Below, piece by piece: positions 1 to 64,000 of a stretch of DNA of 64,000 nucleotides. Source of the DNA: Arthrinium phaeospermum (taxonomy: Eukaryota > Ascomycota > Sordariomycetes > Amphisphaeriales > Apiosporaceae); NCBI GenBank assembly GCA_006503535.1, contig QYRS01000006.1, positions 1,178,001 through 1,242,000 on the forward strand. The letters are read 5' to 3'. The notes beneath the pieces are model-generated. The model was not told the origin of the DNA, did no database searches, and was given only the letters and a program-made list of their open reading frames with translations. The stretch's first letter is position 1, and each line of letters opens with the position of its first letter. Both the position numbers and the translations under genes were made by a program.

Positions 1-297
1 GTTGAAATAATCCATCATTGTAAACTCCTTTGCGCCGTATAGAAAATATCCCTATATCCAACCGGATAGAAGAACGCAGGTCCCGATTCGTCGTACTTGT
101 ACATCCCCTGTGACCCCCTTGGGTCTGGTATTTGCCACTGCCGCATGGTATTCCCCGGCCGAAAACCCCGTGTATATCGTTACGCCATAAATCATATCAC
201 TGGAAGCAACTCCAAAAACCCGACTCCTAGTAATGTGCAGAGGAAAGGTCATGATTCCTTCCCCTCAAAATAGGTTGGGCTAGCATCGATGCTTTCG

Positions 298-1500
298 CTA
301 ATTAGGATGTTTGATCGTCCCACCCCCTGGATTGTTGCCATTCATAGGAGGTGGTTCCTTCTCTGCCTTAATTAGCATCGCAAGCATCGACCCTTCCTTA
401 ACGCGTAATGGCGGTGATCCGACACTGGCTAGAATGCCCGAGATGGCGTATGAGTGAGTCGTCAAGGATATGAAATGCGAGTTGTCCGTGTCGAAGATAT
501 CCTCGAGAAGGCGCTGTTTGCGAGCCGTATGCTCGTCATCCGTCTCTGCCGTTGTCATCCCGTCTCCCCTTCTGGCCCTCCAAAGCGTATCCTCCTCCTT
601 AAAACCGGGCTCAAAGTAGAACTTTGGAAAGTTCTTCTCTATACTCGACCTGGTCCTCCTTCTATCACACGTATGATTCGTTAGCCGCTCTCTAAGATTC
701 TCCTTGACAACGGGCTGGATGTTTCGCCCGTTCTCCCGGAGTACGTCGCCATATATGAGCTCCGTAGTCTCCAGGCACCGGACCATGGGGCTTGTATATA
801 TGGTCCCCGGAATCGGCATCCCATTTTCTCTATTCCACTTCACCCAGTCTTTCGCTAGCTCTTTAGCTTGCTCTCTGCCCTTCTGCACCAGTGGTGAATC
901 AACCCAGTTTATGCACCCGTTCTTATCGCCATGTGAGGCAGGCAACTCGGGCATTTGAGGGAGTTCATCCAACCTGGCTTCATCAACCAATGCCCATTTC
1001 TCCTATATACTTGTGTTAGTCAATGCGCGATCTACTTTTTGCTGGAAAAGGGGGTACCAAATATCGCATACCTTCCATTGGGAGCCCACTGCATCCATGA
1101 CGACGTTGTGAACACCTCTGCCATGGCGCACGACGTATATCACCTTATACAATACATCGCCCTCGCCTTCGCTGTTCAGCTTTGCGACATGGCTTTCTAA
1201 CCTCTTCCACTGTGATGAGGGCGGAAATGGTTTGCGATCCTGGTCATAGTCCTTCTCCTCGATGATGCCCAATTGGTCGTATGTGGCGATGGTGGTAGGC
1301 GAGCTGGAGCTGTTGTTCTGGCCATCTTGGGTATAGTCCACAAATATCTCCTGAACGGTTGTGAACTTGTACTTGCGACTCATTCCCAGGGAAGGCGTCG
1401 CGCAATCTGCGGTTGCTGTGGTGATTGTTAATTTCGAACGGCTCTGAAAGGTATGTTTGACCACGCGTTTGATGAGGCTACGTAATCTTTTAACGGACAT
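298..1500 (-). CDS. Histidine phosphatase superfamily protein (phosphoglycerate mutase-like, PMU1-type)
   Basis: This is a two-exon gene. Exon 1 runs 1500-1072 and exon 2 runs 1002-298, joined across a 69-bp intron (GTATGC donor, CTAAC branch, ATAG acceptor), giving 377 aa. The joined frame reads ...GSQWK|EKWALVDEARL.... The N-terminal part carries the catalytic RHG motif (VVRHGRGVHN, about residue 120). A C-terminal THSYAISGIL segment supplies the second family histidine. The family transfers phosphate through a phospho-histidine. Fungal members of this length are mostly uncharacterised phosphatases rather than glycolytic mutases. No signal peptide is visible, so a cytosolic location is inferred. 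The start is the only ATG in frame near the 5' end of exon 1. Substrate is unknown. Confidence 0.85.
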
Positions 1501-2795
1501 TGCTGCTTGAGTATTGTGCCACGGAGGGCGTACCGTACGTAGTGCGGTTGGACACTAAATACACTGCCTCAAAGTCGCAAGTGTAATAACTGAGTAGTCG
1601 CCTGCTGCTGACGGCTAGAGCGACATCTGATGCGCGCGTGGAGGTTCAACATTGATCGCTGCGGCTTGTAGAAAGGAGGAACCAACTTGGTGAGCAATTG
1701 CTGCGAACGAGTCACCGGATTGGGTAGTAGTCATCACCCCTTTGGAGGCTGGTAAATCCGATCAGGTGGATGAGACGGGCGAAGAGAGCCTCGCCTCCCC
1801 CCCAAAAGCTGTTCAAGGCTTCCACCCAGGTCCCTTCCGCTCAGTTGCCGTGTCGGTGCGGGGTAGCTACTTGGGTTCCGACTTATCCAGTGCTGGAGTG
1901 CTGCCATGCACACAAATGCAAGCACTTACTGCACAAACTAAGCACAGCCCCAGCCACTCAGCCCTGGGCGCAGCCAGTCTAATGTCAGATCAGATGGCCA
2001 CAAGATCAAGTCCGGGAGGGTCACCCATCAATTGGTCTTAAGGCAGGCAGGCAGGCAGGCAACATCTAACAACCGCCTCCCGCCTTCACTTTCCACACAA
2101 ATTCGGAGGTACATATAATTGGGCTCATATACGCATGCCCTCCTCCCATTGCGGCTGACATAGCGCCGGCCTAGTCGCATTCCGGACCCCAGAATCGGGC
2201 TGGCGCGAAATGATGGGTCCTGGCAACAGGGTAAGTGGTACGGGCGGTTGGAGGACTGTCTTTGTCCAATGTTGCTTTTGCGCCTATGTGTCTCAGCATC
2301 ACCACATCTGGCCGGGCTGGTCGCTGAAGCTGAAGTTGTAACGTATCGGATTGATGCTGAACCTATCGATTTTGGAAATTGCGCGGAGGACGAAGTTGCC
2401 GCCCGAAAAAGAGAGGTACAGAAGCGCTGCATGCACTGGTTCGTTGTCCATGTAAGCACCACCAATCTCAGCTTTGCCGCCCCCTGCGTACCCTGGTCTG
2501 CGGCAGGTTGGTGTTCCCACCGCTTATCACTTTTCTTCGAAAAATAATCGACAGACAGCCTGCTTCAACATGTGGGATCGGTCGCTTCGTAAAACTCGAT
2601 GCATTCCCACCAGCCTCAAGGCGGACTCACTCCTGTCGAGTAAGCCGGGCGTTTTCTCGATTCGTTATTTCTTTGGAGGCATAGCGACATTGTTTCTTTC
2701 CTTGCCTTAAAGACTACTACCTTTTACTCCACAAGAGTGCAGCCCACTCAATCCCCAGCCTTATCCCGGACTTGTCAACCCGAGTTCCTGGCAGA
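1501..2795. other. Intergenic region, divergent promoters
   Basis: No convincing gene is visible. The stretch separates two divergently transcribed genes and so should hold both promoters. A short (GGCA)n tract lies at about 2043-2061. A 73-codon open frame on the minus strand (2299-2520) has no recognisable family. Confidence 0.6.
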
Positions 2796-4576
2796 ATGGA
2801 AATTTTGCGGGAGTACGCTGCAATTGAATACAAACGAGAGAAAGACAGCCGGTTTGCCGCTCAATCATGCCAGGAACTATACTTATACAGCGCTTTCGAT
2901 GTGCCTGGCCAACCTTTCGAGGATCCTACTTATACGCGTTTAGACGAGGTAGGCTTATTTGAGCAACTGGAAGAGAACGGGACCACGCGAACATGCTCGG
3001 GTCCACACGCGGCGTCTCTCCAGTTGGTGTTTTTGCCCGTGGACGCAAAAGGGAGAGGGTTTTGCCTCAGCAAGCGCCGTTTGCGAGACCTGTGCAAGCA
3101 CCTCAACCTGGATGATACGCTGCTGGGTTTCCTGGTCTCGTCTAGATCAGGATGGTACCACGTTGATTCCGGGAACGGATGTCACAGCTTTCTCTACAAG
3201 GACTACTTGTACTCGATGGCATGGTCCTTCAATGCGGAAACGATGGAGACTAGAGCCCTAGTTTCTGAACGGAGCGAATGGAGGGATAAATCCTTCCTGA
3301 AGAAGGAAGTCCAAGAAAAGGGACATCAGGAGAAGGGAAACCAGAAAGTTCCGATCAAACAGGAGTTCTGTCTGCCAGGACTGAAGGGCCAACATTTGTA
3401 CCATCCTCTCACTCTTGCGTTCTTTGGCTTGGTTGATGCAACATGCTATTTGGATAGAGTCATCGTTACGGACGGCTACAGTCTTGGCGACATTGAGAAA
3501 TTGACGAATCATGGGGCTTGGGTGAGAATGGAAGAAAAACTCAAGGCGAAGAAAAAGCCTGAGCATGGGCAAGCCTCCCGCGCCGAACATGGTGCCCAGC
3601 CGCAACAAGAGTGTCATCGTCACATCTCGGAGCAACAGATTCAAGGCCATAAGGCAGGGCAGTTGGAGGAAGCTGAAGCATCTAAGAAGAAGGTGGAAGA
3701 GTTTTCCGACGCTTCGAAGAAAATTGCCACAGTAATCGGCGTTTTCTCGAACTTGTTCAAAAGCGTCGGCGTTGCGAAATCCATAACCGAGACACTGGAG
3801 AATACCAACGACTGGGAAGATTGGACTAAGAAAGCCATCAAGAAAGGCGGTTCAGAGCACCAGGAGCACGCCCTTACGCAGTTCGAGCTGGTGGCCAAGT
3901 CCATGCGAGGTGCGGTGCAGCTACTGCGCGCAAGGGTCCATACGGTCAATGAGTCGGCGCTCTCTACCCAGAAACGAGCTAAGGCTCAAGCCAACGTCGT
4001 GAGTTATTGTTACTTATCTATACACGACGATGATCTTGCAACACCTAGCTAACTAAATTTCATCAGGTTGCTGGGCTGATTGCTCGTGAAGACACACGCA
4101 TCGGTCATGTACTGGCCGACCGAGCCAGACGGGACGGCAGCACCATGAAGGTGATCGCCCTGATGACCATGGCCTTTCTACCGGCGACCTTCTTCGCCGC
4201 GCTCTGGTCTATCCCCGTATTAGAGGAACCTGGCCTGACCAAGGACAACTTCTGGGTCTATTGGGCTTTTACTGTCCCAACCACCATCGTTATCTTCTTC
4301 GTCTGGGACTGGCTGAATGACAAGAACCTCTGGGAGCTCAAGAAACTGGACACCTACCACGCGGCTTACCATGCGTTCATGAGAAGGTTCAAGAAGACCA
4401 ACGACACACGCACCAGCGAAGGTGTCAAGGAAGATGCTGTCGTGAACCATGGCGACCCAAGCGAGCTAATGCTGGGTGGCCAGTACACTCTACCCACTCA
4501 CACAGGAGATCTCGAGAAAGGCGACAGGAGGTCAACTCCTTCCCCATTCCCCAGAAACCCCTCGCCACCGAACTAA
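2796..4576 (+). CDS. CorA-like membrane protein (fungal CorA/ZntB-like family)
   Basis: Two exons, 2796-3998 and 4067-4576, are joined across a 68-bp intron (GTGAGT donor, CTAAC branch, TCAG acceptor), giving 570 aa. The frame upstream of the first ATG is open only from a TTG, so the ATG at 2796 was chosen. The long N-terminal part is soluble, with a charged Lys/Glu-rich stretch around residues 240-300 and helices rich in A/K/E before the membrane part. Two hydrophobic segments lie near the C terminus (about 428-448 and 460-481), separated by a short loop, followed by a cytosolic tail. This two-helix C-terminal layout is that of CorA-type divalent cation channels. The GMN signature after helix 1 is not seen, so cation transport is uncertain. 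The same topology occurs in many uncharacterised fungal proteins. Confidence 0.75.
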
Positions 4577-5329
4577 ACGCATTGGACTGCCTGTCGCAAT
4601 TCGCATCATATTTGTGCTATTAAATTGCATACTTCCCTTCAGACTGTCTCGTCATCATATATTTGGGTCAAAATGGCTGGGTCACGACGTTAACGAATCT
4701 TGTTATGTACTAACACCAGCTGGCTGCGGAAATCGCCCGGGATACCAAAATTAGAGTATATAACGTTTATAGGACTGCAGATTGTGTCAATAAAACTTCA
4801 TGTCAACAATATTTCTTGAGGTCGAATTGTGCTGAAGTGCTTGGGTGTGTGCTGCCTCTTCTGGCTTGGAATTCTAGACGGAGTGGTCGGTCGGCAAATA
4901 GCCGCCTGCCGCAGGCATCGTAGCATCCCTTACCGCTGCGAGATACGCGATTGATCCAGACCAATCACTATCTACCTATACGGCTGCTGCCTTGACGATT
5001 GAGGAGTCGTAGCAAACAGCGGTTCCATTTTCATCAGGGTCAGCTGGTGGAGTTATTGGCAGTTGGCTCCGCACGAAGCTTTACCAACAGGCCGGCAAGC
5101 GCCACGCTGGAAACCTTACCTACCTATCGGAGATGCAAGTCGACCTTACATATTCCTCATTCCTTCCCATGACTCATCTAATACTTTGGCATTATATATT
5201 TGACAGGCAGCATTGTGACATATTTACAGAGCCAAATCGCAATTAATTGATCTCATCTTTTGCACCTCAAAGGAATCACCATCTACAGTAAACACACATC
5301 TTCCATACCCGAACCAAGTGCTGGTCACC
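4577..5329. other. Intergenic region with putative TATA element
   Basis: It holds the 3' flank of the CorA-like gene and the promoter of the phosphoesterase gene. A TATATATT element at about 5193-5200 lies about 135 bp before the downstream ATG. Nothing else is recognised. Confidence 0.5.
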
Positions 5330-6184
5330 ATGGTCAAGATCCAGATCCAGTCGGACCTCCACCTGGAGGTGTCGAGGTTCTACGACTTATACGAGATCGT
5401 CCCGAAAGCGCCGTACCTGGCTCTCCTTGGCGATATCGGGTGCTTCTCCAAGGGCTACGACGAGTACGCCAAGTTCCTCCTCGTGCAGCTGCGGAACTTC
5501 AAGGCCGTGCTGCTCGTCCTGGGAAACCACGAGCCCTACTACTCGGACTGGGAGGAGGCGAAATGGTACGTGGCCAAGTTCCAGGAGGACGTGGCGGCCC
5601 GGAAGCGGGCGGGCGAGCAGCTGGGGACGTTCGTCTTACTCGACCAGACCAGGTTCGACATTGATGACGAGGAAGGGGAGGGCGACGGGGCAGGCGTCAC
5701 GATTCTAGGGTGCACGCTCTTCTCGAGCGTGCCGCAAAAGTCGCGCAAGGACGTCGGTTTCGGGCTCAACGACTTCAACTTCATCGAGAACTGGGGCGTC
5801 GACGAGCACAACGGGGCGCACGCGAGCGACGTCGCCTGGCTCAACTCCGAGGTCCGGTCCCTCGAGGCGGCGGCGGCGGCATCCGGGTCAGACGGGACGG
5901 CGAGGCGGCGGCGGATCGCCGTTCTGACGCATTATTGCCCGACGTTCGACGAGCGCGCGCAGGACCCCCGGCACAAGAACAGTCCCCTCCAGTCCGGGTT
6001 CGCGACCGACCTGAGCGGCGAAGCGTGCTGGACGAGCGAGGCGGTCAAGCTGTGGGCTTTCGGGCATACGCATTACAATTGCGACTTCAACGACGAGCAT
6101 GGGAAACGCATATACAGCAACCAGCGCGGGTACGCCTTTAGCCAGTCGCCTGGCTTTGACGGGACGGCAGTGGTGGACGTTTGA
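5330..6184 (+). CDS. Calcineurin-like metallophosphoesterase
   Basis: Intronless, 284 aa. All five metallophosphatase blocks can be read in order: D-x-H (SDLHLE, Asp9/His11), GD (LLGDIG, Asp35), GNHE (Asn66/His67), a lone H (LTHYCP) and GHTH near residue 250. Together they bind the dinuclear metal centre that hydrolyses phosphomono- or diesters. The protein ends soon after the last block, so it is a bare catalytic domain with no signal peptide or membrane segment, most likely cytosolic. The start ATG sits in a good context (CACCATGG). A frame extension upstream lacks an ATG. Substrate cannot be told from sequence. Small fungal members of this kind are usually annotated only as Ser/Thr phosphatase-like. 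Confidence 0.9.
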   Translation: MVKIQIQSDLHLEVSRFYDLYEIVPKAPYLALLGDIGCFSKGYDEYAKFLLVQLRNFKAVLLVLGNHEPYYSDWEEAKWYVAKFQEDVAARKRAGEQLGTFVLLDQTRFDIDDEEGEGDGAGVTILGCTLFSSVPQKSRKDVGFGLNDFNFIENWGVDEHNGAHASDVAWLNSEVRSLEAAAAASGSDGTARRRRIAVLTHYCPTFDERAQDPRHKNSPLQSGFATDLSGEACWTSEAVKLWAFGHTHYNCDFNDEHGKRIYSNQRGYAFSQSPGFDGTAVVDV

Positions 6185-7454
6185 GGGTTGATTGACAGGC
6201 AACCTCGGACGATCTTCCAAATATGCGAATCTATGCCCAAGAAACAGTGATAGCAACATTCACCGACGGCTTGGGGCTCTGCGCGCAACGTCAAGACATC
6301 CTAGCTCTAGATGTCTGCACTTTCACCTGCGGCCTTTAGGTGGCGGCTTTTGTGGAGGACTACTGCGAGTTTGGTCGATATAAGTACGTTCTTCTGGACA
6401 AGACGTTATCAAGCCGCGAGAACTGATCTCTTGTGCAAAAATAGGCCCAGAATATATATCAGTTCCAAGAAACTTAATAATCTTGAAGACTTCGATATAT
6501 ATCTACTCGCGTACTATGACTGAAGGTAGGGTGCACTTTGTCTCGGGGAAATCAGGCTATATGCAGTTCAGACACATCATGATTCACGAGACATGTAGTT
6601 TTACTTTGCTCTGCAGCTAGGTAAGGTACGTTTCGGTCGACTGCATCGGCACTTGAACAGAGCAAACTACGTTCACCTACTCTTTTTTCTGGCAGCGGCA
6701 GTCGTGCGTGTCGGCCCCTATTTATTGTAGCCACAAAACATGCCGCACTCCGTGGCTTATTCGGGTTCGTACACGTATACCGTATTCGGGTCGCGGCGAC
6801 CAATCGTGCCGTCCGATGGATTGTACTTGTACGTGTAGCAAAAACAAAATTGGCTAATGTGACAACGCGATTTACCACTTGGCAGGGGAATCGAGCGTTG
6901 CGGGACCGGTTGAGGCTAGAACCATTGGCAAATGAAATTGCCATTCGAACTTTTTGCTGTCGAATCTCGGGCAGCTAACCACGATAGGAATGGTGGGGGC
7001 GCCGCTGTCCAATTGACTTTGTCGTTTTCGCAACGGAGAGGAGCATCGACAGCAGGGAGAGCAGAAAAGGCACCTTAACTCGACTAATAAACAAGCAAAG
7101 CGGTGGCCAGCATGTGCTTCTTCTCCTGAATGGCAGATTGTCGCTTGGGCAGAATCTTGGGTCCCTTCGCGACGGGGAAAAGGGGATCCAGTTTAATCAA
7201 ATAATAGACCAGATTGACTGTTACGGGCTCCAAGTACTACTGCATACTAGCAGCTCCCTTTTCTTAAAGTTGACTTGACTCGCTGGCAGACTTGCAAGCG
7301 GAGGCTATTGTGATCGAACCATTAGCTACTTCCAGACCGTTGCTTGCTGCTTCTTCTTCTGCTTCCCTCCCTCTTTCACACTTCCCCTTCGACTAATTAC
7401 CAAACTTTAATCAACTACCCGCTTCAACTCTTCTTCTACGCCAAATCATTCAAC
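6185..7454. other. Intergenic region, ERG6 promoter
   Basis: No gene is seen. The part next to ERG6 contains a pyrimidine-rich tract (about 7349-7399) made of repeated CTT/CCT runs, a common feature of strongly expressed fungal promoters and 5' leaders. I did not find a convincing sterol regulatory element by eye. Confidence 0.55.
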
Positions 7455-8753
7455 ATGGCCTCCAAGAGCAAGATCCTCGAGAAGCAGGACCGCGAGCGCG
7501 ATGCCGCCTTCAACACCGCCATGCACGGTGAGGCATCCGGTGCCGATGGTGGTTTCCGCGCCATGCTGCGTAAGGGTGGCGGTACCGCTGCCCAGCGCGC
7601 TGCCACCGAGGAGTATTTCAAGCACTGGGACAACCAGGACGCAAAGGACGAGACCGAGGAGACTCGAGCGGTAAGTAGCATTCTGCACCCCAAACTCGCT
7701 TGACGATGCTCGAAAGGGGTCGTACGATGTCTTTCGTGCCAACCTCCTGGTGAGAACGACGGCTTTTAGGAACCCATGAAACTGATTTCTGTCCTCTGCC
7801 CGCAGAAACGAACCGCCGAGTACGCCACGCTCACCCGCCACTACTACAACCTCGCGACCGACTTGTACGAGTATGGCTGGGGCCAGTCCTTCCACTTCTG
7901 CCGCTACTCGATCGGCGAGTCCTTCTACCAGGCCATCGCGCGCCACGAGCACTACCTCGCACACCAGATCGGCATCAAGGAGGGCATGAAGGTGCTCGAT
8001 GTTGGTTGCGGTGTGGGTGGCCCCGCCCGCGAGATCGCCAAGTTCACCGGTGCCCACATTACCGGCCTGAACAACAACGACTACCAGATTCAGCGCGCCA
8101 CTGCCTACGCGAAGAAGGAGGGTCTGTCGCACCAGCTGGCCTACGTCAAGGGCGACTTCATGCAGATGGACTTCCCCGACAACAGCTTCGACGCGGTCTA
8201 CGCCATCGAGGCTACCGTGCACGCTCCCGAGCTGTCGGGCGTCTACAGCGAGATCTTCCGTGTCCTGAAGCCCGGTGGTGTCTTCGGCGTCTACGAGTGG
8301 CTCATGACCGACGACTATGACAACGACAACCTGCACCACCGCGAGATCCGTCTGGGAATCGAGCAGGGTGACGGTATCTCCAACATGGTCAAGGTCTCGG
8401 AGGGTCTCGAGGCCATGAAGATCGCTGGATTCACCATGATGCACCACGAGGATCTGGCTGACCGCCCCGACCCCATGCCCTGGTACTGGCCCCTGGCCGG
8501 TCAGTGGAAGTACATGCAGAGCATCTACGATATCCCTACCATTGCGCGCATGACCTGGTGGGGACGTGGTCTTGCCCACCGCTTCGCTGGTATGCTGGAG
8601 ATGCTGCGAGTGGCTCCTGCCGGTACTAGGAAGACGGCCGACAGTCTTGCGGTTGCTGCTGACTGCCTGGTCGCTGGTGGTCGGGAGCACCTGTTCACCC
8701 CTATGTACCTGATGGTCGGCAAGAAGCCCGTCCACACCAACGGCTCGTCATAA
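7455..8753 (+). CDS. ERG6: Sterol 24-C-methyltransferase
   Basis: Two exons, 7455-7670 and 7806-8753, phase 0, with a 135-bp intron (GTAAGT...CGCAG), giving 387 aa, typical for the family. The enzyme transfers methyl from S-adenosylmethionine to C-24 of zymosterol in ergosterol synthesis, at the ER and lipid droplets. The aromatic sterol-binding block [11 protein letters not shown] lies at about 93-103. SAM-binding motif [11 protein letters not shown], follows at about 136-145. Later come the family blocks EATVHAPE and LKPGG. The C-terminal half reads PRPDP..WYWPL-like, as in other Erg6 proteins. Codon use is strongly biased to C-ending codons, fitting high expression. The start ATG follows a CT-rich leader and agrees with the usual N terminus. 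Confidence 0.97.
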
Positions 8754-10189
8754 AAGACAGGGCGATGGCGATAGAAGGGAAGAGTGACAGAAGAATAACA
8801 TAATGAGGTGCAAGCAGGGGCACATTGATGACAACACCAAACATCACAAATACCAAGCATCCCTCCAGAGAAGAGGGCAGACGTCACGAGACCGCGACTG
8901 ACAGCCAACCAAAGCTGCATATATCCCTTAGTGGTAATAGAGGGCCGAATGCTGACAGTACCACCGCCTCCCCCGTCTTACCACATCAGTGGGAGAGACC
9001 GGAACGACAGTGGGATGGAGCTCGGTTCCTTGATTCTATGTATCTATTTTCCGAACCCGACCTTAGCATTTGGCGGAGTATGGGGGTTTAGATGAAAAGT
9101 CAGCATCGACACAAGAGCATGTTAGAACTAATACAAATTATGAACAACCCTTTCTGATCCACCTACATACAAGAAGAGTGCTGGCGGCTGTGGTATCTAC
9201 AAAATTTATGAAGCGCCAATGGCGTCGCGAATTGACTTTTTGGGGTGTAGGTTTGCTCGCTGGGACCTGCTGGAGCTTCGGGGCTTGAAAGTTCTCTAGG
9301 TCCGACCTGTAGCTCTGAAGCTCACCTGGTGAAATGAATTGAGCCTGTTGACAGCTTTGCACGCATTAGATCTGGACTTGGTATACTGCTGCAGCCAATG
9401 GGTAAACTTTCATCCAATTCTCGAAGAGCGAGAGACGAGCAATATGCCTGGTGCTTTATATATTCATAATCTACATGTACATAGCTTCCAACACCGTCGA
9501 GTTGACAGGAAGACATCGGGCATCCCCAACGAAGATTCGTGGTGTCGTTGATAACGTCGGAGACTTCTGTTCAGATAAGAGGGCCGACCCTTGAGCTAGT
9601 TCCAGATCCGGTAGCAGGCTTAACCAGAATAAAACTAGCGCAATTGGGATATCTGGGCAAGCCCAACAAGAGTGGTTTCCTATTCTCCCCGAGAAAAAAA
9701 GTTGAGCGCAAAAGTCGGGACCTGACTTGGCTTTGCTCGCCTGGGATTGGTTCAGCAGCGCAAAAGTATCCAGCAAAAATCAGAAAGGCTGTACCAGCTA
9801 GAGGGAAAAAATCCCTCCAACGAATCTCATTGCTTGATTGCGACCAGCAGCCCAGCCCAGCGACCCCCCCAGATCCCTCCAGATAGAGTCAGTGAGAGAG
9901 AGAAGAAACAGGACCCAAGCATTGAAGACAGCTTAGCTCCAGCAGCGCAGCTTCCCCCCTGTAAACCACCTAACACTTTTTTGCTGTCTGCATGCTGACT
10001 TGATTTTCCACCCTTCCACGACTTCCGATCCCCAGTCCGAAATCTCACTTCCTGTCAATTGCTTGTCTGCCTGCCACATTTTCCGGCGGACCTCGGATTG
10101 GACTTGATCCTGTCTTTCTTTTTCCTTCTACCCTCTCTTAGCCAATTGACCCTTCTCCCGTCGCCTGTCTCCCGATAGCCTCCAACAAA
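8754..10189. other. Intergenic region, PDB1 promoter
   Basis: It holds the ERG6 3' flank and the promoter of the E1 beta gene. A pyrimidine-rich block (about 10107-10145) lies just before the PDB1 start. Short open frames here have no recognisable product. Confidence 0.55.
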
Positions 10190-11332
10190 ATGTCGCGATA
10201 CCTTCGACCGGCGGCCCGCGCTGCTGCCTCCGTCTCGCGAGCCACCGCCTTCTCTCCCTTCGCCTCCTCCACCATCCGAGCCATTCCCCGGGCTACCCCC
10301 ATATTCGCCCAAAGAAGGACGTACGCCGACAACAAGGGCGTCAAGGAGTACACGGTCCGTGATGCCCTGAACGAGGCTCTGGCCGAGGAGCTCGAGGGCA
10401 ACGACAAGGTCTTCGTCCTCGGTGAGGAAGTCGCCCAGTACAATGGTGCATACAAGGTGACCAAGGGTCTCCTCGACCGCTTCGGCGACCGCCGTGTCAT
10501 CGACACCCCGATCACCGAGTCCGGTTTCTGCGGTCTCGCTGTCGGTGCCGCCCTCAGCGGTCTCCACCCCGTCTGCGAGTTCATGACCTTCAACTTCGCC
10601 ATGCAGGCCATTGACCAGATTGTCAACTCCGCCGCCAAGACCCTGTACATGTCCGGTGGTATCCAGCCCTGCAACATCACCTTCCGTGGCCCCAACGGTT
10701 TCGCCGCTGGTGTCGGCGCCCAGCACTCCCAGGACTACAGCGCCTGGTACGGTTCCATCCCCGGTCTCAAGGTCGTCGCGCCTTGGTCCGCCGAGGATGC
10801 CAAGGGTCTTCTCAAGGCCGCCATCCGTGACCCCAACCCCGTCTGTGTCCTCGAGAACGAGCTTCTCTACGGCCAGAGCTTCCCCATGTCCGAGGCCGCC
10901 CAGAAGGACGACTTCGTCCTCCCCATCGGCAAGGCCAAGGTCGAGCGCCAGGGTAAGGACATGACCATTGTCTCCCTCTCCCGCTGCGTCGGCCAGTCGC
11001 TCGAGGCTGCCGATCAGCTCAAGTCCAAGTACGGCGTCGAGGCTGAGGTCATCAACCTGCGCTCCGTCAAGCCCCTCGACCTCGAGACCATCATCCAGAG
11101 CATCAAGAAGACTGGCCACCTGATGGTCGTCGAGTCCGGCTTCCCCGCTTTCGGTGTCGGTTCCGAGATCCTCGCCCTGGCCATGGAGTACGGCTTCGAC
11201 TACCTCAAGGCCCCCGGCCAGCGAGTCACCGGTGCCGAAGTCCCCACTCCCTACGCTCAGAAGCTCGAGGAGATGGCCTTCCCCACCATTGACATCATCG
11301 CCAACCAGGCCGCCCGACTTCTCAAGGTCTAA
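10190..11332 (+). CDS. PDB1: Pyruvate dehydrogenase E1 component subunit beta, mitochondrial
   Basis: Intronless, 380 aa. With the alpha subunit it forms the thiamine-diphosphate E1 enzyme that decarboxylates pyruvate in the mitochondrial matrix. The first ~43 residues are rich in Arg/Ala/Ser and lack acidic residues, ending QRRTYAD, a classic mitochondrial presequence. Mature blocks include [39 protein letters not shown], the [14 protein letters not shown] segment, [22 protein letters not shown] and the C-terminal [14 protein letters not shown] region of the transketolase C domain. Length and order match the family throughout. Codon bias is very strong, as for ERG6. A 454-codon antisense frame is only a shadow of this bias. 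Confidence 0.97.
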
Positions 11333-13228
11333 GTCGAGTCGCGAAGACAGACGGAGGTTCGGAAGGAGCAAGTGCGGTGGAAGTTGGTCACTTGCTAAGC
11401 CGTCGTCGAAGGAATCCAACCCCTTTCAACGAAGAGCTAAGCGAGGTCGTGGCGGGTCGAGGCTGCATTAGCCGCAACCCAAAAACGTAAACAATTCTCT
11501 CTCCCACATATATTACAGCCTATGGTTTTTTGTTCTCTTGATAGTAATGCGCAATTGGCATGGCATAGACGCGGAGTATGGATTTTCCCACGGGGCCCAA
11601 AGATAGGTCACAATTACAACGCCACGGGCTGTGATTCTCAAGAGGAGAGGGAACAGCAAGATGAGGCGGTTTCTGTACTTGTAAAGCTAGGCTAGAGAGG
11701 CGTGTGAATTGAAGAGGATCTGTACAATCTAGTAGTCGATTGGATTTTGTGTCTTCCAGCTCGTGGCGTGTGTGCCATCGTCGTAGGGGTGCCGTCAGGG
11801 TTGACGGCATGTGAGCTTCGTCAATCAAACGTTATCAGGCAGCTATACCTAGCAGTGGCAGATCGATCGGTAGGGGCTCAATGTTGACTGTCAACTTGAG
11901 CTTCTGAAAGACATGGGCGTTTACTGCATACTTACCTCCCGGAAACCATTTGGGCAATCTGAATACGTCACAGCACGTCTTGAACGGTCCATCGCATCAA
12001 TTGACGAATCAATGATGAAGAATTCCGAGTTACCCCTGGAAGAAACACACGAGCTGCCTCCTCACAGAGACGTCGGGTCGAATAGGGGTAGCTCGGATGC
12101 TATCTGTTCGTCCAAGTTGGGGTAACATTTTCAACTTGGCAAATCATAATACAAGAACGGCCTGTGGCAACCATTCATTCAGCTTAGGAAAATAGACAGT
12201 TGCATTTTGACCATACTACCTGAGGTCGCATTCAGTCGTCAATGTCAGCCTTACTTCCTATCAGTACGCATGTAACATCTCTTGATTGGCTCGAGTGGTC
12301 TCTACGCATTCGGATTTCTTCCTGACTCAATTTGGTACATATTTATTAGCCTCGCCCGCCCCCCTTCCTTTCATACTTGTTCGCTCTTTTTACCGTCCCC
12401 AAGGCTCGTTGTTCCAAAGAAATATGAGCTTTGGCCAAGGGGGATTGAAGCCAGAAGCCAACCCGTGAGAGACCGGGAAGCTTCGCCACGACGATGATGT
12501 CTTCAAACCTCATGCAGCACAATTGTATCGCAACGCAAGCAGCAATTCATAGCGGCATCAGACAACTCTCAATCGATAGTTTTCGTCATGCTGCAGCTGG
12601 CGCCCCCAGCTGAGGACCCCACTCGAGTCCCCCAAGTGCTTATGGCGGCGATATTCCGCGCCTCGGCATGAAACGGGTACGCCGCAAACTTATACATATA
12701 TCGATCGTTCAGTAACGGCTCTCTGGCCACAAAATTCGTTTAAGTTTCGCAAAATAGAAACAGAACAAATTCTAGTCCCAATTCCCCTTTTAGAAAAGAT
12801 TCGAATGCGAGATTTGCTGAAGATCATTGATTCATTCAGGACGTTCACGATCAGAAAGAGCACGAGGGCGCTGTTCCGCTCCCAGCTCATACCCCTGTCT
12901 TCAGTGCTGTCAACCTACCAACCAACCAATCACCCTGCCGATGGTTGGTTGATTGACAACACTGCCTGCCTTCAGCTGAACAATAAAAGAGCCTCGGGAC
13001 GGCTGAGCCAGCACGCCGCTCTCAGTTATAACACTACAAACCAGAGAATGATCAATATTCTCCATCTTTTCGGCATGGCGGTAGCTTGGCATCCAGGCTA
13101 TCGGACTCTCAGCGGACTGGGGGCTTCTTGACACTCTGCTGGTGGTGACAGAGGACTCTCCCCTACTTAACTTGGTCTGCTGCTGCTGGCCATCCAGCAA
13201 GTAAGTCAGCATAGCAAGCACAAAACAT
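11333..13228. other. Gene-free intergenic stretch
   Basis: About 1.9 kb between PDB1 and the SpeD-GNAT gene. It is less GC-rich than the flanking genes. Apart from an inverted repeat at 12920-12950, I recognise nothing. Confidence 0.55.
12920..12950. repeat. Short inverted repeat upstream of SpeD-GNAT gene
   Basis: AACCAACCA (12920-12928) is mirrored by TGGTTGGTT (12942-12950) with a 13-base loop. It lies about 280 bp before the SpeD-GNAT start. It could be a dimeric regulator site or chance. Confidence 0.4.
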
Positions 13229-14560
13229 ATGACACACGGCTTGAATACACTTGCAACAATGCTTCCGGAGTACGCCGACCTGGCGCCCCAGATCCTGCGC
13301 CAGCGGCTCGTGGTCGAGGGCTATCCCGCCAAGGCCATTGCAGAGGCCGAGATCAAGGACTACCTGTCCCAGCTGTCCGAGATCACGCGAATGACCCGCC
13401 TGCTCGAGCCGGTCACCCACCGGAGCGATCTCTACGGGTGGGCGGGTTGGATACACTGGGAGACCAGCGGCGCCCACTTCTACGCGTGGGAGAAGCCCCT
13501 GCTGTTCTTCAGCGTCGACATCTACACGTGCAAGCAGTTCGACCCGGAGCTCGTAGTGAATTTCACGCGCGACTTCTTCAAAGCCAGTAAAATCACGGCC
13601 AAGGACTTCAGCTCCTCTCCTATTCCACTGGAACCAGTCGTCGGTGAGAAGACGGCGAGTGCCCCGGCGGGTGTCGCAAGATATACCTTAGGTGACGCCG
13701 ATCTCGACAGGCTGTCCCGCCGGCTACTGGCCGAGCAGCCGCCCAGAGTCAGTGATCCCTTGGTCGTATACCGCCTCGACGGCACCGACGAGCTGTCCAA
13801 CCTGGCGCGGCACGTCGAGCGCGAGGTGTTCGAGGAGAGCTTCGGCAACGACGACGGGGAGATGCATCGGATCTACGGGCTATACGAGGACGTCAGCACC
13901 TTCTTCCTCGCCATGGACCAGACCACGCGGCGGCCCGTCGGGGCGCTGCGGGCCATGCGCGCGCGCGCGGATCTGGGCTTCCTCACGCTGCGGGAGGCGG
14001 AGAAGTACGCGGGCGTCACGCTCGCGCAGTTCCGGCATCACCACGGCCTCGACGCCGAGGCCGAAGCCGACTGGGCGGACCGGACCGTCGACTGGGGGAC
14101 CCTGGCCGTGCCGAAACCGCACCGCGCTGCCGGGGGGCATCTGCTGGCGGCCATGCTGTTCCGCGCCGGGCAGGTCTGGGCCTGCCTGCAGGGGATGCGG
14201 CACTACGTCCTTCTCGTCGACTCGGAGCTGCGGCGCACCTTCGACATGCTGGGATACCCGTTCGCGGCGCTGGCGGGCACGAAAGCCTTTAGCTACGAGG
14301 GGTCGGCGTCGAGCGCGCTGCTGTACGGGCGGCCGGCCGAGTTCTTCGGCACCATGGAGAGGAAGTGCGCCGAGACGAGGGATCCGCGGCTGAAGCCCAT
14401 CTTGCAGGCCTGGGTCGCGCGGTTCGTCCACGGGGTTGGGGTCGACCATCGGTTCATGTTCGAGTTTGCGGTGTGGCCGGGGGGCTCGTCGCCGGTGCCG
14501 GTGCCGTCTGGGGAGAGGAGGGTGGTGTTACGCGAAGACGGCGCCAAGGCGAAGCTGTAG
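13229..14560 (+). CDS. Fusion: SpeD-like (bacterial-type AdoMet decarboxylase) domain + GNAT/AHL-synthase-like domain
   Basis: Intronless, 443 aa, strongly GC-rich. Residues about 20-120 have the pattern of prokaryotic S-adenosylmethionine decarboxylase: LVVEGY near the start, helix DYLSQLSEI, then WIHWETSGAHFYAW and VDIYTCKQFDPE followed by FTRDFFKA. Ser80 aligns with the serine that becomes the pyruvoyl cofactor and Cys101 with the conserved catalytic cysteine. The residue before the serine is Thr instead of Glu, and the usual His five residues after it is Tyr85, with a His at 83. A linker (about 121-175) leads to a region (about 176-380) resembling GNAT acyltransferases of the autoinducer-synthase type: VFEESF, FFLAMD..RRPVGALRAM, VDWGTLAVPKPHR, YVLLVDSELRRTFDMLGY. 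SpeD homologues decarboxylate AdoMet, Orn or Arg. The combined function here is unknown. An alternative start is Met11. The domain calls are by eye. Confidence 0.75.
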   Translation: MTHGLNTLATMLPEYADLAPQILRQRLVVEGYPAKAIAEAEIKDYLSQLSEITRMTRLLEPVTHRSDLYGWAGWIHWETSGAHFYAWEKPLLFFSVDIYTCKQFDPELVVNFTRDFFKASKITAKDFSSSPIPLEPVVGEKTASAPAGVARYTLGDADLDRLSRRLLAEQPPRVSDPLVVYRLDGTDELSNLARHVEREVFEESFGNDDGEMHRIYGLYEDVSTFFLAMDQTTRRPVGALRAMRARADLGFLTLREAEKYAGVTLAQFRHHHGLDAEAEADWADRTVDWGTLAVPKPHRAAGGHLLAAMLFRAGQVWACLQGMRHYVLLVDSELRRTFDMLGYPFAALAGTKAFSYEGSASSALLYGRPAEFFGTMERKCAETRDPRLKPILQAWVARFVHGVGVDHRFMFEFAVWPGGSSPVPVPSGERRVVLREDGAKAKL

Positions 14561-16858
14561 TTACTTCGCGAAGGATGAATGAAGATATGTCGCAGCGGAG
14601 GGGCCTATATGTCTACGTGATTGGCATGTCCATCGCAGCCCCTGATGAGCCGGAAAGGATGATGAGAAACACACCCCTTTCGACGCACTGATCGCGGATG
14701 TTCACTTTGTCGTCTGAAGTCTTACATAACTTCGGTACTCGGCTCTTTACCGAGGTAGCAATATCAGATCGCATGTACTCCATCTGAGAAGAATGTGGAA
14801 TTTTTCCGTCCAGCGAGAAAGTCTCGCTGTCGGCAACGCATTGCTGCTATGTCGCATCAGAATCCACGACGTTGCAGACCTAAATAACGTCACCCCCCTT
14901 GGCCTGGAGTCCGTCTGAGAGATGGGATGACGCTATGTGCAGCCTCGCAGCTCGGCACGCCGGTTTCTTGTTTTTCATGCACGTTTGCTGGAAGTAGATC
15001 AGATGGTACATATTTGTCACGGGTGTGCCATGGAAGATCCGAAGATGGATAATGAAAAGTTTTCCTATCCTTCCCCTTCCGTTGATCATCACCCCGAACA
15101 AGAGGTTGCAAGTGAACTACTATATAGTAGCTATATCAGAAGTCAACCAGACTATAGGAATAGGCTCTCAGGCTTCCTGATTTCTAGGCACACGGGGGCC
15201 CTACTAAAACACTAGGATGTTAGAAAGCTTATCCCGACCGCGGGTGCGCGGTTGCATTGGCCGCGCTCCTGTTCGTTTCATCGCAGCCCACTCACACCAC
15301 ACACAGCGTTAGCGAGAGCCTTTCTCCCTTCCTCCGAGGGGATTGCTAGGTAGAATTGATGACAAAATCTGTCTCTTGCCCAAAAACGGCCGACTGCGAC
15401 TTTGAGGTGCAACCGGCAACGCGCCGTCCACTTTTTCTTTTGTCAATTGACGCACAATGCGCCCTCGTTGAGCCGTCGTTGCAACCAGGTGCCAGGGGCC
15501 TGTCTGTGTCTGTCGCGGCTCTCGCTCGGATTGCCTGTTCAAGTGGGCTCCTTGCAAAGGCCTAGGTCTTCTTAGCGCCAGAGGTAAATTCGTTATTCCC
15601 CGAGAGCTATAATTGGAAGACAGACGAGAGATCTTCGCACGAGATCTTCGCTCAATTTTCCGACGGGGAAGCCTCCGGGGTTTGACGTGGTTAACCTATC
15701 GGCTTCCCATCGACACATTGGGGTATTGTATGATTCAAGGCTCTCTACACGCTCAAGTGATTGGGCACACTACTGAAATAAATAATTTATCTTAACCCAA
15801 TGGGCTTGCTGCTTGCCGTCTTAAGGTTTTTGGTCTAACTTGGCCAAACCGGCCAGTGTTCCCCGTCGCGAAACCCTGTCGTCGAACGACTGCCTTGGCC
15901 GAGCCAGTTAAGCAAAGGTGACATCTCATGCCTCCGGTTGGCTCATGGTGACATTAGCTTGGCAATCGACGAGGAATGTTTCTTGTTCTGGTGGTTGCTT
16001 CCTGCATTGAGTGTGGTGGGTACGGGTATCCATGTGGAACACGCTATTTCGAGGCACTACTGAGCTACCTGCCAACATGTGCTGATGATAGGTTTATTGG
16101 CCGTCGATGCAAATTATAGCCCTTGAAGGACGGCGGGATGCTAGGCTCACCGAGGCCCCAAGTAGTACGGATGCAATAGATGAAGACCAGATTGGGGGGG
16201 GTCGGCTCATCCTTGTTTGGCAGTGGTCATTCGTTGCCTCGATATGGGGAGCTCCCGGCCGGACGATTTCCGCGGTCGGCAGAACGGACGACGGGGATGG
16301 TCGCATTGCTAAGTGAGTACATCCCCCCAATCATCGAAAAGCCTGCATGATGGAAGGATCGGGCGAATGCAACCTGGCGCGACAGTGACTGCGCCCATGA
16401 ATCTTGGGATGGGCGAGCCCTGCTTTCTTGGGCAGGTCCAGGGCGCCCAGGAGCATAAAACCGCCGAGGACGAAACATCGGATGGGAACCGATCTGGCGT
16501 GCCGAGACAAGAGGGCCAAGGGAGCTTAAACCGTCTCTCCCCATCTTCATCGCCATCTATTTCGTTTAGACGTGGACTGATATATAAAAGTGATCAGCAA
16601 TCCCACAGCCCCTGGTCACTCTAGTCCCCTGGTCCTTTTCTGGGTTTCTTTTGAGATTTCCGCTACCTACCCCTCGAGTCTGATTCTAGTGTGGACCTAT
16701 GTAAGCGAAGCTGGATCTACCAACCGTGGCCACACGACAACGACGACAACGACGACCTCCCCGACCCCTCGACAACGACTACTAGGTCGTGTATGAAATA
16801 GCAGCGGAGGGAACCAAAAGCCAGACAGTCGAGAAACACTATTCACATCCACATCGCC
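14561..16858. other. Gene-free intergenic stretch
   Basis: About 2.3 kb with only short, patternless open frames. A CGACAA-rich simple repeat lies at about 16732-16784, in the leader of the next gene. Confidence 0.55.
16581..16588 (+). promoter_or_regulatory. Putative TATA box
   Basis: TATATAAA lies about 270 bp upstream of the rhodopsin-domain gene ATG, followed by pyrimidine-rich sequence. The distance allows a 5' UTR of ordinary fungal length. Confidence 0.45.
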
Positions 16859-18049
16859 ATGCTGGGAGGAGCCATATGGGGTGGCCCGGGCAAGGGGCAA
16901 CTCGACGACGACGAGGGATACATTCTGGTCAATGTCTCGATCGCCTTTGCCGTCTTGACGTCCGTCTTCCTCGGCCTGCGGTTCTGGGCCAAGGCCTTTA
17001 CCTCGCAGAAGTTCGGCCTCGACGACACCTTTCTGCTTCTCGCGTACGTCGTGAACCTGGGCATGTGCGCCATAGCCATATGTAAGTTTCCCTCTCAAGA
17101 CCCCACCAGGTACGATGATTTATACTGACAAGAACCCCCAAAAATAGTAATGACCAAGGTCGGCGGCGTAGGACGCCACGTCGAGTACCTTGAGGAGAAC
17201 GACCCGATCCAACTCGAGGGCTGGGCCAAGTGCCTCCTGGCCTTCGAAATGGTCTACTTCACCTCGATGGCGCTGCCCAAGATGGCCATCGTCTTCCTGT
17301 ACCTGCGCGTCTTCAACTGGCGCGGCGCGATGCGGACGTGGGCCTGGATCATCCAGGGCCTGCTGGCGGCGACGAGCCTGTCGTTTGTGCTCGTCGCCTG
17401 CTTCCAGTGCCGGCCGCTGGCCTACTGGTGGGACCGCAAGATCCCCGGCGGCGTCTGCATCGACGTCCAGCTCTTCTTCCACGCCCAGGCCATCCCGGGC
17501 ATCATCATGGACTGCTTCATCATGGGCCTGCCCCTGTCGACCATCTGGGGCCTGCAGCTGCCCACGGCCAAGCGGGTGGCGCTGGCCCTCATCTTCGCCA
17601 TCGGCAGCTTCGGCATCGTGTCCTCCATCATCCGCGCCGTCACCTTCTTCAGCACCGCCGCCTTCGCGGACCGGACGTTCGCGTCCGTGGCCCTGGTCGG
17701 CTGGTCCGTCATCGAGACGGGCACCTACATCATCACCAACTGCCTGGCCAGCCTGAAGCCGCTCCTCAACTACTACTCGCCCGCCTGGCTCAAGCGCCTC
17801 GTCCACAGCACCGTGCACTCGGTCTCCAAGTACGCGTCCTCGCACGGCACCTCCAAGGCCGGCGGCGGTACCGGCACGACCGGCACCCGGAGCACCGCCG
17901 CCAAGAAGCAGCCGCAGCCGCAGGAGGACGAGATCGAGCTGACGGGCCTGCCGAGCCCGGCGACGATACGGGACGGGGGGAACAAGGTGTCCCGATTCTC
18001 CGTCGATGAGGCGGGGAAGGGAACGAGAGCTGAGCCTTGGAGGATCTAG
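16859..18049 (+). CDS. Seven-transmembrane rhodopsin-domain integral membrane protein (fungal SAT4/Pth11-related family)
   Basis: Two exons, 16859-17081 and 17148-18049, with a 66-bp intron (GTAAGT...AATAG, phase 1), giving 374 aa. Hydrophobic segments can be read at about residues 22-42, 55-75, 95-118, 130-150, 175-200, 208-232 and 240-262, so seven helices with the N terminus outside. Family hallmarks are the FGLDD(T/A) motif after helix 1, a short loop with GVGRHVE, LEGWAKCLLAFEMVYF, the FQCRPLAYWWD stretch and CIDVQLFFHAQAIPGIIMDCFIMGLP. The cytosolic tail is Ser/Thr/Gly-rich with a QPQPQ run. There is no CFEM domain, so it is not a classical Pth11. Function is unknown; related proteins are treated as orphan GPCR-like receptors. 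The frame across the junction reads AI|LMTK. Confidence 0.9.
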
Positions 18050-20581
18050 GCTGGATCGGCCCGGAAGGGAAAGAGAGAGAGACAAAAAAAAAGTTACTTA
18101 ATGATACGAATGAATGAAAGAGAGCACTGATAGTGCGAGGGAAGGAGAGTATGGCGTTTGGATGAAACCAGCTAGCATTACTTACTCAATACCCAATTGA
18201 TACCCCCCTTACTTCATGACATTTGAAGATGCAGTTGGATGCACAACAGTTACAGGTTACACCGAATAAATGGTCGAGGGATATGGGAAGCAGACCCATT
18301 GCTAGCATGTGACACTCCCACAGCAAGTTGCGGCAGAATTCAGGGATGCCAGGGGAGACCCCATATGTCGCCATGTCGCGATTTTAGGGTAAGTGAGGCA
18401 ATGTGACGATAGGGACATCGAGCCGACAACTGCACCACGCCGCATCGAGAAGGGCGCATGTGTCCCAATCGCGACATGTTTCCTGGTTCGATACTGATAC
18501 CACGATGGCACGTGTATCGAGAAATGTAGGCTCAATTGGGAAATAGAAGAATACTCTGTTGGTGCTCAAGTTGCTACTTACTAGAGTAGAAAGTTCCATG
18601 CAGCTGTATTGAGCGTTGGAAGCAGTGTGGGACAAGCACTCGGGTTTATGTGTGTCTGTGTTGTCAGCACTTAATCTTGGCACCTAAGCGATCTTCAAAT
18701 ACGGGGCGTAGGGGTCTCGATCAGCCCGTTCGTTTCGTGGTCCTCGCACCATAGCTCGCAAACCCCCACTGTCTGCACCCCTCCAACCGCCAACCTTCCT
18801 GCTGCTTGCCTTGCCATGGATTGATGCGCATCCATCCTCCTTCTCCTTTCCCTCCGAGCGACAGCCAACAGCAATGTTGCCGTACCACATGCAGAGCCAT
18901 ACCTACACTCTGACCTGGTCGGCAAGAACGGAATTGTATCATTCCTCATTGGGCCTCCTGCTTTTTCTCATCTGCACCCGATCCAGTCATAAATGATCGC
19001 GCTGCAGTCGATCGCATGGTTTGGGTTATCTGCCCTACCTGTCGAGATATCTCGACTTGCAGTGCTCGAACCACCGAAGCCTCGGCGCTGAGGGGAAGAG
19101 CCAACCTTGGCAAAGATAGAGACAGAGAGAGCTGAGGATGCACAACACACACCTTCCTGTTCAAGGCATATCGGATGTGATCTAACCCGCCTACTATTCG
19201 CATTTGATGCCAACAACAAGTGGCTGCTTGTATCGGTGGGCACCATCAGGCGATTGCTAGATACATGGACCCGCGTATTATGCTGGCTGTGGCACGGATC
19301 GGCCAGGGGGTTGGTTCTTCGACTTTGTGACATTCAGTCCATCAAACAATTGATTGGCGGCCCCCTACTGTACCACCGGCTCCAGCGTTTATTGTTTGTG
19401 CGACCCCGGCTGAGGGTATGCTTGTGATCCGACCCCAACGTTCGAGTCGTGCAGCCTTTCAGCGATCATGGATCCAAAGGTAGGGCCGGGGAAGAGTGGG
19501 TGCGTTGAACAAAATGTTGATGCAGCTTGTACCCGAGATTGACAGACATGCCCCATTGGCTGTTACTCGGTGTCTATCAATGTTTCTCATGGGCCGTTCG
19601 GGGGGTGCAACAGGCGTGCATATCAAATCGTCCGACTTCGACGGTCGATGCCTCCCGAAAAGCAGACCAGGAAACATCAACAGCAGCATGCTGTTCTTCG
19701 GGGTAGCCGCCACCGCGATAAGACTGCTCGTGATGTTCCAGAAACGTTATACGACAAAGATCCTCCATCAATAGATTGAAGCCTTGCAGCTCAGCAACCA
19801 TTGCCACCAATCACTTGGCCCCATTTCGACTGGTGCACATAACAGACATGGGATATCTTCGAATCAGAACTATCCTCTCCGGGCCGTCCAAGTTGCTCCG
19901 TCCACGATAAGAGACGGGGCAGGCAATATGTATGCACTGCACCGTGCATAGATCCCTTGTCTTGGTATCCTATCATCATGAGAGGAGCGAGTTAGTAGGT
20001 GGCGCGGAGGGTGTGCATGTGTTTGTGTTTGGAGACACCCAGCATTGCCAAGGTTGCATCTGTCTCTGCACATCCCAACCTCACGTTGCAGCGGTTCACG
20101 GCGCAACTCGACAGCTACTCCGGAAAAGGAAGGCCAAGTTTCGACCGTCGCCTGCATGTCGAGTTCTACGGGTAGACACCTGGGCACATCGGCATGGGTC
20201 GTCGGCCTCTTTAATATTGCAATGGCGCCTTAATTGGACGAGGTTCAGCTCCCGACGACGCCCTCTTCTTGGGTGTCAGGGATGCGGCAGGGGGTGGTCG
20301 ATTAGACTCGATCAATCCAGACCATGGCAAATCTTTAGACCCTATCGCGCCATGACCAGAATATCTTTTCTGTGAGTCTCCCAAGATAAGGTGCATGCAT
20401 TCAATGCACTCGCCTACCTGTTACTGTTACACCTGATGGTGCTTGCATGCTTTAGTTCTTCCGACATTCCATACTTAACTGTCGACGACCACACTAACTC
20501 TGCCCAGCTGAAATGAACTCGTCACTTGCGCGCTAGAAAGCTTGTCGCACCTTGGTCTTCGTCTTGGACACGACCTTCAAC
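18050..20581. other. Gene-free intergenic stretch
   Basis: About 2.5 kb. A purine-rich run ending in nine A residues follows the rhodopsin-domain stop (about 18067-18092). Open frames up to 147 codons are present on both strands, but none has hydrophobic, repeat or motif structure that I can support as coding. Confidence 0.55.
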
Positions 20582-23398
20582 ATGCCTAACGCTTCTGACG
20601 ATATTGCCGTTGTGGTCGGGGCCCTGAACCCCGTGGAGGGCAAGGTTGTCGAGGCTCCGACCCACCAAGAAGTCAATGAGACAAGGATCCATCCTGTCCA
20701 CGCTGCTCCCATCGAAAAAGGGGAGTTCATCGGAGACGCCATCACTGCCGCCATCAGTCCCAGCGAAGGTGAAGCGGTTGAGCATGAAAAGGACACGGCT
20801 AGCGACGACGTTGTCATCATCACCGGCCACGATGCTGCCCACCATCTGCTACCGCTGCGAGATGACGGAGACCCTGCTATCACCTTCCGTGGCATGGTCC
20901 TAGCTACCATCTTCTCAGGATTCCAAGCTGTTATGTTCCAGATCTATCAGGTAGGCCCATCGACCGACAAGTGTGGCTGGAATACCTGTGTTCGAGACTA
21001 ACATAACTGTGCAGTTTAAACCCACTAGTGTCACCATTTCCGGCACATTCATTACGCTCATCGCCTACTTCGTTGGCAACGCCTGGGCCGACTTTCTTCC
21101 CCGCGGTGACCACTACGAGGCGCGTTGGAGGGAGCGCGGCGGTACGGGGAAACGCCCCTGGTGGATCACCGTCCTCACCTTCTTGAATTCGGGCCCGTGG
21201 GGCTTGAAGGAGCATGCCATCTGCGCCATCACCGCCACGTCGGCTTCCAACGCCGCTGATACCATCAAGGTCTTCGCGGCTCAGGATCTCTTCTACAACC
21301 TGCCCTTGAGCGCAACTACCATTGTGCTGTCTCTCATCTCCATTGGCTTGTTTGGCTATGGCCTGTGTGGTCTGATGCGACCCGTCGCTGTATGGCACGT
21401 CGAGGCTGTCTACTGGAGTACTCTGCCGACCGTCAAGGCACTTCAAGGGCTGCATTGGCAACATGTGAAGGACTCGAAGCCTATTCGATACTTCTGGTAT
21501 GCCTTCACTGGCATGTTTGTCTGGGAATGGTTCCCTGCCTACATGTGGCCTTGGCTCAATGCCATCTCCATTCCGGTACGCCAAAGACTTTTACTGACTG
21601 ACCTAGCGTGAGCGCGCCGACTGATACAAAGACTACAGTGCTTAGCTTCTATGAAGGCTACCGGTGCAACTGCTGCTACACTGACCAACATCTTTGGTGG
21701 TTCGCTTAACAACGAAGGACTGGGTCTCTTCAGCATCTCGCTGGATTGGCAATACGTAAGGAGCACACCACCACCCTCAACCCATAATCCGACGGGCACT
21801 GACTAGTTGCCTTACTTGCAGATCACATCGTTCAACACATCATTGCCTCTTAAGCTTCAACTACACATGGCCACTGGCTATGCTGCTTGCTTCATCATCA
21901 TGGCCGCGATCTACTGGGGCGATGCCTGGGGCGCTCGGAGTCTTCCGTTCATGTCGACTCTACTTCGATCGGCCGACGGGTCAAAGTACCCCATCACCAA
22001 AGTTTTCGTTAACGGTGTGCTGGACGAATCCATGTTGGAGAAGTATGGTGTTCCCCGACTGGCAGGAACGATGGCTTACGGCCTGTTCATTGCCAATGCG
22101 GCTGTTAGTGACCGAAGCCCCCTTTTCATGACAAGTTACAGAGCGAGCGACTGACTGTGTTTCCAGATCGGCGCACTCATTATGCACTGCATCCTCTTCT
22201 GGGGCAAGGACATTGTACGGGCGTACAAGAGTGCGCGAAAGGGAGAGTACAACGACCCTCACCATACACACATGGCAAGTCGCTATAAGGAAACCCCATG
22301 GTGGTGGTACGTGGCCGTCCTTGTGATTAGCTTTGTTCTTGGCCTTGTCGTCGTCATCAAGGAGAACATCACTCTGCCGGTTTGGGCTTTCATCGTGTCA
22401 CTGCTGGTTGGATCCTTCGTCGCCCCGTTCGTAAGTCGCCCTCCCTATTTTTTGAAAAGCCCTCCTTGGTGTGCAATCCTATATGTGACCCTGACCTTTC
22501 TTCCAACAGAGCACATTGCTTTACTCTCGCTATGGAAACGGTATCGCCACCAACAACTTGTCCAAGATGATTGCCGGTCTCTGCCTTCCGGGCAAACCAA
22601 TCGGCAACATGTACTTTGCGGTATGGTCGCACAACGTCATTAGTAATGCTGTCAACCTATCCAACGACTTGAAGATGGGCGAATACCTCAAAATCCCGCC
22701 CCGCGCCATGTTCCTCACGCAGATCTACGGTACCATCCTGGGCGGTTTCCTCAACTATGCCGTCATGATTGCCATCGTGACGGGCAATCGAGAGGTCCTT
22801 GCCAGCAGCAACGGCGACTCTTCCTGGAGCGGCGCTAACCTGCAGGCGTACAACACGAACGCGGCGTCCTGGGCCCTGGCCAAGTACTTCTACACGGCAG
22901 GGGCGCCATACGTGATGGTCACGGCTGGTATCGCGATCGGCGCAGCGGTCGTCATCGCACACCGCGTCTTAGTCATTGTAAGCAAGCCTTTCTTTTCTTC
23001 CCCCTCTTCCCCTCCCGAATGAAACCTATGCAACTAACACGACTTCCCCCCTCTTGTAGTTCCTCCCCAAGATCCGCAACTTCTCCCTCTACGAGATCAA
23101 CATGCCGCAGTTCATCCAGTTCGCCGGCTACATCCCCTACAACGCGAGCCAGACGTGCGTCATCTTCAGCCAGCTCCTGGCGGGCTTCTTCATCCAGTTT
23201 TACCTGCGCAACCACAAGCCGCGCCTCTTCCGGGACTACTCGTACCTGGTGACGGCGGCGTTCGACGGCGCCGCCCTGCTGGCCCTCTTCATCCTGTCGT
23301 TTGCCGTTTTCGGCGCCGGTGGGGCGGCGAAGCCGTTTCCCAAGTGGTGGGGGAACAATGTGGATGGGAACTATGACTTGTGTCCGGTTGTGGAATAG
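20582..23398 (+). CDS. OPT family oligopeptide transporter
   Basis: Seven exons: 20582-20950, 21015-21575, 21639-21755, 21822-22103, 22167-22430, 22510-22977 and 23060-23398. They give 799 aa, the normal length for fungal OPT proteins. Introns are 63-82 bp with GT-AG ends, and every one falls in phase 0. The protein has a hydrophilic N-terminal ~90 residues and then about 14-16 membrane helices. Family landmarks include NSGPWGLKEHAICAITATSAS, the WEWFPAYMWPWLNAISIPCLAS region, NIFGGSLNNEGLGL, GKPIGNMYFAVWSHN and, near the end, QFAGYIPYNASQ and the C-terminal PKWWGNNVDGNYDLCP. OPT proteins import small peptides or siderophore/metal complexes by proton symport at the plasma membrane. The actual substrate cannot be read from sequence. 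Confidence 0.95.
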
Positions 23399-23998
23399 GG
23401 AGGGGGCTGGGGAGAAGTCGCTTTGTGTATGGGTTAGCGAGGCGTTTGGCGGGGAGATGGGAAGATGGAAGGCAGCGTTTGATACCATGGTTCTCGCTGG
23501 CGGGCGGTTTTACTCATTTACGTTCGCTGTTGTAGTTCTGAGCGGTGCCAGCTTTCCGATATAGGGGCGGGTCTGGACTTGATCAGCCGACCATGCCGTA
23601 TACATCTTGAGTCTAAGCTGAGCTATATCGGCAGATATAATATTCGTCATACAGGCCGCACTCCGTACTTTTGTGTCTATCTCTACCAAACGGACGTAAC
23701 TGCGATGAATGTGGGTAGCATCTTCACAAAGACATAAAGCTATAAGACTCTTGACGGGCTGAATCTGTTGTTTATACGTCTGACCACGACACGAGAATGA
23801 TTACTACCTATCTAATATAGGCGGATGGTTCTATTCATACCCTTCACTGGACATGTCGTCGTTATCTGCCAGGGCGATTGTTCAATTAGGACGAGACTTT
23901 GAGGAGACATGACTGAACAGACCCCCTTCCTTAGCAGCCAAGTACCGTGCGAATGCAATCGACCTCCCCTCCCCTCCCCTCATACGGTAGTCTTCTCA
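23399..23998. other. Convergent intergenic region
   Basis: It lies between the 3' ends of the OPT gene and the small minus-strand membrane gene. A (CTCCC)3-type tract occurs at about 23961-23983. Nothing else is seen. Confidence 0.5.
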
Positions 23999-24274
23999 TC
24001 ACTTATAATACCCCCCCACCAGCTCCTCCTCCGACGGGTTATGCGACCGATTCATCAAGACGGCCCGGCTCGGCTTGGGCCACTGCTGCTTCTTCTGGCC
24101 CCGGCGCAGGGCGCGGCGCTCCCGGAACTCCCGGACGTGGCCGGAGCAGTAGGCCGCCACGAACAGGGCGGCGACGATGGCGATGCCCGTGACGAGCAGG
24201 ATCTCGGGCCACTTCATCTTCGGGGGCGGCACGTTTGGGTTATCCTCGTACGGCAGGTATTGTTGAGTGGGCAT
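23999..24274 (-). CDS. Small single-pass membrane protein, uncharacterised
   Basis: Intronless, 91 aa. A proline-rich N terminus (to about residue 20) is followed by one clear hydrophobic helix, ILLVTGIAIVAALFVAAYC (about 25-43). A strongly basic segment (REFRERRALRRGQKK) then predicts a cytosolic C-terminal side, and the protein ends with an acidic short tail. The topology follows the positive-inside rule well, and the frame is GC-rich like real genes nearby, so I think it is coding. I do not recognise a family. It faces the OPT gene tail to tail. Confidence 0.6.
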   Translation of the reverse strand: MPTQQYLPYEDNPNVPPPKMKWPEILLVTGIAIVAALFVAAYCSGHVREFRERRALRRGQKKQQWPKPSRAVLMNRSHNPSEEELVGGYYK

Positions 24275-25008
24275 GGTTATGGTTGGGTGGGTTTTGGTCG
24301 TTGGGCGGCGGGTGTGGTGGGCGAGGCTCGAGTTGGTGGTGGTGGTGTGACGACGGAACTGTGGGCTTCAGGTGGTGGTGCCCTTATTGCGAGAGGTCGT
24401 GTAATGGACTGCTTGGCTCGTGTGGAAAGGCTTCGGATAACGGTTGTGAATAGACTCGATTATGTCAGTTGGTTTATGACGCGTGATTTGATGTGTTAGG
24501 CACATAAAGGGGGGTCAAGCATGGGTCGTTTCTTTAGATGATGGGATGAGAAGGGACATGAGCACCGGTTCCTTTGTTGCCGGCCGTCATTGTATCAATG
24601 TTTCGTTCAATGGGAAGGCTTCACATAGCCTGGGGACAAAGCGGCCATATGCTTCAATTGAAGAAAACGGGCAAAGGGCGCCTAATCGCTGGAAATCAGG
24701 ATCAGGGTTTGGGTCGGTCTGGGCAAGTAGTGCAGACCATCGCCAAAACGACTGCGAGTTCACCAATGCTTCAAGAGACCACAAGCAGTATACCCCAAGA
24801 ACGAACATGTATATATATGATTTGATAGATCTTAATTGGCCATTATCCATTAATGACTAGACATTGAAAGTATTTTTTTGAGCTCCTGCAGGGATCGTTA
24901 AACAAGGGTATCAGCGAGTCATCGCGCGGGTACAATTAAAATCATGATACAAAGGCATCCCCAAACTCCAAACAAGTATATCAAAACATGAGGCAGTCGT
25001 CGCACTCA
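24275..25008. other. Intergenic region
   Basis: It is the promoter side of the small membrane gene (GGT/GTGG-rich, about 24275-24370) and the 3' flank of the tyrosinase gene. No further gene is seen. Confidence 0.5.
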
Positions 25009-26319
25009 TTAGTAGCTGTAGCGGTAGCAGAGGTACCCGCCCGTGGTGTCAAAGAGGTCCCCAACGGTGGCGTCGGGGCGGAGGCCCTTGGAGCTGAGGC
25101 CGACGCTGGCGGAGGCAGGCGTGCAGGGGTTGGCCTTGTCGGAGCAGCCGTCGATCTGGTTCAGGCGGTTGTTGGGGTCCGCAATCTGCCAGATACGGTA
25201 TGCGTGGTCGACAAAAGCGTGGTGCAGGAAGAAGGACGGGTCATTGGGCGACGTAGGGACGCCGGCCATAACGGCACCCACGCCGTTGTGGCCATAAGCA
25301 TGAGGGCTGGGTTGAGAACATGTTAGTATGGCAACATGCTAAAAGAAGAGGGGGACGGGAGTGCATACCCTAGTTCTGCGCAACCTGCCATGTCGGAGAA
25401 CTTCGGATGAGAGTTACACGTGTTGATGAACATTTGGTTGCAGTTGGCCGTGGAGCTCTCGTCAACACCGCGGGAAAGGCATGTGTCACCGCCGACAGTC
25501 AGCTGCTTGTTGGCGAAAGCCTGCGAGTCATATTGTCAGTTCAAGTTCGAATGAAGGCGAGGTGATATGAGAACAGAAGAGACATACACCATCAGTGATG
25601 CACCAACCCAGGCCGTCTTTGGCCAACGGGGCACTGCCAATATAGTCCGAGGTGAACATGGGGGCCTTGGAGAAGTTGCCGGCGTCGCGGGTCTCGTCCC
25701 ACCAGGGCAGGGGGCCGGTGAGGCCGCCTTCGGACCGGAGCAGGTCCTCAAAGAGGTGGAGGTAGTACCGGTGCCAGAGCAGGAACTGGGCGACGCCGTG
25801 GATGGTCTCGGTCATCTGGTAGTGGACCGAGACCAGGTCGTCGTAGCGGCTCTTGGCGCCCGAGGCCGAGAAGGCACCCGAAGCCGGGAGGTCCATCAGC
25901 TTCTTGACGGCCTGGACCCAGCCCTTGCGGTCCTGCTCGCTCATGTCGCGCCACTCGACGCGGACGGACGGGTTGGTGCAGTTGCCGGACTGCCGGGCAG
26001 TGATGACGGAGCGGGCGTGGGGGTGGGCAGCGCCGCCGAGATAACTGGCGCTGTCGTGGTCCTTGATGGTGTTCCAGTCGATCTGGTGGGACGCCGTCGA
26101 CAGCAGGCTGCCCAGGCCGCCCGCCAGGTCGCTGCCCGCCTTCTTGAGCGCGGCGTCGAGCTTGGCCTTGGCCTCTTCTAGTGTTGTCGTCTTAAACTTT
26201 CCGAACTGGGCTAGGTCGACGGGCTTCGGGGCGGCTCGCTTGGCAGCGGAGGAGTCTGAAGGTACCGCCAGGGCGGACACGGAAGCAGCGCCACACAGGG
26301 CGATCACGGAGAAGCGCAT
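25009..26319 (-). CDS. Secreted tyrosinase (type-3 copper monophenol/diphenol oxidase)
   Basis: Three exons: 26319-25588, 25520-25369 and 25306-25009. The introns are 67 and 62 bp, and the protein has 393 aa. A signal peptide is clear (MRFSVIALCGAASVSALA). A helical Lys/Ala-rich pro-region runs to about residue 110. The CuA site has His166, His174 and His183 (HYQMTETIHGVAQFLLWHRYY). The CuB site is in exon 3 with HAYGHNGVG and NDPSFFLHHAFVDH (about 297-328). These bind the two coppers that oxidise phenols to quinones. The protein lacks the long C-terminal extension of intracellular tyrosinases and ends YRYSY, so it belongs with short secreted fungal tyrosinases. Cys residues between the copper sites (GDTCLSRG, NTCNSH, GCAEL) likely form disulfides. 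Pigment or phenolic detoxification roles are inferred. Confidence 0.93.
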
Positions 26320-29300
26320 GATGTCTTGGAGATGTGTGTCTCGCAGGAAACCCCTGGGGAAGAGTAAGATCGTGGTGGGAAGAATGGGACTGAGAAGGCG
26401 GGTGGTGGTGTCGAGCCAAGCGATCTTGAAGGTGCGGCGGTGGTCATCTTCATATATGTAGGCTGGCAGAGGATGGACACGGCAGTTACCTTGGCTAATG
26501 CACGCGATCCATAGGGGAAACCGGACTCGTTGGACGAGAAAGTGGACGAGAAAAGCGGCCTGGTGTTGGTCTGCGCCCGTAAGCAACGAGAGAAATCCAT
26601 CTGCGGTCGCAATGGGTCGAGGAGATCATCGACCGAGGGGGTGAGCTACCAAGTTAGGCGGCAACAAGTGGGAGGTGGTCGAGTCGCCCTCCCGAATGCG
26701 TAGATGATGTGCACTGCAGTCACTGGTCAGGGATCCGGGGTGTGGGCATTTCAGGTTCGGGTGACAGTTTTCAGACCCTCGGTGTTTTTTTCCACGTTAG
26801 CCCGCCCACTGGAGCCAACGAGCTTGCGCGTCGGGTCTCTCTTGGGGCCAGTGAGCCTGTGTGGTACAGTGGATGTGCAGGCCTATTTTCCATTTGCCAT
26901 TCCATTGTAGTACCTAAACGCTTTCGTAACCGACATGGAAATCCGTAAGTGCGGGAAATACCCTAATAATAGGAGTGCTGGCTGCTTGCTGCTCTGCTGC
27001 GGGTGCAAGTTGCAGCCAGTCTTGCGCGTGTCGCTCGCCTGTCGGCTGTTTTGTGGCCGTGGGGTCTTTTTGTTTCTTCAGTAGCCGCTCATTACGACGT
27101 CAGGGTCCAGCACGGCGGACAGCAGAGTATGCCTGACAAAGCTGACTGCAGTCAGTTGGCAATGAGGTCACCATCTGCATTCCAGTCAGCTTTTTCTCGG
27201 CTGCTTCTCGTGGCCGTTATCTGCCTCGATTGGCGCGATATACTCTGACTGTACTTTTTATCGGGGGAGAGTGAGAGTGGTGCATGTTGCAGACGCCGTG
27301 CTGTTGTGTTGCTGCTGCTGGGCTTGGATACGAGCTTTCCGCACTGATGCAACCGATTTCCCATTGGCGCTATCGGCGTCGATCTCCCAGCGCGCCATCT
27401 TGGTCCAGCGTCTAGCCGGTTAGCTGGCTCTAGGTTCCCCAGATTTCATCTCTCTGGTAGCCCACCAATCAGTGATCTGCCACTCTTCCATTGCACCACA
27501 GAACACACCACGAACCACAGAACACCACCCGCCCCCACTCGCACCAAATCTCTCAAACCTCTCGACAACTTACGCAGGTTCACGTCATTTCCCCCCCTCG
27601 CGTTCCTCGCCCGTTATCACCTAGGTGAAAAGGAAAATGGCCGTATTGCCGTACTAGTCTCGCAGCTTACTCTCCTGATTCTTAGAAAAGACAGGCAATA
27701 ACCTCCTTTAAGCTTGGCCTACTGTTACCTCCTAACTCCCCCTAAATCGGAAGACTCCCCCCTATTGGCAATGGCCTGCCTACACTACTGTACCCGACGC
27801 ATAGGGTTGACTGGCATCGTTGAACCATGGCCGTATCTCACCCTGAGGTGACAACTCATGCCACATGCAGTGTAGCACGATGCTCGGCAGGTAGGTGATA
27901 TCAGTAACAGCGACCAATACCAAGCCCACGCAGGTGCGCTCTTACAAGACAGAAGAGTAATCGGGGCGGGCTTGCCGAACACGGCGTAACTTGATGCGAA
28001 ATGTTGCGCGCCGCCGGAGGGGCGGGCATCTCTACAATTCGACAATTGGCTGTCATCCTATGTCAACCTACATGCTCGACCCCTTTTGTCTGACATCACA
28101 AACTCATGGAATCTTGTTTTTTGACGCTGCCAACTTCAGCAGCAACAGCAGCAGCAGCAGCCACCGCTGACTCTTGCCACATATCATGATCCCCGTATTG
28201 CTCTTGGTATTGTCCGCCGTCATTTGGCGATGCCACGATATCATCAACATCACCATGCCCTTCCTCGCCTTTGCGGCTGCAGGAATTGCTGGCTGACAGC
28301 ACCTCTGCATGTCTTATTGAAGGCATACAACATGCCACTAGCAGTTGTCAATGAATACATTCCTGATGAAGTCACAGATGATGACCAATGGCTCCTTCAC
28401 CGCCCGGGACATTTCCTTCATCTGCATTTCAGCTTTTTCCGAATGTCTAAGACAAGACAGAAGAAGCACACGTGGAACGGGGTTCTTCTGTGTACCTCAT
28501 CTTGTTACTGCACTTTGATATAGTGAAGCGCTTCATGTGTTGTAGGTAGACAGAACTCTGCCTTGTACGCCAGTGTCCCATATAGTCGCTGCACTTTGAT
28601 ATAGTAAAGCGCCTTCTGTGTTACTGGCCTTGGAGGTAGGCCAGGATAGACTGATGCCGGAGGAATCGTATCTACTCCAGGAGATCTCGGGTCTCACTAC
28701 ATCGGTGTCCCACCACTTCCCTGGCGATTGACCGAGAAACCATGCTTGAATTAGCCTGGGCAAACCCTGCAGCTGCAACGGCGTCAACGGCAAGGTATGC
28801 TTATTCTGGCAACTCGGCGTCTTACGTGCGAATATGCAAGGCAAACACCGGCAACACCAATGCAGCGCACGGTAATGTGGCGCATTCTGGGTCTTTTCGC
28901 AATTAACATCTCCTGATTTACACCTTGCTTCCATGTTGTCTGGATTGGTCCATCAGACTCAACTCGGTTGGCTGGGTGGTACGTACTTCGTTCAAGGCCG
29001 GACCTCGTCCGAACTGAACGCGCGATCTTGATCTACTTCGGGATGGATGTTGTGTGAGCCAATCTCATCCGGCCATTTGCAACAATACTGATATCGTCTC
29101 TTCTGCATGCAGCTATGTGATACTCTTGAATTTCATAGCACATACGATATACTACTATTGACACAGCAAGAAGGAGTTCATTCTATACCGCTTGTATAGA
29201 GTTGAGCGCGGCCAATGGTAGCCAAATTGTATGACAACAACAGAGTGAGTGGTCTACAAACTCAGCTGGATGGCCAACACTACAATTCTGGGGCTCTTGA

Positions 29301-29462
29301 AGAACGCCCACCTCGGTAATTTTGATGAGCTTTACGCTATAACAACAACACTAAAAAGTAAACAACACCGAGTATGATTAAAATCAAAAACGGCATGATC
29401 AGATATGATGGATCAGACAAAATTTGAATGCATTTCGTACAGAAATGCAAAAAGAAATATTG
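26320..29462. other. Long gene-poor region
   Basis: About 3.1 kb. It holds the tyrosinase promoter, a short ACCACAGAACAC direct repeat (about 27493-27529), a C-rich run near 27590, and a CAG/CAA trinucleotide tract (28137-28160). The direct repeat at 28510-28623 is listed separately. I see no supported gene. Confidence 0.55.
28510..28623. repeat. Direct repeat pair, about 32 bp, 81 bp apart
   Basis: GCACTTTGATATAGTGAAGC (from 28510) and GCACTTTGATATAGTAAAGC (from 28591) each continue into a similar CGC-CTTC/TTCA-TGTGTT segment. The units differ at only a few bases. No reading frame or known element is associated. Confidence 0.6.
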
Positions 29463-29564
29463 CGACGCGAGCAGGATTTGAACCTGCGCTCCCGAAGGAA
29501 ATAGATACCTAGAACCGAAAATTCAATTCTAGTCTATCGCATTAGACCACTCTGCCATCGCGCC
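29463..29564 (-). tRNA. tRNA-Ser (anticodon AGA) with intron
   Basis: Read on the minus strand, the 5' stem GGCGCGA pairs with TCGCGTC at the 3' end, followed by discriminator G. The anticodon stem ATAGA/TCTAT encloses CT-AGA-A. An intron of about 20 nt follows position 37 and contains TTCTAG, which can pair with the anticodon region, as in typical nuclear tRNA introns. A long variable arm (CCTTCGGGAG) and T arm GCAGG-TTCAAAT-CCTGC confirm the serine type. A run of five T follows on the minus strand as Pol III terminator. Confidence 0.93.
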
Positions 29565-31300
29565 TCAGTCGCTGGAACTCCTAGATCCTTGTTCGATGTA
29601 AATTTTCGGCTTACGCAAGTCTATGTGGCGTGGAGACTTGGGCTCTGGGCTCTCGAGCGGCCAAAGCTATGGTGGCGAAAGGCGCGAGTGTGCTCAGGCG
29701 ACCGATGGTGGTGGATCGGCTGTGCAGTGTGCAAGGCGGCCAAGGCCCCGTTCAGCCCCTCCCGCTGTGCATGTGGACAGGACTGGCCTGGCCGGTGGGT
29801 TTCACCAGTTCAGTCGCTTCCATCCATTCCGTATCTGAAGACCCTTTCCGACTTCTGGACTTTTCGAGGTTAGCCTTTGGTACGCTGCACATTGATATCT
29901 TCAGCTATCCGTGAAGAGCGCCTTCAATTGAAGATATTAGAGAGCAGCCCAGGCAGTTGGCTCGTTGACTTGAATCGATACGCCAGTTAGTGTCCATGTA
30001 CGGGTTGCTGGTCCTAGGTGGTTTCTCGTATCTGGGCCACAAGAATCGACACTAGCAGCAGTAGGGCGCTCATCGCTTTTTCAGCTTCTGGGGCGGCTCT
30101 TCTTGGCTCTTCGGAAAAGCACGCCTCTTTGAGCGGAAAAGATGCCGGGGAATGGAGCTAAGCCAGTGTCACTAATAGGTAGTAGTGAGTTCCGGTTGGC
30201 GGCGGCGGGTTGGTCTAGCAATCCCACAAAATGACAAGGTCGATCTGCGAACACAGCGAATGCGAGTCAGTTGTCAGGTGCCGTTGGTGGTTGGTGGCTG
30301 TGCCATGCATGCGTTGTCGGAACTCAACCGCCATGCTGGCAGGTGGCAGCTTCCCACCATCTATGTATCTGACCATCAATCTTTTATGGCCTAGGAAGTG
30401 GAGAGTAAAAGTCCTATCAATATCAACAGTTTGATGATACAAACTGCTTGCAATTGGAAGGGGCTACTGGTATCAACGAAGGGAGACAGCTAGACCCTCT
30501 CTTGTACTGACCTCTGTAGCAAGTAGATTGTTTGTTGCCAAGCACCAGGTCCTTCTCATTTCGTCATTCAACCCGTCAACGCAAGGCGACTCCTTCTGCC
30601 TAGCTTGCTAGCCAAGCTTGCTGCGGTCCGGCCAAGTGATGATGGACTGGCCTTGCGATTGTCTCACAGGTCATATTAGCTTGGAATGGAGTTCTTGTCT
30701 GCTTACTATTCTGCTCGATCGGCTAATCAGACACTGCATACGTGCCCCGTAGCAGATCCATTTTTGCGACGAGGTGGCATTGATTTCGTAGCCGCTACTC
30801 CGTACTTGGGTCTCGATTCGGTTGGCCGTCAGCAATATCTGGGTCGTCCTGGCGTGATGGTTGGCTCGTTGGGGGACGTCGCCTACTTACTGTAAGCCTG
30901 GGTGCCTGGTTAGGCCCGACGCTTGCCCGCTTCAAGGCTGAGTTGTTTGCTTCGACTGGCCCTAGACTTACAATTGCCCCTGCATTTATTGCTTTCATCC
31001 TCGCTTCGTCGTCATTACCCGGCAGCTTTGCGAGTGTGCCTGGCGGCCTGCAGGTTGCTCCGGGAGGCAACTGAACTGTCAGAAATAGCAAACCAAGCCA
31101 ATCATGGACAACTAGGTTGCGGCGTAGCAGTATCATATAAGTACTACAACCCCGTCTGGCAAGCTGCACTTGATTTGTTTTGACCCTTCACCCATCCATC
31201 TACCAACTCGTAACATTCGTCCTGCGTTACTTCGTAGTACTACCCTTCGCCACTTGAACATCAACTATTCAGTAAACCGAATCAGCCACCGTCCATCAAG
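29565..31300. other. Gene-free intergenic stretch with promoter of secreted-protein gene
   Basis: Nothing coding is supported. Near the right end, a CCAAT (about 31098-31102) and an ATATAAG element (about 31135-31141) lie about 200 and 165 bp before the next ATG. Confidence 0.5.
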
Positions 31301-31966
31301 ATGCACAACCAAGTCCTCCTCAGCGCCGCCCTGGCCGGCCTCGCCTCCACCGTCGGCGCCACCTACAACCACGCCGCCGCCAACCAGCTGCGCGACCTGA
31401 CCGCGCCCGCGCACGTGGTGGCCCGCCAGGCCTCCGAGTCGGGCTCGTCGGACTGCACCTCGTCGGCCGTCAAGCTGATCGCCGGCCTGCCGACCCCCAC
31501 TGGCGAGCTGCTGAGCTACTACGCGACGGCCAGCGACGTGCCCCAGTTCACCGAGACGGCGGTCCCGACCAACCTGGCCTCGGCCTGCTCCGCCCTGGGG
31601 TCCCAGATGTCGGTGCCCTCGTCGCTGTCGGCGCCCTTGTCAAGCTACGAGTCCACCCTGCTCGGCTGGTACAGCAGCCACACCCAGGACATTGCCGGCC
31701 TCATGTCGGCCTGCACCGCCGACCCCATCTTCTCCAGCGCCGAGAGCCTGCTCGCCCAGGTCACCAAGGAGCCCGCCTGCAAGTCCCTCCTCGGCGACGC
31801 CAGCATCGCTCTCCCCACTCCCACCCCTACCGGCTCCGGCTCCTCCTCCGGCGAGGGCGCCGCCCAGAGCTCTGAGCCCGCTAAGGCTGCTGCCCCTAAG
31901 CCCACCGCTCTGGTTGCTGGTGCCGTGGCCGCTGCCGGCTTCCTCGGCGCCGTTGCCATGCTGTAA
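31301..31966 (+). CDS. Secreted, GPI-anchor-type protein (infection-structure-specific-protein-like)
   Basis: Intronless, 221 aa. An N-terminal signal peptide (MHNQVLLSAALAGLASTVGA) is followed by a domain of about 50-165 with four cysteines (DCTSS, SACSALG, SACTADP, PACKSLL) and helices such as AVKLIAGLPTPTGELLSYY. A Ser/Thr/Pro/Gly-rich stalk (about 165-195) leads to a hydrophobic C-terminal tail of small residues ending GAVAML with no charged residues after it, as expected of a GPI-attachment signal. The layout resembles ascomycete cell-surface proteins named infection structure specific. That name rests on homology I cannot check here. Location at the cell wall or plasma membrane is inferred; molecular role is unknown. 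Confidence 0.85.
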   Translation: MHNQVLLSAALAGLASTVGATYNHAAANQLRDLTAPAHVVARQASESGSSDCTSSAVKLIAGLPTPTGELLSYYATASDVPQFTETAVPTNLASACSALGSQMSVPSSLSAPLSSYESTLLGWYSSHTQDIAGLMSACTADPIFSSAESLLAQVTKEPACKSLLGDASIALPTPTPTGSGSSSGEGAAQSSEPAKAAAPKPTALVAGAVAAAGFLGAVAML

Positions 31967-33266
31967 GCTGGCTATATGGAAACGATAGACGCAGATTGGA
32001 ATGGATAATGATTAATGGATGGATGTACTATACGCATAAATGTAGTATCTAGTCCCAACGAGACTGCGACTCTAATATACCCTCGTCTCAGATCACTTTA
32101 CTTGCTGCGTTACTTTTGTCGCTGTCAGGCAGCCATTGACACATGGTTCATTCTTATCGTGACCTTCAGATTCTATATGTATGCGTGCCCGTCACTTTGA
32201 GCGACCTTGCTCTGTAATTTACATATCGCGCTATGCTTTGGCGTGTTCTTCTGGTCATTGGATATGAATGCGAGAGACCATCGTACCATCCCGGCTACCT
32301 ACCTACCCATGCTGACCCAAATCTGTTGAGCCCCTTCCGGCCACTACCCAATTACACAAGCAGTCTTCTCCCGATGTTCGATGACTGGAGCCCGGGCTGA
32401 TAAGAGGGCCCGCTGGGCGCTGCGCTGTAAATTCGCTAGCAAGCATTCATTCCTTCTTCCCAATTATCTCTACCCGACTGTACCGCGCCGTAGCCATGCC
32501 GCCGTTTCAGGCAAACTCGGTTACTGTGCCGCTCGCTGAAATGTGCCTTCTTTGGCAACAAAACAGCGCTGGCGCAAACTGTGCCTCTTGCAATTTCATC
32601 ACGGCTGACGGCCAATCTCGGTAGCTGGGGTTTCCCCATAGTGGAGTTTTTGTCAACATGGTTCCTTTTAATGGCGGCTTTGGCCCGACCAGGGCTCCAG
32701 CGCAGCGGCGCGTCGTCCACCTTTTGTTTCTTCGCTCTTAAGCTCTCAAGGGCAGCGATTGAACTTCTGATCTGTTATTCGCATGTAAATGTTAAACGAA
32801 ACGTCAGGCCCCATTGTGGCGAGATGTATTCTGGCGGATCGTGATCGCTTGTTTGGCTGGCCAGCCGTCGCATCAAGTCGAGTCCTCGCTGGTCGTCTTC
32901 GATTGGAAAGAGAGTGGGCATGAAAGTGAACCGCAATTGCCTTTGAATTTAGTTATATGTACATAGCAACCTCTGGATATTGCTTATCGAGATTCCGCAA
33001 GAAATCATTTCGCCCTTCTGTCCTTGTGATAACTCGCTTGTTCCTAAATCAGGGTATATGGAATGAAGATCACCTCCGCGACGAACCGAATGATATGTGC
33101 ACCACTTCTCTCCCGCCGAACTCTAGCCTCCCTTCTCCTCGCTGGGGCCGCTTGTCCCGTCCTCTTTCTCAGTAGCCGCCCGTCTGACATGTCATCCGAT
33201 TGACGGCTCATCCCAGCCGCTCTGCTAACCCATGCTATACACACCGCAAGCACGAAACCTCACGGC
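31967..33266. other. Convergent intergenic region
   Basis: About 1.3 kb between the 3' ends of the secreted-protein gene and the minus-strand hypothetical. Only short unsupported open frames are present. Confidence 0.5.
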
Positions 33267-34319
33267 CTATCGTCTCGTCGACACCCGGCTCGGCGCGATC
33301 CACCACGACCTGGGGAACTCCATCCCCCATTTCCCCATCAGCCGTTCCAGCTCTTCTCGCTTCCCCGGGACCACATTCACGAAGATGCGTCCCCGTTCCT
33401 GGCTATCACCACCTCCCCTACCATTCCTACCACTGCTCATGCGAGGCTCCGAATGCACCGCCCCCCGTCCCGGCCCAATCCGAAAGAAAGCGCACTGCCC
33501 CGGCCCCGCCTGCACGACGCCCAACTCCTTCAGGGAGCCGCCGAGGTCGCGCCGCACGTCGTCCGCCGCCGACGCGCAGCCGACGCAGCGGATCGAGGTA
33601 CAGGCGTGCTCGTTGGCGCGCCGGGACGTCTCCTTGGCCGAGCGCTGGCGCTTGCGGGCGCGGTGCTGGTGGGGGCCGGGGATGAACATGGTGGAGGGGC
33701 CCAGGAGGGTGGTGCAGATCTTCCAGTCCGTCTCCAGGTCGAGCTGCTGCTGCTGCTGCTCTTGCCGCCGCCTGTTGTCGGGGAAGAGCTCCTCTTCGTC
33801 CTCCTTGGGCTTGGGCGTCGATGGGATGGGCCAGAAGGACCACCTTCTCGGCGTCAATGGTAATAAAGGTGATGATGGTGCCGCCGCGGACTTCTCGTTA
33901 CTGCTGCGGCTGTTGCTGTTACTGCTACTGAAGAACATATCGTCAGTGTGCCACCGCGGCTGGTCGTATTCCGCGGTGGGCGTCGTGGCCCGGATCGTCA
34001 GCCAGTAGTTATCCAGCCCGTTCTCGGCCACGAAGCGGTTGAGGAAGTCCAGGAAGGGCAGGAGGCGGCGATTCAACAGGTCCAGGCCCGAGCCGGCGGT
34101 CAGCGCCACCGCGGCCCATTCGTGCAGGCTTGGAGGCAGCTGCGAGGCCCCGGCGCCGTCCAACAGAGGGCCGCAGTAGCTCCAGAAGGCATCGCGCCTC
34201 ACGCGGAGCAGATCTGCCTCTTCTTCTTCCCGTACACCATCTGTCGCCTCCGTATACCCGCTATCGCAATAGGTGATGAAGGCGAAGTCCTCTGCTGGCA
34301 AGGACGTGACCTCGTCCAT
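33267..34319 (-). CDS. Hypothetical protein with HxD...H pattern (possible dioxygenase-like fold)
   Basis: Intronless, 350 aa. The family is not recognised. The N-terminal third is acidic, then hydrophobic helical (LLNRRLLPFLDFLNRFVAENG). A block YDQPRWHTDDMFF (about 118-130) precedes a low-complexity insert with Ser/Asn, Pro and a QEQQQQQ run (about 130-195). A basic stretch (RARKRQRSAKETSRR) follows. The C-terminal third has GQCAFFRIGPGRGAVHSEPRM and RIFVNVVPG. The WHTDD...HSEPRM...FVNVVP order recalls the HxD...H iron site of Fe(II)/2-oxoglutarate oxygenases, with a possible Arg after it, but this is inference only. No signal peptide. The start is an ATG shortly after a stop in frame. Confidence 0.7.
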   Translation of the reverse strand: MDEVTSLPAEDFAFITYCDSGYTEATDGVREEEEADLLRVRRDAFWSYCGPLLDGAGASQLPPSLHEWAAVALTAGSGLDLLNRRLLPFLDFLNRFVAENGLDNYWLTIRATTPTAEYDQPRWHTDDMFFSSSNSNSRSSNEKSAAAPSSPLLPLTPRRWSFWPIPSTPKPKEDEEELFPDNRRRQEQQQQQLDLETDWKICTTLLGPSTMFIPGPHQHRARKRQRSAKETSRRANEHACTSIRCVGCASAADDVRRDLGGSLKELGVVQAGPGQCAFFRIGPGRGAVHSEPRMSSGRNGRGGGDSQERGRIFVNVVPGKREELERLMGKWGMEFPRSWWIAPSRVSTRR

Positions 34320-35518
34320 GTTGGGTGGCGGTCGCTGTCAAAAGGAGAGCATGGCCCGAGCTGTTCAAAAGTTCAGATGAGGAGAGTCCTACATGCGGGG
34401 GGCAGCAGATTGGCAAGAAAGTAGGCAACTATGTACGTGCTTGTTCGTTGCCTCGTGGCAATTAAGAATATTGACAATATATATAAATAGATGCCTAAGC
34501 TAGTGACCGTGTAGGTAAGACGGTCGTGTTAATGCAGGCAACTTGCAGGCAACTAGGTTGGAAAAAGTAAGTCGCTGGTTGGTGGGTGAAATGCGTGTCG
34601 GGTGGGCGTTGGGGCGGGCGTAAGCTGTCACGGCTTGGCAATCTTACTGGCGTTGGTCGCTGCACTGGCGGCTCCACTTGGGGGCTGCACCAATCTCAAT
34701 CTCACCGGGCCTGGATCCAAGACGCTTCCAGGTTTCTTCTAGAAGGCGGTCAATTACCGTACGATATATACGTCAGCCGTGTTGGTGATCCTTGCACGGG
34801 TCAGGCCCTGGATCGGGCTAGTACGGATAGGTGGCGACGACATGCTACAGGAACACCACAAGTACCATACCCGAAACACGAAAAACTGTCACGATTGTCA
34901 AGTCAAATGCACATATAAGTGTGTTTATATGTCTTTTTATTGGTTTTAAGACAGTATTTATGACTGATGGTTATCCCAGTACCGAACAACTCCAACCAAA
35001 TCCCCAGGGTATCATGAACTCCAACAGACAAGAAAAACCCCTTCCCAAACCCCAAACCAAAACATTAGGAAATCCACGAGCTTGTAGCTCTCAACCCTCC
35101 AATAAAACCAATTCCAACCAGGTACCTGGGATAACCAAAAGTCTGAAGCCCGCTCTCAGGTAGTGATGATCTGAGAGTCTGAGTAGAAGTTGACCAGATG
35201 TGGCCAGGGCTATATCGCTGCAATGCGTTGTGTGTTTTTTTTTAGTGTTTTTGTTTGTTTGTTTGTGTGTTTTTGTGTTTGTGTGTGATGACTCTCAGAA
35301 TGACCATTTGGCCATGAGTGTGTCGCTCCAATGAGCAGACGAAATGTGTGTGTGATAGCAACCAAAGAGTACCGACAGCCGCTGTTACTTTGGGGAGAAA
35401 AAACCTCGAAGGTGACAAACTCCCCACGACTGCCGGACCCGATAGTTTGGGATGAGGAGCAATTGATCTGCCTCTACTCATCCAGTGTTGTTTGTTGTGT
35501 TGGTAGTGATCAGTGTGT
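34320..35518. other. Intergenic region between two minus-strand genes
   Basis: It holds the promoter of the 33267-34319 gene and the 3' flank of the next one. It is relatively AT-rich, with the GT-rich simple tract listed separately. No gene is seen. Confidence 0.5.
35229..35288. repeat. GT/GTTT simple-sequence tract
   Basis: A 60-bp run of T with TTTG and TG units (complement: A/CA-rich), just past the 3' end of the minus-strand hypothetical gene at 35519. Confidence 0.7.
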
Positions 35519-36613
35519 TTAGGCCCAACCAAGGCTGCGAGACTTGGCCTGCTTGGCTCTCTTGCGTTCAATCACAGCTTGAAGCTTGGCCTGCTTCTGC
35601 GTCATGCTGGTGCTTCGAGTGCTCTCGACAGGTGAAGAAGATTCGTCGGAGTCGCTGCCCCGAATTTGGGGGGTGGTAAAGCGGACTCTTGGGCGAGTTT
35701 CAATGCATTCTTCGTCGTCGTAGTCGACCATGTCAGTGTCTTCACTTCGTGAAGGCGACAGTGATGGTAGCCTGTCAGACTCGCACTCCAAGTCGTCGAG
35801 GCTATAATGGATGAATTTTGCCTTTGGGGCTTTTGGTGAAGCTGAAGGACGAGGAGGAGTAGTGACAGGCGAAGAGCGACGAGGTGTGGTAGTGGTAGTA
35901 GTGGTAGAGTGGCAAGAAGCAGTGGAAGCAGTATTAGGACGAGCAGTAGTAGCAGGTTGAGCAGTAATGGCAGGTCGAGCAATTGTAGCAGGACGAGCGG
36001 TGGTGGTAGTAGAAGAAGGAGGACTAGGAGGAGATGATTTTGCTGTCATCATCGCCTTGAGAGTTTTGTGCTTGAGTTGGTGCTCCTTCTTCTTCTTCTC
36101 GAGTTCAAGCTCCTTCAGCTGCTGGACTTCGGCTCGTTTGCCCAGTTGAGCGTCCTTTTGGCTGGGAGCATTGTTGTTCTTCTTGGAAGGAAGACCCTTG
36201 ATAGAAGTAGTAAACCAGCGAGGTTCGGTAGTGGTAGTGGTATTAGAGGGGCGAGCTCTGGTAGTGGTAGTCACTGTGCCGTGATAGTTGGGAGTGAAAG
36301 TAGTAAAAGCACGATCAACACTGGAAGGTCGAGCAGTAGCGACCTTTTTGCTGGGAGCATTGTTGTTCTTCTTGGTAGGAGAACCCGAAGAAGAGCGGGG
36401 CTTGTCTTGCTTCTGAGGTGCTGGCATAGGACGAGACTCGTAGCGAGAAGAGTAGTTAGAGACGATGGGACGTTCAACAAGAGCAGCCAGAGGCATGCCC
36501 TTTGCCTCGCTGTGGCCATACTTGGTGTTGAAGCCCATTCCGAAGTTGTCTGCCTGCTTCCTGGCTGCACGGTTGATGTGCTGGAGGCCGCGGGAGTTGA
36601 AAGTGATACCCAT
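35519..36613 (-). CDS. Low-complexity basic hypothetical protein
   Basis: Intronless, 364 aa from the ATG at 36613; the frame extends upstream only to a TTG. The N terminus is ordered-looking (MGITFNSRGLQHINRAARKQADNFGMGFNTKYG). Most of the rest is disordered: Thr/Pro/Ala/Arg-rich stretches, two copies of a KKNNNAPS(K/Q)K motif (about residues 80-92 and 145-155), a Lys/Glu helix (LKELELEKKKKEHQLKHKTLKAM, about 167-190) and repeats of TARPATTARP type. The C terminus is acidic, then basic helical (QAKLQAVIERKRAKQAKSR). It looks nuclear or RNA/DNA-associated by composition, but I do not recognise it. A good TATA box lies upstream. It is probably taxonomically restricted. Confidence 0.65.
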   Translation of the reverse strand: MGITFNSRGLQHINRAARKQADNFGMGFNTKYGHSEAKGMPLAALVERPIVSNYSSRYESRPMPAPQKQDKPRSSSGSPTKKNNNAPSKKVATARPSSVDRAFTTFTPNYHGTVTTTTRARPSNTTTTTEPRWFTTSIKGLPSKKNNNAPSQKDAQLGKRAEVQQLKELELEKKKKEHQLKHKTLKAMMTAKSSPPSPPSSTTTTARPATIARPAITAQPATTARPNTASTASCHSTTTTTTTPRRSSPVTTPPRPSASPKAPKAKFIHYSLDDLECESDRLPSLSPSRSEDTDMVDYDDEECIETRPRVRFTTPQIRGSDSDESSSPVESTRSTSMTQKQAKLQAVIERKRAKQAKSRSLGWA

Positions 36614-38267
36614 CTTGACAAAGTGGTCTGGAGTTGACTCGGGTTGAGTAGAGTAGTGTTTGGTTGAGATGAGATGTGAATGTCTCAAAGTTGACTGGGC
36701 AGGGAACGTGCCAATTGATGGTCTACCTAGACGGTAATAGGAAGAGACCAGAGAGAAAGATTGTTTGAAGTAGAGTCTGACAGATACTTGATCAGAGTAC
36801 TGTAGTAGACTTGAAATGAAGTTGAGCTGGTGTGCTTGGCTGTGTCAACGGATGTGTGAAGGTGGTATAAGAGTCAGATGTCAAGGAGTATCAGCAGAAT
36901 ATCACTTTGCTTGTCCAGAAAAGTAATAAATCGGAAAGAGGAATTGTAATTTTGGCCCGGGGAGAGGGACTATTTATACCCTCGAGAAATTAGACTTCGG
37001 GCCATAGGAAAAGTGACTGGAAAATCTGCTGAGAGTCCTTATCATGGAAGGTTTCTCGGTTCCTGGGTATGTTGGGTAGAATGGATGGCCCGACCTCGTA
37101 TTTTATAGCTGACTCACCATTTCGGGTCATTTAAGTTACCCGTACCATGGAATCGGTAGCTAGATACTGATGAACGCTATGGTTGTGGCATATACAGTTT
37201 ATGTTGACTTCGGGCCACTGTCAAAGACCCAAGATATGTAGTCATTGCCAGCAAATTGGCCTTAATCTGCTGGTTTATCTGGTTGATGAATCGAAATTCT
37301 AGTCATCTCAATGGAATAAGCTTTTGATTGTTCTTCTCAGTCCCAAAATCTATCGGCTGGAATGGCAGATTCTTCTCTAGGCACCTGCCTACTGATCGGG
37401 ACAGGATTATAAGCTTTGCAAGAAAAAGGGGGGAGGTTGAGGCAGCAGTTCCAAGATAAGCATGTTTTTCTCGAGGAGGTCTGCAGGGCATAATGCAAGG
37501 AAAAAATGACTGTAAGACTGCACATAATCGGTAAATATCCATCACTATAAGGCCCGACGATTACAGTGAAAAGCAAGGGTTGCACTTGTATAACACCCCA
37601 ATATAGAAACTACTTGCCAATGAACTTCCGCGCGTAGCTGTTTGCCCGAGAAGTACCATGCTTGAATCTTTTCGACGCTCTCGAGAACATCCTTGGACAT
37701 GTTCTCGACCCTCATGGGTATTTTTCTTAGACTGCTTACTCTCGCATGGCTTTGGGTCGCTTTGGAGTGGCCCGATGGTTTTCGGGTGCGGGTGACTTGG
37801 TCTTCTATTCTCAGGCACGTAGTTCGGGTCCATTTGAGATTTCAGTCAGTATGTTCACCGAGTACTAACAAATTAGACAAACCACGGCTCTAGTGGAAGT
37901 CGAGCTGACAAGTTATACATCATCCCGACGCACAGGAACAAGCGACTTAGGTAGAGTTTAAAGCTCTTCGGAGCATCATCCAATGGGTGATATTATAGTG
38001 ACCAAGCGACTAAGCAGTACATCATTTATTAACTATTATACAACAGTCCTCTATGCCCGTGACCCGAGCACGTAAAGTGAGAGAAAATTAGGCGAGTACC
38101 TGCCCACCTAGATACTCGTGCAGTGCTCGCTGACATGAGGTTTTGGTGTATAAGACGACCATAAACGATGATTCCCTGGGGCAAAAGAAGGATACCAGAG
38201 TACCGCTTGAACTCCCTCACCCTATCTACATAACAATGGCGCCAAAAAGCCGCCACCACCGCCTTCT
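36614..38267. other. Intergenic region
   Basis: About 1.65 kb between two minus-strand hypotheticals. Apart from the TATA box at 36971 I see only short, unsupported open frames. Confidence 0.5.
36971..36978 (-). promoter_or_regulatory. Putative TATA box
   Basis: TATAAATA on the minus strand, in GGGTATAAATAG context, about 358 bp before the ATG at 36613. It is the best TATA match in this part of the window. Confidence 0.5.
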
Positions 38268-38966
38268 TCAGAAGACGGAACTCTTGCTTCGAGGGTGATG
38301 CCCTTTCGCAAACTCGGGCTCGCCAGCTATCCTCCCGGCATCTCCTTCCAGTAGTGGTAGCGATGACATAGTTGTTCCTGTTGCCTCGAGGTCGTAACCT
38401 CGCTGCCCCATCCCGACAACTGCGGCAGAAGAAGGAAACCTGTCCGCCAGGGCCCGCGCCTCCTCACGTCTCTGGATCATCTCGTGTACGGGAAAAGAAG
38501 CGGGAATCATTCGGATGAGTTCCGTGGCAAGGGCCAGCAGGGCCTCGTTGCTCTCCCGCAGCGCCTGTACGGTGGCTAACTCGCTGACATTGCTGGTCAT
38601 GATAGTCGTAGAACGAGGAGTTGTGGTAATTGATGGGCAGGCCGTCTTCGGGCTGTCATCGTTGCTGTAGTGGCAGTGGTGATTGACCTCGGAGATTGCG
38701 GGGAGAGACGGCGAGCGAAGCCGGCTGCCGCGCCGACTCGGCGTCGTGGGACTGTTTTTGGCGTCCTTATGGGGATCTGGTAGTTGATGCTGGCGTGGAG
38801 GGCTGTCGCGGGCTCGAATGGTGTTGCTTGCATCCTTCTTGCCATTGCTCCGCTTGGGCGCAGCTTTCCATTCCGGGACGTCCTTCTCGGCCCGGCGAGC
38901 CTTCGAGTTCGCGAAGGGCCGAGGGTTTGCTGACATGTGGCGGTTCTCCATCGCGTTGCTGATCAT
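38268..38966 (-). CDS. Hypothetical disordered protein
   Basis: Intronless, 232 aa. The first ~125 residues are rich in Arg, Lys, Pro, Ser and Asn with no hydrophobic core, hence disordered and possibly nuclear. Residues about 127-175 (LATVQALRESNEALLALATELIRMIPASFPVHEMIQRREEARALADRF) form a predicted amphipathic or coiled-coil helix, a likely dimerisation or docking segment. The C terminus is again loose. The start ATG (38966) has a second ATG five codons on. No family is recognised. It lies between two other minus-strand low-complexity genes. Confidence 0.55.
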   Translation of the reverse strand: MISNAMENRHMSANPRPFANSKARRAEKDVPEWKAAPKRSNGKKDASNTIRARDSPPRQHQLPDPHKDAKNSPTTPSRRGSRLRSPSLPAISEVNHHCHYSNDDSPKTACPSITTTPRSTTIMTSNVSELATVQALRESNEALLALATELIRMIPASFPVHEMIQRREEARALADRFPSSAAVVGMGQRGYDLEATGTTMSSLPLLEGDAGRIAGEPEFAKGHHPRSKSSVF

Positions 38967-39607
38967 GGCCTAGCTTGTTGATATGTGGTCGTGGTTGTAA
39001 TTGCAGATGACGTGCATGAAGAGGACGTATATGGAAGAAGATCGCTCAGCCCAAAGCAAAAGTGGGAGAAAGCTCCTAATGAAGGAGATTGGAAGCCAAT
39101 TAAAAGAAAAGACGAAAATGGGACCAGATTACAGCCAAGGCTCGGATCGCTTGGCCGCTTGACGTCAGGCGCTTTTAAACATGTGTCGTCGCGTGATACC
39201 ATCATCTCGTGTTTCAAGGCACGAATAGGCAAGTCACGATTAACAGACGAAATGGACGTGCGCAGATTCAGGCTCAATGCCAAGGAAAGACTCAGTCGTC
39301 AAGAGCTTCTTCGTCGGGTGTGTTTATTCGCCAAAGAGTACCTAATCTATTATTACACTGCGAGCTGGCCTGTTTTGCTCACTGTTCGCAGACCAAAACG
39401 TACCAAGTCTCCTAATCAGACATCAAAACGCAGCTCCAGTTCTTGGCAACTCTGCTCCAGGTATCAGACAAATGGCAAGCCTGCCCCCAAGCTCTTGAGA
39501 TCCTAAAAATAGGCAAAACAAGCCTTCCACCATCCAAGAATCAAACTGGAAAGGCGGGGTCCCCAGAAATAGCCGTCCAAAATCCATGGGCCCGTGACAT
39601 CCGCTTC
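38967..39607. other. Intergenic region
   Basis: Promoter side of the 38268-38966 gene and 3' flank of the coiled-coil gene. A 173-codon plus-strand frame (38985-39506) overlaps it but shows no domain-like pattern, and I do not call it. Confidence 0.45.
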
Positions 39608-40602
39608 CTAATGCCACTCAAGTCCGTACATTGTGTGAGTGGGAGACGAGAGAAGCTGACTCGTAAACATGGACGCAGCGCTCTCGTCCTCCTCGTCCTT
39701 AATGCCGTCCTCGTACTTAACGCCGTCCTCGTCCTTGACGCCATCCTCGCCCTTGACGTCAACATCCTCGTCCTTGATCTCATCACCCTCTCCGCGCGCC
39801 AACAAATCACGAGTGATCGTGACGTCCGTCTCGTGCAGCGAATGGACCAGGTCGATGAGGCGGTCGTTAGAGCTGTAGGCCGCCTCGAGCGCGTTCTCGA
39901 GGCCGATGGCGTGTTCCGCGTCCTTGGCGCGTGCCTGCTGCGACGCCTCGAAGGCCGCCTGCACGGCCTGGTGCTGGACCTGCAGGTTGGCATGGTCGTT
40001 CAGCAAGGCTTCATGGCGCGCCTCGAGCTCGGCGAGAGCCTGCTGGTGAGCCTGGTCTCGCAGCCTCTGCTGGTGCTCGTAGTGGCTCTTCATGATGGCG
40101 AAACGATTCTTCTCGCGCTGGACGGCATCCTGAAGGTCGGCGGCCTGGAGGCGGTTCGTCCGCAGGTCCTCTCTGTGCCACTCGACGCTGTCGAGGAGGC
40201 GGGCTTCACCCTCCTTGAGGCTCTGGACCTGGCCCTGGAGATCGGAAATATTCTTGGCGTGATCACGCGACTCGCTAACCTTGTTCTTGCAGTAACCACT
40301 CAAGAACGTGCCATCATCAACGTATTTGTCGAACAAGGTGGTGAGTTGATCCTTGAGGATGGTGGGGTCGTTGGTAATGTTGTTATCGATGAGAACTGAG
40401 GATGCAATGTCAATCGTATCCTGGCGCGAGCGCAGCCAGAAGATGAAGAGAGCTATTTTTTGTGTCAATTATTCGGGTTGAGAAATTTATATAAATGCAG
40501 CCAAGGGTCGCACTTACGGTCATTATTGCCCTCGGCATTGGACTGCTCAAGGTCCATCACAGCGCGGGCGCTGGCCTCGATCTTGTCGTGAATGGAAGAC
40601 AT
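39608..40602 (-). CDS. Coiled-coil hypothetical protein with acidic KDED repeats
   Basis: Two exons, 40602-40518 and 40452-39608, with a 65-bp intron (GTAAGT...AATAG, phase 1), giving 309 aa. The first exon encodes MSSIHDKIEASARAVMDLEQ, and the junction reads NND|PLFIFWLRSRQDT. Residues about 85-215 form a long heptad-like coiled coil (LQGQVQSLKEGEARLLDSVEWHREDL and a long Gln/Ala/Glu/His-rich helix). Near the C terminus an acidic repeat of the type VKDEDGVK(D/Y)EDG is repeated about five times (about 255-285). No known family. The structure suggests an oligomeric scaffold. A 60-65 bp tandem duplication lies in its promoter. Confidence 0.7.
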
Positions 40603-41255
40603 GGTGGGAAGATCCTACAGTTATTCCTTCCTCAAACGAGTTCCGAAAAATCGGATGAAGTTTGCGTTTCGCGACGAGTTATTGGCAAGTGAGTGTGAGT
40701 GTCAGTTGTAGTGTAGATGGAAACTGAGCAGGCAAGCCAAGAGAAGGCTGGATGCTTTGGGTAAGACAGATGTTGAGGGGAAACTGAGAAGGCAAGCCGA
40801 CAGAATGGTGGATGGATGCTTTGCGTAAAACAGATGTTGATGGGAAAGCCAGTAGTTACGTCCACATCAGCTTTGGGACAAAAGTGCTGATGGGAAATGC
40901 AGGTTTTCCAGGCAAGCATTGAATGGAGTCACTTAACAGATGGCCCAGGTGACTTACGGGCCAGTAAAAACAGATGTAGGTAGGCCATCAACAGTGGTGT
41001 GTGGACGACCAAACAACTCGAAGGGGAAGCTTACCTGTTGACTTCACATGAGATTGACGAGCAAAGGTGCTAAGAGGTACACAGTTATAGCACAGCCATC
41101 ACACACGAGTTGATAAATGTCAATCTTGGATAGGTAATTAACACACTGGAAACAGTAAAACATCACATTTTGGCTTATGAAGTTTGGCAAGGAGTACTCA
41201 ATAGCAAAGATGCCAAGGCTTCCAGATTCTCATCAAATAGGGGTTTGGTTTGGTC
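40603..41255. other. Intergenic region, coiled-coil gene promoter
   Basis: It contains the tandem duplication at 40719-40843. The rest shows no feature and ends at the 3' end of the arylesterase-like gene. Confidence 0.5.
40719..40843. repeat. Tandem duplication of about 60-65 bp
   Basis: Two adjacent units (40719-40778 and 40779-40843) begin GGAAACTGAG(C/A)AGGCAAGCC and end (A/G)ACAGATGTTGA(G/T)GG. They differ by several substitutions and a 4-bp GGAT repeat. Confidence 0.75.
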
Positions 41256-42473
41256 CTAATCACGCCAGACCAACAGCCCCTTAGCATACAATCCAGAAAT
41301 GATGCCCGTCTTCCTACCCAAGTCGCGGGCCGCAGTAGAACTCGTCGGATAGTCCGTTCCAACGTAAAGATCCCGAACCCCCTCGGCTTCCGTCCACTGT
41401 GAGACCCACGAACCTGCCTTCGACTTCTCACACATCTCCTGGACCGACGGCTCGGCCTTGGCGAGCTCCGCGGGCGAGTTGCAGATGTGCCGGGTAGCTG
41501 CAAATTTGCCCAAGCTGATGGCGTGGGGGTGGCCGGCCACGACGATGGCGCCGTCCGAGGACTTGGAAAGGTTGTCCGGCAAGAATGACAGCGGGATGCT
41601 AGCGCTGGGGCGCAGCGTAGGGTGTCGTCGGGACGATCCAGTGGGAGGGGGCGAGACTTCGTAAAGCCGAATGGAGGCGCTGTTGGTTGAGGCCACGGCC
41701 AGCGTCGTGTCGTTGACGAGCTCGATGCCGTTGGCGAAGGGCAGGCGTGCGACCACCTCAGCGTCGACGACAGCGCCGGCGGGGTCTTGGAGCAGCGGCG
41801 ACATATCGACGTGGACGAGAGTTCCCGTCGGGAACGACGTGAAGGTCTCCAGCTTGCTGATGATCAGGTGGTCTTTGGCGAGGAAGTGGTGGTCATTGGT
41901 GACGTAGAACTCATGGCTGTTGACGAGCAGGATGGAGTTGGGGCCATGGATCAGCGGATGCTGAACGGAATGAGCGTGCCGTAAAGTGTGAGCTTCGAAG
42001 TCGAGATGAAAGACGTCTACTCTCGACCCATCGTGGCGGTGATTGGCAACAAAGAGCGACGAAGTGTCTTCGTCGAATGCGAGCCCCAACGTATGCAAGT
42101 CCTCGCCCGGAGCATAGCCGACAACCTCCAGCGGAGTCAGGGACTTGTCGTCATCTAGATTCTCATACTCATAGACGTAGAACTCGGCACCGGGCACCGG
42201 CTCCGGTAAGAAGATGCCCATGACGGTGTTCCATCGTTCGCGGCCGGGATCGCAGGCGACGATAGCAACACCCTTGCTCTCCATGAGGATGACGTCTTCG
42301 CAGCTGCGGATCTTGTCACCGAACTTGACCTCGTAGGGGCCAATGTTGTTGAGCGGCACCAGTCTGTCAGGATGGTTGTAGTAGAAGCTCTGGAGAAGTG
42401 AGATGCGCGGGTAGATGAAAGCCGAGAGGGCTGCTACCACTAGCATCAGAAAACCCGTCGACCGTGAAGCCAT
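41256..42473 (-). CDS. Paraoxonase/arylesterase-like calcium-dependent hydrolase, membrane-anchored
   Basis: Intronless, 405 aa from the ATG at 42473; a longer frame would need a TTG start. An N-terminal hydrophobic helix (STGFLMLVVAALSAFIYP) predicts a signal anchor. The remainder reads as a six-bladed propeller of the serum-paraoxonase family: SCEDVILMESKGVAIVACDPGR (calcium-site Glu/Asp), HTLGLAFDEDTSSLFVANHRHD, HPLIHGPNSILLVNSHEFYVTNDH and LPFANGIELVNDTTLAVASTN. These supply the Asn/Asp ligands of the central calcium. Family enzymes hydrolyse lactones and aryl esters. The fungal physiological substrate is unknown. Length is slightly above the 355 aa of animal PONs. A TATATAAA element lies on the minus strand at about 42837-42844. 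Confidence 0.88.
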   Translation of the reverse strand: MASRSTGFLMLVVAALSAFIYPRISLLQSFYYNHPDRLVPLNNIGPYEVKFGDKIRSCEDVILMESKGVAIVACDPGRERWNTVMGIFLPEPVPGAEFYVYEYENLDDDKSLTPLEVVGYAPGEDLHTLGLAFDEDTSSLFVANHRHDGSRVDVFHLDFEAHTLRHAHSVQHPLIHGPNSILLVNSHEFYVTNDHHFLAKDHLIISKLETFTSFPTGTLVHVDMSPLLQDPAGAVVDAEVVARLPFANGIELVNDTTLAVASTNSASIRLYEVSPPPTGSSRRHPTLRPSASIPLSFLPDNLSKSSDGAIVVAGHPHAISLGKFAATRHICNSPAELAKAEPSVQEMCEKSKAGSWVSQWTEAEGVRDLYVGTDYPTSSTAARDLGRKTGIISGLYAKGLLVWRD

Positions 42474-44029
42474 CTCGAGGAAGGTGTTCTCAAACTGATA
42501 CCAAGATCGCAAAAAGACCAAAAGAAGAGAGTTGAGATCCAAAACATGAGAGAAGAAAGTCGAAGATTATTTCTCTGTGAGATTCATTCTGGGTAGAGTG
42601 AATACATGCATGTGTGCATTTCATTTAGCAGAGCTTAAGACAGGATGACCTTTCAATCTCACGGCAGCAGAACCCCACCTGTCTGGCCTGGCCCGCCCCT
42701 ACAACTAATCCTTCAGTGGCAGTGGATGCGCCGGACAATCCAATAGCGTTCGCATCAAAAAAACTCCGTTGCATGCTGACAATGCCAAGCAAAAGCAACT
42801 TCTGGAGTCCATATTAACAATTCAGCTTGGGTCTCGTTTATATATTGACCCTCGATTTTTTATCTACTATTTTGAGACATTCATGTCAACATGATCTACA
42901 GCAAGGAACGCGGTGCATCTCAGGTAACATCGGAACGAATTGCTTGTGCACTTGTAGCAGCTCAGGGGAGCACAGCGGGGTAATTCCAGAACTGGGTGTC
43001 CCTGGCAAGCCTCAGTAAAAAGCATTGCTGCATTATTTTGGCCGGACCACCAACATCATCAGTGATTGCAGTGTTCCTAAAAAGGGCTTTCAGATATCTG
43101 CAAAACATCGACTCCTAGATATAATAGAGTAAGCACCTGAAAGTGTCCGAAACTGGCGGGCAGATCACATCATGCCAACATTTGCACGCAGAACTGCGGT
43201 TGGGGGCGGCTGAGTTATCTCCCCACATCAGCACAATTGCGCTTGCTGTATGCCAATTGCTGACGCCAAAATCCTGTCGGGGTAGATAGTGCTCACCATC
43301 AAGGAAGCTGACCGTACTTCCGCATGTCCCGTTCATGCAAGGCCATTTCTAGATGCGAACTGATGCATAACAACGATGGTTGCTGGAAAAAGGTGTCGCA
43401 GGCTCCGGGGTTAACCACGATCCAGTCATTATGCTGAAGACACGACAATGTTTCTTCCTTTAACCCCAAATTTATGGGCCAGTACACGGATAGAGGAGCT
43501 TTCTTACATACACACTTGCTCCCCTCAGTAGTCTCATTGATGAATGATCTTTTGCCTGCCGATGAACTGCACACATTATACGAACTCGGTGTTCGGTCAA
43601 CGATGATGTGCCATTAGCCGACACAGAAAATGAAATCACTTGGACTGCTCCTGATAGCAGTGCCAGAGACGCCCATTAGTCCTTAGATGTCGGCCTCCAC
43701 CCCCTTTCTCAGGGGTTCATATTCGTCCAGGCGAGCCCAACTGAAGCTGTAGGTCTTATGTAAGATTGATTGGCCACTTTGCCACCTATGCCGATGCCGA
43801 ACTTCATCGAGGTGATTGACGGTACTGTCTCTTGTTTGAAATTGCTTCCGTTCCAACATTAGGAAACATGGAGACATGGTGGAATCACTGGCGATGGGAC
43901 AGTTGGCCCATTGGGATAACCGATAACGGAATAACCAAACAACAGTAAGGTGGTCATGGCAGCGTAGTTGATCAGTGAGGATAATTAGTACATAGATAGG
44001 AACATTGAAGAAGTCTGCCTCCCCTTGGT
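42474..44029. other. Gene-free intergenic stretch
   Basis: About 1.55 kb. It includes the arylesterase-like promoter on the left and the 3' flank of a secreted-protein gene on the right. The minus-strand open frames of 70-90 codons in 43115-43574 have no pattern I can support. Confidence 0.5.
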
Positions 44030-44608
44030 CTACTTGCTGCACTTCTGGAAGAACTTCTTGCCCTGGAAGTCCTTGTCGACCTCGGAATGGGTCATGACAC
44101 CGCAGACCTTGGGTCGGTTGCTGTTTCCGGGGTCTTTGAAGTAGACCACGCGCAGGGGGTTTTGCCATCCTGGTCCTTGGAGAGCTTGTCCTTGTTCCAC
44201 TCCTTGCCCTTGGCGTCCCAGTAGATTGGGTCTATGTAGACGCAGCTGTGTCAGCCATTCAAACACTCCTATATAGAAGTAGACAACATATAGGGGTAAC
44301 CTACATTCCCACAGCTGGTACTTATCCTTGCCCGTCCGGTCACACCCCTTGACGTCCCATTTGATGCCATCCCCGTTTCCGTACTTGTGGGGGTCGCCGC
44401 TCTTCCCGGCCTCGAACGCGCCGGCGGCGGCTTGTTTCTTGGCTCGGTCCTCGCTGACGGTGAAGGTTTTGATGCTGGAGTCGTTCTCCTTTGGCTTGCA
44501 GCTATATTTGTCGTCACGCTCGAGTAACTGGCTGCTGCTGCCGTCAACAGGATGGGCGGAGATGGAGGCCGCAAGTGCCAGGGTAAGCAAGGCCTGTGAG
44601 AAATGCAT
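44030..44608 (-). CDS. Small secreted protein, apparently frameshifted
   Basis: Exon 1 (44608-44305) and exon 2 (44231-44030) are joined across a 73-bp intron (GTAGGT...CATAG, phase 1). The N terminus is a signal peptide (MHFSQALLTLALAASISAHP). The mature protein contains YSCKPKEND, GIKWDVKGCDRTGKDKYQLWE and, after the junction, YPIYWDAKGKEWNKDKLS. That frame then reads into nonsense. The sensible C terminus (RVVYFKD, RPKVCGVMTHSEVDKDF, KKFFQKCSK, stop at 44030) is in another frame. The switch falls at an A4-C5 run (about 44156-44164 on the plus strand as GGGGGTTTT), consistent with one missing base. The expected length is about 168 aa with four to five cysteines. The family is not recognised; an effector-like or wall role is inferred. 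Sequencing error and pseudogene are both possible. Confidence 0.6.
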   Translation of the reverse strand: MHFSQALLTLALAASISAHPVDGSSSQLLERDDKYSCKPKENDSSIKTFTVSEDRAKKQAAAGAFEAGKSGDPHKYGNGDGIKWDVKGCDRTGKDKYQLWECRLPLYVVYFYIGVFEWLTQLRLHRPNLLGRQGQGVEQGQALQGPGWQNPLRVVYFKDPGNSNRPKVCGVMTHSEVDKDFQGKKFFQKCSK

Positions 44609-45555
44609 ATTGGAGGAAGGAAATTCAAGTTAGCAAGAAAGTAGGGAGAGGTGATATCAGATGAGAAGTCGGGATGTGCTTCGTATTCGCTCTTCGGTAG
44701 AGATGGGATTGCCTACTTGTAAGGAGGGAGATGGGTCTCTTATATCACCTAACTACTGTATGAGAGGAACGCAGTTACACGCAGATAGATACCAATAATA
44801 GCAAGGGCAACTTTCATGTGGCTTGAAACTGGAGAGCCTCTTAGGAATAGCTGTGTGCTTGGAGTTGACTAACACGGTACGCCCGATCGGAGCCTAGGCT
44901 GGTCGTGATAGGAGAGCGATGTTGCCGACTGCCGCCCGGCGGATTTCGTGGCGTCGTTAGGCGAATCATCGCGTAAGGGGCTGCAGCTGCGCCTGCAAAG
45001 GTTGGACTGAAGGCTGGCTGGGTGTAAGACAACCAGCCCTGAAGCCAACGACTGGTACTTGTCAGTTCGGGGGCTAACGAGAAGCCAAGAGGCGCCGTCG
45101 CCGTCAAATGCAACAGCCCCGGATACGAAGGCCTGGCAAACACCGATCCGATCTGGCGCCACAGGGATGTGCATGAGTAATCCATTGGGGGCTGGGCGTG
45201 CGGCGCTTTGGAATGCAGTGTCTATATTTAGGGGCCAGAGCCGCCACATGAATATCTATTTAACCATCCGACAAGTGGTACTCAGCCTGCTTGTCCATAG
45301 TAAGCCTCGTTCAGAGTGAAGGTGCCTTACATTCCTACAGTCCTCTTGCAGCGTAGTCCACGGAAGGCGCCGATGACGTCACTTGCGCCTAGCCTGCGGC
45401 AGCCAATGGTTACAAGGGGCTGACTGATTCAAGCACTTGCAGACAAATTGTCCCAGAGGTAACACAAACACGAGAATCCCGTCTTCTCACATTGTCTGTT
45501 TTCCCCCTCCAAACCCTTCTGCCCCATCCCACTGGACTACGAACAGGCAACGATC
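44609..45555. other. Divergent intergenic region
   Basis: It separates the secreted-protein gene from the DUF3632 gene, which are transcribed away from each other. It holds a CRE-type palindrome (listed separately). Nothing else is seen. Confidence 0.5.
45374..45381. promoter_or_regulatory. Perfect CRE palindrome (bZIP-type site)
   Basis: TGACGTCA, the ATF/CREB bZIP consensus, lies about 175 bp before the DUF3632 gene ATG and in a region free of genes. Binding is inferred. Confidence 0.5.
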
Positions 45556-46586
45556 ATGGCCAACGACGAAGCCCCCTTGCCCCTCGACCTCTCTCTGTAC
45601 GACAATGACCCCGACCAAGATGACATCTTCTGCAAACACCTCCTACAAGCGCTAGCAGATGGCACCCGGGAGCCCGCCGAAGCCGCGCAGGAGCTCGACG
45701 CCTGGGTGATGCGCGAGTCCACACGCAGACTGGAGGAGTCCCGCGCCCGGCCCGAGCTCGTCCAGAGCGACGGCACGGTGGTGCACCAAACCAGCACGCC
45801 CAATGCCAGCGGTTTCCTCCAACGCTTCTTCCAGGGCTTCCCGCGCATTTGTGCCCTCTACCCGTCGCACCACCCGGGCCAGACGCGCATCATCGAGTTC
45901 CTCGAGGCCTTGCTCGCGATGCCCGCGCACGATGCCCCGGACCACTTTCCCGACGCGGAGGACTTGGGGAACGTTACGACGGTGGCGCTTTGGCCGCGCG
46001 GGGCCTTGGATCCGGATACGTTCCGCATCTACGACGCAGGTATGTCAGCGGTTTGGTGGCGACCGATCATTCACGAAGTAGCAAGTATGGGATGTGACTG
46101 ACGAACCCCCCTTCCTCTCTGACAGAACTCCTGAGCGAGAGTGTCAGCGCAGAGCTCGAGACCCCCGGCAGCGAAGCCGGGACGCGCTGGCGCAACTACC
46201 AGTCCGCCCTCGCGCGCATCACCATGACGGGATTCAGCGACTGCTCCTTCCTGTGCGGGCTGCGCGACATCCTGCCGCAGGGCGGCAAGAAGGCCACGTG
46301 CCCGACGCCCAAGGTGGTATGCGGGACGCGGCCGGCGGACATCGGGGGGCGGATCCGGGCCGCGGTGCAGTGGTTCGTGGAGCCCGAGGAGGCGCGCTGG
46401 GTGTACGAGCGGTGCCGCGAGAAGGAGAAGACGGACCGGGCGAACCCGCGGGACACGTGGAGCCGGGAGAACTGGGAGGTCTGGAAGGTTCAGCTGGCGT
46501 TCTACGAGGGGGATGACCGGGTGGAGGTTTGGGCGCGGGAGGCGGCTAGGAAGGCTTTGTTGCAGATGCGGGCTGTTGAGGCTTGA
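45556..46586 (+). CDS. DUF3632 family protein
   Basis: Two exons, 45556-46039 and 46126-46586, with an 86-bp intron (GTATGT...GACAG, phase 1), giving 314 aa. The protein is soluble and mostly helical, with no signal peptide. Features match the fungal family of unknown function: an N-terminal acidic segment (LDLSLYDNDPDQDDIFCKHLLQAL) followed by a helix-rich domain, IIEFLEALLAMPAHDAPD, TVALWPRGALDPDTF, then WRNYQSALARITMTGFSDCSFLCGLRDI, and a C-terminal WSRENWEVWKVQLAFYEGDDRVEVWAREAARKALLQM. Homologues are numerous in Pezizomycotina. No function is known. The junction frame reads DA|ELLSESVS. Confidence 0.85.
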
Positions 46587-46879
46587 GTATAGGCCTTTGA
46601 GACAGAGTAAGAATCGTCGAAATCAAGTAAGTAAGCAATACAAGACTTGGCAGCGACGGCTTCTAGTGATGGGAAATCGTCTGGATCAACTTCTGACACT
46701 GCGCAGGTACGAAGAAATTAGTCCATTCCAGTATCGTTCTAATTGAATATGCAAGAACCATCCACTATAGCTACAAAATCCAAGCGAGTCAACATGCTAG
46801 TGGAACCCAAAGAAGGGGCGAGAGTGGGAGAGAGAGGAAGGGGAATCAGATCAATACCCGGAAAGAGGATCGAAAAAAG

Positions 46880-46959
46880 TGACCGCAGAGGGAGTTGAAC
46901 CCTCTTGCCTTTAAGTATAATGAATAAGAATACTACCGCTAGGCTACACCGGCCCGGTC
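46880..46959 (-). tRNA. tRNA-like Pol III gene, isotype unassigned (copy 1)
   Basis: Read on the minus strand from 46959. It has an A-box-like TAGCCTAGCGGTAG, a perfect B box (GGTTCAACTCC within T arm GAGGG-TTCAACT-CCCTC), a five-pair terminal stem (GACCG/CGGTC), and then a T6 terminator. The anticodon arm does not fold clearly by eye: AGTAT/ATACT closes a loop of 11 instead of 7, so a small intron is possible. Nearly identical to the copy at 54323-54401, from which it differs by one inserted base in that loop. Confidence 0.6.
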
Positions 46960-48233
46960 AAGGGAGATCTATGTCAAAGCGGTTTATGAACCCTCTCTGG
47001 TCAGAGTATGCTTTAGCTTGGAGAATGGCAGGCTGGTAAGGCAAGCGCTTAAGCTTTGATGATTCCGTGGTTCAGATGGCGAGAGGCTGGCCTATCTCGC
47101 CAACGGGTAAGAAATGAAACAAATACGATGGTAATCTCTGCTCTCAATAAGCATTTTACACTTGCATCAAATATTAGTGGGTGCAATATCTTGCTGGTGA
47201 ACTTGAACATATGTCGATCCTGCCTGAAGTAATTGGGGCAAATGGCCGAGCTGGCGGCGATGAAGCCCACCTGAGTACAGTTGTAAGGGCCAAGGTGACA
47301 TATGTCACAGTAACACTGATCTAGCACAGCTCGAGATCCTATTCCAGCACTATTGATTGATTGGGATGCAGATGGATCTGGGACTTTCGCATTCAAGGGT
47401 GAAGGTTGGGTACGACTTGGATATCTAGACGTTAGCAGCCAAGTTCGGCAATGTATGGCAATTGTGTCACCCTCCATGGCACCGGATCACACCACAACTT
47501 TCCTAATTTGCTAGAAAGGTAGTGATATTAAACTCATCGTTAGTCGTCTACTGGTACATCTGATCGGAGTCCTTACAGTCGGGTATTTGATCATCGCTCT
47601 ATATTGGCTGGCACACACTCATCGGCTAGATCCGCATCACTCGGCCACCAAAGATCCCACGAATCCAAACCATTGGTAATGGTACATAATCTAAAACATA
47701 GAGAGAAGGCGAGATCGTTCTGCTTAAACCTTCATCATCATTTGAACCCTTGACCCCTCAAACGCCGGAGAATGGGGTTCAATGCTGTCCATGACCAACT
47801 GCCGGGATCCCCTTTTGGGGCAACCCGATCCACTTACATGCTGCTGTGAGAGGGAAGCTGCTCACCTACTGGACCAAATCCTCCTTAGGAGACCCACTAT
47901 GAAGTTCTCATGATGCTTTCGTATTTAAAGGGGGGCCAAGGGACCGCCCGACGCGGAGTAACGCGGGGTAATTAATGCGGAGAAGCACCCGTGCGACTGT
48001 AACCAAGGCAAGTGCAGTGGAGTGGTTGGGAGTACACACGCGGTGCAAGCCGCCCCCTTAAAGCAACCCGGGAAGCCACGAACGAGCAAGCAGCCCATAA
48101 TGTAATCCGGCTTGAACGCTCCGGTCTGACGATACGATCCATAGCTGGCGCTCACCTAGAAGGAAGCATCCTCCTGCTCATACCAACACCCGCATAATTG
48201 ATATACGAGAAAGACAGAAATAACGAAGGAAAC
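46960..48233. other. Gene-free intergenic stretch
   Basis: About 1.27 kb between the tRNA-like gene and the zinc dehydrogenase. The first ~40 bases resemble the flank of the second tRNA-like copy. Nothing else is recognised. Confidence 0.5.
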
Positions 48234-49495
48234 ATGCGTGCATTACGATACCACGGCCCCGGCGACCTCCGCGTCGAGCACGACGTCCCCGAGCCCGAGT
48301 GCCTCCCGCACCAAGTCAAAGTGCGCCCAGCCTTCTGCGGCATCTGCGGCTCGGACCTGCACGCCTACCTGTCGGACAAGGTGATCCCGCTGCGCGACGT
48401 GCCGCACCCGCTGACGGGCGAGACCTGGCCCATCGGTTTCGGGCACGAGTTCTCGGGCGAAGTCGTGGCCGTGGGCTCGGAGGTCGCCAAGGATCCCGAC
48501 GGGCCCAAGGTCGGGGACCGCGTGGCCTGCCAGCCGACCATCTGCTGCAACCGTTGCCATTCTTGCAGGGAGGACGCGGTCAACTTATGCGACGACTTGG
48601 GGTTCGTGGGGCTCATGGGTGGGGGTGGGGGACTGTCGGATTATATTTGCATTGATGCCAGGTTTGCTCATAAGCTCCCGGACTCGATCTCGTACGAAAT
48701 TGGAGGTAAGTGACTGTTAATGTTGGGATTGGACCTACAAGGACGCGTAGTGGAGGACGACTCCTACCCCGTTCTATGTAGTGAGCAAAACGCTGACTAC
48801 TCTTCCCAGCTTTGGTCGAGCCGCTCTCAGTGGCCTGGCATGCCGTGGAAATAGCCGCCGTCAAACCCGGCGACGACGTCCTCGTCATGGGCGCGGGTCC
48901 CATCGGTCTAGCCGTGATACAGTGCCTCAGGGCCCGACAATTTGGCGGGCAGATCATTGTCGTCGAGCTGTCCAGCAAACGGAAGGAGTTTGCGCGGCAG
49001 TGTGGAGCGACGACAGTCATCGATCCCCAGGAGGAAGACGTGGTTGCGAAATGCAGGAGCCTCTGCGGTGGTGGGCAAGGTCCTGCAGTGGCGCTGGAGT
49101 GCGCTGGTGTTGCCGCCAGTATGGATGCGGCCTGTCGGGCGGTACGGACCAAGGGACTGGTCGTCAACGTCGCCCTCTGGGAGGAGCCGGTGCCCATCGA
49201 CATGATGGCTTTGCTGTTCGGAGAAAAGCGCCTTGCAACAGGTGAGTGCGACTGTTCCCAGGCGGGAAGACCCCATTCCATGAAAGTTACAAGTCACTAA
49301 CTTTTCATAATAGCCATAAGTCTTACTGCATCCGATTTTCGAGCAGTCATCGATGCTCTCGAGAGCGGGCAGCTCCAGGCGGAGGGCATGATCACACACA
49401 GGATCAAGATGGACGAGGTGGTTCACAAGGGATTTGAGGCTTTGATGACAGAGAAGGACACGACGATCAAGGTGTTGGTAGACGCCAGAGTCTGA
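48234..49495 (+). CDS. Zinc-dependent medium-chain alcohol/polyol dehydrogenase (butanediol/sorbitol dehydrogenase-like)
   Basis: Three exons: 48234-48705, 48810-49241 and 49314-49495. The introns are 104 and 72 bp, both phase 1, giving 361 aa. Catalytic zinc ligands are Cys38 (CGICGSDLH) and the GHE motif (His71/Glu72). The structural zinc site is complete: Cys105, Cys108, Cys111 and Cys119 (CNRCHSC...LC). The NAD(P)-binding Rossmann motif GAGPIG follows, with VVELSSKRKEFARQCGA giving an acidic residue after strand 2, which favours NAD. The order and length match 2,3-butanediol/sorbitol-type dehydrogenases, cytosolic. The actual substrate is undefined. The first-exon context (GAAACATGCG) and the joined frame support the start. 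Confidence 0.92.
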
Positions 49496-50536
49496 AGTAA
49501 ATATCGGACGCAGGTTGGTGGACCTTAGTGTCATCCTTTGCTTAGCTGAGAAGCAAACAGCGAGTCCGTGTAAGCGCATAGGCAAAGCTGTCTGGAGCAT
49601 CTAGTTAAGGAAATGTTGCCATAACAAAACTGGAACCTCATTGGATGATCTTCCCCGAAAGGGTTTATACTCAACGGACCTATCGGTTGTAATGCTATCA
49701 CGGAGCGGGCGGGTAACTGTAAGCTCGGTGTTGATTCGGAGTCAGAAAACGATGTGACTTATGCATAACCAGATTTGGCAGGGGTAAGCACAACTGCATT
49801 TGTGTTCTGAGTCAACCATCTTCTCGTCTGGGAACGGCAAGCAATTGCCAATAACTGGGAACAAGATCGAATAGGCAATGATGTGCTTGGATCCATCCCT
49901 TTTAGGATCTCCCATCCCGCCCAGAGAGAAAAAGAGACCATCAGCTTACATCATCCAAGTCTCCAATATAATACCCTTAGCAATGAATGTTGATTCGTAC
50001 GCGCCACTGTCACAGGAACGAACCTGCGTCGGGAAATACGCCGTGTCACCGAACTATTTTCGACCAAATGCACCTTCCGCCGTGTCGGTAAGAATGCGTG
50101 CATGAGCCTTACCGCTTCTAATGCGGAGCCGTCTCACAGCATTGCCTCTTGGCTGACGTTGTGTTGTATCCAAGTGCTCGGGTTCCGGTATGCATCATCT
50201 CCCATTGGGCTTGCGGGTTGCAAGGGGCTCAACCTGCTGTGAACTATTATTCGAGAAACATCACGATACGTGAACGAGTTCAGTATGAGTGGCGGGAACG
50301 TAGAGGTCAGTTGGTTTCTGGTATCAGCAAAGGAAACATTCTGACGTGAGTTGGGTATAAAATAGAGGTATAGAACAGGGAAAAATAGCAATGAAATGGT
50401 TATAAAAGGGGCTGCATCTTCTTTCTACAATCCAACTTCTCTCAACAAGCACTACTCACAGTACGCACCAACTTTCAGCTCAGAATAGCCCAATAACTTA
50501 TCCTTGCACCCTTCGCATTTACAACACGACATCACC
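49496..50536. other. Intergenic region
   Basis: About 1 kb between two plus-strand genes. The right end is the promoter of the cysteine-rich protein gene, with TATA elements near 50356 and 50401. No further gene is seen. Confidence 0.5.
50401..50408 (+). promoter_or_regulatory. Putative TATA box
   Basis: TATAAAAG, followed by GGGCTGC, lies about 136 bp before the ATG at 50537. A second TATAAAAT occurs about 45 bp further upstream. Confidence 0.5.
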
Positions 50537-51134
50537 ATGCAATTCTTCCAGCTCGCCGTTGCCGCCATCGCCAGCGCATCCGCTGTGTACGCAGTGCCAG
50601 CCTCGGGCGCCGACACCAAGGCCGCAGGGAAGAGGTCCGACCCGAGCGGCTTCGGGGTACGCAAACATCCGCAAGGGGGGCCGCCACACCAGTGTGGTCA
50701 GGAGACGTGATGATCCCTTTCTGACGGTTTCGTGAACAGACATGCAACGGCGACAGCTGCAACTACGAGTTTCAAGACCTTACATGCAAGTTTGGAACGA
50801 GCGTAAGTAAACCAATGCCCAGTTGGCTCGTCTACATCGATGCCCCCCTCAAGTCATGGTATACACTATACTTGGTCAGTTTTGCTAACATGTGTGGCGG
50901 TTTTTAGTGCGTAGGTCTTTCCTCTCTTTCCATAGCTTACTGGCCGGGAAGGAATCCATACTGGCCCATTCGGCTGCGGGCTGGTAGACAGGTAGGTGTC
51001 CCGCCATTTCGAACACCGTACTGACCATCCTTGGGGATTAGACCAAGCAGAGCGGCGGCGGCGACGGCAAGAAGTGCGACGTCTACAACTTCGGGGAGGG
51101 CGAGGCGTACGCCCTCTGCCCTGGCCGATCCTAA
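50537..51134 (+). CDS. Small secreted cysteine-rich protein
   Basis: Four exons proposed: 50537-50656, 50740-50802, 50908-50991 and 51042-51134, all introns phase 0, giving 119 aa. A signal peptide is evident (MQFFQLAVAAIASASAVYAVP), followed by a possible Kex2 site (GKR, about residue 34). The mature part is TCNGDSCNYEFQDLTC, KFGTS|C..., then TKQSGGGDGKKCDVYNFGEGEAYALC, six cysteines in all, as in disulfide-stabilised antimicrobial or effector-type mini-proteins. Exon 3 is the weak part. Its frame has no stop but reads unlike the rest, and a different splice pattern around 50908-50991 could give another central peptide. Family unknown. Three short introns in so small a gene is a common effector-type layout. 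Confidence 0.65.
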
Positions 51135-51837
51135 AGAAGTCTCGGGTCGGGACACAGTCGGCGGGTTCTATTATTGATGATGGAAGCCGACGATGCGGGA
51201 GTGTGTGACTAGGTACAGAAAGTCTAGGAACTTCGAGGATCTATGCTTACATCACTCGAAGATGTAGAAGGCGGACCCAACTACCTCCTATTCAACATCA
51301 GGGGGTAGTTGAGAATAAAGGTCATAGTAGTCGATAGCTTTGTCATCACAAAGAACAGGGTGCGATCCCACTCCTTCTGGTGATTATAAAACATTGATTT
51401 GACCACTATTTGCGGCGCTTTACCCAGAACACCCATGCGAATCTCGCATGTCCTGTGTCTATTTCGCCTTATCTAGTAGCATGGTGCTTATCGACAGCCC
51501 AGATGCATGACGTACGTCGGGGGGTTCTGCCATTCTACTTGAAGGATTGAGGTGAGCACCCACGTGAAAAGGAAGCCACGTCCCGGAGAACTTGCTACCA
51601 GACGGAATTATCTGATGCGGCAGGTGCAACCCCAGCAGTCAGCCAAATGGGCAGATTTGGAGGCCGCCTATCCAGGGCAGAAAGATTGGACAGCTTCATC
51701 TGAATGCAACTCAATCTATCAGCCCGTCGCCAAGTCAAGATTCCTCGCAGAAAGACTGGACAGCTTGAACAACTTCGTTTGAACACAACTCAATTCATCA
51801 GCCCGTCGCCAAGTCAAGAATCCTCCGCGCAGTCAAG
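51135..51837. other. Intergenic region
   Basis: About 0.7 kb. It contains the tandem duplication at 51678-51827, directly before the next ATG. Nothing else is recognised. Confidence 0.5.
51678..51827. repeat. Imperfect tandem duplication (70 and 80 bp units)
   Basis: Unit 1 (51678-51747) and unit 2 (51748-51827) both begin CAGAAAGA(T/C)TGGACAGCTT and end with a shared CAGCCCGTCGCCAAGTCAAG then TCCTC. Unit 2 has a roughly 10-bp insertion. The duplication stops 10 bases before the start of the membrane-protein frame. Confidence 0.8.
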
Positions 51838-52257
51838 ATGATGATGTTCAAGATAATCGAGGTCGCCACGATATTCATCGCCTGGCTCCTCCCGTGGGTC
51901 TTCTTCGTTACTCAAGTCCTGATTCCTGGACAAGTCATCCCAACACCGAACATCTGGACGGCTGCTAATTATGCGACATGTGCCATTGTCTTGCCCGACC
52001 TCCGCCGTCCAATTACCGCTCTACCTGAGTATGATGTCGTTGCATCGTTGGTGGTATGTGATATTACCATGACGGCTTTAGTGTATGCCGTCGCGTACCA
52101 TCTCGTCGTATCCGGACCAAGCAATCGGACATACACCATTGTCCACAACTTGGTTGGCAGCTACGCGATCTGTTGGGCCCTCTCTGCGATTTACTTCCGT
52201 ACGATCGGCCTGCCCTTGGCTATAGTCAGGGTGGGGTGTGGCAATTCTCTTGGATGA
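51838..52257 (+). CDS. Small polytopic membrane protein, uncharacterised and possibly incomplete
   Basis: An ATG-ATG-ATG start leads to 139 aa with about four hydrophobic segments: VATIFIAWLLPWVFFVTQVLI (about 9-29), WTAANYATCAIVL, VVCDITMTALVYAVAYHLVV, and LVGSYAICWALSAIYF. The final residues of this frame (RVGCGNSLG) look like noise. The alternative frame from about 52225 reads WQFSWMNGIVLEAGQQPKL and meets an intron-like GTGAGT...CACACAG at about 52314-52371. The real gene may therefore continue after a frameshift or an unseen splice. No family recognised. A tandem duplication forms its promoter. Confidence 0.5.
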   Translation: MMMFKIIEVATIFIAWLLPWVFFVTQVLIPGQVIPTPNIWTAANYATCAIVLPDLRRPITALPEYDVVASLVVCDITMTALVYAVAYHLVVSGPSNRTYTIVHNLVGSYAICWALSAIYFRTIGLPLAIVRVGCGNSLG

Positions 52258-53055
52258 ATGGCATCGTTCTAGAGGCAGGCCAGCAGCCGAAGCTGCGTAC
52301 TGCATCTATCGAGTGAGTAGCCACACCCACACACCAATGACAAGCACTCGCTGACCAGCCGGCCACACAGTCGAGAAGCGTCACCACCGAGATCTCATCC
52401 CAATCGGGGGACCAACAAAGGCCGGCAGATGAAGGGGGGCAATAGGTGGTACAATATCATATGTGGCTTGACTTCCCATTAGCTCTGCGCTGGCAAACCG
52501 TCTGAGTTTGAGTTGGTATTCTATTTGTATCCGTCCAAAACGACACCGCAGTATGCAGGGTGCGTCTTGGCGTCGTTTCGAGAAGACGCCTGCAACGAAA
52601 CATTCGCTAAAGCCTCTTGGCATCGCTTACTTGAGCTTGTCATCAATTACCCCAGATTAAGTTGTCGATTACCGGCTAATCCAATCTCTTGGCACAATCT
52701 GCACATTCGCATTGCCTATTGTCGCCGTGTCACAGTCAGAAACATGTGGCTTCGTCGTGTTAGAGTGGGATGAAGTAACAGCCGGGACTCAGCTCTTCCT
52801 CCAATCAGATTTTCGAAAACAGAGAGGCGGATCATTTACACAACACAATTGACCGGCTAATTGCCCTTGCTGTAGGCATGCCCGAATTGGCACGGAACGT
52901 TGGCGAACATGGCCTTGCCCAAATATAAAGTTGGGTTGCTTTGGATCAACATCTGTGTTTTTACTGTCGCTTCTGCATGGGATTCGCCTCTTGTCGACTT
53001 TGCACCCTAGGCTGACAATTCCTCCCTTTTCCCTTCGACCCCCACCTCATCCGCG
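52258..53055. other. Intergenic region, LPMO promoter
   Basis: It may include the tail of the membrane protein gene (an intron-like segment at 52314-52371). A TATAAAG element at about 52924-52930 lies about 130 bp before the LPMO start. Confidence 0.45.
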
Positions 53056-53762
53056 ATGCGGCCCTCTGCCCTCCTTTCCCTCGGCCTGGCCGCGGCGGCC
53101 ACCGAAGCGCACTACATCTTCAACATACTCATCGCCAACGGCGTGGCGCAGGGCGGCGAGTACGCATACGTTCGCAAGAACAGCAACACGTACATGCCCT
53201 CCTTCACGTCCGAGGTCGTCAACTCGCCCGACATGCGCTGCAACAAGGGCGCCCGGGCTGGCGACGGCACCAAGACGTACACGGTCAAGGCCGGCGACAA
53301 GATCGGCTTCAAGCTCTTCAACAACGAGTTCATCGAGCACCCGGGCCCCGGCTTCGTCTATATGTCCAAGGCCCCCGGATCCGTCGCCAGCTACGACGGG
53401 TCCGGCGATTGGTTCAAGGCCTACGAGACGGGGCTCTGCAAGGGGAATGCGGCGACCGACGCCAACTGGTGCTCCTGGCAGAAGGACCGGTTGGAGTTCA
53501 CCATCCCTGCCAAGACGCCTCCGGGGAGTACCTCGTCCGCGTCGAGCACATCGGGCTCCACGAGGCCCATGCCGGGAAGGCCCAGTTTTACATGGAGTGC
53601 GCCCAGCTTAAGGTCGAGGGGCCTGGCGGCGGCACGCCGGGGCCCTTGGCTAAGATCCCGGGTATCTACAAGGCTAATGACCCTGGCATTGCATACAACA
53701 AGTGGACGTCCAGCCCGGCTGCGTACGTCATGCCGGGGCCCAAGGTTTGGGATGGGAATTGA
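53056..53762 (+). CDS. AA9 lytic polysaccharide monooxygenase (GH61-type), with an apparent frameshift
   Basis: The frame starts at 53056 with a signal peptide (MRPSALLSLGLAAAATEA). The mature protein begins HYIFN, so His1 is the N-terminal copper-brace ligand. The second copper histidine is in EHPGPGFVYMSKAPGSVASYDGSGDWFK. A conserved LEFTIPAKTPPG is followed by EYLVRVEHIGLHEAHAGKAQFYMECAQLKV, giving the axial-Tyr region (QFYMEC), but in the other frame. The switch is at CCGGGGAG (53521-53528), where one extra G would restore a continuous 235-aa protein ending at 53762. AA9 enzymes oxidatively cleave cellulose or related glucans outside the cell. The domain is otherwise complete and there is no carbohydrate-binding module. 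Either the assembly lost a base in the G run, or the gene is a very recent pseudogene. Confidence 0.8.
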
Positions 53763-54322
53763 TTGCTGCTGCTTCAAACGTGATGGAGGATTCTGGCGTC
53801 GTATCCGAGGGGGAAATGGGCAGGACTGCGCAGGCGTATGGTCAGTGTGGTGGCTCGGGCCGGAGTGGCCCGATGGCTTTGCTTTCAGGAGACGTGCAAG
53901 GAGATGACAGTGGTGGTCGCCAGAGGGGCGCTTGAGAGTTGGATCAATATGTTTTATTTGCAACTTCTTGTGTATGTATTAACCCCCTATTCTTCTCGTG
54001 ACAATCTCCATTTGATTCGAGAACATGCAACAAATGAATGACTTGGTTTGAAAAAGTATGATACGAATATGCATCCGGATGATCTGTATCCTTAACGCCG
54101 TAGGTAGTCCCCAGTGATTCAAATTGGTTTGATCGTTTGGTACAAAAGATGTACACTGTGCATGTATAACCTGAGCATGGAATATGTTACTATACGTCTC
54201 GATTGGAGATGAATTTCGTTTGTATGATGCGCCTGAGACTACAGTGGGAGATGGTATGCGAGATGAGTATCAAAGAAAGCGAAAAAGGGAAGGAGAGTGA
54301 CCCGAAAGGGGGCCGAAAAAAG
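53763..54322. other. Intergenic region
   Basis: LPMO 3' flank leading to the second tRNA-like gene. AT-rich, no supported gene. Confidence 0.5.
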
Positions 54323-54401
54323 TGACCGCAGAGGGAGTTGAACCCTCTTGCCTTTAAGTATATGAATAAGAATACTACCGCTAGGCTACACCGGCCCGGT
54401 C
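54323..54401 (-). tRNA. tRNA-like Pol III gene, isotype unassigned (copy 2)
   Basis: Same structure as the copy at 46880-46959: the minus strand reads from 54401, A-box-like element, perfect B box, GACCG/CGGTC closing stem and downstream T6. The anticodon-arm loop is one base shorter (10). About 30 bp on each side also resemble the first copy. A Lys-like CTT triplet is present in the loop, but the fold is not secure enough to assign an isotype. Confidence 0.6.
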
Positions 54402-55003
54402 AAGGGAGGTACAGGGTAAAGCGATTCATAAACTCCTTGCAGCAAGTGAGTTGGCCCTGTTTCTTTTGCTCGGAGCCCAGGTTGGTGGTGAACTCAAATG
54501 CCTCCAACTGTAAGGTGAGGTCAGGTGAGGTGCCACATATGTGGCTTTTCCAGGTCTTTTCTGTGAGGTGAGTGCATGGACTGACTGACACTGACCAGGT
54601 CGCAGGGTAGCGAGAGCCAGGCAAACTGACGGGTAGCATTCGAACTGCCTCTCGTTCCAGAGGGCTCCCAGAACCAACTGGCCACTACATTGCCCTCTCC
54701 CTCTTTGGTCTTGTGGCGTCTGTATGAGTATCAAATCTCTATTCGTTTTCTACCAGGGAATTTTCGATTTGATCAAGATAAAGTGCAATTGCCCCTTGCA
54801 GACACAATCTCATTCTGCCTGGTTCATCATATCCAGTTGGTCGGAGTTAAGCACCGTACTATATCCGGCTTATGCTCGCCTAAGGGCAGAAAGCCTTCCG
54901 ATTGGTGCCCGAAACCCCGCCGTAATAATATATAGATTTCTCCTGTTTCCACCGTACGATAATCGCCCGACATGTGAACCACGCATCGAATACTCCTGGC
55001 CAA
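54402..55003. other. Intergenic region, HET gene promoter
   Basis: It contains AGGTG-rich sequence and a 14-bp perfect palindrome (listed separately), about 460 bp before the HET ATG. Nothing else is seen. Confidence 0.5.
54532..54545. promoter_or_regulatory. 14-bp perfect palindrome, possible regulator site
   Basis: GCCACATATGTGGC is fully self-complementary and has a CATATG core resembling an E-box-type site. It is flanked by AGGTGAGGT direct repeats. Binding is conjecture. Confidence 0.35.
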
Positions 55004-57208
55004 ATGAGTTGTTCCTTAGAGAATCCCATGCGGGTGGGCAGCAGTGCCGTCTTGTGTCAGACCTGCCGCCAGTTCATCCAGGCCTTGTCCGACTTCTACC
55101 ACAACGAGGGGTACCCCGACCAGGGCTGGGAAGCAGACGAGAAAGCCTCCAGATCCGAATCCCACAGGGGCGTAGCATTCCAACACCAGCTCTCTTTCGA
55201 AGCCCTCGCCTCCAGTGCCCCATCATGCCACCTGTGCCATCTGCTCCACGACGACTTCGCCAGCGAAGACCCAGACCTGCTGCGCGGCTGGCTGGCGCTG
55301 TACCCGCTCCACCATGAGACCTACCCGGGCGAAAACAAGCGCAAGGGCTATTTCCGCGCCGGCTTCAGCGGCTCTCTTCTCCGCATGAGTTGGAATGACA
55401 GTGCTAGGGTCGAGGACCAACCGCAGCATACCTACCGCATCGGCCGGCTACGCGACGATCCGGTCGCTGGCAATCGGTTCCGGGATGAGGCGGTGGATGG
55501 GCCTAGCGACGGGGAGGGGCCGTGGGGGGATGCTAAGAGGGAGGTTGTTGCGGTGCCGCCGCGGCCGACGCCGGAGTATATTGCTCGGAGGTACGGGGAT
55601 TGGGTCGCGACTTGTCGGAAACACCCGAAGCATGAACGATGTCGCGGCAGCACCGACGGGAACCAGCAGAATCCTCATTCTCTTCTTCAAACACCCCTGG
55701 ACCAAGGCGAGCTGCCGACCCGTGTCATAGATCTGGGGCCGCCGCAGTCCACTGAGTTACCACGTCTATACACTGCCGTCCCGGGCGAGAAGGCACCGTA
55801 TGTCGCCTTAAGTCACTGCTGGGGCGGTGCCATCCCCGCGAGCACCGTACTATCCAATCTGGAGGCTCGCATCGACGTACTGCCCGTGGATGAACTGCCC
55901 CGCAACTTCCGAGACGCCCTGGTCGTGACGCGAGCGCTGGGTATCCGCTATCTTTGGATCGACAGCCTATGCATCATCCAGGACTCCCCGGCCGACTGGC
56001 TCGCCGAAGCCAGCAAGATGGCCCTGGTATACGCCGGCGCCGCCGCCGTCGTCTCCGCCCTCGAGGCCCCCTCCAGCACCGCCGGCTTCCTCCACCCCGA
56101 CTCCGACCGCGTCCCCCGCGCCATCCTCAACGAATCCCACGCCGTCCAAAAAGCCTTCAAGCGCCCCTACGACTACCTCCAGACCTGCCCCCTGAACCGC
56201 CGCGCCTGGTGCATGCAGGAGCGCCTCCTCGCCCGGCGCGTGCTGCACTTCGGCCGCGAGCAGCTGTACTGGGAGTGCGCCGCCGCCCTCGCGAGCGAGG
56301 CGGGCGACAATTACAAGGCCGACGGGACGGGCCACGTGGCCGCCTCGTTCGTCAAGCTGCGCCGCACCATCCACGACCCGCCCGCGTGGGAGGGCGAGTG
56401 GAATCACTGGTACAAGCTGCTCGAGGAGTACACGACGCGCTCGCTGACCGTGGGGTCCGATAAGCTGCCCGCGCTGGCCGGCGCGGCGTTTCTGACCCAG
56501 TCGCGCGGCTTGCGGGACGGCAGTGGTTCGCCGACTTATGTCGCGGGTCTTTGGCGCGAGGACCTGGCGCGGGGGCTGGTGTGGGGGGCTTGGTACGAGC
56601 ACGCTGAGGGGCGCAAGTCGCCGGGGTATGCCGACGATGATAGATGTAGCACGCTCGTGGCAGCACCAACGACGAAGAACGGCCGCCCGCGGGCGCCGAG
56701 CTGGAGTTGGGCTTCGGTGGATGGGGCTGTCATCTTTTGGGCGTTACGGGTGTTTCCCATTCGGATATGGGATCTGATGCTCGAGGAGCTGGAGGTGATG
56801 ATGGAAAAGGGGGAGGACGCGCTGACTGAGGCGGAGCCGGTTGGGGTGTTGAGGGTGCGGGGACCGCTGGCGCCGGTGGTGTACCATCCCCGCGTGCTTC
56901 TGGAAAAGGAGAAGGGGGCTGTGGCGGATGTTGGGTATTTGACCGTTGCTGGGGATCAGGAGGAGGATGGGGATGATGCGGCGACGATTATGTCTGGGTG
57001 TGTCATGGATACGAACCGGGACGTGGGGCGGAGTTGCTATGCTTTGCTTGTTTACAGTATCAGTTACTATGTCAATGTGGATAAGTATCTGTTGGTGTTG
57101 GAAAAGGGGGAGGCAGAGGGAACTTTCAAGCGAGTCGGGATATGTAAGACTGCAGGGGGTGAGGAGTTTATTAGGAGATTTACGATGAAGGACATCGTAA
57201 TTATTTAA
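55004..57208 (+). CDS. HET-domain (heterokaryon incompatibility) protein
   Basis: Intronless, 734 aa from the ATG at 55004; the open frame upstream has only a GTG. The N terminus carries cysteine pairs (LCQTCRQFI about 18-26, PSCHLCHLLHDDF about 75-87), a common start of fungal HET proteins. The HET domain spans about 265-420. Its blocks are PYVALSHCWGG, LPRNFRDALVVTRALGIRYLWIDSLCIIQDSPADWLAEASKM and, later, CPLNRRAWCMQERLLARRVLHFG. The C-terminal part has the usual RAPSWSWASVDG motif (about 575) and beta-rich remainder. HET proteins trigger cell death on non-self fusion or act as NLR-type partners; specificity here is unknown. No NACHT or ankyrin domain is attached. The downstream dehydrogenase gene is convergent, 224 bp away. 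Confidence 0.93.
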   Translation: MSCSLENPMRVGSSAVLCQTCRQFIQALSDFYHNEGYPDQGWEADEKASRSESHRGVAFQHQLSFEALASSAPSCHLCHLLHDDFASEDPDLLRGWLALYPLHHETYPGENKRKGYFRAGFSGSLLRMSWNDSARVEDQPQHTYRIGRLRDDPVAGNRFRDEAVDGPSDGEGPWGDAKREVVAVPPRPTPEYIARRYGDWVATCRKHPKHERCRGSTDGNQQNPHSLLQTPLDQGELPTRVIDLGPPQSTELPRLYTAVPGEKAPYVALSHCWGGAIPASTVLSNLEARIDVLPVDELPRNFRDALVVTRALGIRYLWIDSLCIIQDSPADWLAEASKMALVYAGAAAVVSALEAPSSTAGFLHPDSDRVPRAILNESHAVQKAFKRPYDYLQTCPLNRRAWCMQERLLARRVLHFGREQLYWECAAALASEAGDNYKADGTGHVAASFVKLRRTIHDPPAWEGEWNHWYKLLEEYTTRSLTVGSDKLPALAGAAFLTQSRGLRDGSGSPTYVAGLWREDLARGLVWGAWYEHAEGRKSPGYADDDRCSTLVAAPTTKNGRPRAPSWSWASVDGAVIFWALRVFPIRIWDLMLEELEVMMEKGEDALTEAEPVGVLRVRGPLAPVVYHPRVLLEKEKGAVADVGYLTVAGDQEEDGDDAATIMSGCVMDTNRDVGRSCYALLVYSISYYVNVDKYLLVLEKGEAEGTFKRVGICKTAGGEEFIRRFTMKDIVII

Positions 57209-57432
57209 GATTTGCTTTATATGTACGAATAAGAATCAAAGGGAAGGTATCTACGGCACGTGGGAAGCATCCTCCTTCTGCATATTGCCGGGTCGACCAC
57301 TTGAGGTAATGAGGCACACTCGCCTTACTCCTCTCAAGTATTTGCTTCTGGCAATTTGATCGAAATGGATAAACAACTGACGCTAATCAAGAATCATTAT
57401 ATTAAAACCAAGCCAAGCCAGGCAAAGTCTTG

Positions 57433-58544
57433 TCAAAGGTACCGCTCGACCTGCCTCTCGCTCCACTCCCAAAACCCCTTCGCGATGCCACTGCCCCCCT
57501 CCTCCTTCGTCCTCGTCGCCTCCTGCAAGTCCTTCCGGATCCGCATCGGCCGCCCCCAGGGCACGACCCAGCCGCCCGAGTGCTCCTCGAGGTTCAGCTC
57601 GGGCGACAGCCCCGCGTACAGCTCCGTGTACGCCCCGAAGACGGGCGGGTGCAGCAGGACCCACTGCAGGAACTTCCGCACGAGGAAGGTCTGGGTGCGC
57701 CAGAGCTCCGAGTCGAGGTTGCCGGGGTTCAGCGACACGCTCAGAATCCCGTCGCCAGGACCGGGGCTGGAGTTGGAGTTGGAGGAGGGGCCGTGGCGTC
57801 GGGCGTACTCGGCGCCGTGCAGGTAGTTGCCCGCTTTGCTGATGCAGTACTGCTGGAACCAGCCCACGGGCTTGTGGTAATCCAAGTTATCCAGAGGCAC
57901 GCCGCCCCTCGGGCTGGGCGGCGCCTCGGCGGCCGAGGAGCTGACCCAGACGACGCGGACCTGGCCCGGTTGTACTTCGGCCTCGCGCCGCGCCGTCGCG
58001 GCGAGGGTCGGCGTCAGCAGCTGGGTGAGCAGGAAGGTGCCGACGTTGTTGACGCCGAGCTGGGGCTCGTAGCCCTGGGCGGTGACGGTGCCGGGCGCCG
58101 GCTTCATGACGCCGGCGTTGTTGAAGAGGACGTGCAGCTGGGACTCGCGGTCCAGAAACTTCTGGACGGATCCCTTGATGGTGCTCAGGTCCGCTAGGTC
58201 GAGCTGGATGAAAACGAGCTGACCCGTGGAGCTGAGCGGGGAGTTCTGTTTGATCTCCTCGATGGCGCGCTGGGCATTTTCTTCGGACCGGGCGGCGAGG
58301 CAGACGGTGGCGTTTTTGGTGTAGAGCATGCGGGCTAGCTCTTTGCCGACGCCGGTGTTGGCGCCGGTGATGAAGTAGACCTGTGGGTTGGGCGTTAGAG
58401 CTGCCGAAATAGCACGGCCAATTGCAGAGCGCAAGGGGCACGTGGACTTGCCTTTCCATGTAAGTCAGGTAGGTTCTTCTCTGTGAATTGAGGTTTTGGC
58501 GGGAACAGCTGCGATAGCTGGTCCATCCACGACGGGCCGGACAT
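57433..58544 (-). CDS. Short-chain dehydrogenase/reductase (retinol-dehydrogenase/WWOX-like fold)
   Basis: Two exons, 58544-58452 and 58380-57433, giving 346 aa. The 71-bp intron is GC-AG: the donor is AAG|GCAAGT and the acceptor CCACAG. The junction gives LPDLHGK|VYFITGANTGVGKEL, exactly the SDR N terminus, and is in phase 0. The cofactor motif TGANTGVG lies at about 36-43, NNAG at 118-121, the catalytic Ser in WVSSSAAE (about 178-180) and YCISK (Tyr209/Lys213). The order and length fit classical NAD(P) SDRs of the daughter-strand-like fungal group. Substrate unknown. Without the GC-AG splice the coding frame would have no ATG. A TATAAAAA lies on the minus strand near 58746-58753. Confidence 0.9.
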
Positions 58545-59292
58545 TGTGTGTCCTCACTGCGCGCTTGCCGGGGTCCGTTATTTGGTTGATTGCCTAGATC
58601 AGATGAGAGTGCAGTTGAAGATATTCGAGTGTTGTAAGGGATGGCCAAATCAGGAGAGAGACGCTTTCCGCAAGGTTATATGTGTCTGTCTGTCTTAGGA
58701 AATGATATGCTTTCGAAGTGAATGAGATAGAAAACAAGCGCGACGTTTTTATACATAAAAGCGTGCTCATTATGAGGTGGATGCCGAGAGACTGCCTACC
58801 CGGTCAGCTAGGGGCCTGATTGGCCGGCGGTTACGGTGCAATTGGGCGCCGGGGGAACAGCAAAAGGCCGTTTCGCTAAAGCTCGCACAGCAGCTGGGTC
58901 TCGCTTAAAGATAGCGCATGGCCGTTAGCACACGCCCGCCTGGCAGTTAGTGGGCCTTGCCGGCGCAATGGTTGAACCGCATTCATGCACGTCATCGATT
59001 CTGTATTCCAACCTTCATTGATGACTGTTCCTTGTCTGGAGTTCATCTTACCAATTTCCAAGTCTACTTGCTTGCTTCGTAAATGCATTCTATCAAAGAG
59101 ACCTCCCGCAGATTGGCAGTTCTTTTCCATTCCTCTATTTCCCATCCGGAGCAGGTTGACGTGGCTTTAGGTAGCTGTCAAGTCAAAATCCGGATTGACA
59201 GCGCTAAACTTCACCCTGACGTACATGTCCACCGCTAACACTTGCACCAAGACCAACTGCCCGTGAAACACACTACCAACTAGTAATATCCG
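58545..59292. other. Intergenic region, SDR promoter
   Basis: It contains a minus-strand TATAAAAA (about 58746-58753) roughly 200 bp before the SDR ATG, and the copper amine oxidase 3' flank. No gene is seen. Confidence 0.5.
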
Positions 59293-61965
59293 TCAAGGCT
59301 CTTTGAACCACATCCCCGCCGCACTGCCATTAATACTGAGATCGCTGACCCTATGGCTCCCGCTCCGGTACTCTTTCTCCAAGTCCGGCTCCAGCGCCTC
59401 AAGCGGCAGGTTGACTCCCTCCCGGTACGGCGTGCCGAAGTAATTGGCGCCCGTACGTAGCTTATGATGACCTTTTTCTTTCCCACCTCCACTTGCATCT
59501 CCATCCCCTCTTTCCCGAAGTCTAAGTTCTTCTTCTTCTTCGCTCGATCCACCGCCGCCGCCGCCACCAGGCTGCCCGGGGAACCCGCCGCCGTCCCGCT
59601 TGTGCTTCAGTTGCAATCGCACCCCCTGAACGCTCTCCCGGCTCGGGTCGCGGTCCGCGAAGTTGTGCGGGATGAACATGACGCTCGACGCGCTCGTGTG
59701 CATCAGCGTGTTCGGTAGGTCCCCGGAGTGCGGGACGTGGTGGCTGCCGACGTTGAAGTAGACGACCAGGTCGCCATCGTACTCTTCATGAACTTCATCA
59801 CCTCCTCGATCGGGTAACATCGATCTCTCATCTTCGTCGTCTCCTCCTTTTCTCTCTTCATGATGCAACAAGTCCTCCCCGTCCGCGATGCGGCTGAAGT
59901 CGATCAGCGGGTCGGCCGGGTCGATGTAGTTGAACGGATCAGCCCCCCGCGGCTCCGTGTCCTTGCGCCGGACCACCCAGAGGTCCCTCTCGGCCCAGCG
60001 CGCCGCGCTCTCGAGGAGGGTCGAGTTGAGGACGGTCAGGTGCGGCGTGTTGCCGATCCCGGTACCGGAGACGATGCGGTACCCCTTCCGCTCGCCCCAT
60101 CTGTTCTTCTGATCGCGCGAATAAACCAGATAGAACTCCCCGGCGTTCCGGGGCCAGTCCAGTCCCGTCTCCCGCTCGACGGGGTACTCCCGCAAGTGCA
60201 TCGTGTTGCGCCGCGACCCCTTCCCGTGGGGCGGGTCCCAAGGGTAGGTCTTCGTCGTGGGCTCGACGGCCAGGCGCACCATGTCGTTGGCGGTGCCGGC
60301 GACGTCGAGGTCGGCCTTGAAGCTGATGACGTGGTCGTGCAGGGAGCTCGAAAGGGCGTCGTGGATGCGGTGGCCGTACTCGTCCTCGTTCTTGTGCGCG
60401 TGCCGGGCGTAGAAGGCGCCGAAGATGTAGCCCGAGGCCCGGACCTTGACTTCGATGGCCCCGTCTAGGTAGAAGATGTAGTCGATTGTGTAGTCGTAGT
60501 TGCCCACCGTGGACACGGAGCGAAGCGTCAGATACGTGTTCCGCGATACCGTAACCGAGGTCTGCGTTGTGTGTCTTGACAACAAGTGGTCGGACGTGAA
60601 CTCGAACAGGCAGATGTTGTTCGGCAGCCGCTCCGTCTTGCCTAATCGATGCAAGCTGCTGTCGAAGTAGTCGGCGTAGCCCGGGCAGTCGTAGCCGGGC
60701 ACGAGCTCGAAGGCGTTGGTGCCCATGCCGAAGAAGGAATCCAGGAACTCCTGCCCGCTCGCCATCGGGTCGTCGCCCGCGTAGTGCGCCATGGCCTCCT
60801 GCAGGCTCAGCTCGTAGAGGACGCGATCGCCCCTGAACCGCACGTCGTAGACGCTGACGCCCGTGGCCTGCGTCGAGGTGAAGTAGAACTCGAAGCCGAA
60901 CCAGGAGACGTAGCGCTCCTTCCGGTCGAGCCTGTAGCGCGGGCCCAGGGGCTGGATCGAGACGGGCGGGGGGAGCTCGCGGCCGGCCGGCCGGGACTCG
61001 AAGTCTTCGGTGTCGGTCCAGGGCCCGTCTACGTTGGGAGGGGTCTTGAGGAAACCGGGTTCTCGTATAGCGGCGCGGAATTCGTCGAGGGTTTCGTACA
61101 GGATGCCGTTGTAGAACCATTCTCCCACCTTCCACTTCGCAGCTTCGTCGTTGGCGCGGGCACCAGTGTCAACGGCATCGATGCGAGTGTAGATGCCTTG
61201 CGGCAGGATGGAGAGGGCGCCGCTGTGGTAGCCGGGCCGGAAGAACTGGACCCAGCAGAACAAATGACCGGCATCGTCCCACGTTGGCCTCGGAAACGCC
61301 AAGAGGGAGTCGGGTCCGTTCGGATCCTCCCGGTCGACTTTGGCGCCGAGGAGCTCAACGGTGATGTCTGATACGCTTTCGGCTAGGGCCTGGGTGAAGT
61401 TCATGATGTTCACCAGGTCGGGCATATCTTTGGTTACGTAGTTGCGTCCCGAGGTGAACGGATAGGTGAGCGGCACCACCTGGGTCTTGTCGGGCGAGAC
61501 GGGGAGCGGTCCGACGGCGTGGTACGAGTAGTGGGATCTGCCGCCGAGCCTTTGGGACAGCACAGCTTTGGCCCATCTCTGCGGGGCGGCGGCTTCGTCG
61601 GACCATAGATATGGAAGTGTGTCCGACTTGTTCGGCTGCAGAGCCTCGAGGGTGTAGATGAAGTTGTCCGTGGCATGTCTCGGGGTCCTGGTGATGTTCA
61701 GATCGGCCCACTCCGTGGCCAAGAAGCTGTACACCTCGTCGGCCTCGTCCGATCCCAGGTCCGCCCAGACGTTGGCCTTGGGCGCTGCGAAGCTGCCGGG
61801 TTTCGTCGTTGCTGCTGGTTCAACGTGGCTGTAGTATTCGAATCGACTTCCGCGCCCTCTATCCACGGAAAGAGACAGGAAGGCCACCAAGAATAGCAAG
61901 AAGCCCAGGCCCGATAGACACATCAGAAGTAGGCGCCTCCGGCTTTCCATGGCGAAGCAGCGCAT
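59293..61965 (-). CDS. Membrane-anchored copper amine oxidase
   Basis: Intronless, 890 aa. A basic N terminus and one helix (LLLMCLSGLGFLLFLVAFLSL, about 12-32) anchor the enzyme. The remainder is the extracellular or vesicular copper-containing amine oxidase, which makes aldehyde, hydrogen peroxide and ammonia from primary amines. The TPQ-forming motif is VGNYDY with Tyr490 as the modified residue. Copper ligands are His543 and His545 in LHDHVISF and a further His in HHVPHSGDLPNT. Two inserts depart from the family. One is an acidic stretch before the last copper ligand (GGDDEDERSMLPDRGGDEVHEE); the other is a Gly/Glu-rich, disordered segment near the C terminus (GGGGGGGSSEEEEE...). The alternative start is Met6. 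TPQ and copper-site geometry otherwise look intact. Confidence 0.92.
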   Translation of the reverse strand: MRCFAMESRRRLLLMCLSGLGFLLFLVAFLSLSVDRGRGSRFEYYSHVEPAATTKPGSFAAPKANVWADLGSDEADEVYSFLATEWADLNITRTPRHATDNFIYTLEALQPNKSDTLPYLWSDEAAAPQRWAKAVLSQRLGGRSHYSYHAVGPLPVSPDKTQVVPLTYPFTSGRNYVTKDMPDLVNIMNFTQALAESVSDITVELLGAKVDREDPNGPDSLLAFPRPTWDDAGHLFCWVQFFRPGYHSGALSILPQGIYTRIDAVDTGARANDEAAKWKVGEWFYNGILYETLDEFRAAIREPGFLKTPPNVDGPWTDTEDFESRPAGRELPPPVSIQPLGPRYRLDRKERYVSWFGFEFYFTSTQATGVSVYDVRFRGDRVLYELSLQEAMAHYAGDDPMASGQEFLDSFFGMGTNAFELVPGYDCPGYADYFDSSLHRLGKTERLPNNICLFEFTSDHLLSRHTTQTSVTVSRNTYLTLRSVSTVGNYDYTIDYIFYLDGAIEVKVRASGYIFGAFYARHAHKNEDEYGHRIHDALSSSLHDHVISFKADLDVAGTANDMVRLAVEPTTKTYPWDPPHGKGSRRNTMHLREYPVERETGLDWPRNAGEFYLVYSRDQKNRWGERKGYRIVSGTGIGNTPHLTVLNSTLLESAARWAERDLWVVRRKDTEPRGADPFNYIDPADPLIDFSRIADGEDLLHHEERKGGDDEDERSMLPDRGGDEVHEEYDGDLVVYFNVGSHHVPHSGDLPNTLMHTSASSVMFIPHNFADRDPSRESVQGVRLQLKHKRDGGGFPGQPGGGGGGGSSEEEEELRLRERGDGDASGGGKEKGHHKLRTGANYFGTPYREGVNLPLEALEPDLEKEYRSGSHRVSDLSINGSAAGMWFKEP

Positions 61966-63218
61966 TTCAAATGAGAAGCATCAACCAGAAGCGATGCGTT
62001 TTCGGGTAACTGAGGACGCTTCGTAATGGTCAAATTATGTATACCCAAGACGATATAGAGAAATAGATGCTTCCATCTCACGCACGCAACGCGTCCTTGG
62101 CTTCGCCAGCAAGCGTCGTCGCCGTTATCTTCCGTCAGCGCGCTAAGCAGGCAACCCCCCCTGGCCGAGATGTGGCCCCGGGTTGCTCCACCTCCCTGAT
62201 TGCGTCCCGCGATCTTGTTGGGTGGATTACACTTCCCCGCATTCGTCCCGCCCCCCTGATGATAAGCGAATCAATCAACGACACCAGAGTCGCAGGCTTA
62301 CTCTCGGCATCCATCAAGTAGGGTGACTGCGCGTTATAGGTCAGCTTAAAGCCGGCTCCGAAGATGGCGGTTGATGCTATAATGCGTAGGTTGATGACAC
62401 ATTTCTTCGTCATCACCCTTTACTTTTCCGGAACCGCGCCGGTCGGCCCCCAAGGAAGCTGGGATTCGTTGGCAGCCAATGGGCAACTATGTTACTCGCA
62501 TCATATAACAAGTGCTCTATTGATAGTGAATTTCTACTCCTTCCTTCCTCTCTCCTTACTGTGAACTCGGAAGCATTTTGGACATGTGTGGCATGGCTTA
62601 AGCCTCACAAATTATTCGTCAAATCCTGGGCAGATTGTAGCCGTGGTACTGCGGGTTGAACACCCACGTCAATAGATAGACGGCGATTTTCCGTCTCCCT
62701 TGCTCACACTTGATGGCTTAGGTCTGGCTGTGCGCATGCAACGTGTCCCAGATTAGATCATGACCATGTGAATCTAAGATTGGCCTAGGACGGCTTCTCC
62801 GCCTCACCACCTCGCCCTTTGGCCATTGGAGAACGTGGTCCTGACGCTTGCTAAGTCCGGGCTCAAACTACTGAATCGGTTACTTGCTAAGTTCATGGAA
62901 GGTGTTGTAATAGGAAAGAACTTTATTAGCGTATATATTTTTTATTTTTATAGATGGCTAGGGATGTTATACTCAGTCCATAGAAACTGAGGAGGCATAC
63001 CGGAATGCTGATGCATGACGACAACTGGCCAATAAATTCTACCGAAGACTTTCGAGCAGGCAAATGGTCGACTTGGTGGTCATGCTAACGGCACAGACAG
63101 TTAGTTACCGTAATACCAGAGTCGGGGCCAGATATGGGTGACTGTCCGCCGCGACAATACCAGGACGTCTTGGACAACCCTTGTCCATAAAAGAGATATC
63201 CGGACCCGCGTATGGGGT
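61966..63218. other. Intergenic region
   Basis: About 1.25 kb between the copper amine oxidase promoter side and the two-repeat gene. AT-rich at about 62931-62952. No gene is seen. Confidence 0.5.
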
Positions 63219-64000
63219 TCAATCCTCATCCGAGCCATAGTCCACCAATGATTTCTTAGGTTGGTCCCGCGCTACATGGGGCTCAGTCGAGGTTCCCTGC
63301 CCTTGGCCGACCGATATGCCTTTCTTCTTGATACCCTTGAGCACAGGCTTTGTTTTCGTAACTCTCTTGGGCGTTAAGTAAATGGGGGGCGGTGGTGGAG
63401 GGTTCCTAACCATCCCGTCGACTCTTTCCATAGTAAAACGGCGTTTTTCAGCTGAGAAAGCGTGTCTCGCGGTGTCGGCATCTTCTCCGTTGATCCTGGC
63501 TTTCTCGCCGTCTTCGAGCGCGGCAGCGGCGTTACCGAGATGAACACCTCTATTACTTATGCGTTTAACGCGCGCATCTCGGGATCTGATTTCCTTTAAG
63601 GCATCGGTAAAGGCAATGGGGGACTTGGTAGAGCTTCCCTGCCCCTCGCAGGCCGAGATGCCTTCCTTCTTGATACCCTTGAGAAAAGGCGTTGTCTTCG
63701 TAGGTCTCTTGTTGGACGTGAAGGAAATGGGGGGCGGCGACGAAGGGTTCCTAACCATCCCATCGGCTTCTTCCATAGCACGATGAATTCTTACAGCTGC
63801 GAAAGCGCGCCTCGCCGCGTCGGCATCTTCTCTGTCGTTCCTGGCCTCCTCATCGTCTTCGATCGTGGTGGCGGTACCGAGAGGACTACTCCTCCTACCC
63901 AAGCGTTCAACGCGCGAATTCCGTATTCTGATTTCGTCGATTTCATCGGCACCGGCCATCTCGCGCTTCGTATCCGCCGCCTTATTTTCGAGCTCAGCGA
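63219..64000 (-). CDS. Repeat protein of unknown function, 5' end beyond window
   Basis: The frame stays open from the stop at 63219 to the window edge (about 259 aa, partial at the 5' end). The in-frame ATG at 63959 gives 246 aa but may be internal, since sequence upstream reads AELENKAADTKRE without interruption. Two consecutive copies of a ~105-aa module are present. Each begins EIR(I/S)R(N/D)(S/A)RV(E/K)R, continues LGTA/LGNA...EDADA(T)AR(R/H)AF(A/S)A, then GMVRNP, Ser/Pro runs with P(P/I)(Y/S)(L/F)T and ends PFLKGIKK(E/K)GIS..GQG(S/T)ST. The N-terminal part of each copy is charged helical and the C-terminal part Pro/Lys-rich and disordered. No family is recognised. Confidence 0.65.
   Translation of the reverse strand, partial: AELENKAADTKREMAGADEIDEIRIRNSRVERLGRRSSPLGTATTIEDDEEARNDREDADAARRAFAAVRIHRAMEEADGMVRNPSSPPPISFTSNKRPTKTTPFLKGIKKEGISACEGQGSSTKSPIAFTDALKEIRSRDARVKRISNRGVHLGNAAAALEDGEKARINGEDADTARHAFSAEKRRFTMERVDGMVRNPPPPPPIYLTPKRVTKTKPVLKGIKKKGISVGQGQGTSTEPHVARDQPKKSLVDYGSDED

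Follow-up and report, generated by a model that had tools for sequence, protein, structure and literature searches.

A fungal gene joining a SpeD-like domain to a GNAT domain of predicted acyl-homoserine-lactone-synthase type, and its separate neighboring counterparts in bacteria

The Fused Gene and Its Genomic Setting

The stretch of Arthrinium phaeospermum DNA analyzed here (the window; 64,000 nucleotides) carries an open reading frame (ORF) of 443 residues, uninterrupted by a stop codon, that joins a SpeD-like domain to a GNAT domain through a linker (Table 1). An earlier note on this DNA had described such a fusion of SpeD-like and acyltransferase-like domains, and both of its domain calls were right. 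The gene lies on a contig of 3.7 Mb and its neighbors are fungal. Pfam matches were obtained for 8 of the 10 other window ORFs scanned, comprising a histidine phosphatase, a metallophosphoesterase, a sterol methyltransferase, a transketolase-type protein (presumably pyruvate dehydrogenase E1-beta-like), Fung_rhodopsin, an OPT transporter, a tyrosinase, and HET. The gene with the HET (heterokaryon incompatibility) domain is at window positions 54929-57208. The surroundings are an ordinary stretch of fungal chromosome; no obvious biosynthetic cluster was seen among the ten scanned ORFs, and sensor profiles returned no matches within the window. Codon-position conservation, together with the fungal neighbors, ruled out a chance or artefactual reading frame.

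As the earlier note had expected of a fungus, the genome also encodes, on a different contig, a long AdoMet decarboxylase of the eukaryotic Spe2 type (E = 1.5e-118). Its presence rules out a housekeeping AdoMet decarboxylase as the identity of the fused gene, which contains the sole AdoMet_dc match found in the genome.

Table 1. Features of the fused gene, in window coordinates.
Feature	Position	Strand	Description or basis
Fused gene, 443 aa	13229..14560	+	SpeD-like domain, linker, AHL-synthase/FeeM-type GNAT domain (predicted)
Alternative in-frame ATG	13259	+	
SpeD-like domain, residues 17-127	13277..13609	+	
Ala72 codon	13442..13444	+	8 before the pyruvoyl serine position; Ser in 0/38 clade rows and 9/9 other AdoMet_dc rows
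Ser80 codon	13466..13468	+	Pyruvoyl serine position (T. maritima S63); S in 38/38 clade rows
Tyr85 codon	13481..13483	+	Position of catalytic His68; Y in 38/38 clade rows, H in 9/9 other AdoMet_dc rows
Cys101 codon	13529..13531	+	Position of T. maritima C83; C in 38/38 clade rows
Linker	13610..13750	+	Where one gene stops and the next starts in the bacterial counterparts; alignments and bacterial junctions
Acyl-homoserine-lactone-synthase/FeeM-type GNAT domain (predicted), residues about 175-405	13751..14443	+	

The SpeD-Like Domain

AdoMet_dc (PF02675) was the only family matched in a Pfam scan of the fused protein (residues 38-126; E = 2e-9; 38.2 bits against a cut-off of 25), and the structure predicted for this half has the AdoMet decarboxylase fold, although this prediction, like that for the GNAT half, was built on a shallow alignment. 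A wider SpeD alignment searched against solved structures recovered the T. maritima AdoMet decarboxylase (2.2e-12); searches with the six-row SpeD or GNAT alignments returned just weak, unrelated matches. The domain missed the cut-off of the NCBIfam equivalog TIGR03330 (12.4 versus 75.65 bits), a failure that weighs little since the His-bearing proteins of loci L029 and L060 miss it also (38.3 and 39.2 bits).

Ser80 and Cys101, which the earlier note had seen in the expected places, align with S63 and C83 of the T. maritima enzyme, and Tyr85 aligns with its His68. The position of Ala72 presumably corresponds to T. maritima S55, the second processing serine. Residues invariant among the 38 clade rows are P20, R24, R26, E30, P61, S80, G81, Y85, T100, and C101, whereas all nine other AdoMet_dc rows carry, in the same numbering, G24, S72, H85, and S100. 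The split between the clade and other AdoMet_dc proteins received support of 98/98 in a tree of 16 clade rows and 7 others, the latter including long branches. Relative to class 1b AdoMet decarboxylase (SpeD; T. maritima TM0655), the domain therefore keeps the serine and cysteine but differs in its Tyr for His, its lost second processing Ser, its invariant N-terminal residues (P20, R24, R26, and E30), its score below the TIGR03330 cut-off, and its separate branch. By its sequence the clade is a new subfamily rather than a standard AdoMet decarboxylase. The suggestion of a compact bacterial AdoMet decarboxylase consequently holds for family, predicted fold, and the Ser/Cys pair, but not for the His and the second processing Ser.

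S63, H68, and C83 are given as the essentials of self-processing in PMC10407285, which also describes SpeDA and SpeDC, derivatives of SpeD that are arginine or ornithine decarboxylases; the words 'acetyltransferase' and 'homoserine' are absent from its text. With His replaced by Tyr and the second processing Ser lost, activity and substrate are not readable from the sequence. Either Tyr assumes the role of His68 or the domain stays unprocessed. The strict retention of Ser and Cys would make catalysis about twice as probable as its absence, and the half may yet be inactive, given that no clade row retains His68 or the second processing Ser.

The GNAT Domain

The second half is predicted to adopt the GNAT fold of the AHL synthase/FeeM subclass. 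The earlier call of an AHL-synthase-type fold is thereby supported by the predicted structure, but not by any sequence profile: the fungal domain scored below all sequence-family cut-offs and was unmatched by the families of AHL synthases (LuxI/LasI, PF00765), FeeM (PF21926), and PEP-CTERM/exosortase acyltransferases (TIGR03694). A relative lacking SpeD (L077) does match PF00765 (4.2e-11). The branch further differs in that its GNATs, with L075 as an exception, are usually paired with a SpeD-like gene, which AHL synthases and FeeM are not known to be.

A second GNAT of the fungal genome (L008; G000 C10:2033636-2037190) matches at 1501-2055 of the locus and, in another frame, at 1929-2348. It is 44% identical to the fused GNAT and has no SpeD match. 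Its frame changes part-way, reflecting either a broken gene or a sequencing error there.

Bacterial Relatives

When GTDB genome contigs were scanned with the fused protein, five relatives emerged, all from bacterial metagenome-assembled genomes (MAGs) binned as Saccharimonadia, Modestobacter, Acidimicrobiales, Acidimicrobiia, and Actinomycetes; many of the bacterial loci in this study derive from MAGs. Identity to the fungal protein was 57-73% for the SpeD-like domain (five relatives) and 27-33% for the GNAT domain (four relatives, the fifth being cut by a contig end). The pairing is thus not confined to the fungus and occurs in bacteria as two neighboring genes. The start of the GNAT gene overlaps the SpeD stop by one base or lies within 17 bases after it at seven junctions, taking the nearest in-frame start. 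Bacterial homologues with the same fusion were not seen, both genes being separate ORFs in the loci inspected; long ORFs spanning both genes at L004, L120, L123, and L125 are frame extensions and not fusions. The searches covered prokaryotic, viral, phage, and plasmid collections, and a viral origin was set aside since no relative was found in viral contigs (six plus two peptide patterns) or phage records.

Whole-genome profile searches with a six-row SpeD alignment, for which the genome draws overlap, revealed matches in 9 of 396 genomes from the phylum of G003 (three of at least 182 bits including G003, one of 102, and five near 30) and in 19 of 286 from the phylum of the Saccharimonadia MAG (two of at least 200 bits including the MAG, three of 120-130, and fourteen weak). 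Matches were also found in 17 of 294 genomes from the order of G636 (eleven of about 190 bits or more including G636, three of 78-117, and three weak) and in 11 of 296 from the class of G003 (ten of at least 176 bits including G003 and G289, and one of 70). Nine of the weak matches were aligned; these have the His and Ser of the standard enzyme and are other AdoMet_dc proteins. In the draws of 396 and 286, the GNAT profile exceeded 100 bits in five genomes; four of these GNATs adjoin a SpeD-like gene and the fifth (L075) sits beside a kinase without SpeD.

Gene Pairing and Sensors in Bacterial Loci

We defined core loci as bacterial loci with a SpeD match of at least 176 bits (n = 26). Eight of them (L002-L006, L026, L027, and L055) had prompted the idea of a pairing, which was then tested on 18 core loci fetched afterwards (L105-L114 and L118-L125). 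The GNAT gene lies directly beside the SpeD-like gene in 23 of the 26 (7 of the first eight, then 8 of 10 and 8 of 8), although L004 and L005 have identical gene order and are hence not independent. The misses are L026, L105, and L113, the last without a recognizable GNAT. At L026 (6693-11766) the SpeD-like gene is flanked by genes for an Amidohydro_2 protein and, on the other side, a TM-GGDEF-EAL sensor, and beyond this sensor, one gene away, is a 291-aa ORF with a 30-bit GNAT match and no Pfam family. The GNAT slot of L105 holds a 260-aa ORF (5381-6163) with no GNAT-profile or Pfam match, and that of L114 an ORF (899-1780) with a weak GNAT-profile match (36 bits) and no Pfam match above cut-off. 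The slot proteins of L105 and L114 are possibly strongly diverged or replaced acyltransferases.

A sensor gene was found nearby in 23 of the 26 core loci (7 of 8, then 10 of 10 and 6 of 8). The contig ends inside the GNAT gene at two of the misses (L006 and L118), and at the third, L120, 7.5 kb were without a sensor match. Patescibacterial loci have a membrane histidine kinase and, on the opposite side, a divergent gene with a match to a response-regulator profile (all 10 new Patescibacterial loci, plus L002 and L055, the latter matching Pfam Response_reg). Sensors in Actinomycetota loci are TM-GGDEF-EAL proteins. Membrane domains are homologous within each sensor type, weakly so for L003. The membrane part of these kinases is named '7TM' for its homology to the part that matches HisKA_7TM in the kinases at L076 and L077; the L055 kinase is itself unmatched by the Pfam HisKA_7TM model. 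The L113 kinase is 2.1 kb distant and unmatched by the membrane-domain profile, membrane and kinase parts are on separate ORFs at L107, and only a sensor fragment remains at a contig end at L109 and L124. Since five genomes with loci have few EAL matches (26, 13, 10, 3, and 21) and five Patescibacterial genomes few HisKA matches (11, 7, 6, 7, and 1), we estimate that a sensor would adjoin by chance at roughly 1% of loci if genes are spaced at one per kb. Linkage of a putative synthase gene to a candidate receptor, a criterion of quorum sensing, was found in the bacterial loci and not in the fungal window. No spermidine synthase was noticed among the bacterial neighbors inspected or Pfam-scanned.

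LuxI-like GNATs without SpeD were also found near membrane histidine kinases in Patescibacteria (L075:7339-10807, L076:163-3853, and L077:5101-7433). At L076 a ThiF-family gene separates the two, and in genome G421 the GNAT-linked kinase is the only HisKA match found. Eighteen LuxI homologues adjoin sensory kinases in CPR genomes, according to PMC7567580, with which these pairs agree; L077 and its kinase look to be of this type. The systems resemble each other in having a synthase-like GNAT near a sensor kinase and differ in the SpeD-like gene found ahead of the GNAT in the present loci, the GGDEF-EAL sensors of the Actinomycetota loci, and the fungal fusion; the word 'decarboxylase' is absent from the text of that paper. 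Because GNATs without SpeD also sit near kinases, the GNAT appears tied to the sensor. We take this as support for a sensor tied to the GNAT rather than to SpeD, with the SpeD-like protein changing the substrate.

Origin of the Fungal Gene

Phylogenetic reconstruction of the GNAT domain (midpoint-rooted, with long branches for L109, L114, and others) grouped the fused GNAT with the C10 GNAT (100/98) and this fungal pair with Patescibacterial L002 and L110 (99/98); one Patescibacterial row, L111, fell among Actinomycetota. A smaller GNAT tree placed the fungal pair within a Patescibacterial group (98/98) and set four SpeD-less GNATs apart. The SpeD trees leave the fungal domain unplaced, either with L027 at poor support (smaller tree) or at an open fork (larger tree). 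Aligning every row jointly to the full protein put the GNAT rows in the wrong place, and that alignment was set aside.

GC3 of the fused gene is 0.87, compared with 0.50-0.87 in six other window ORFs and with 0.37 (SpeD-like gene) and 0.43 in the two genes of L002, and third codon positions have diverged while amino acids were kept. This suggests that the transfer was not recent and excludes contamination. Since bacterial copies are separate genes with sensors, transfer from a bacterium to the fungus with fusion is the simplest account. We infer both the transfer and its direction, and the source was probably a Saccharimonadia-type Patescibacterium whose two-gene operon was fused en route, a label that derives from the assignment of L002 and the shared phylum.

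Proposed Function and Alternatives

We propose that the gene encodes a horizontally acquired two-domain N-acyl amine synthase, in which the SpeD half would supply an amine and the GNAT half acylate it, the bacterial product being a diffusible signal; we give this reading roughly an even chance. Self-cleavage at Ser80 would generate a pyruvoyl group, and the Tyr-for-His variant would then decarboxylate a cationic amino acid or AdoMet to an amine. Candidate substrates are AdoMet, ornithine, arginine, or another amino acid, of which AdoMet is attractive because AHL synthases bind it too. Judging from its predicted fold, the LuxI/FeeM-like half would N-acylate the amine from acyl-CoA or acyl-ACP, and the fusion would putatively permit channeling. 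Gene order suggests that in bacteria the product would be sensed by the adjacent membrane histidine kinase or TM-GGDEF-EAL protein, whereas in the fungus, with no sensor beside the gene, it might act outward on bacteria or be a specialized metabolite. The domains and S80/C101 of the earlier interpretation stand, while a standard decarboxylase does not; the pairing extends beyond the fungus, and membrane sensors as bacterial neighbors point to a signal rather than to ordinary polyamine metabolism. The likeliest product class would be an N-acyl polyamine or a SAM-derived signal. N-acylputrescines such as palmitoylputrescine are natural products and may represent the product class of this gene family.

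In animal spermine synthase the SpeD-like domain presumably serves as a non-enzymatic binding or dimerization partner, and by analogy the half described here could be the same, the acyltransferase alone making a product that may be an ordinary AHL or N-acyl amino acid. We regard this as possible but rather doubtful, as all 38 rows keep Ser80 and Cys101 and conservation of the SpeD-like domain is far above that of the GNAT. The predicted fold and the retained Ser and Cys would also suit an enzyme that makes decarboxylated AdoMet in a fusion serving the polyamine metabolism of the fungus, such as turnover of N-acyl or N-acetyl polyamines, with no part in signaling, and GNATs commonly acylate polyamines; such a role is improbable with Spe2 already in the genome, sensors and no noticed spermidine synthase among the bacterial neighbors inspected, and a GNAT fold predicted to be of AHL-synthase/FeeM type. 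The frame change in the C10 GNAT copy could hint that the fused gene is a functionless relic or an assembly artefact, but an intact 443-codon ORF amid fungal genes on a 3.7-Mb contig, with third positions diverged, amino acids kept, and a GC3 far from that of the bacterial SpeD gene, makes this very improbable indeed.

Extending the proposed N-acyl amine synthase across taxa, we tentatively suggest an unrecognized signaling class in which a LuxI/FeeM-type synthase and a Tyr-variant SpeD-like decarboxylase would make an N-acylated decarboxylated amine or a signal derived from decarboxylated AdoMet, with membrane histidine kinases as its receptors in Patescibacteria and TM-GGDEF-EAL proteins in Actinomycetota, the fungus having taken the producer half from an epibiont lineage and fused it. 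If so, the fungus could make, mimic, or jam a bacterial language. Cultivated Saccharibacteria grow on Actinomycetota, as stated in PMC10633639. The family thus offers a candidate two-enzyme signal synthase common to Actinomycetota and Patescibacteria, an entry point to communication between Saccharimonadia-type bacteria and their neighbors, a probable instance of gene transfer into a fungus from Patescibacteria, and, as a SpeD subfamily without the His regarded as essential for pyruvoyl formation, a means to ask if Tyr can stand in for His in pyruvoyl enzymes.

Among the matches listed from the open-license literature, titles and abstract openings describe neither a SpeD-acyltransferase pair nor such a fungal fusion. 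PMC12803844 reports that animal spermine synthase was acquired as a bacterial AdoMetDC-synthase fusion. In both cases a eukaryote carries a bacterial SpeD-type domain fused with a second enzyme; the partner there is an aminopropyltransferase and here a GNAT.

Clade Members Outside the Core

No match to the GNAT profile was found in the non-core clade loci (L028, L056-L058, L067-L069, L115-L117, and L126). A related SpeD-like group with the Tyr signature and without this GNAT is present at L056:5407-5766, L057:930-1295, and L058:3202-3564; we take the neighbors at L056 to resemble 2-oxoacid:ferredoxin oxidoreductase subunits, and a response regulator lies about 0.9 kb off at L057. A 35-bit GGDEF match was obtained at L117, and a kinase lies 1.4 kb off at L126. 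Diverged SpeD-like genes with the Tyr signature are carried on plasmids of Halioglobus, Nostoc, and Acaryochloris (L067:5995-6351, L068:6995-7357, and L069:6995-7351), and at L069 an ordinary annotated GNAT adjoins the SpeD-like gene.
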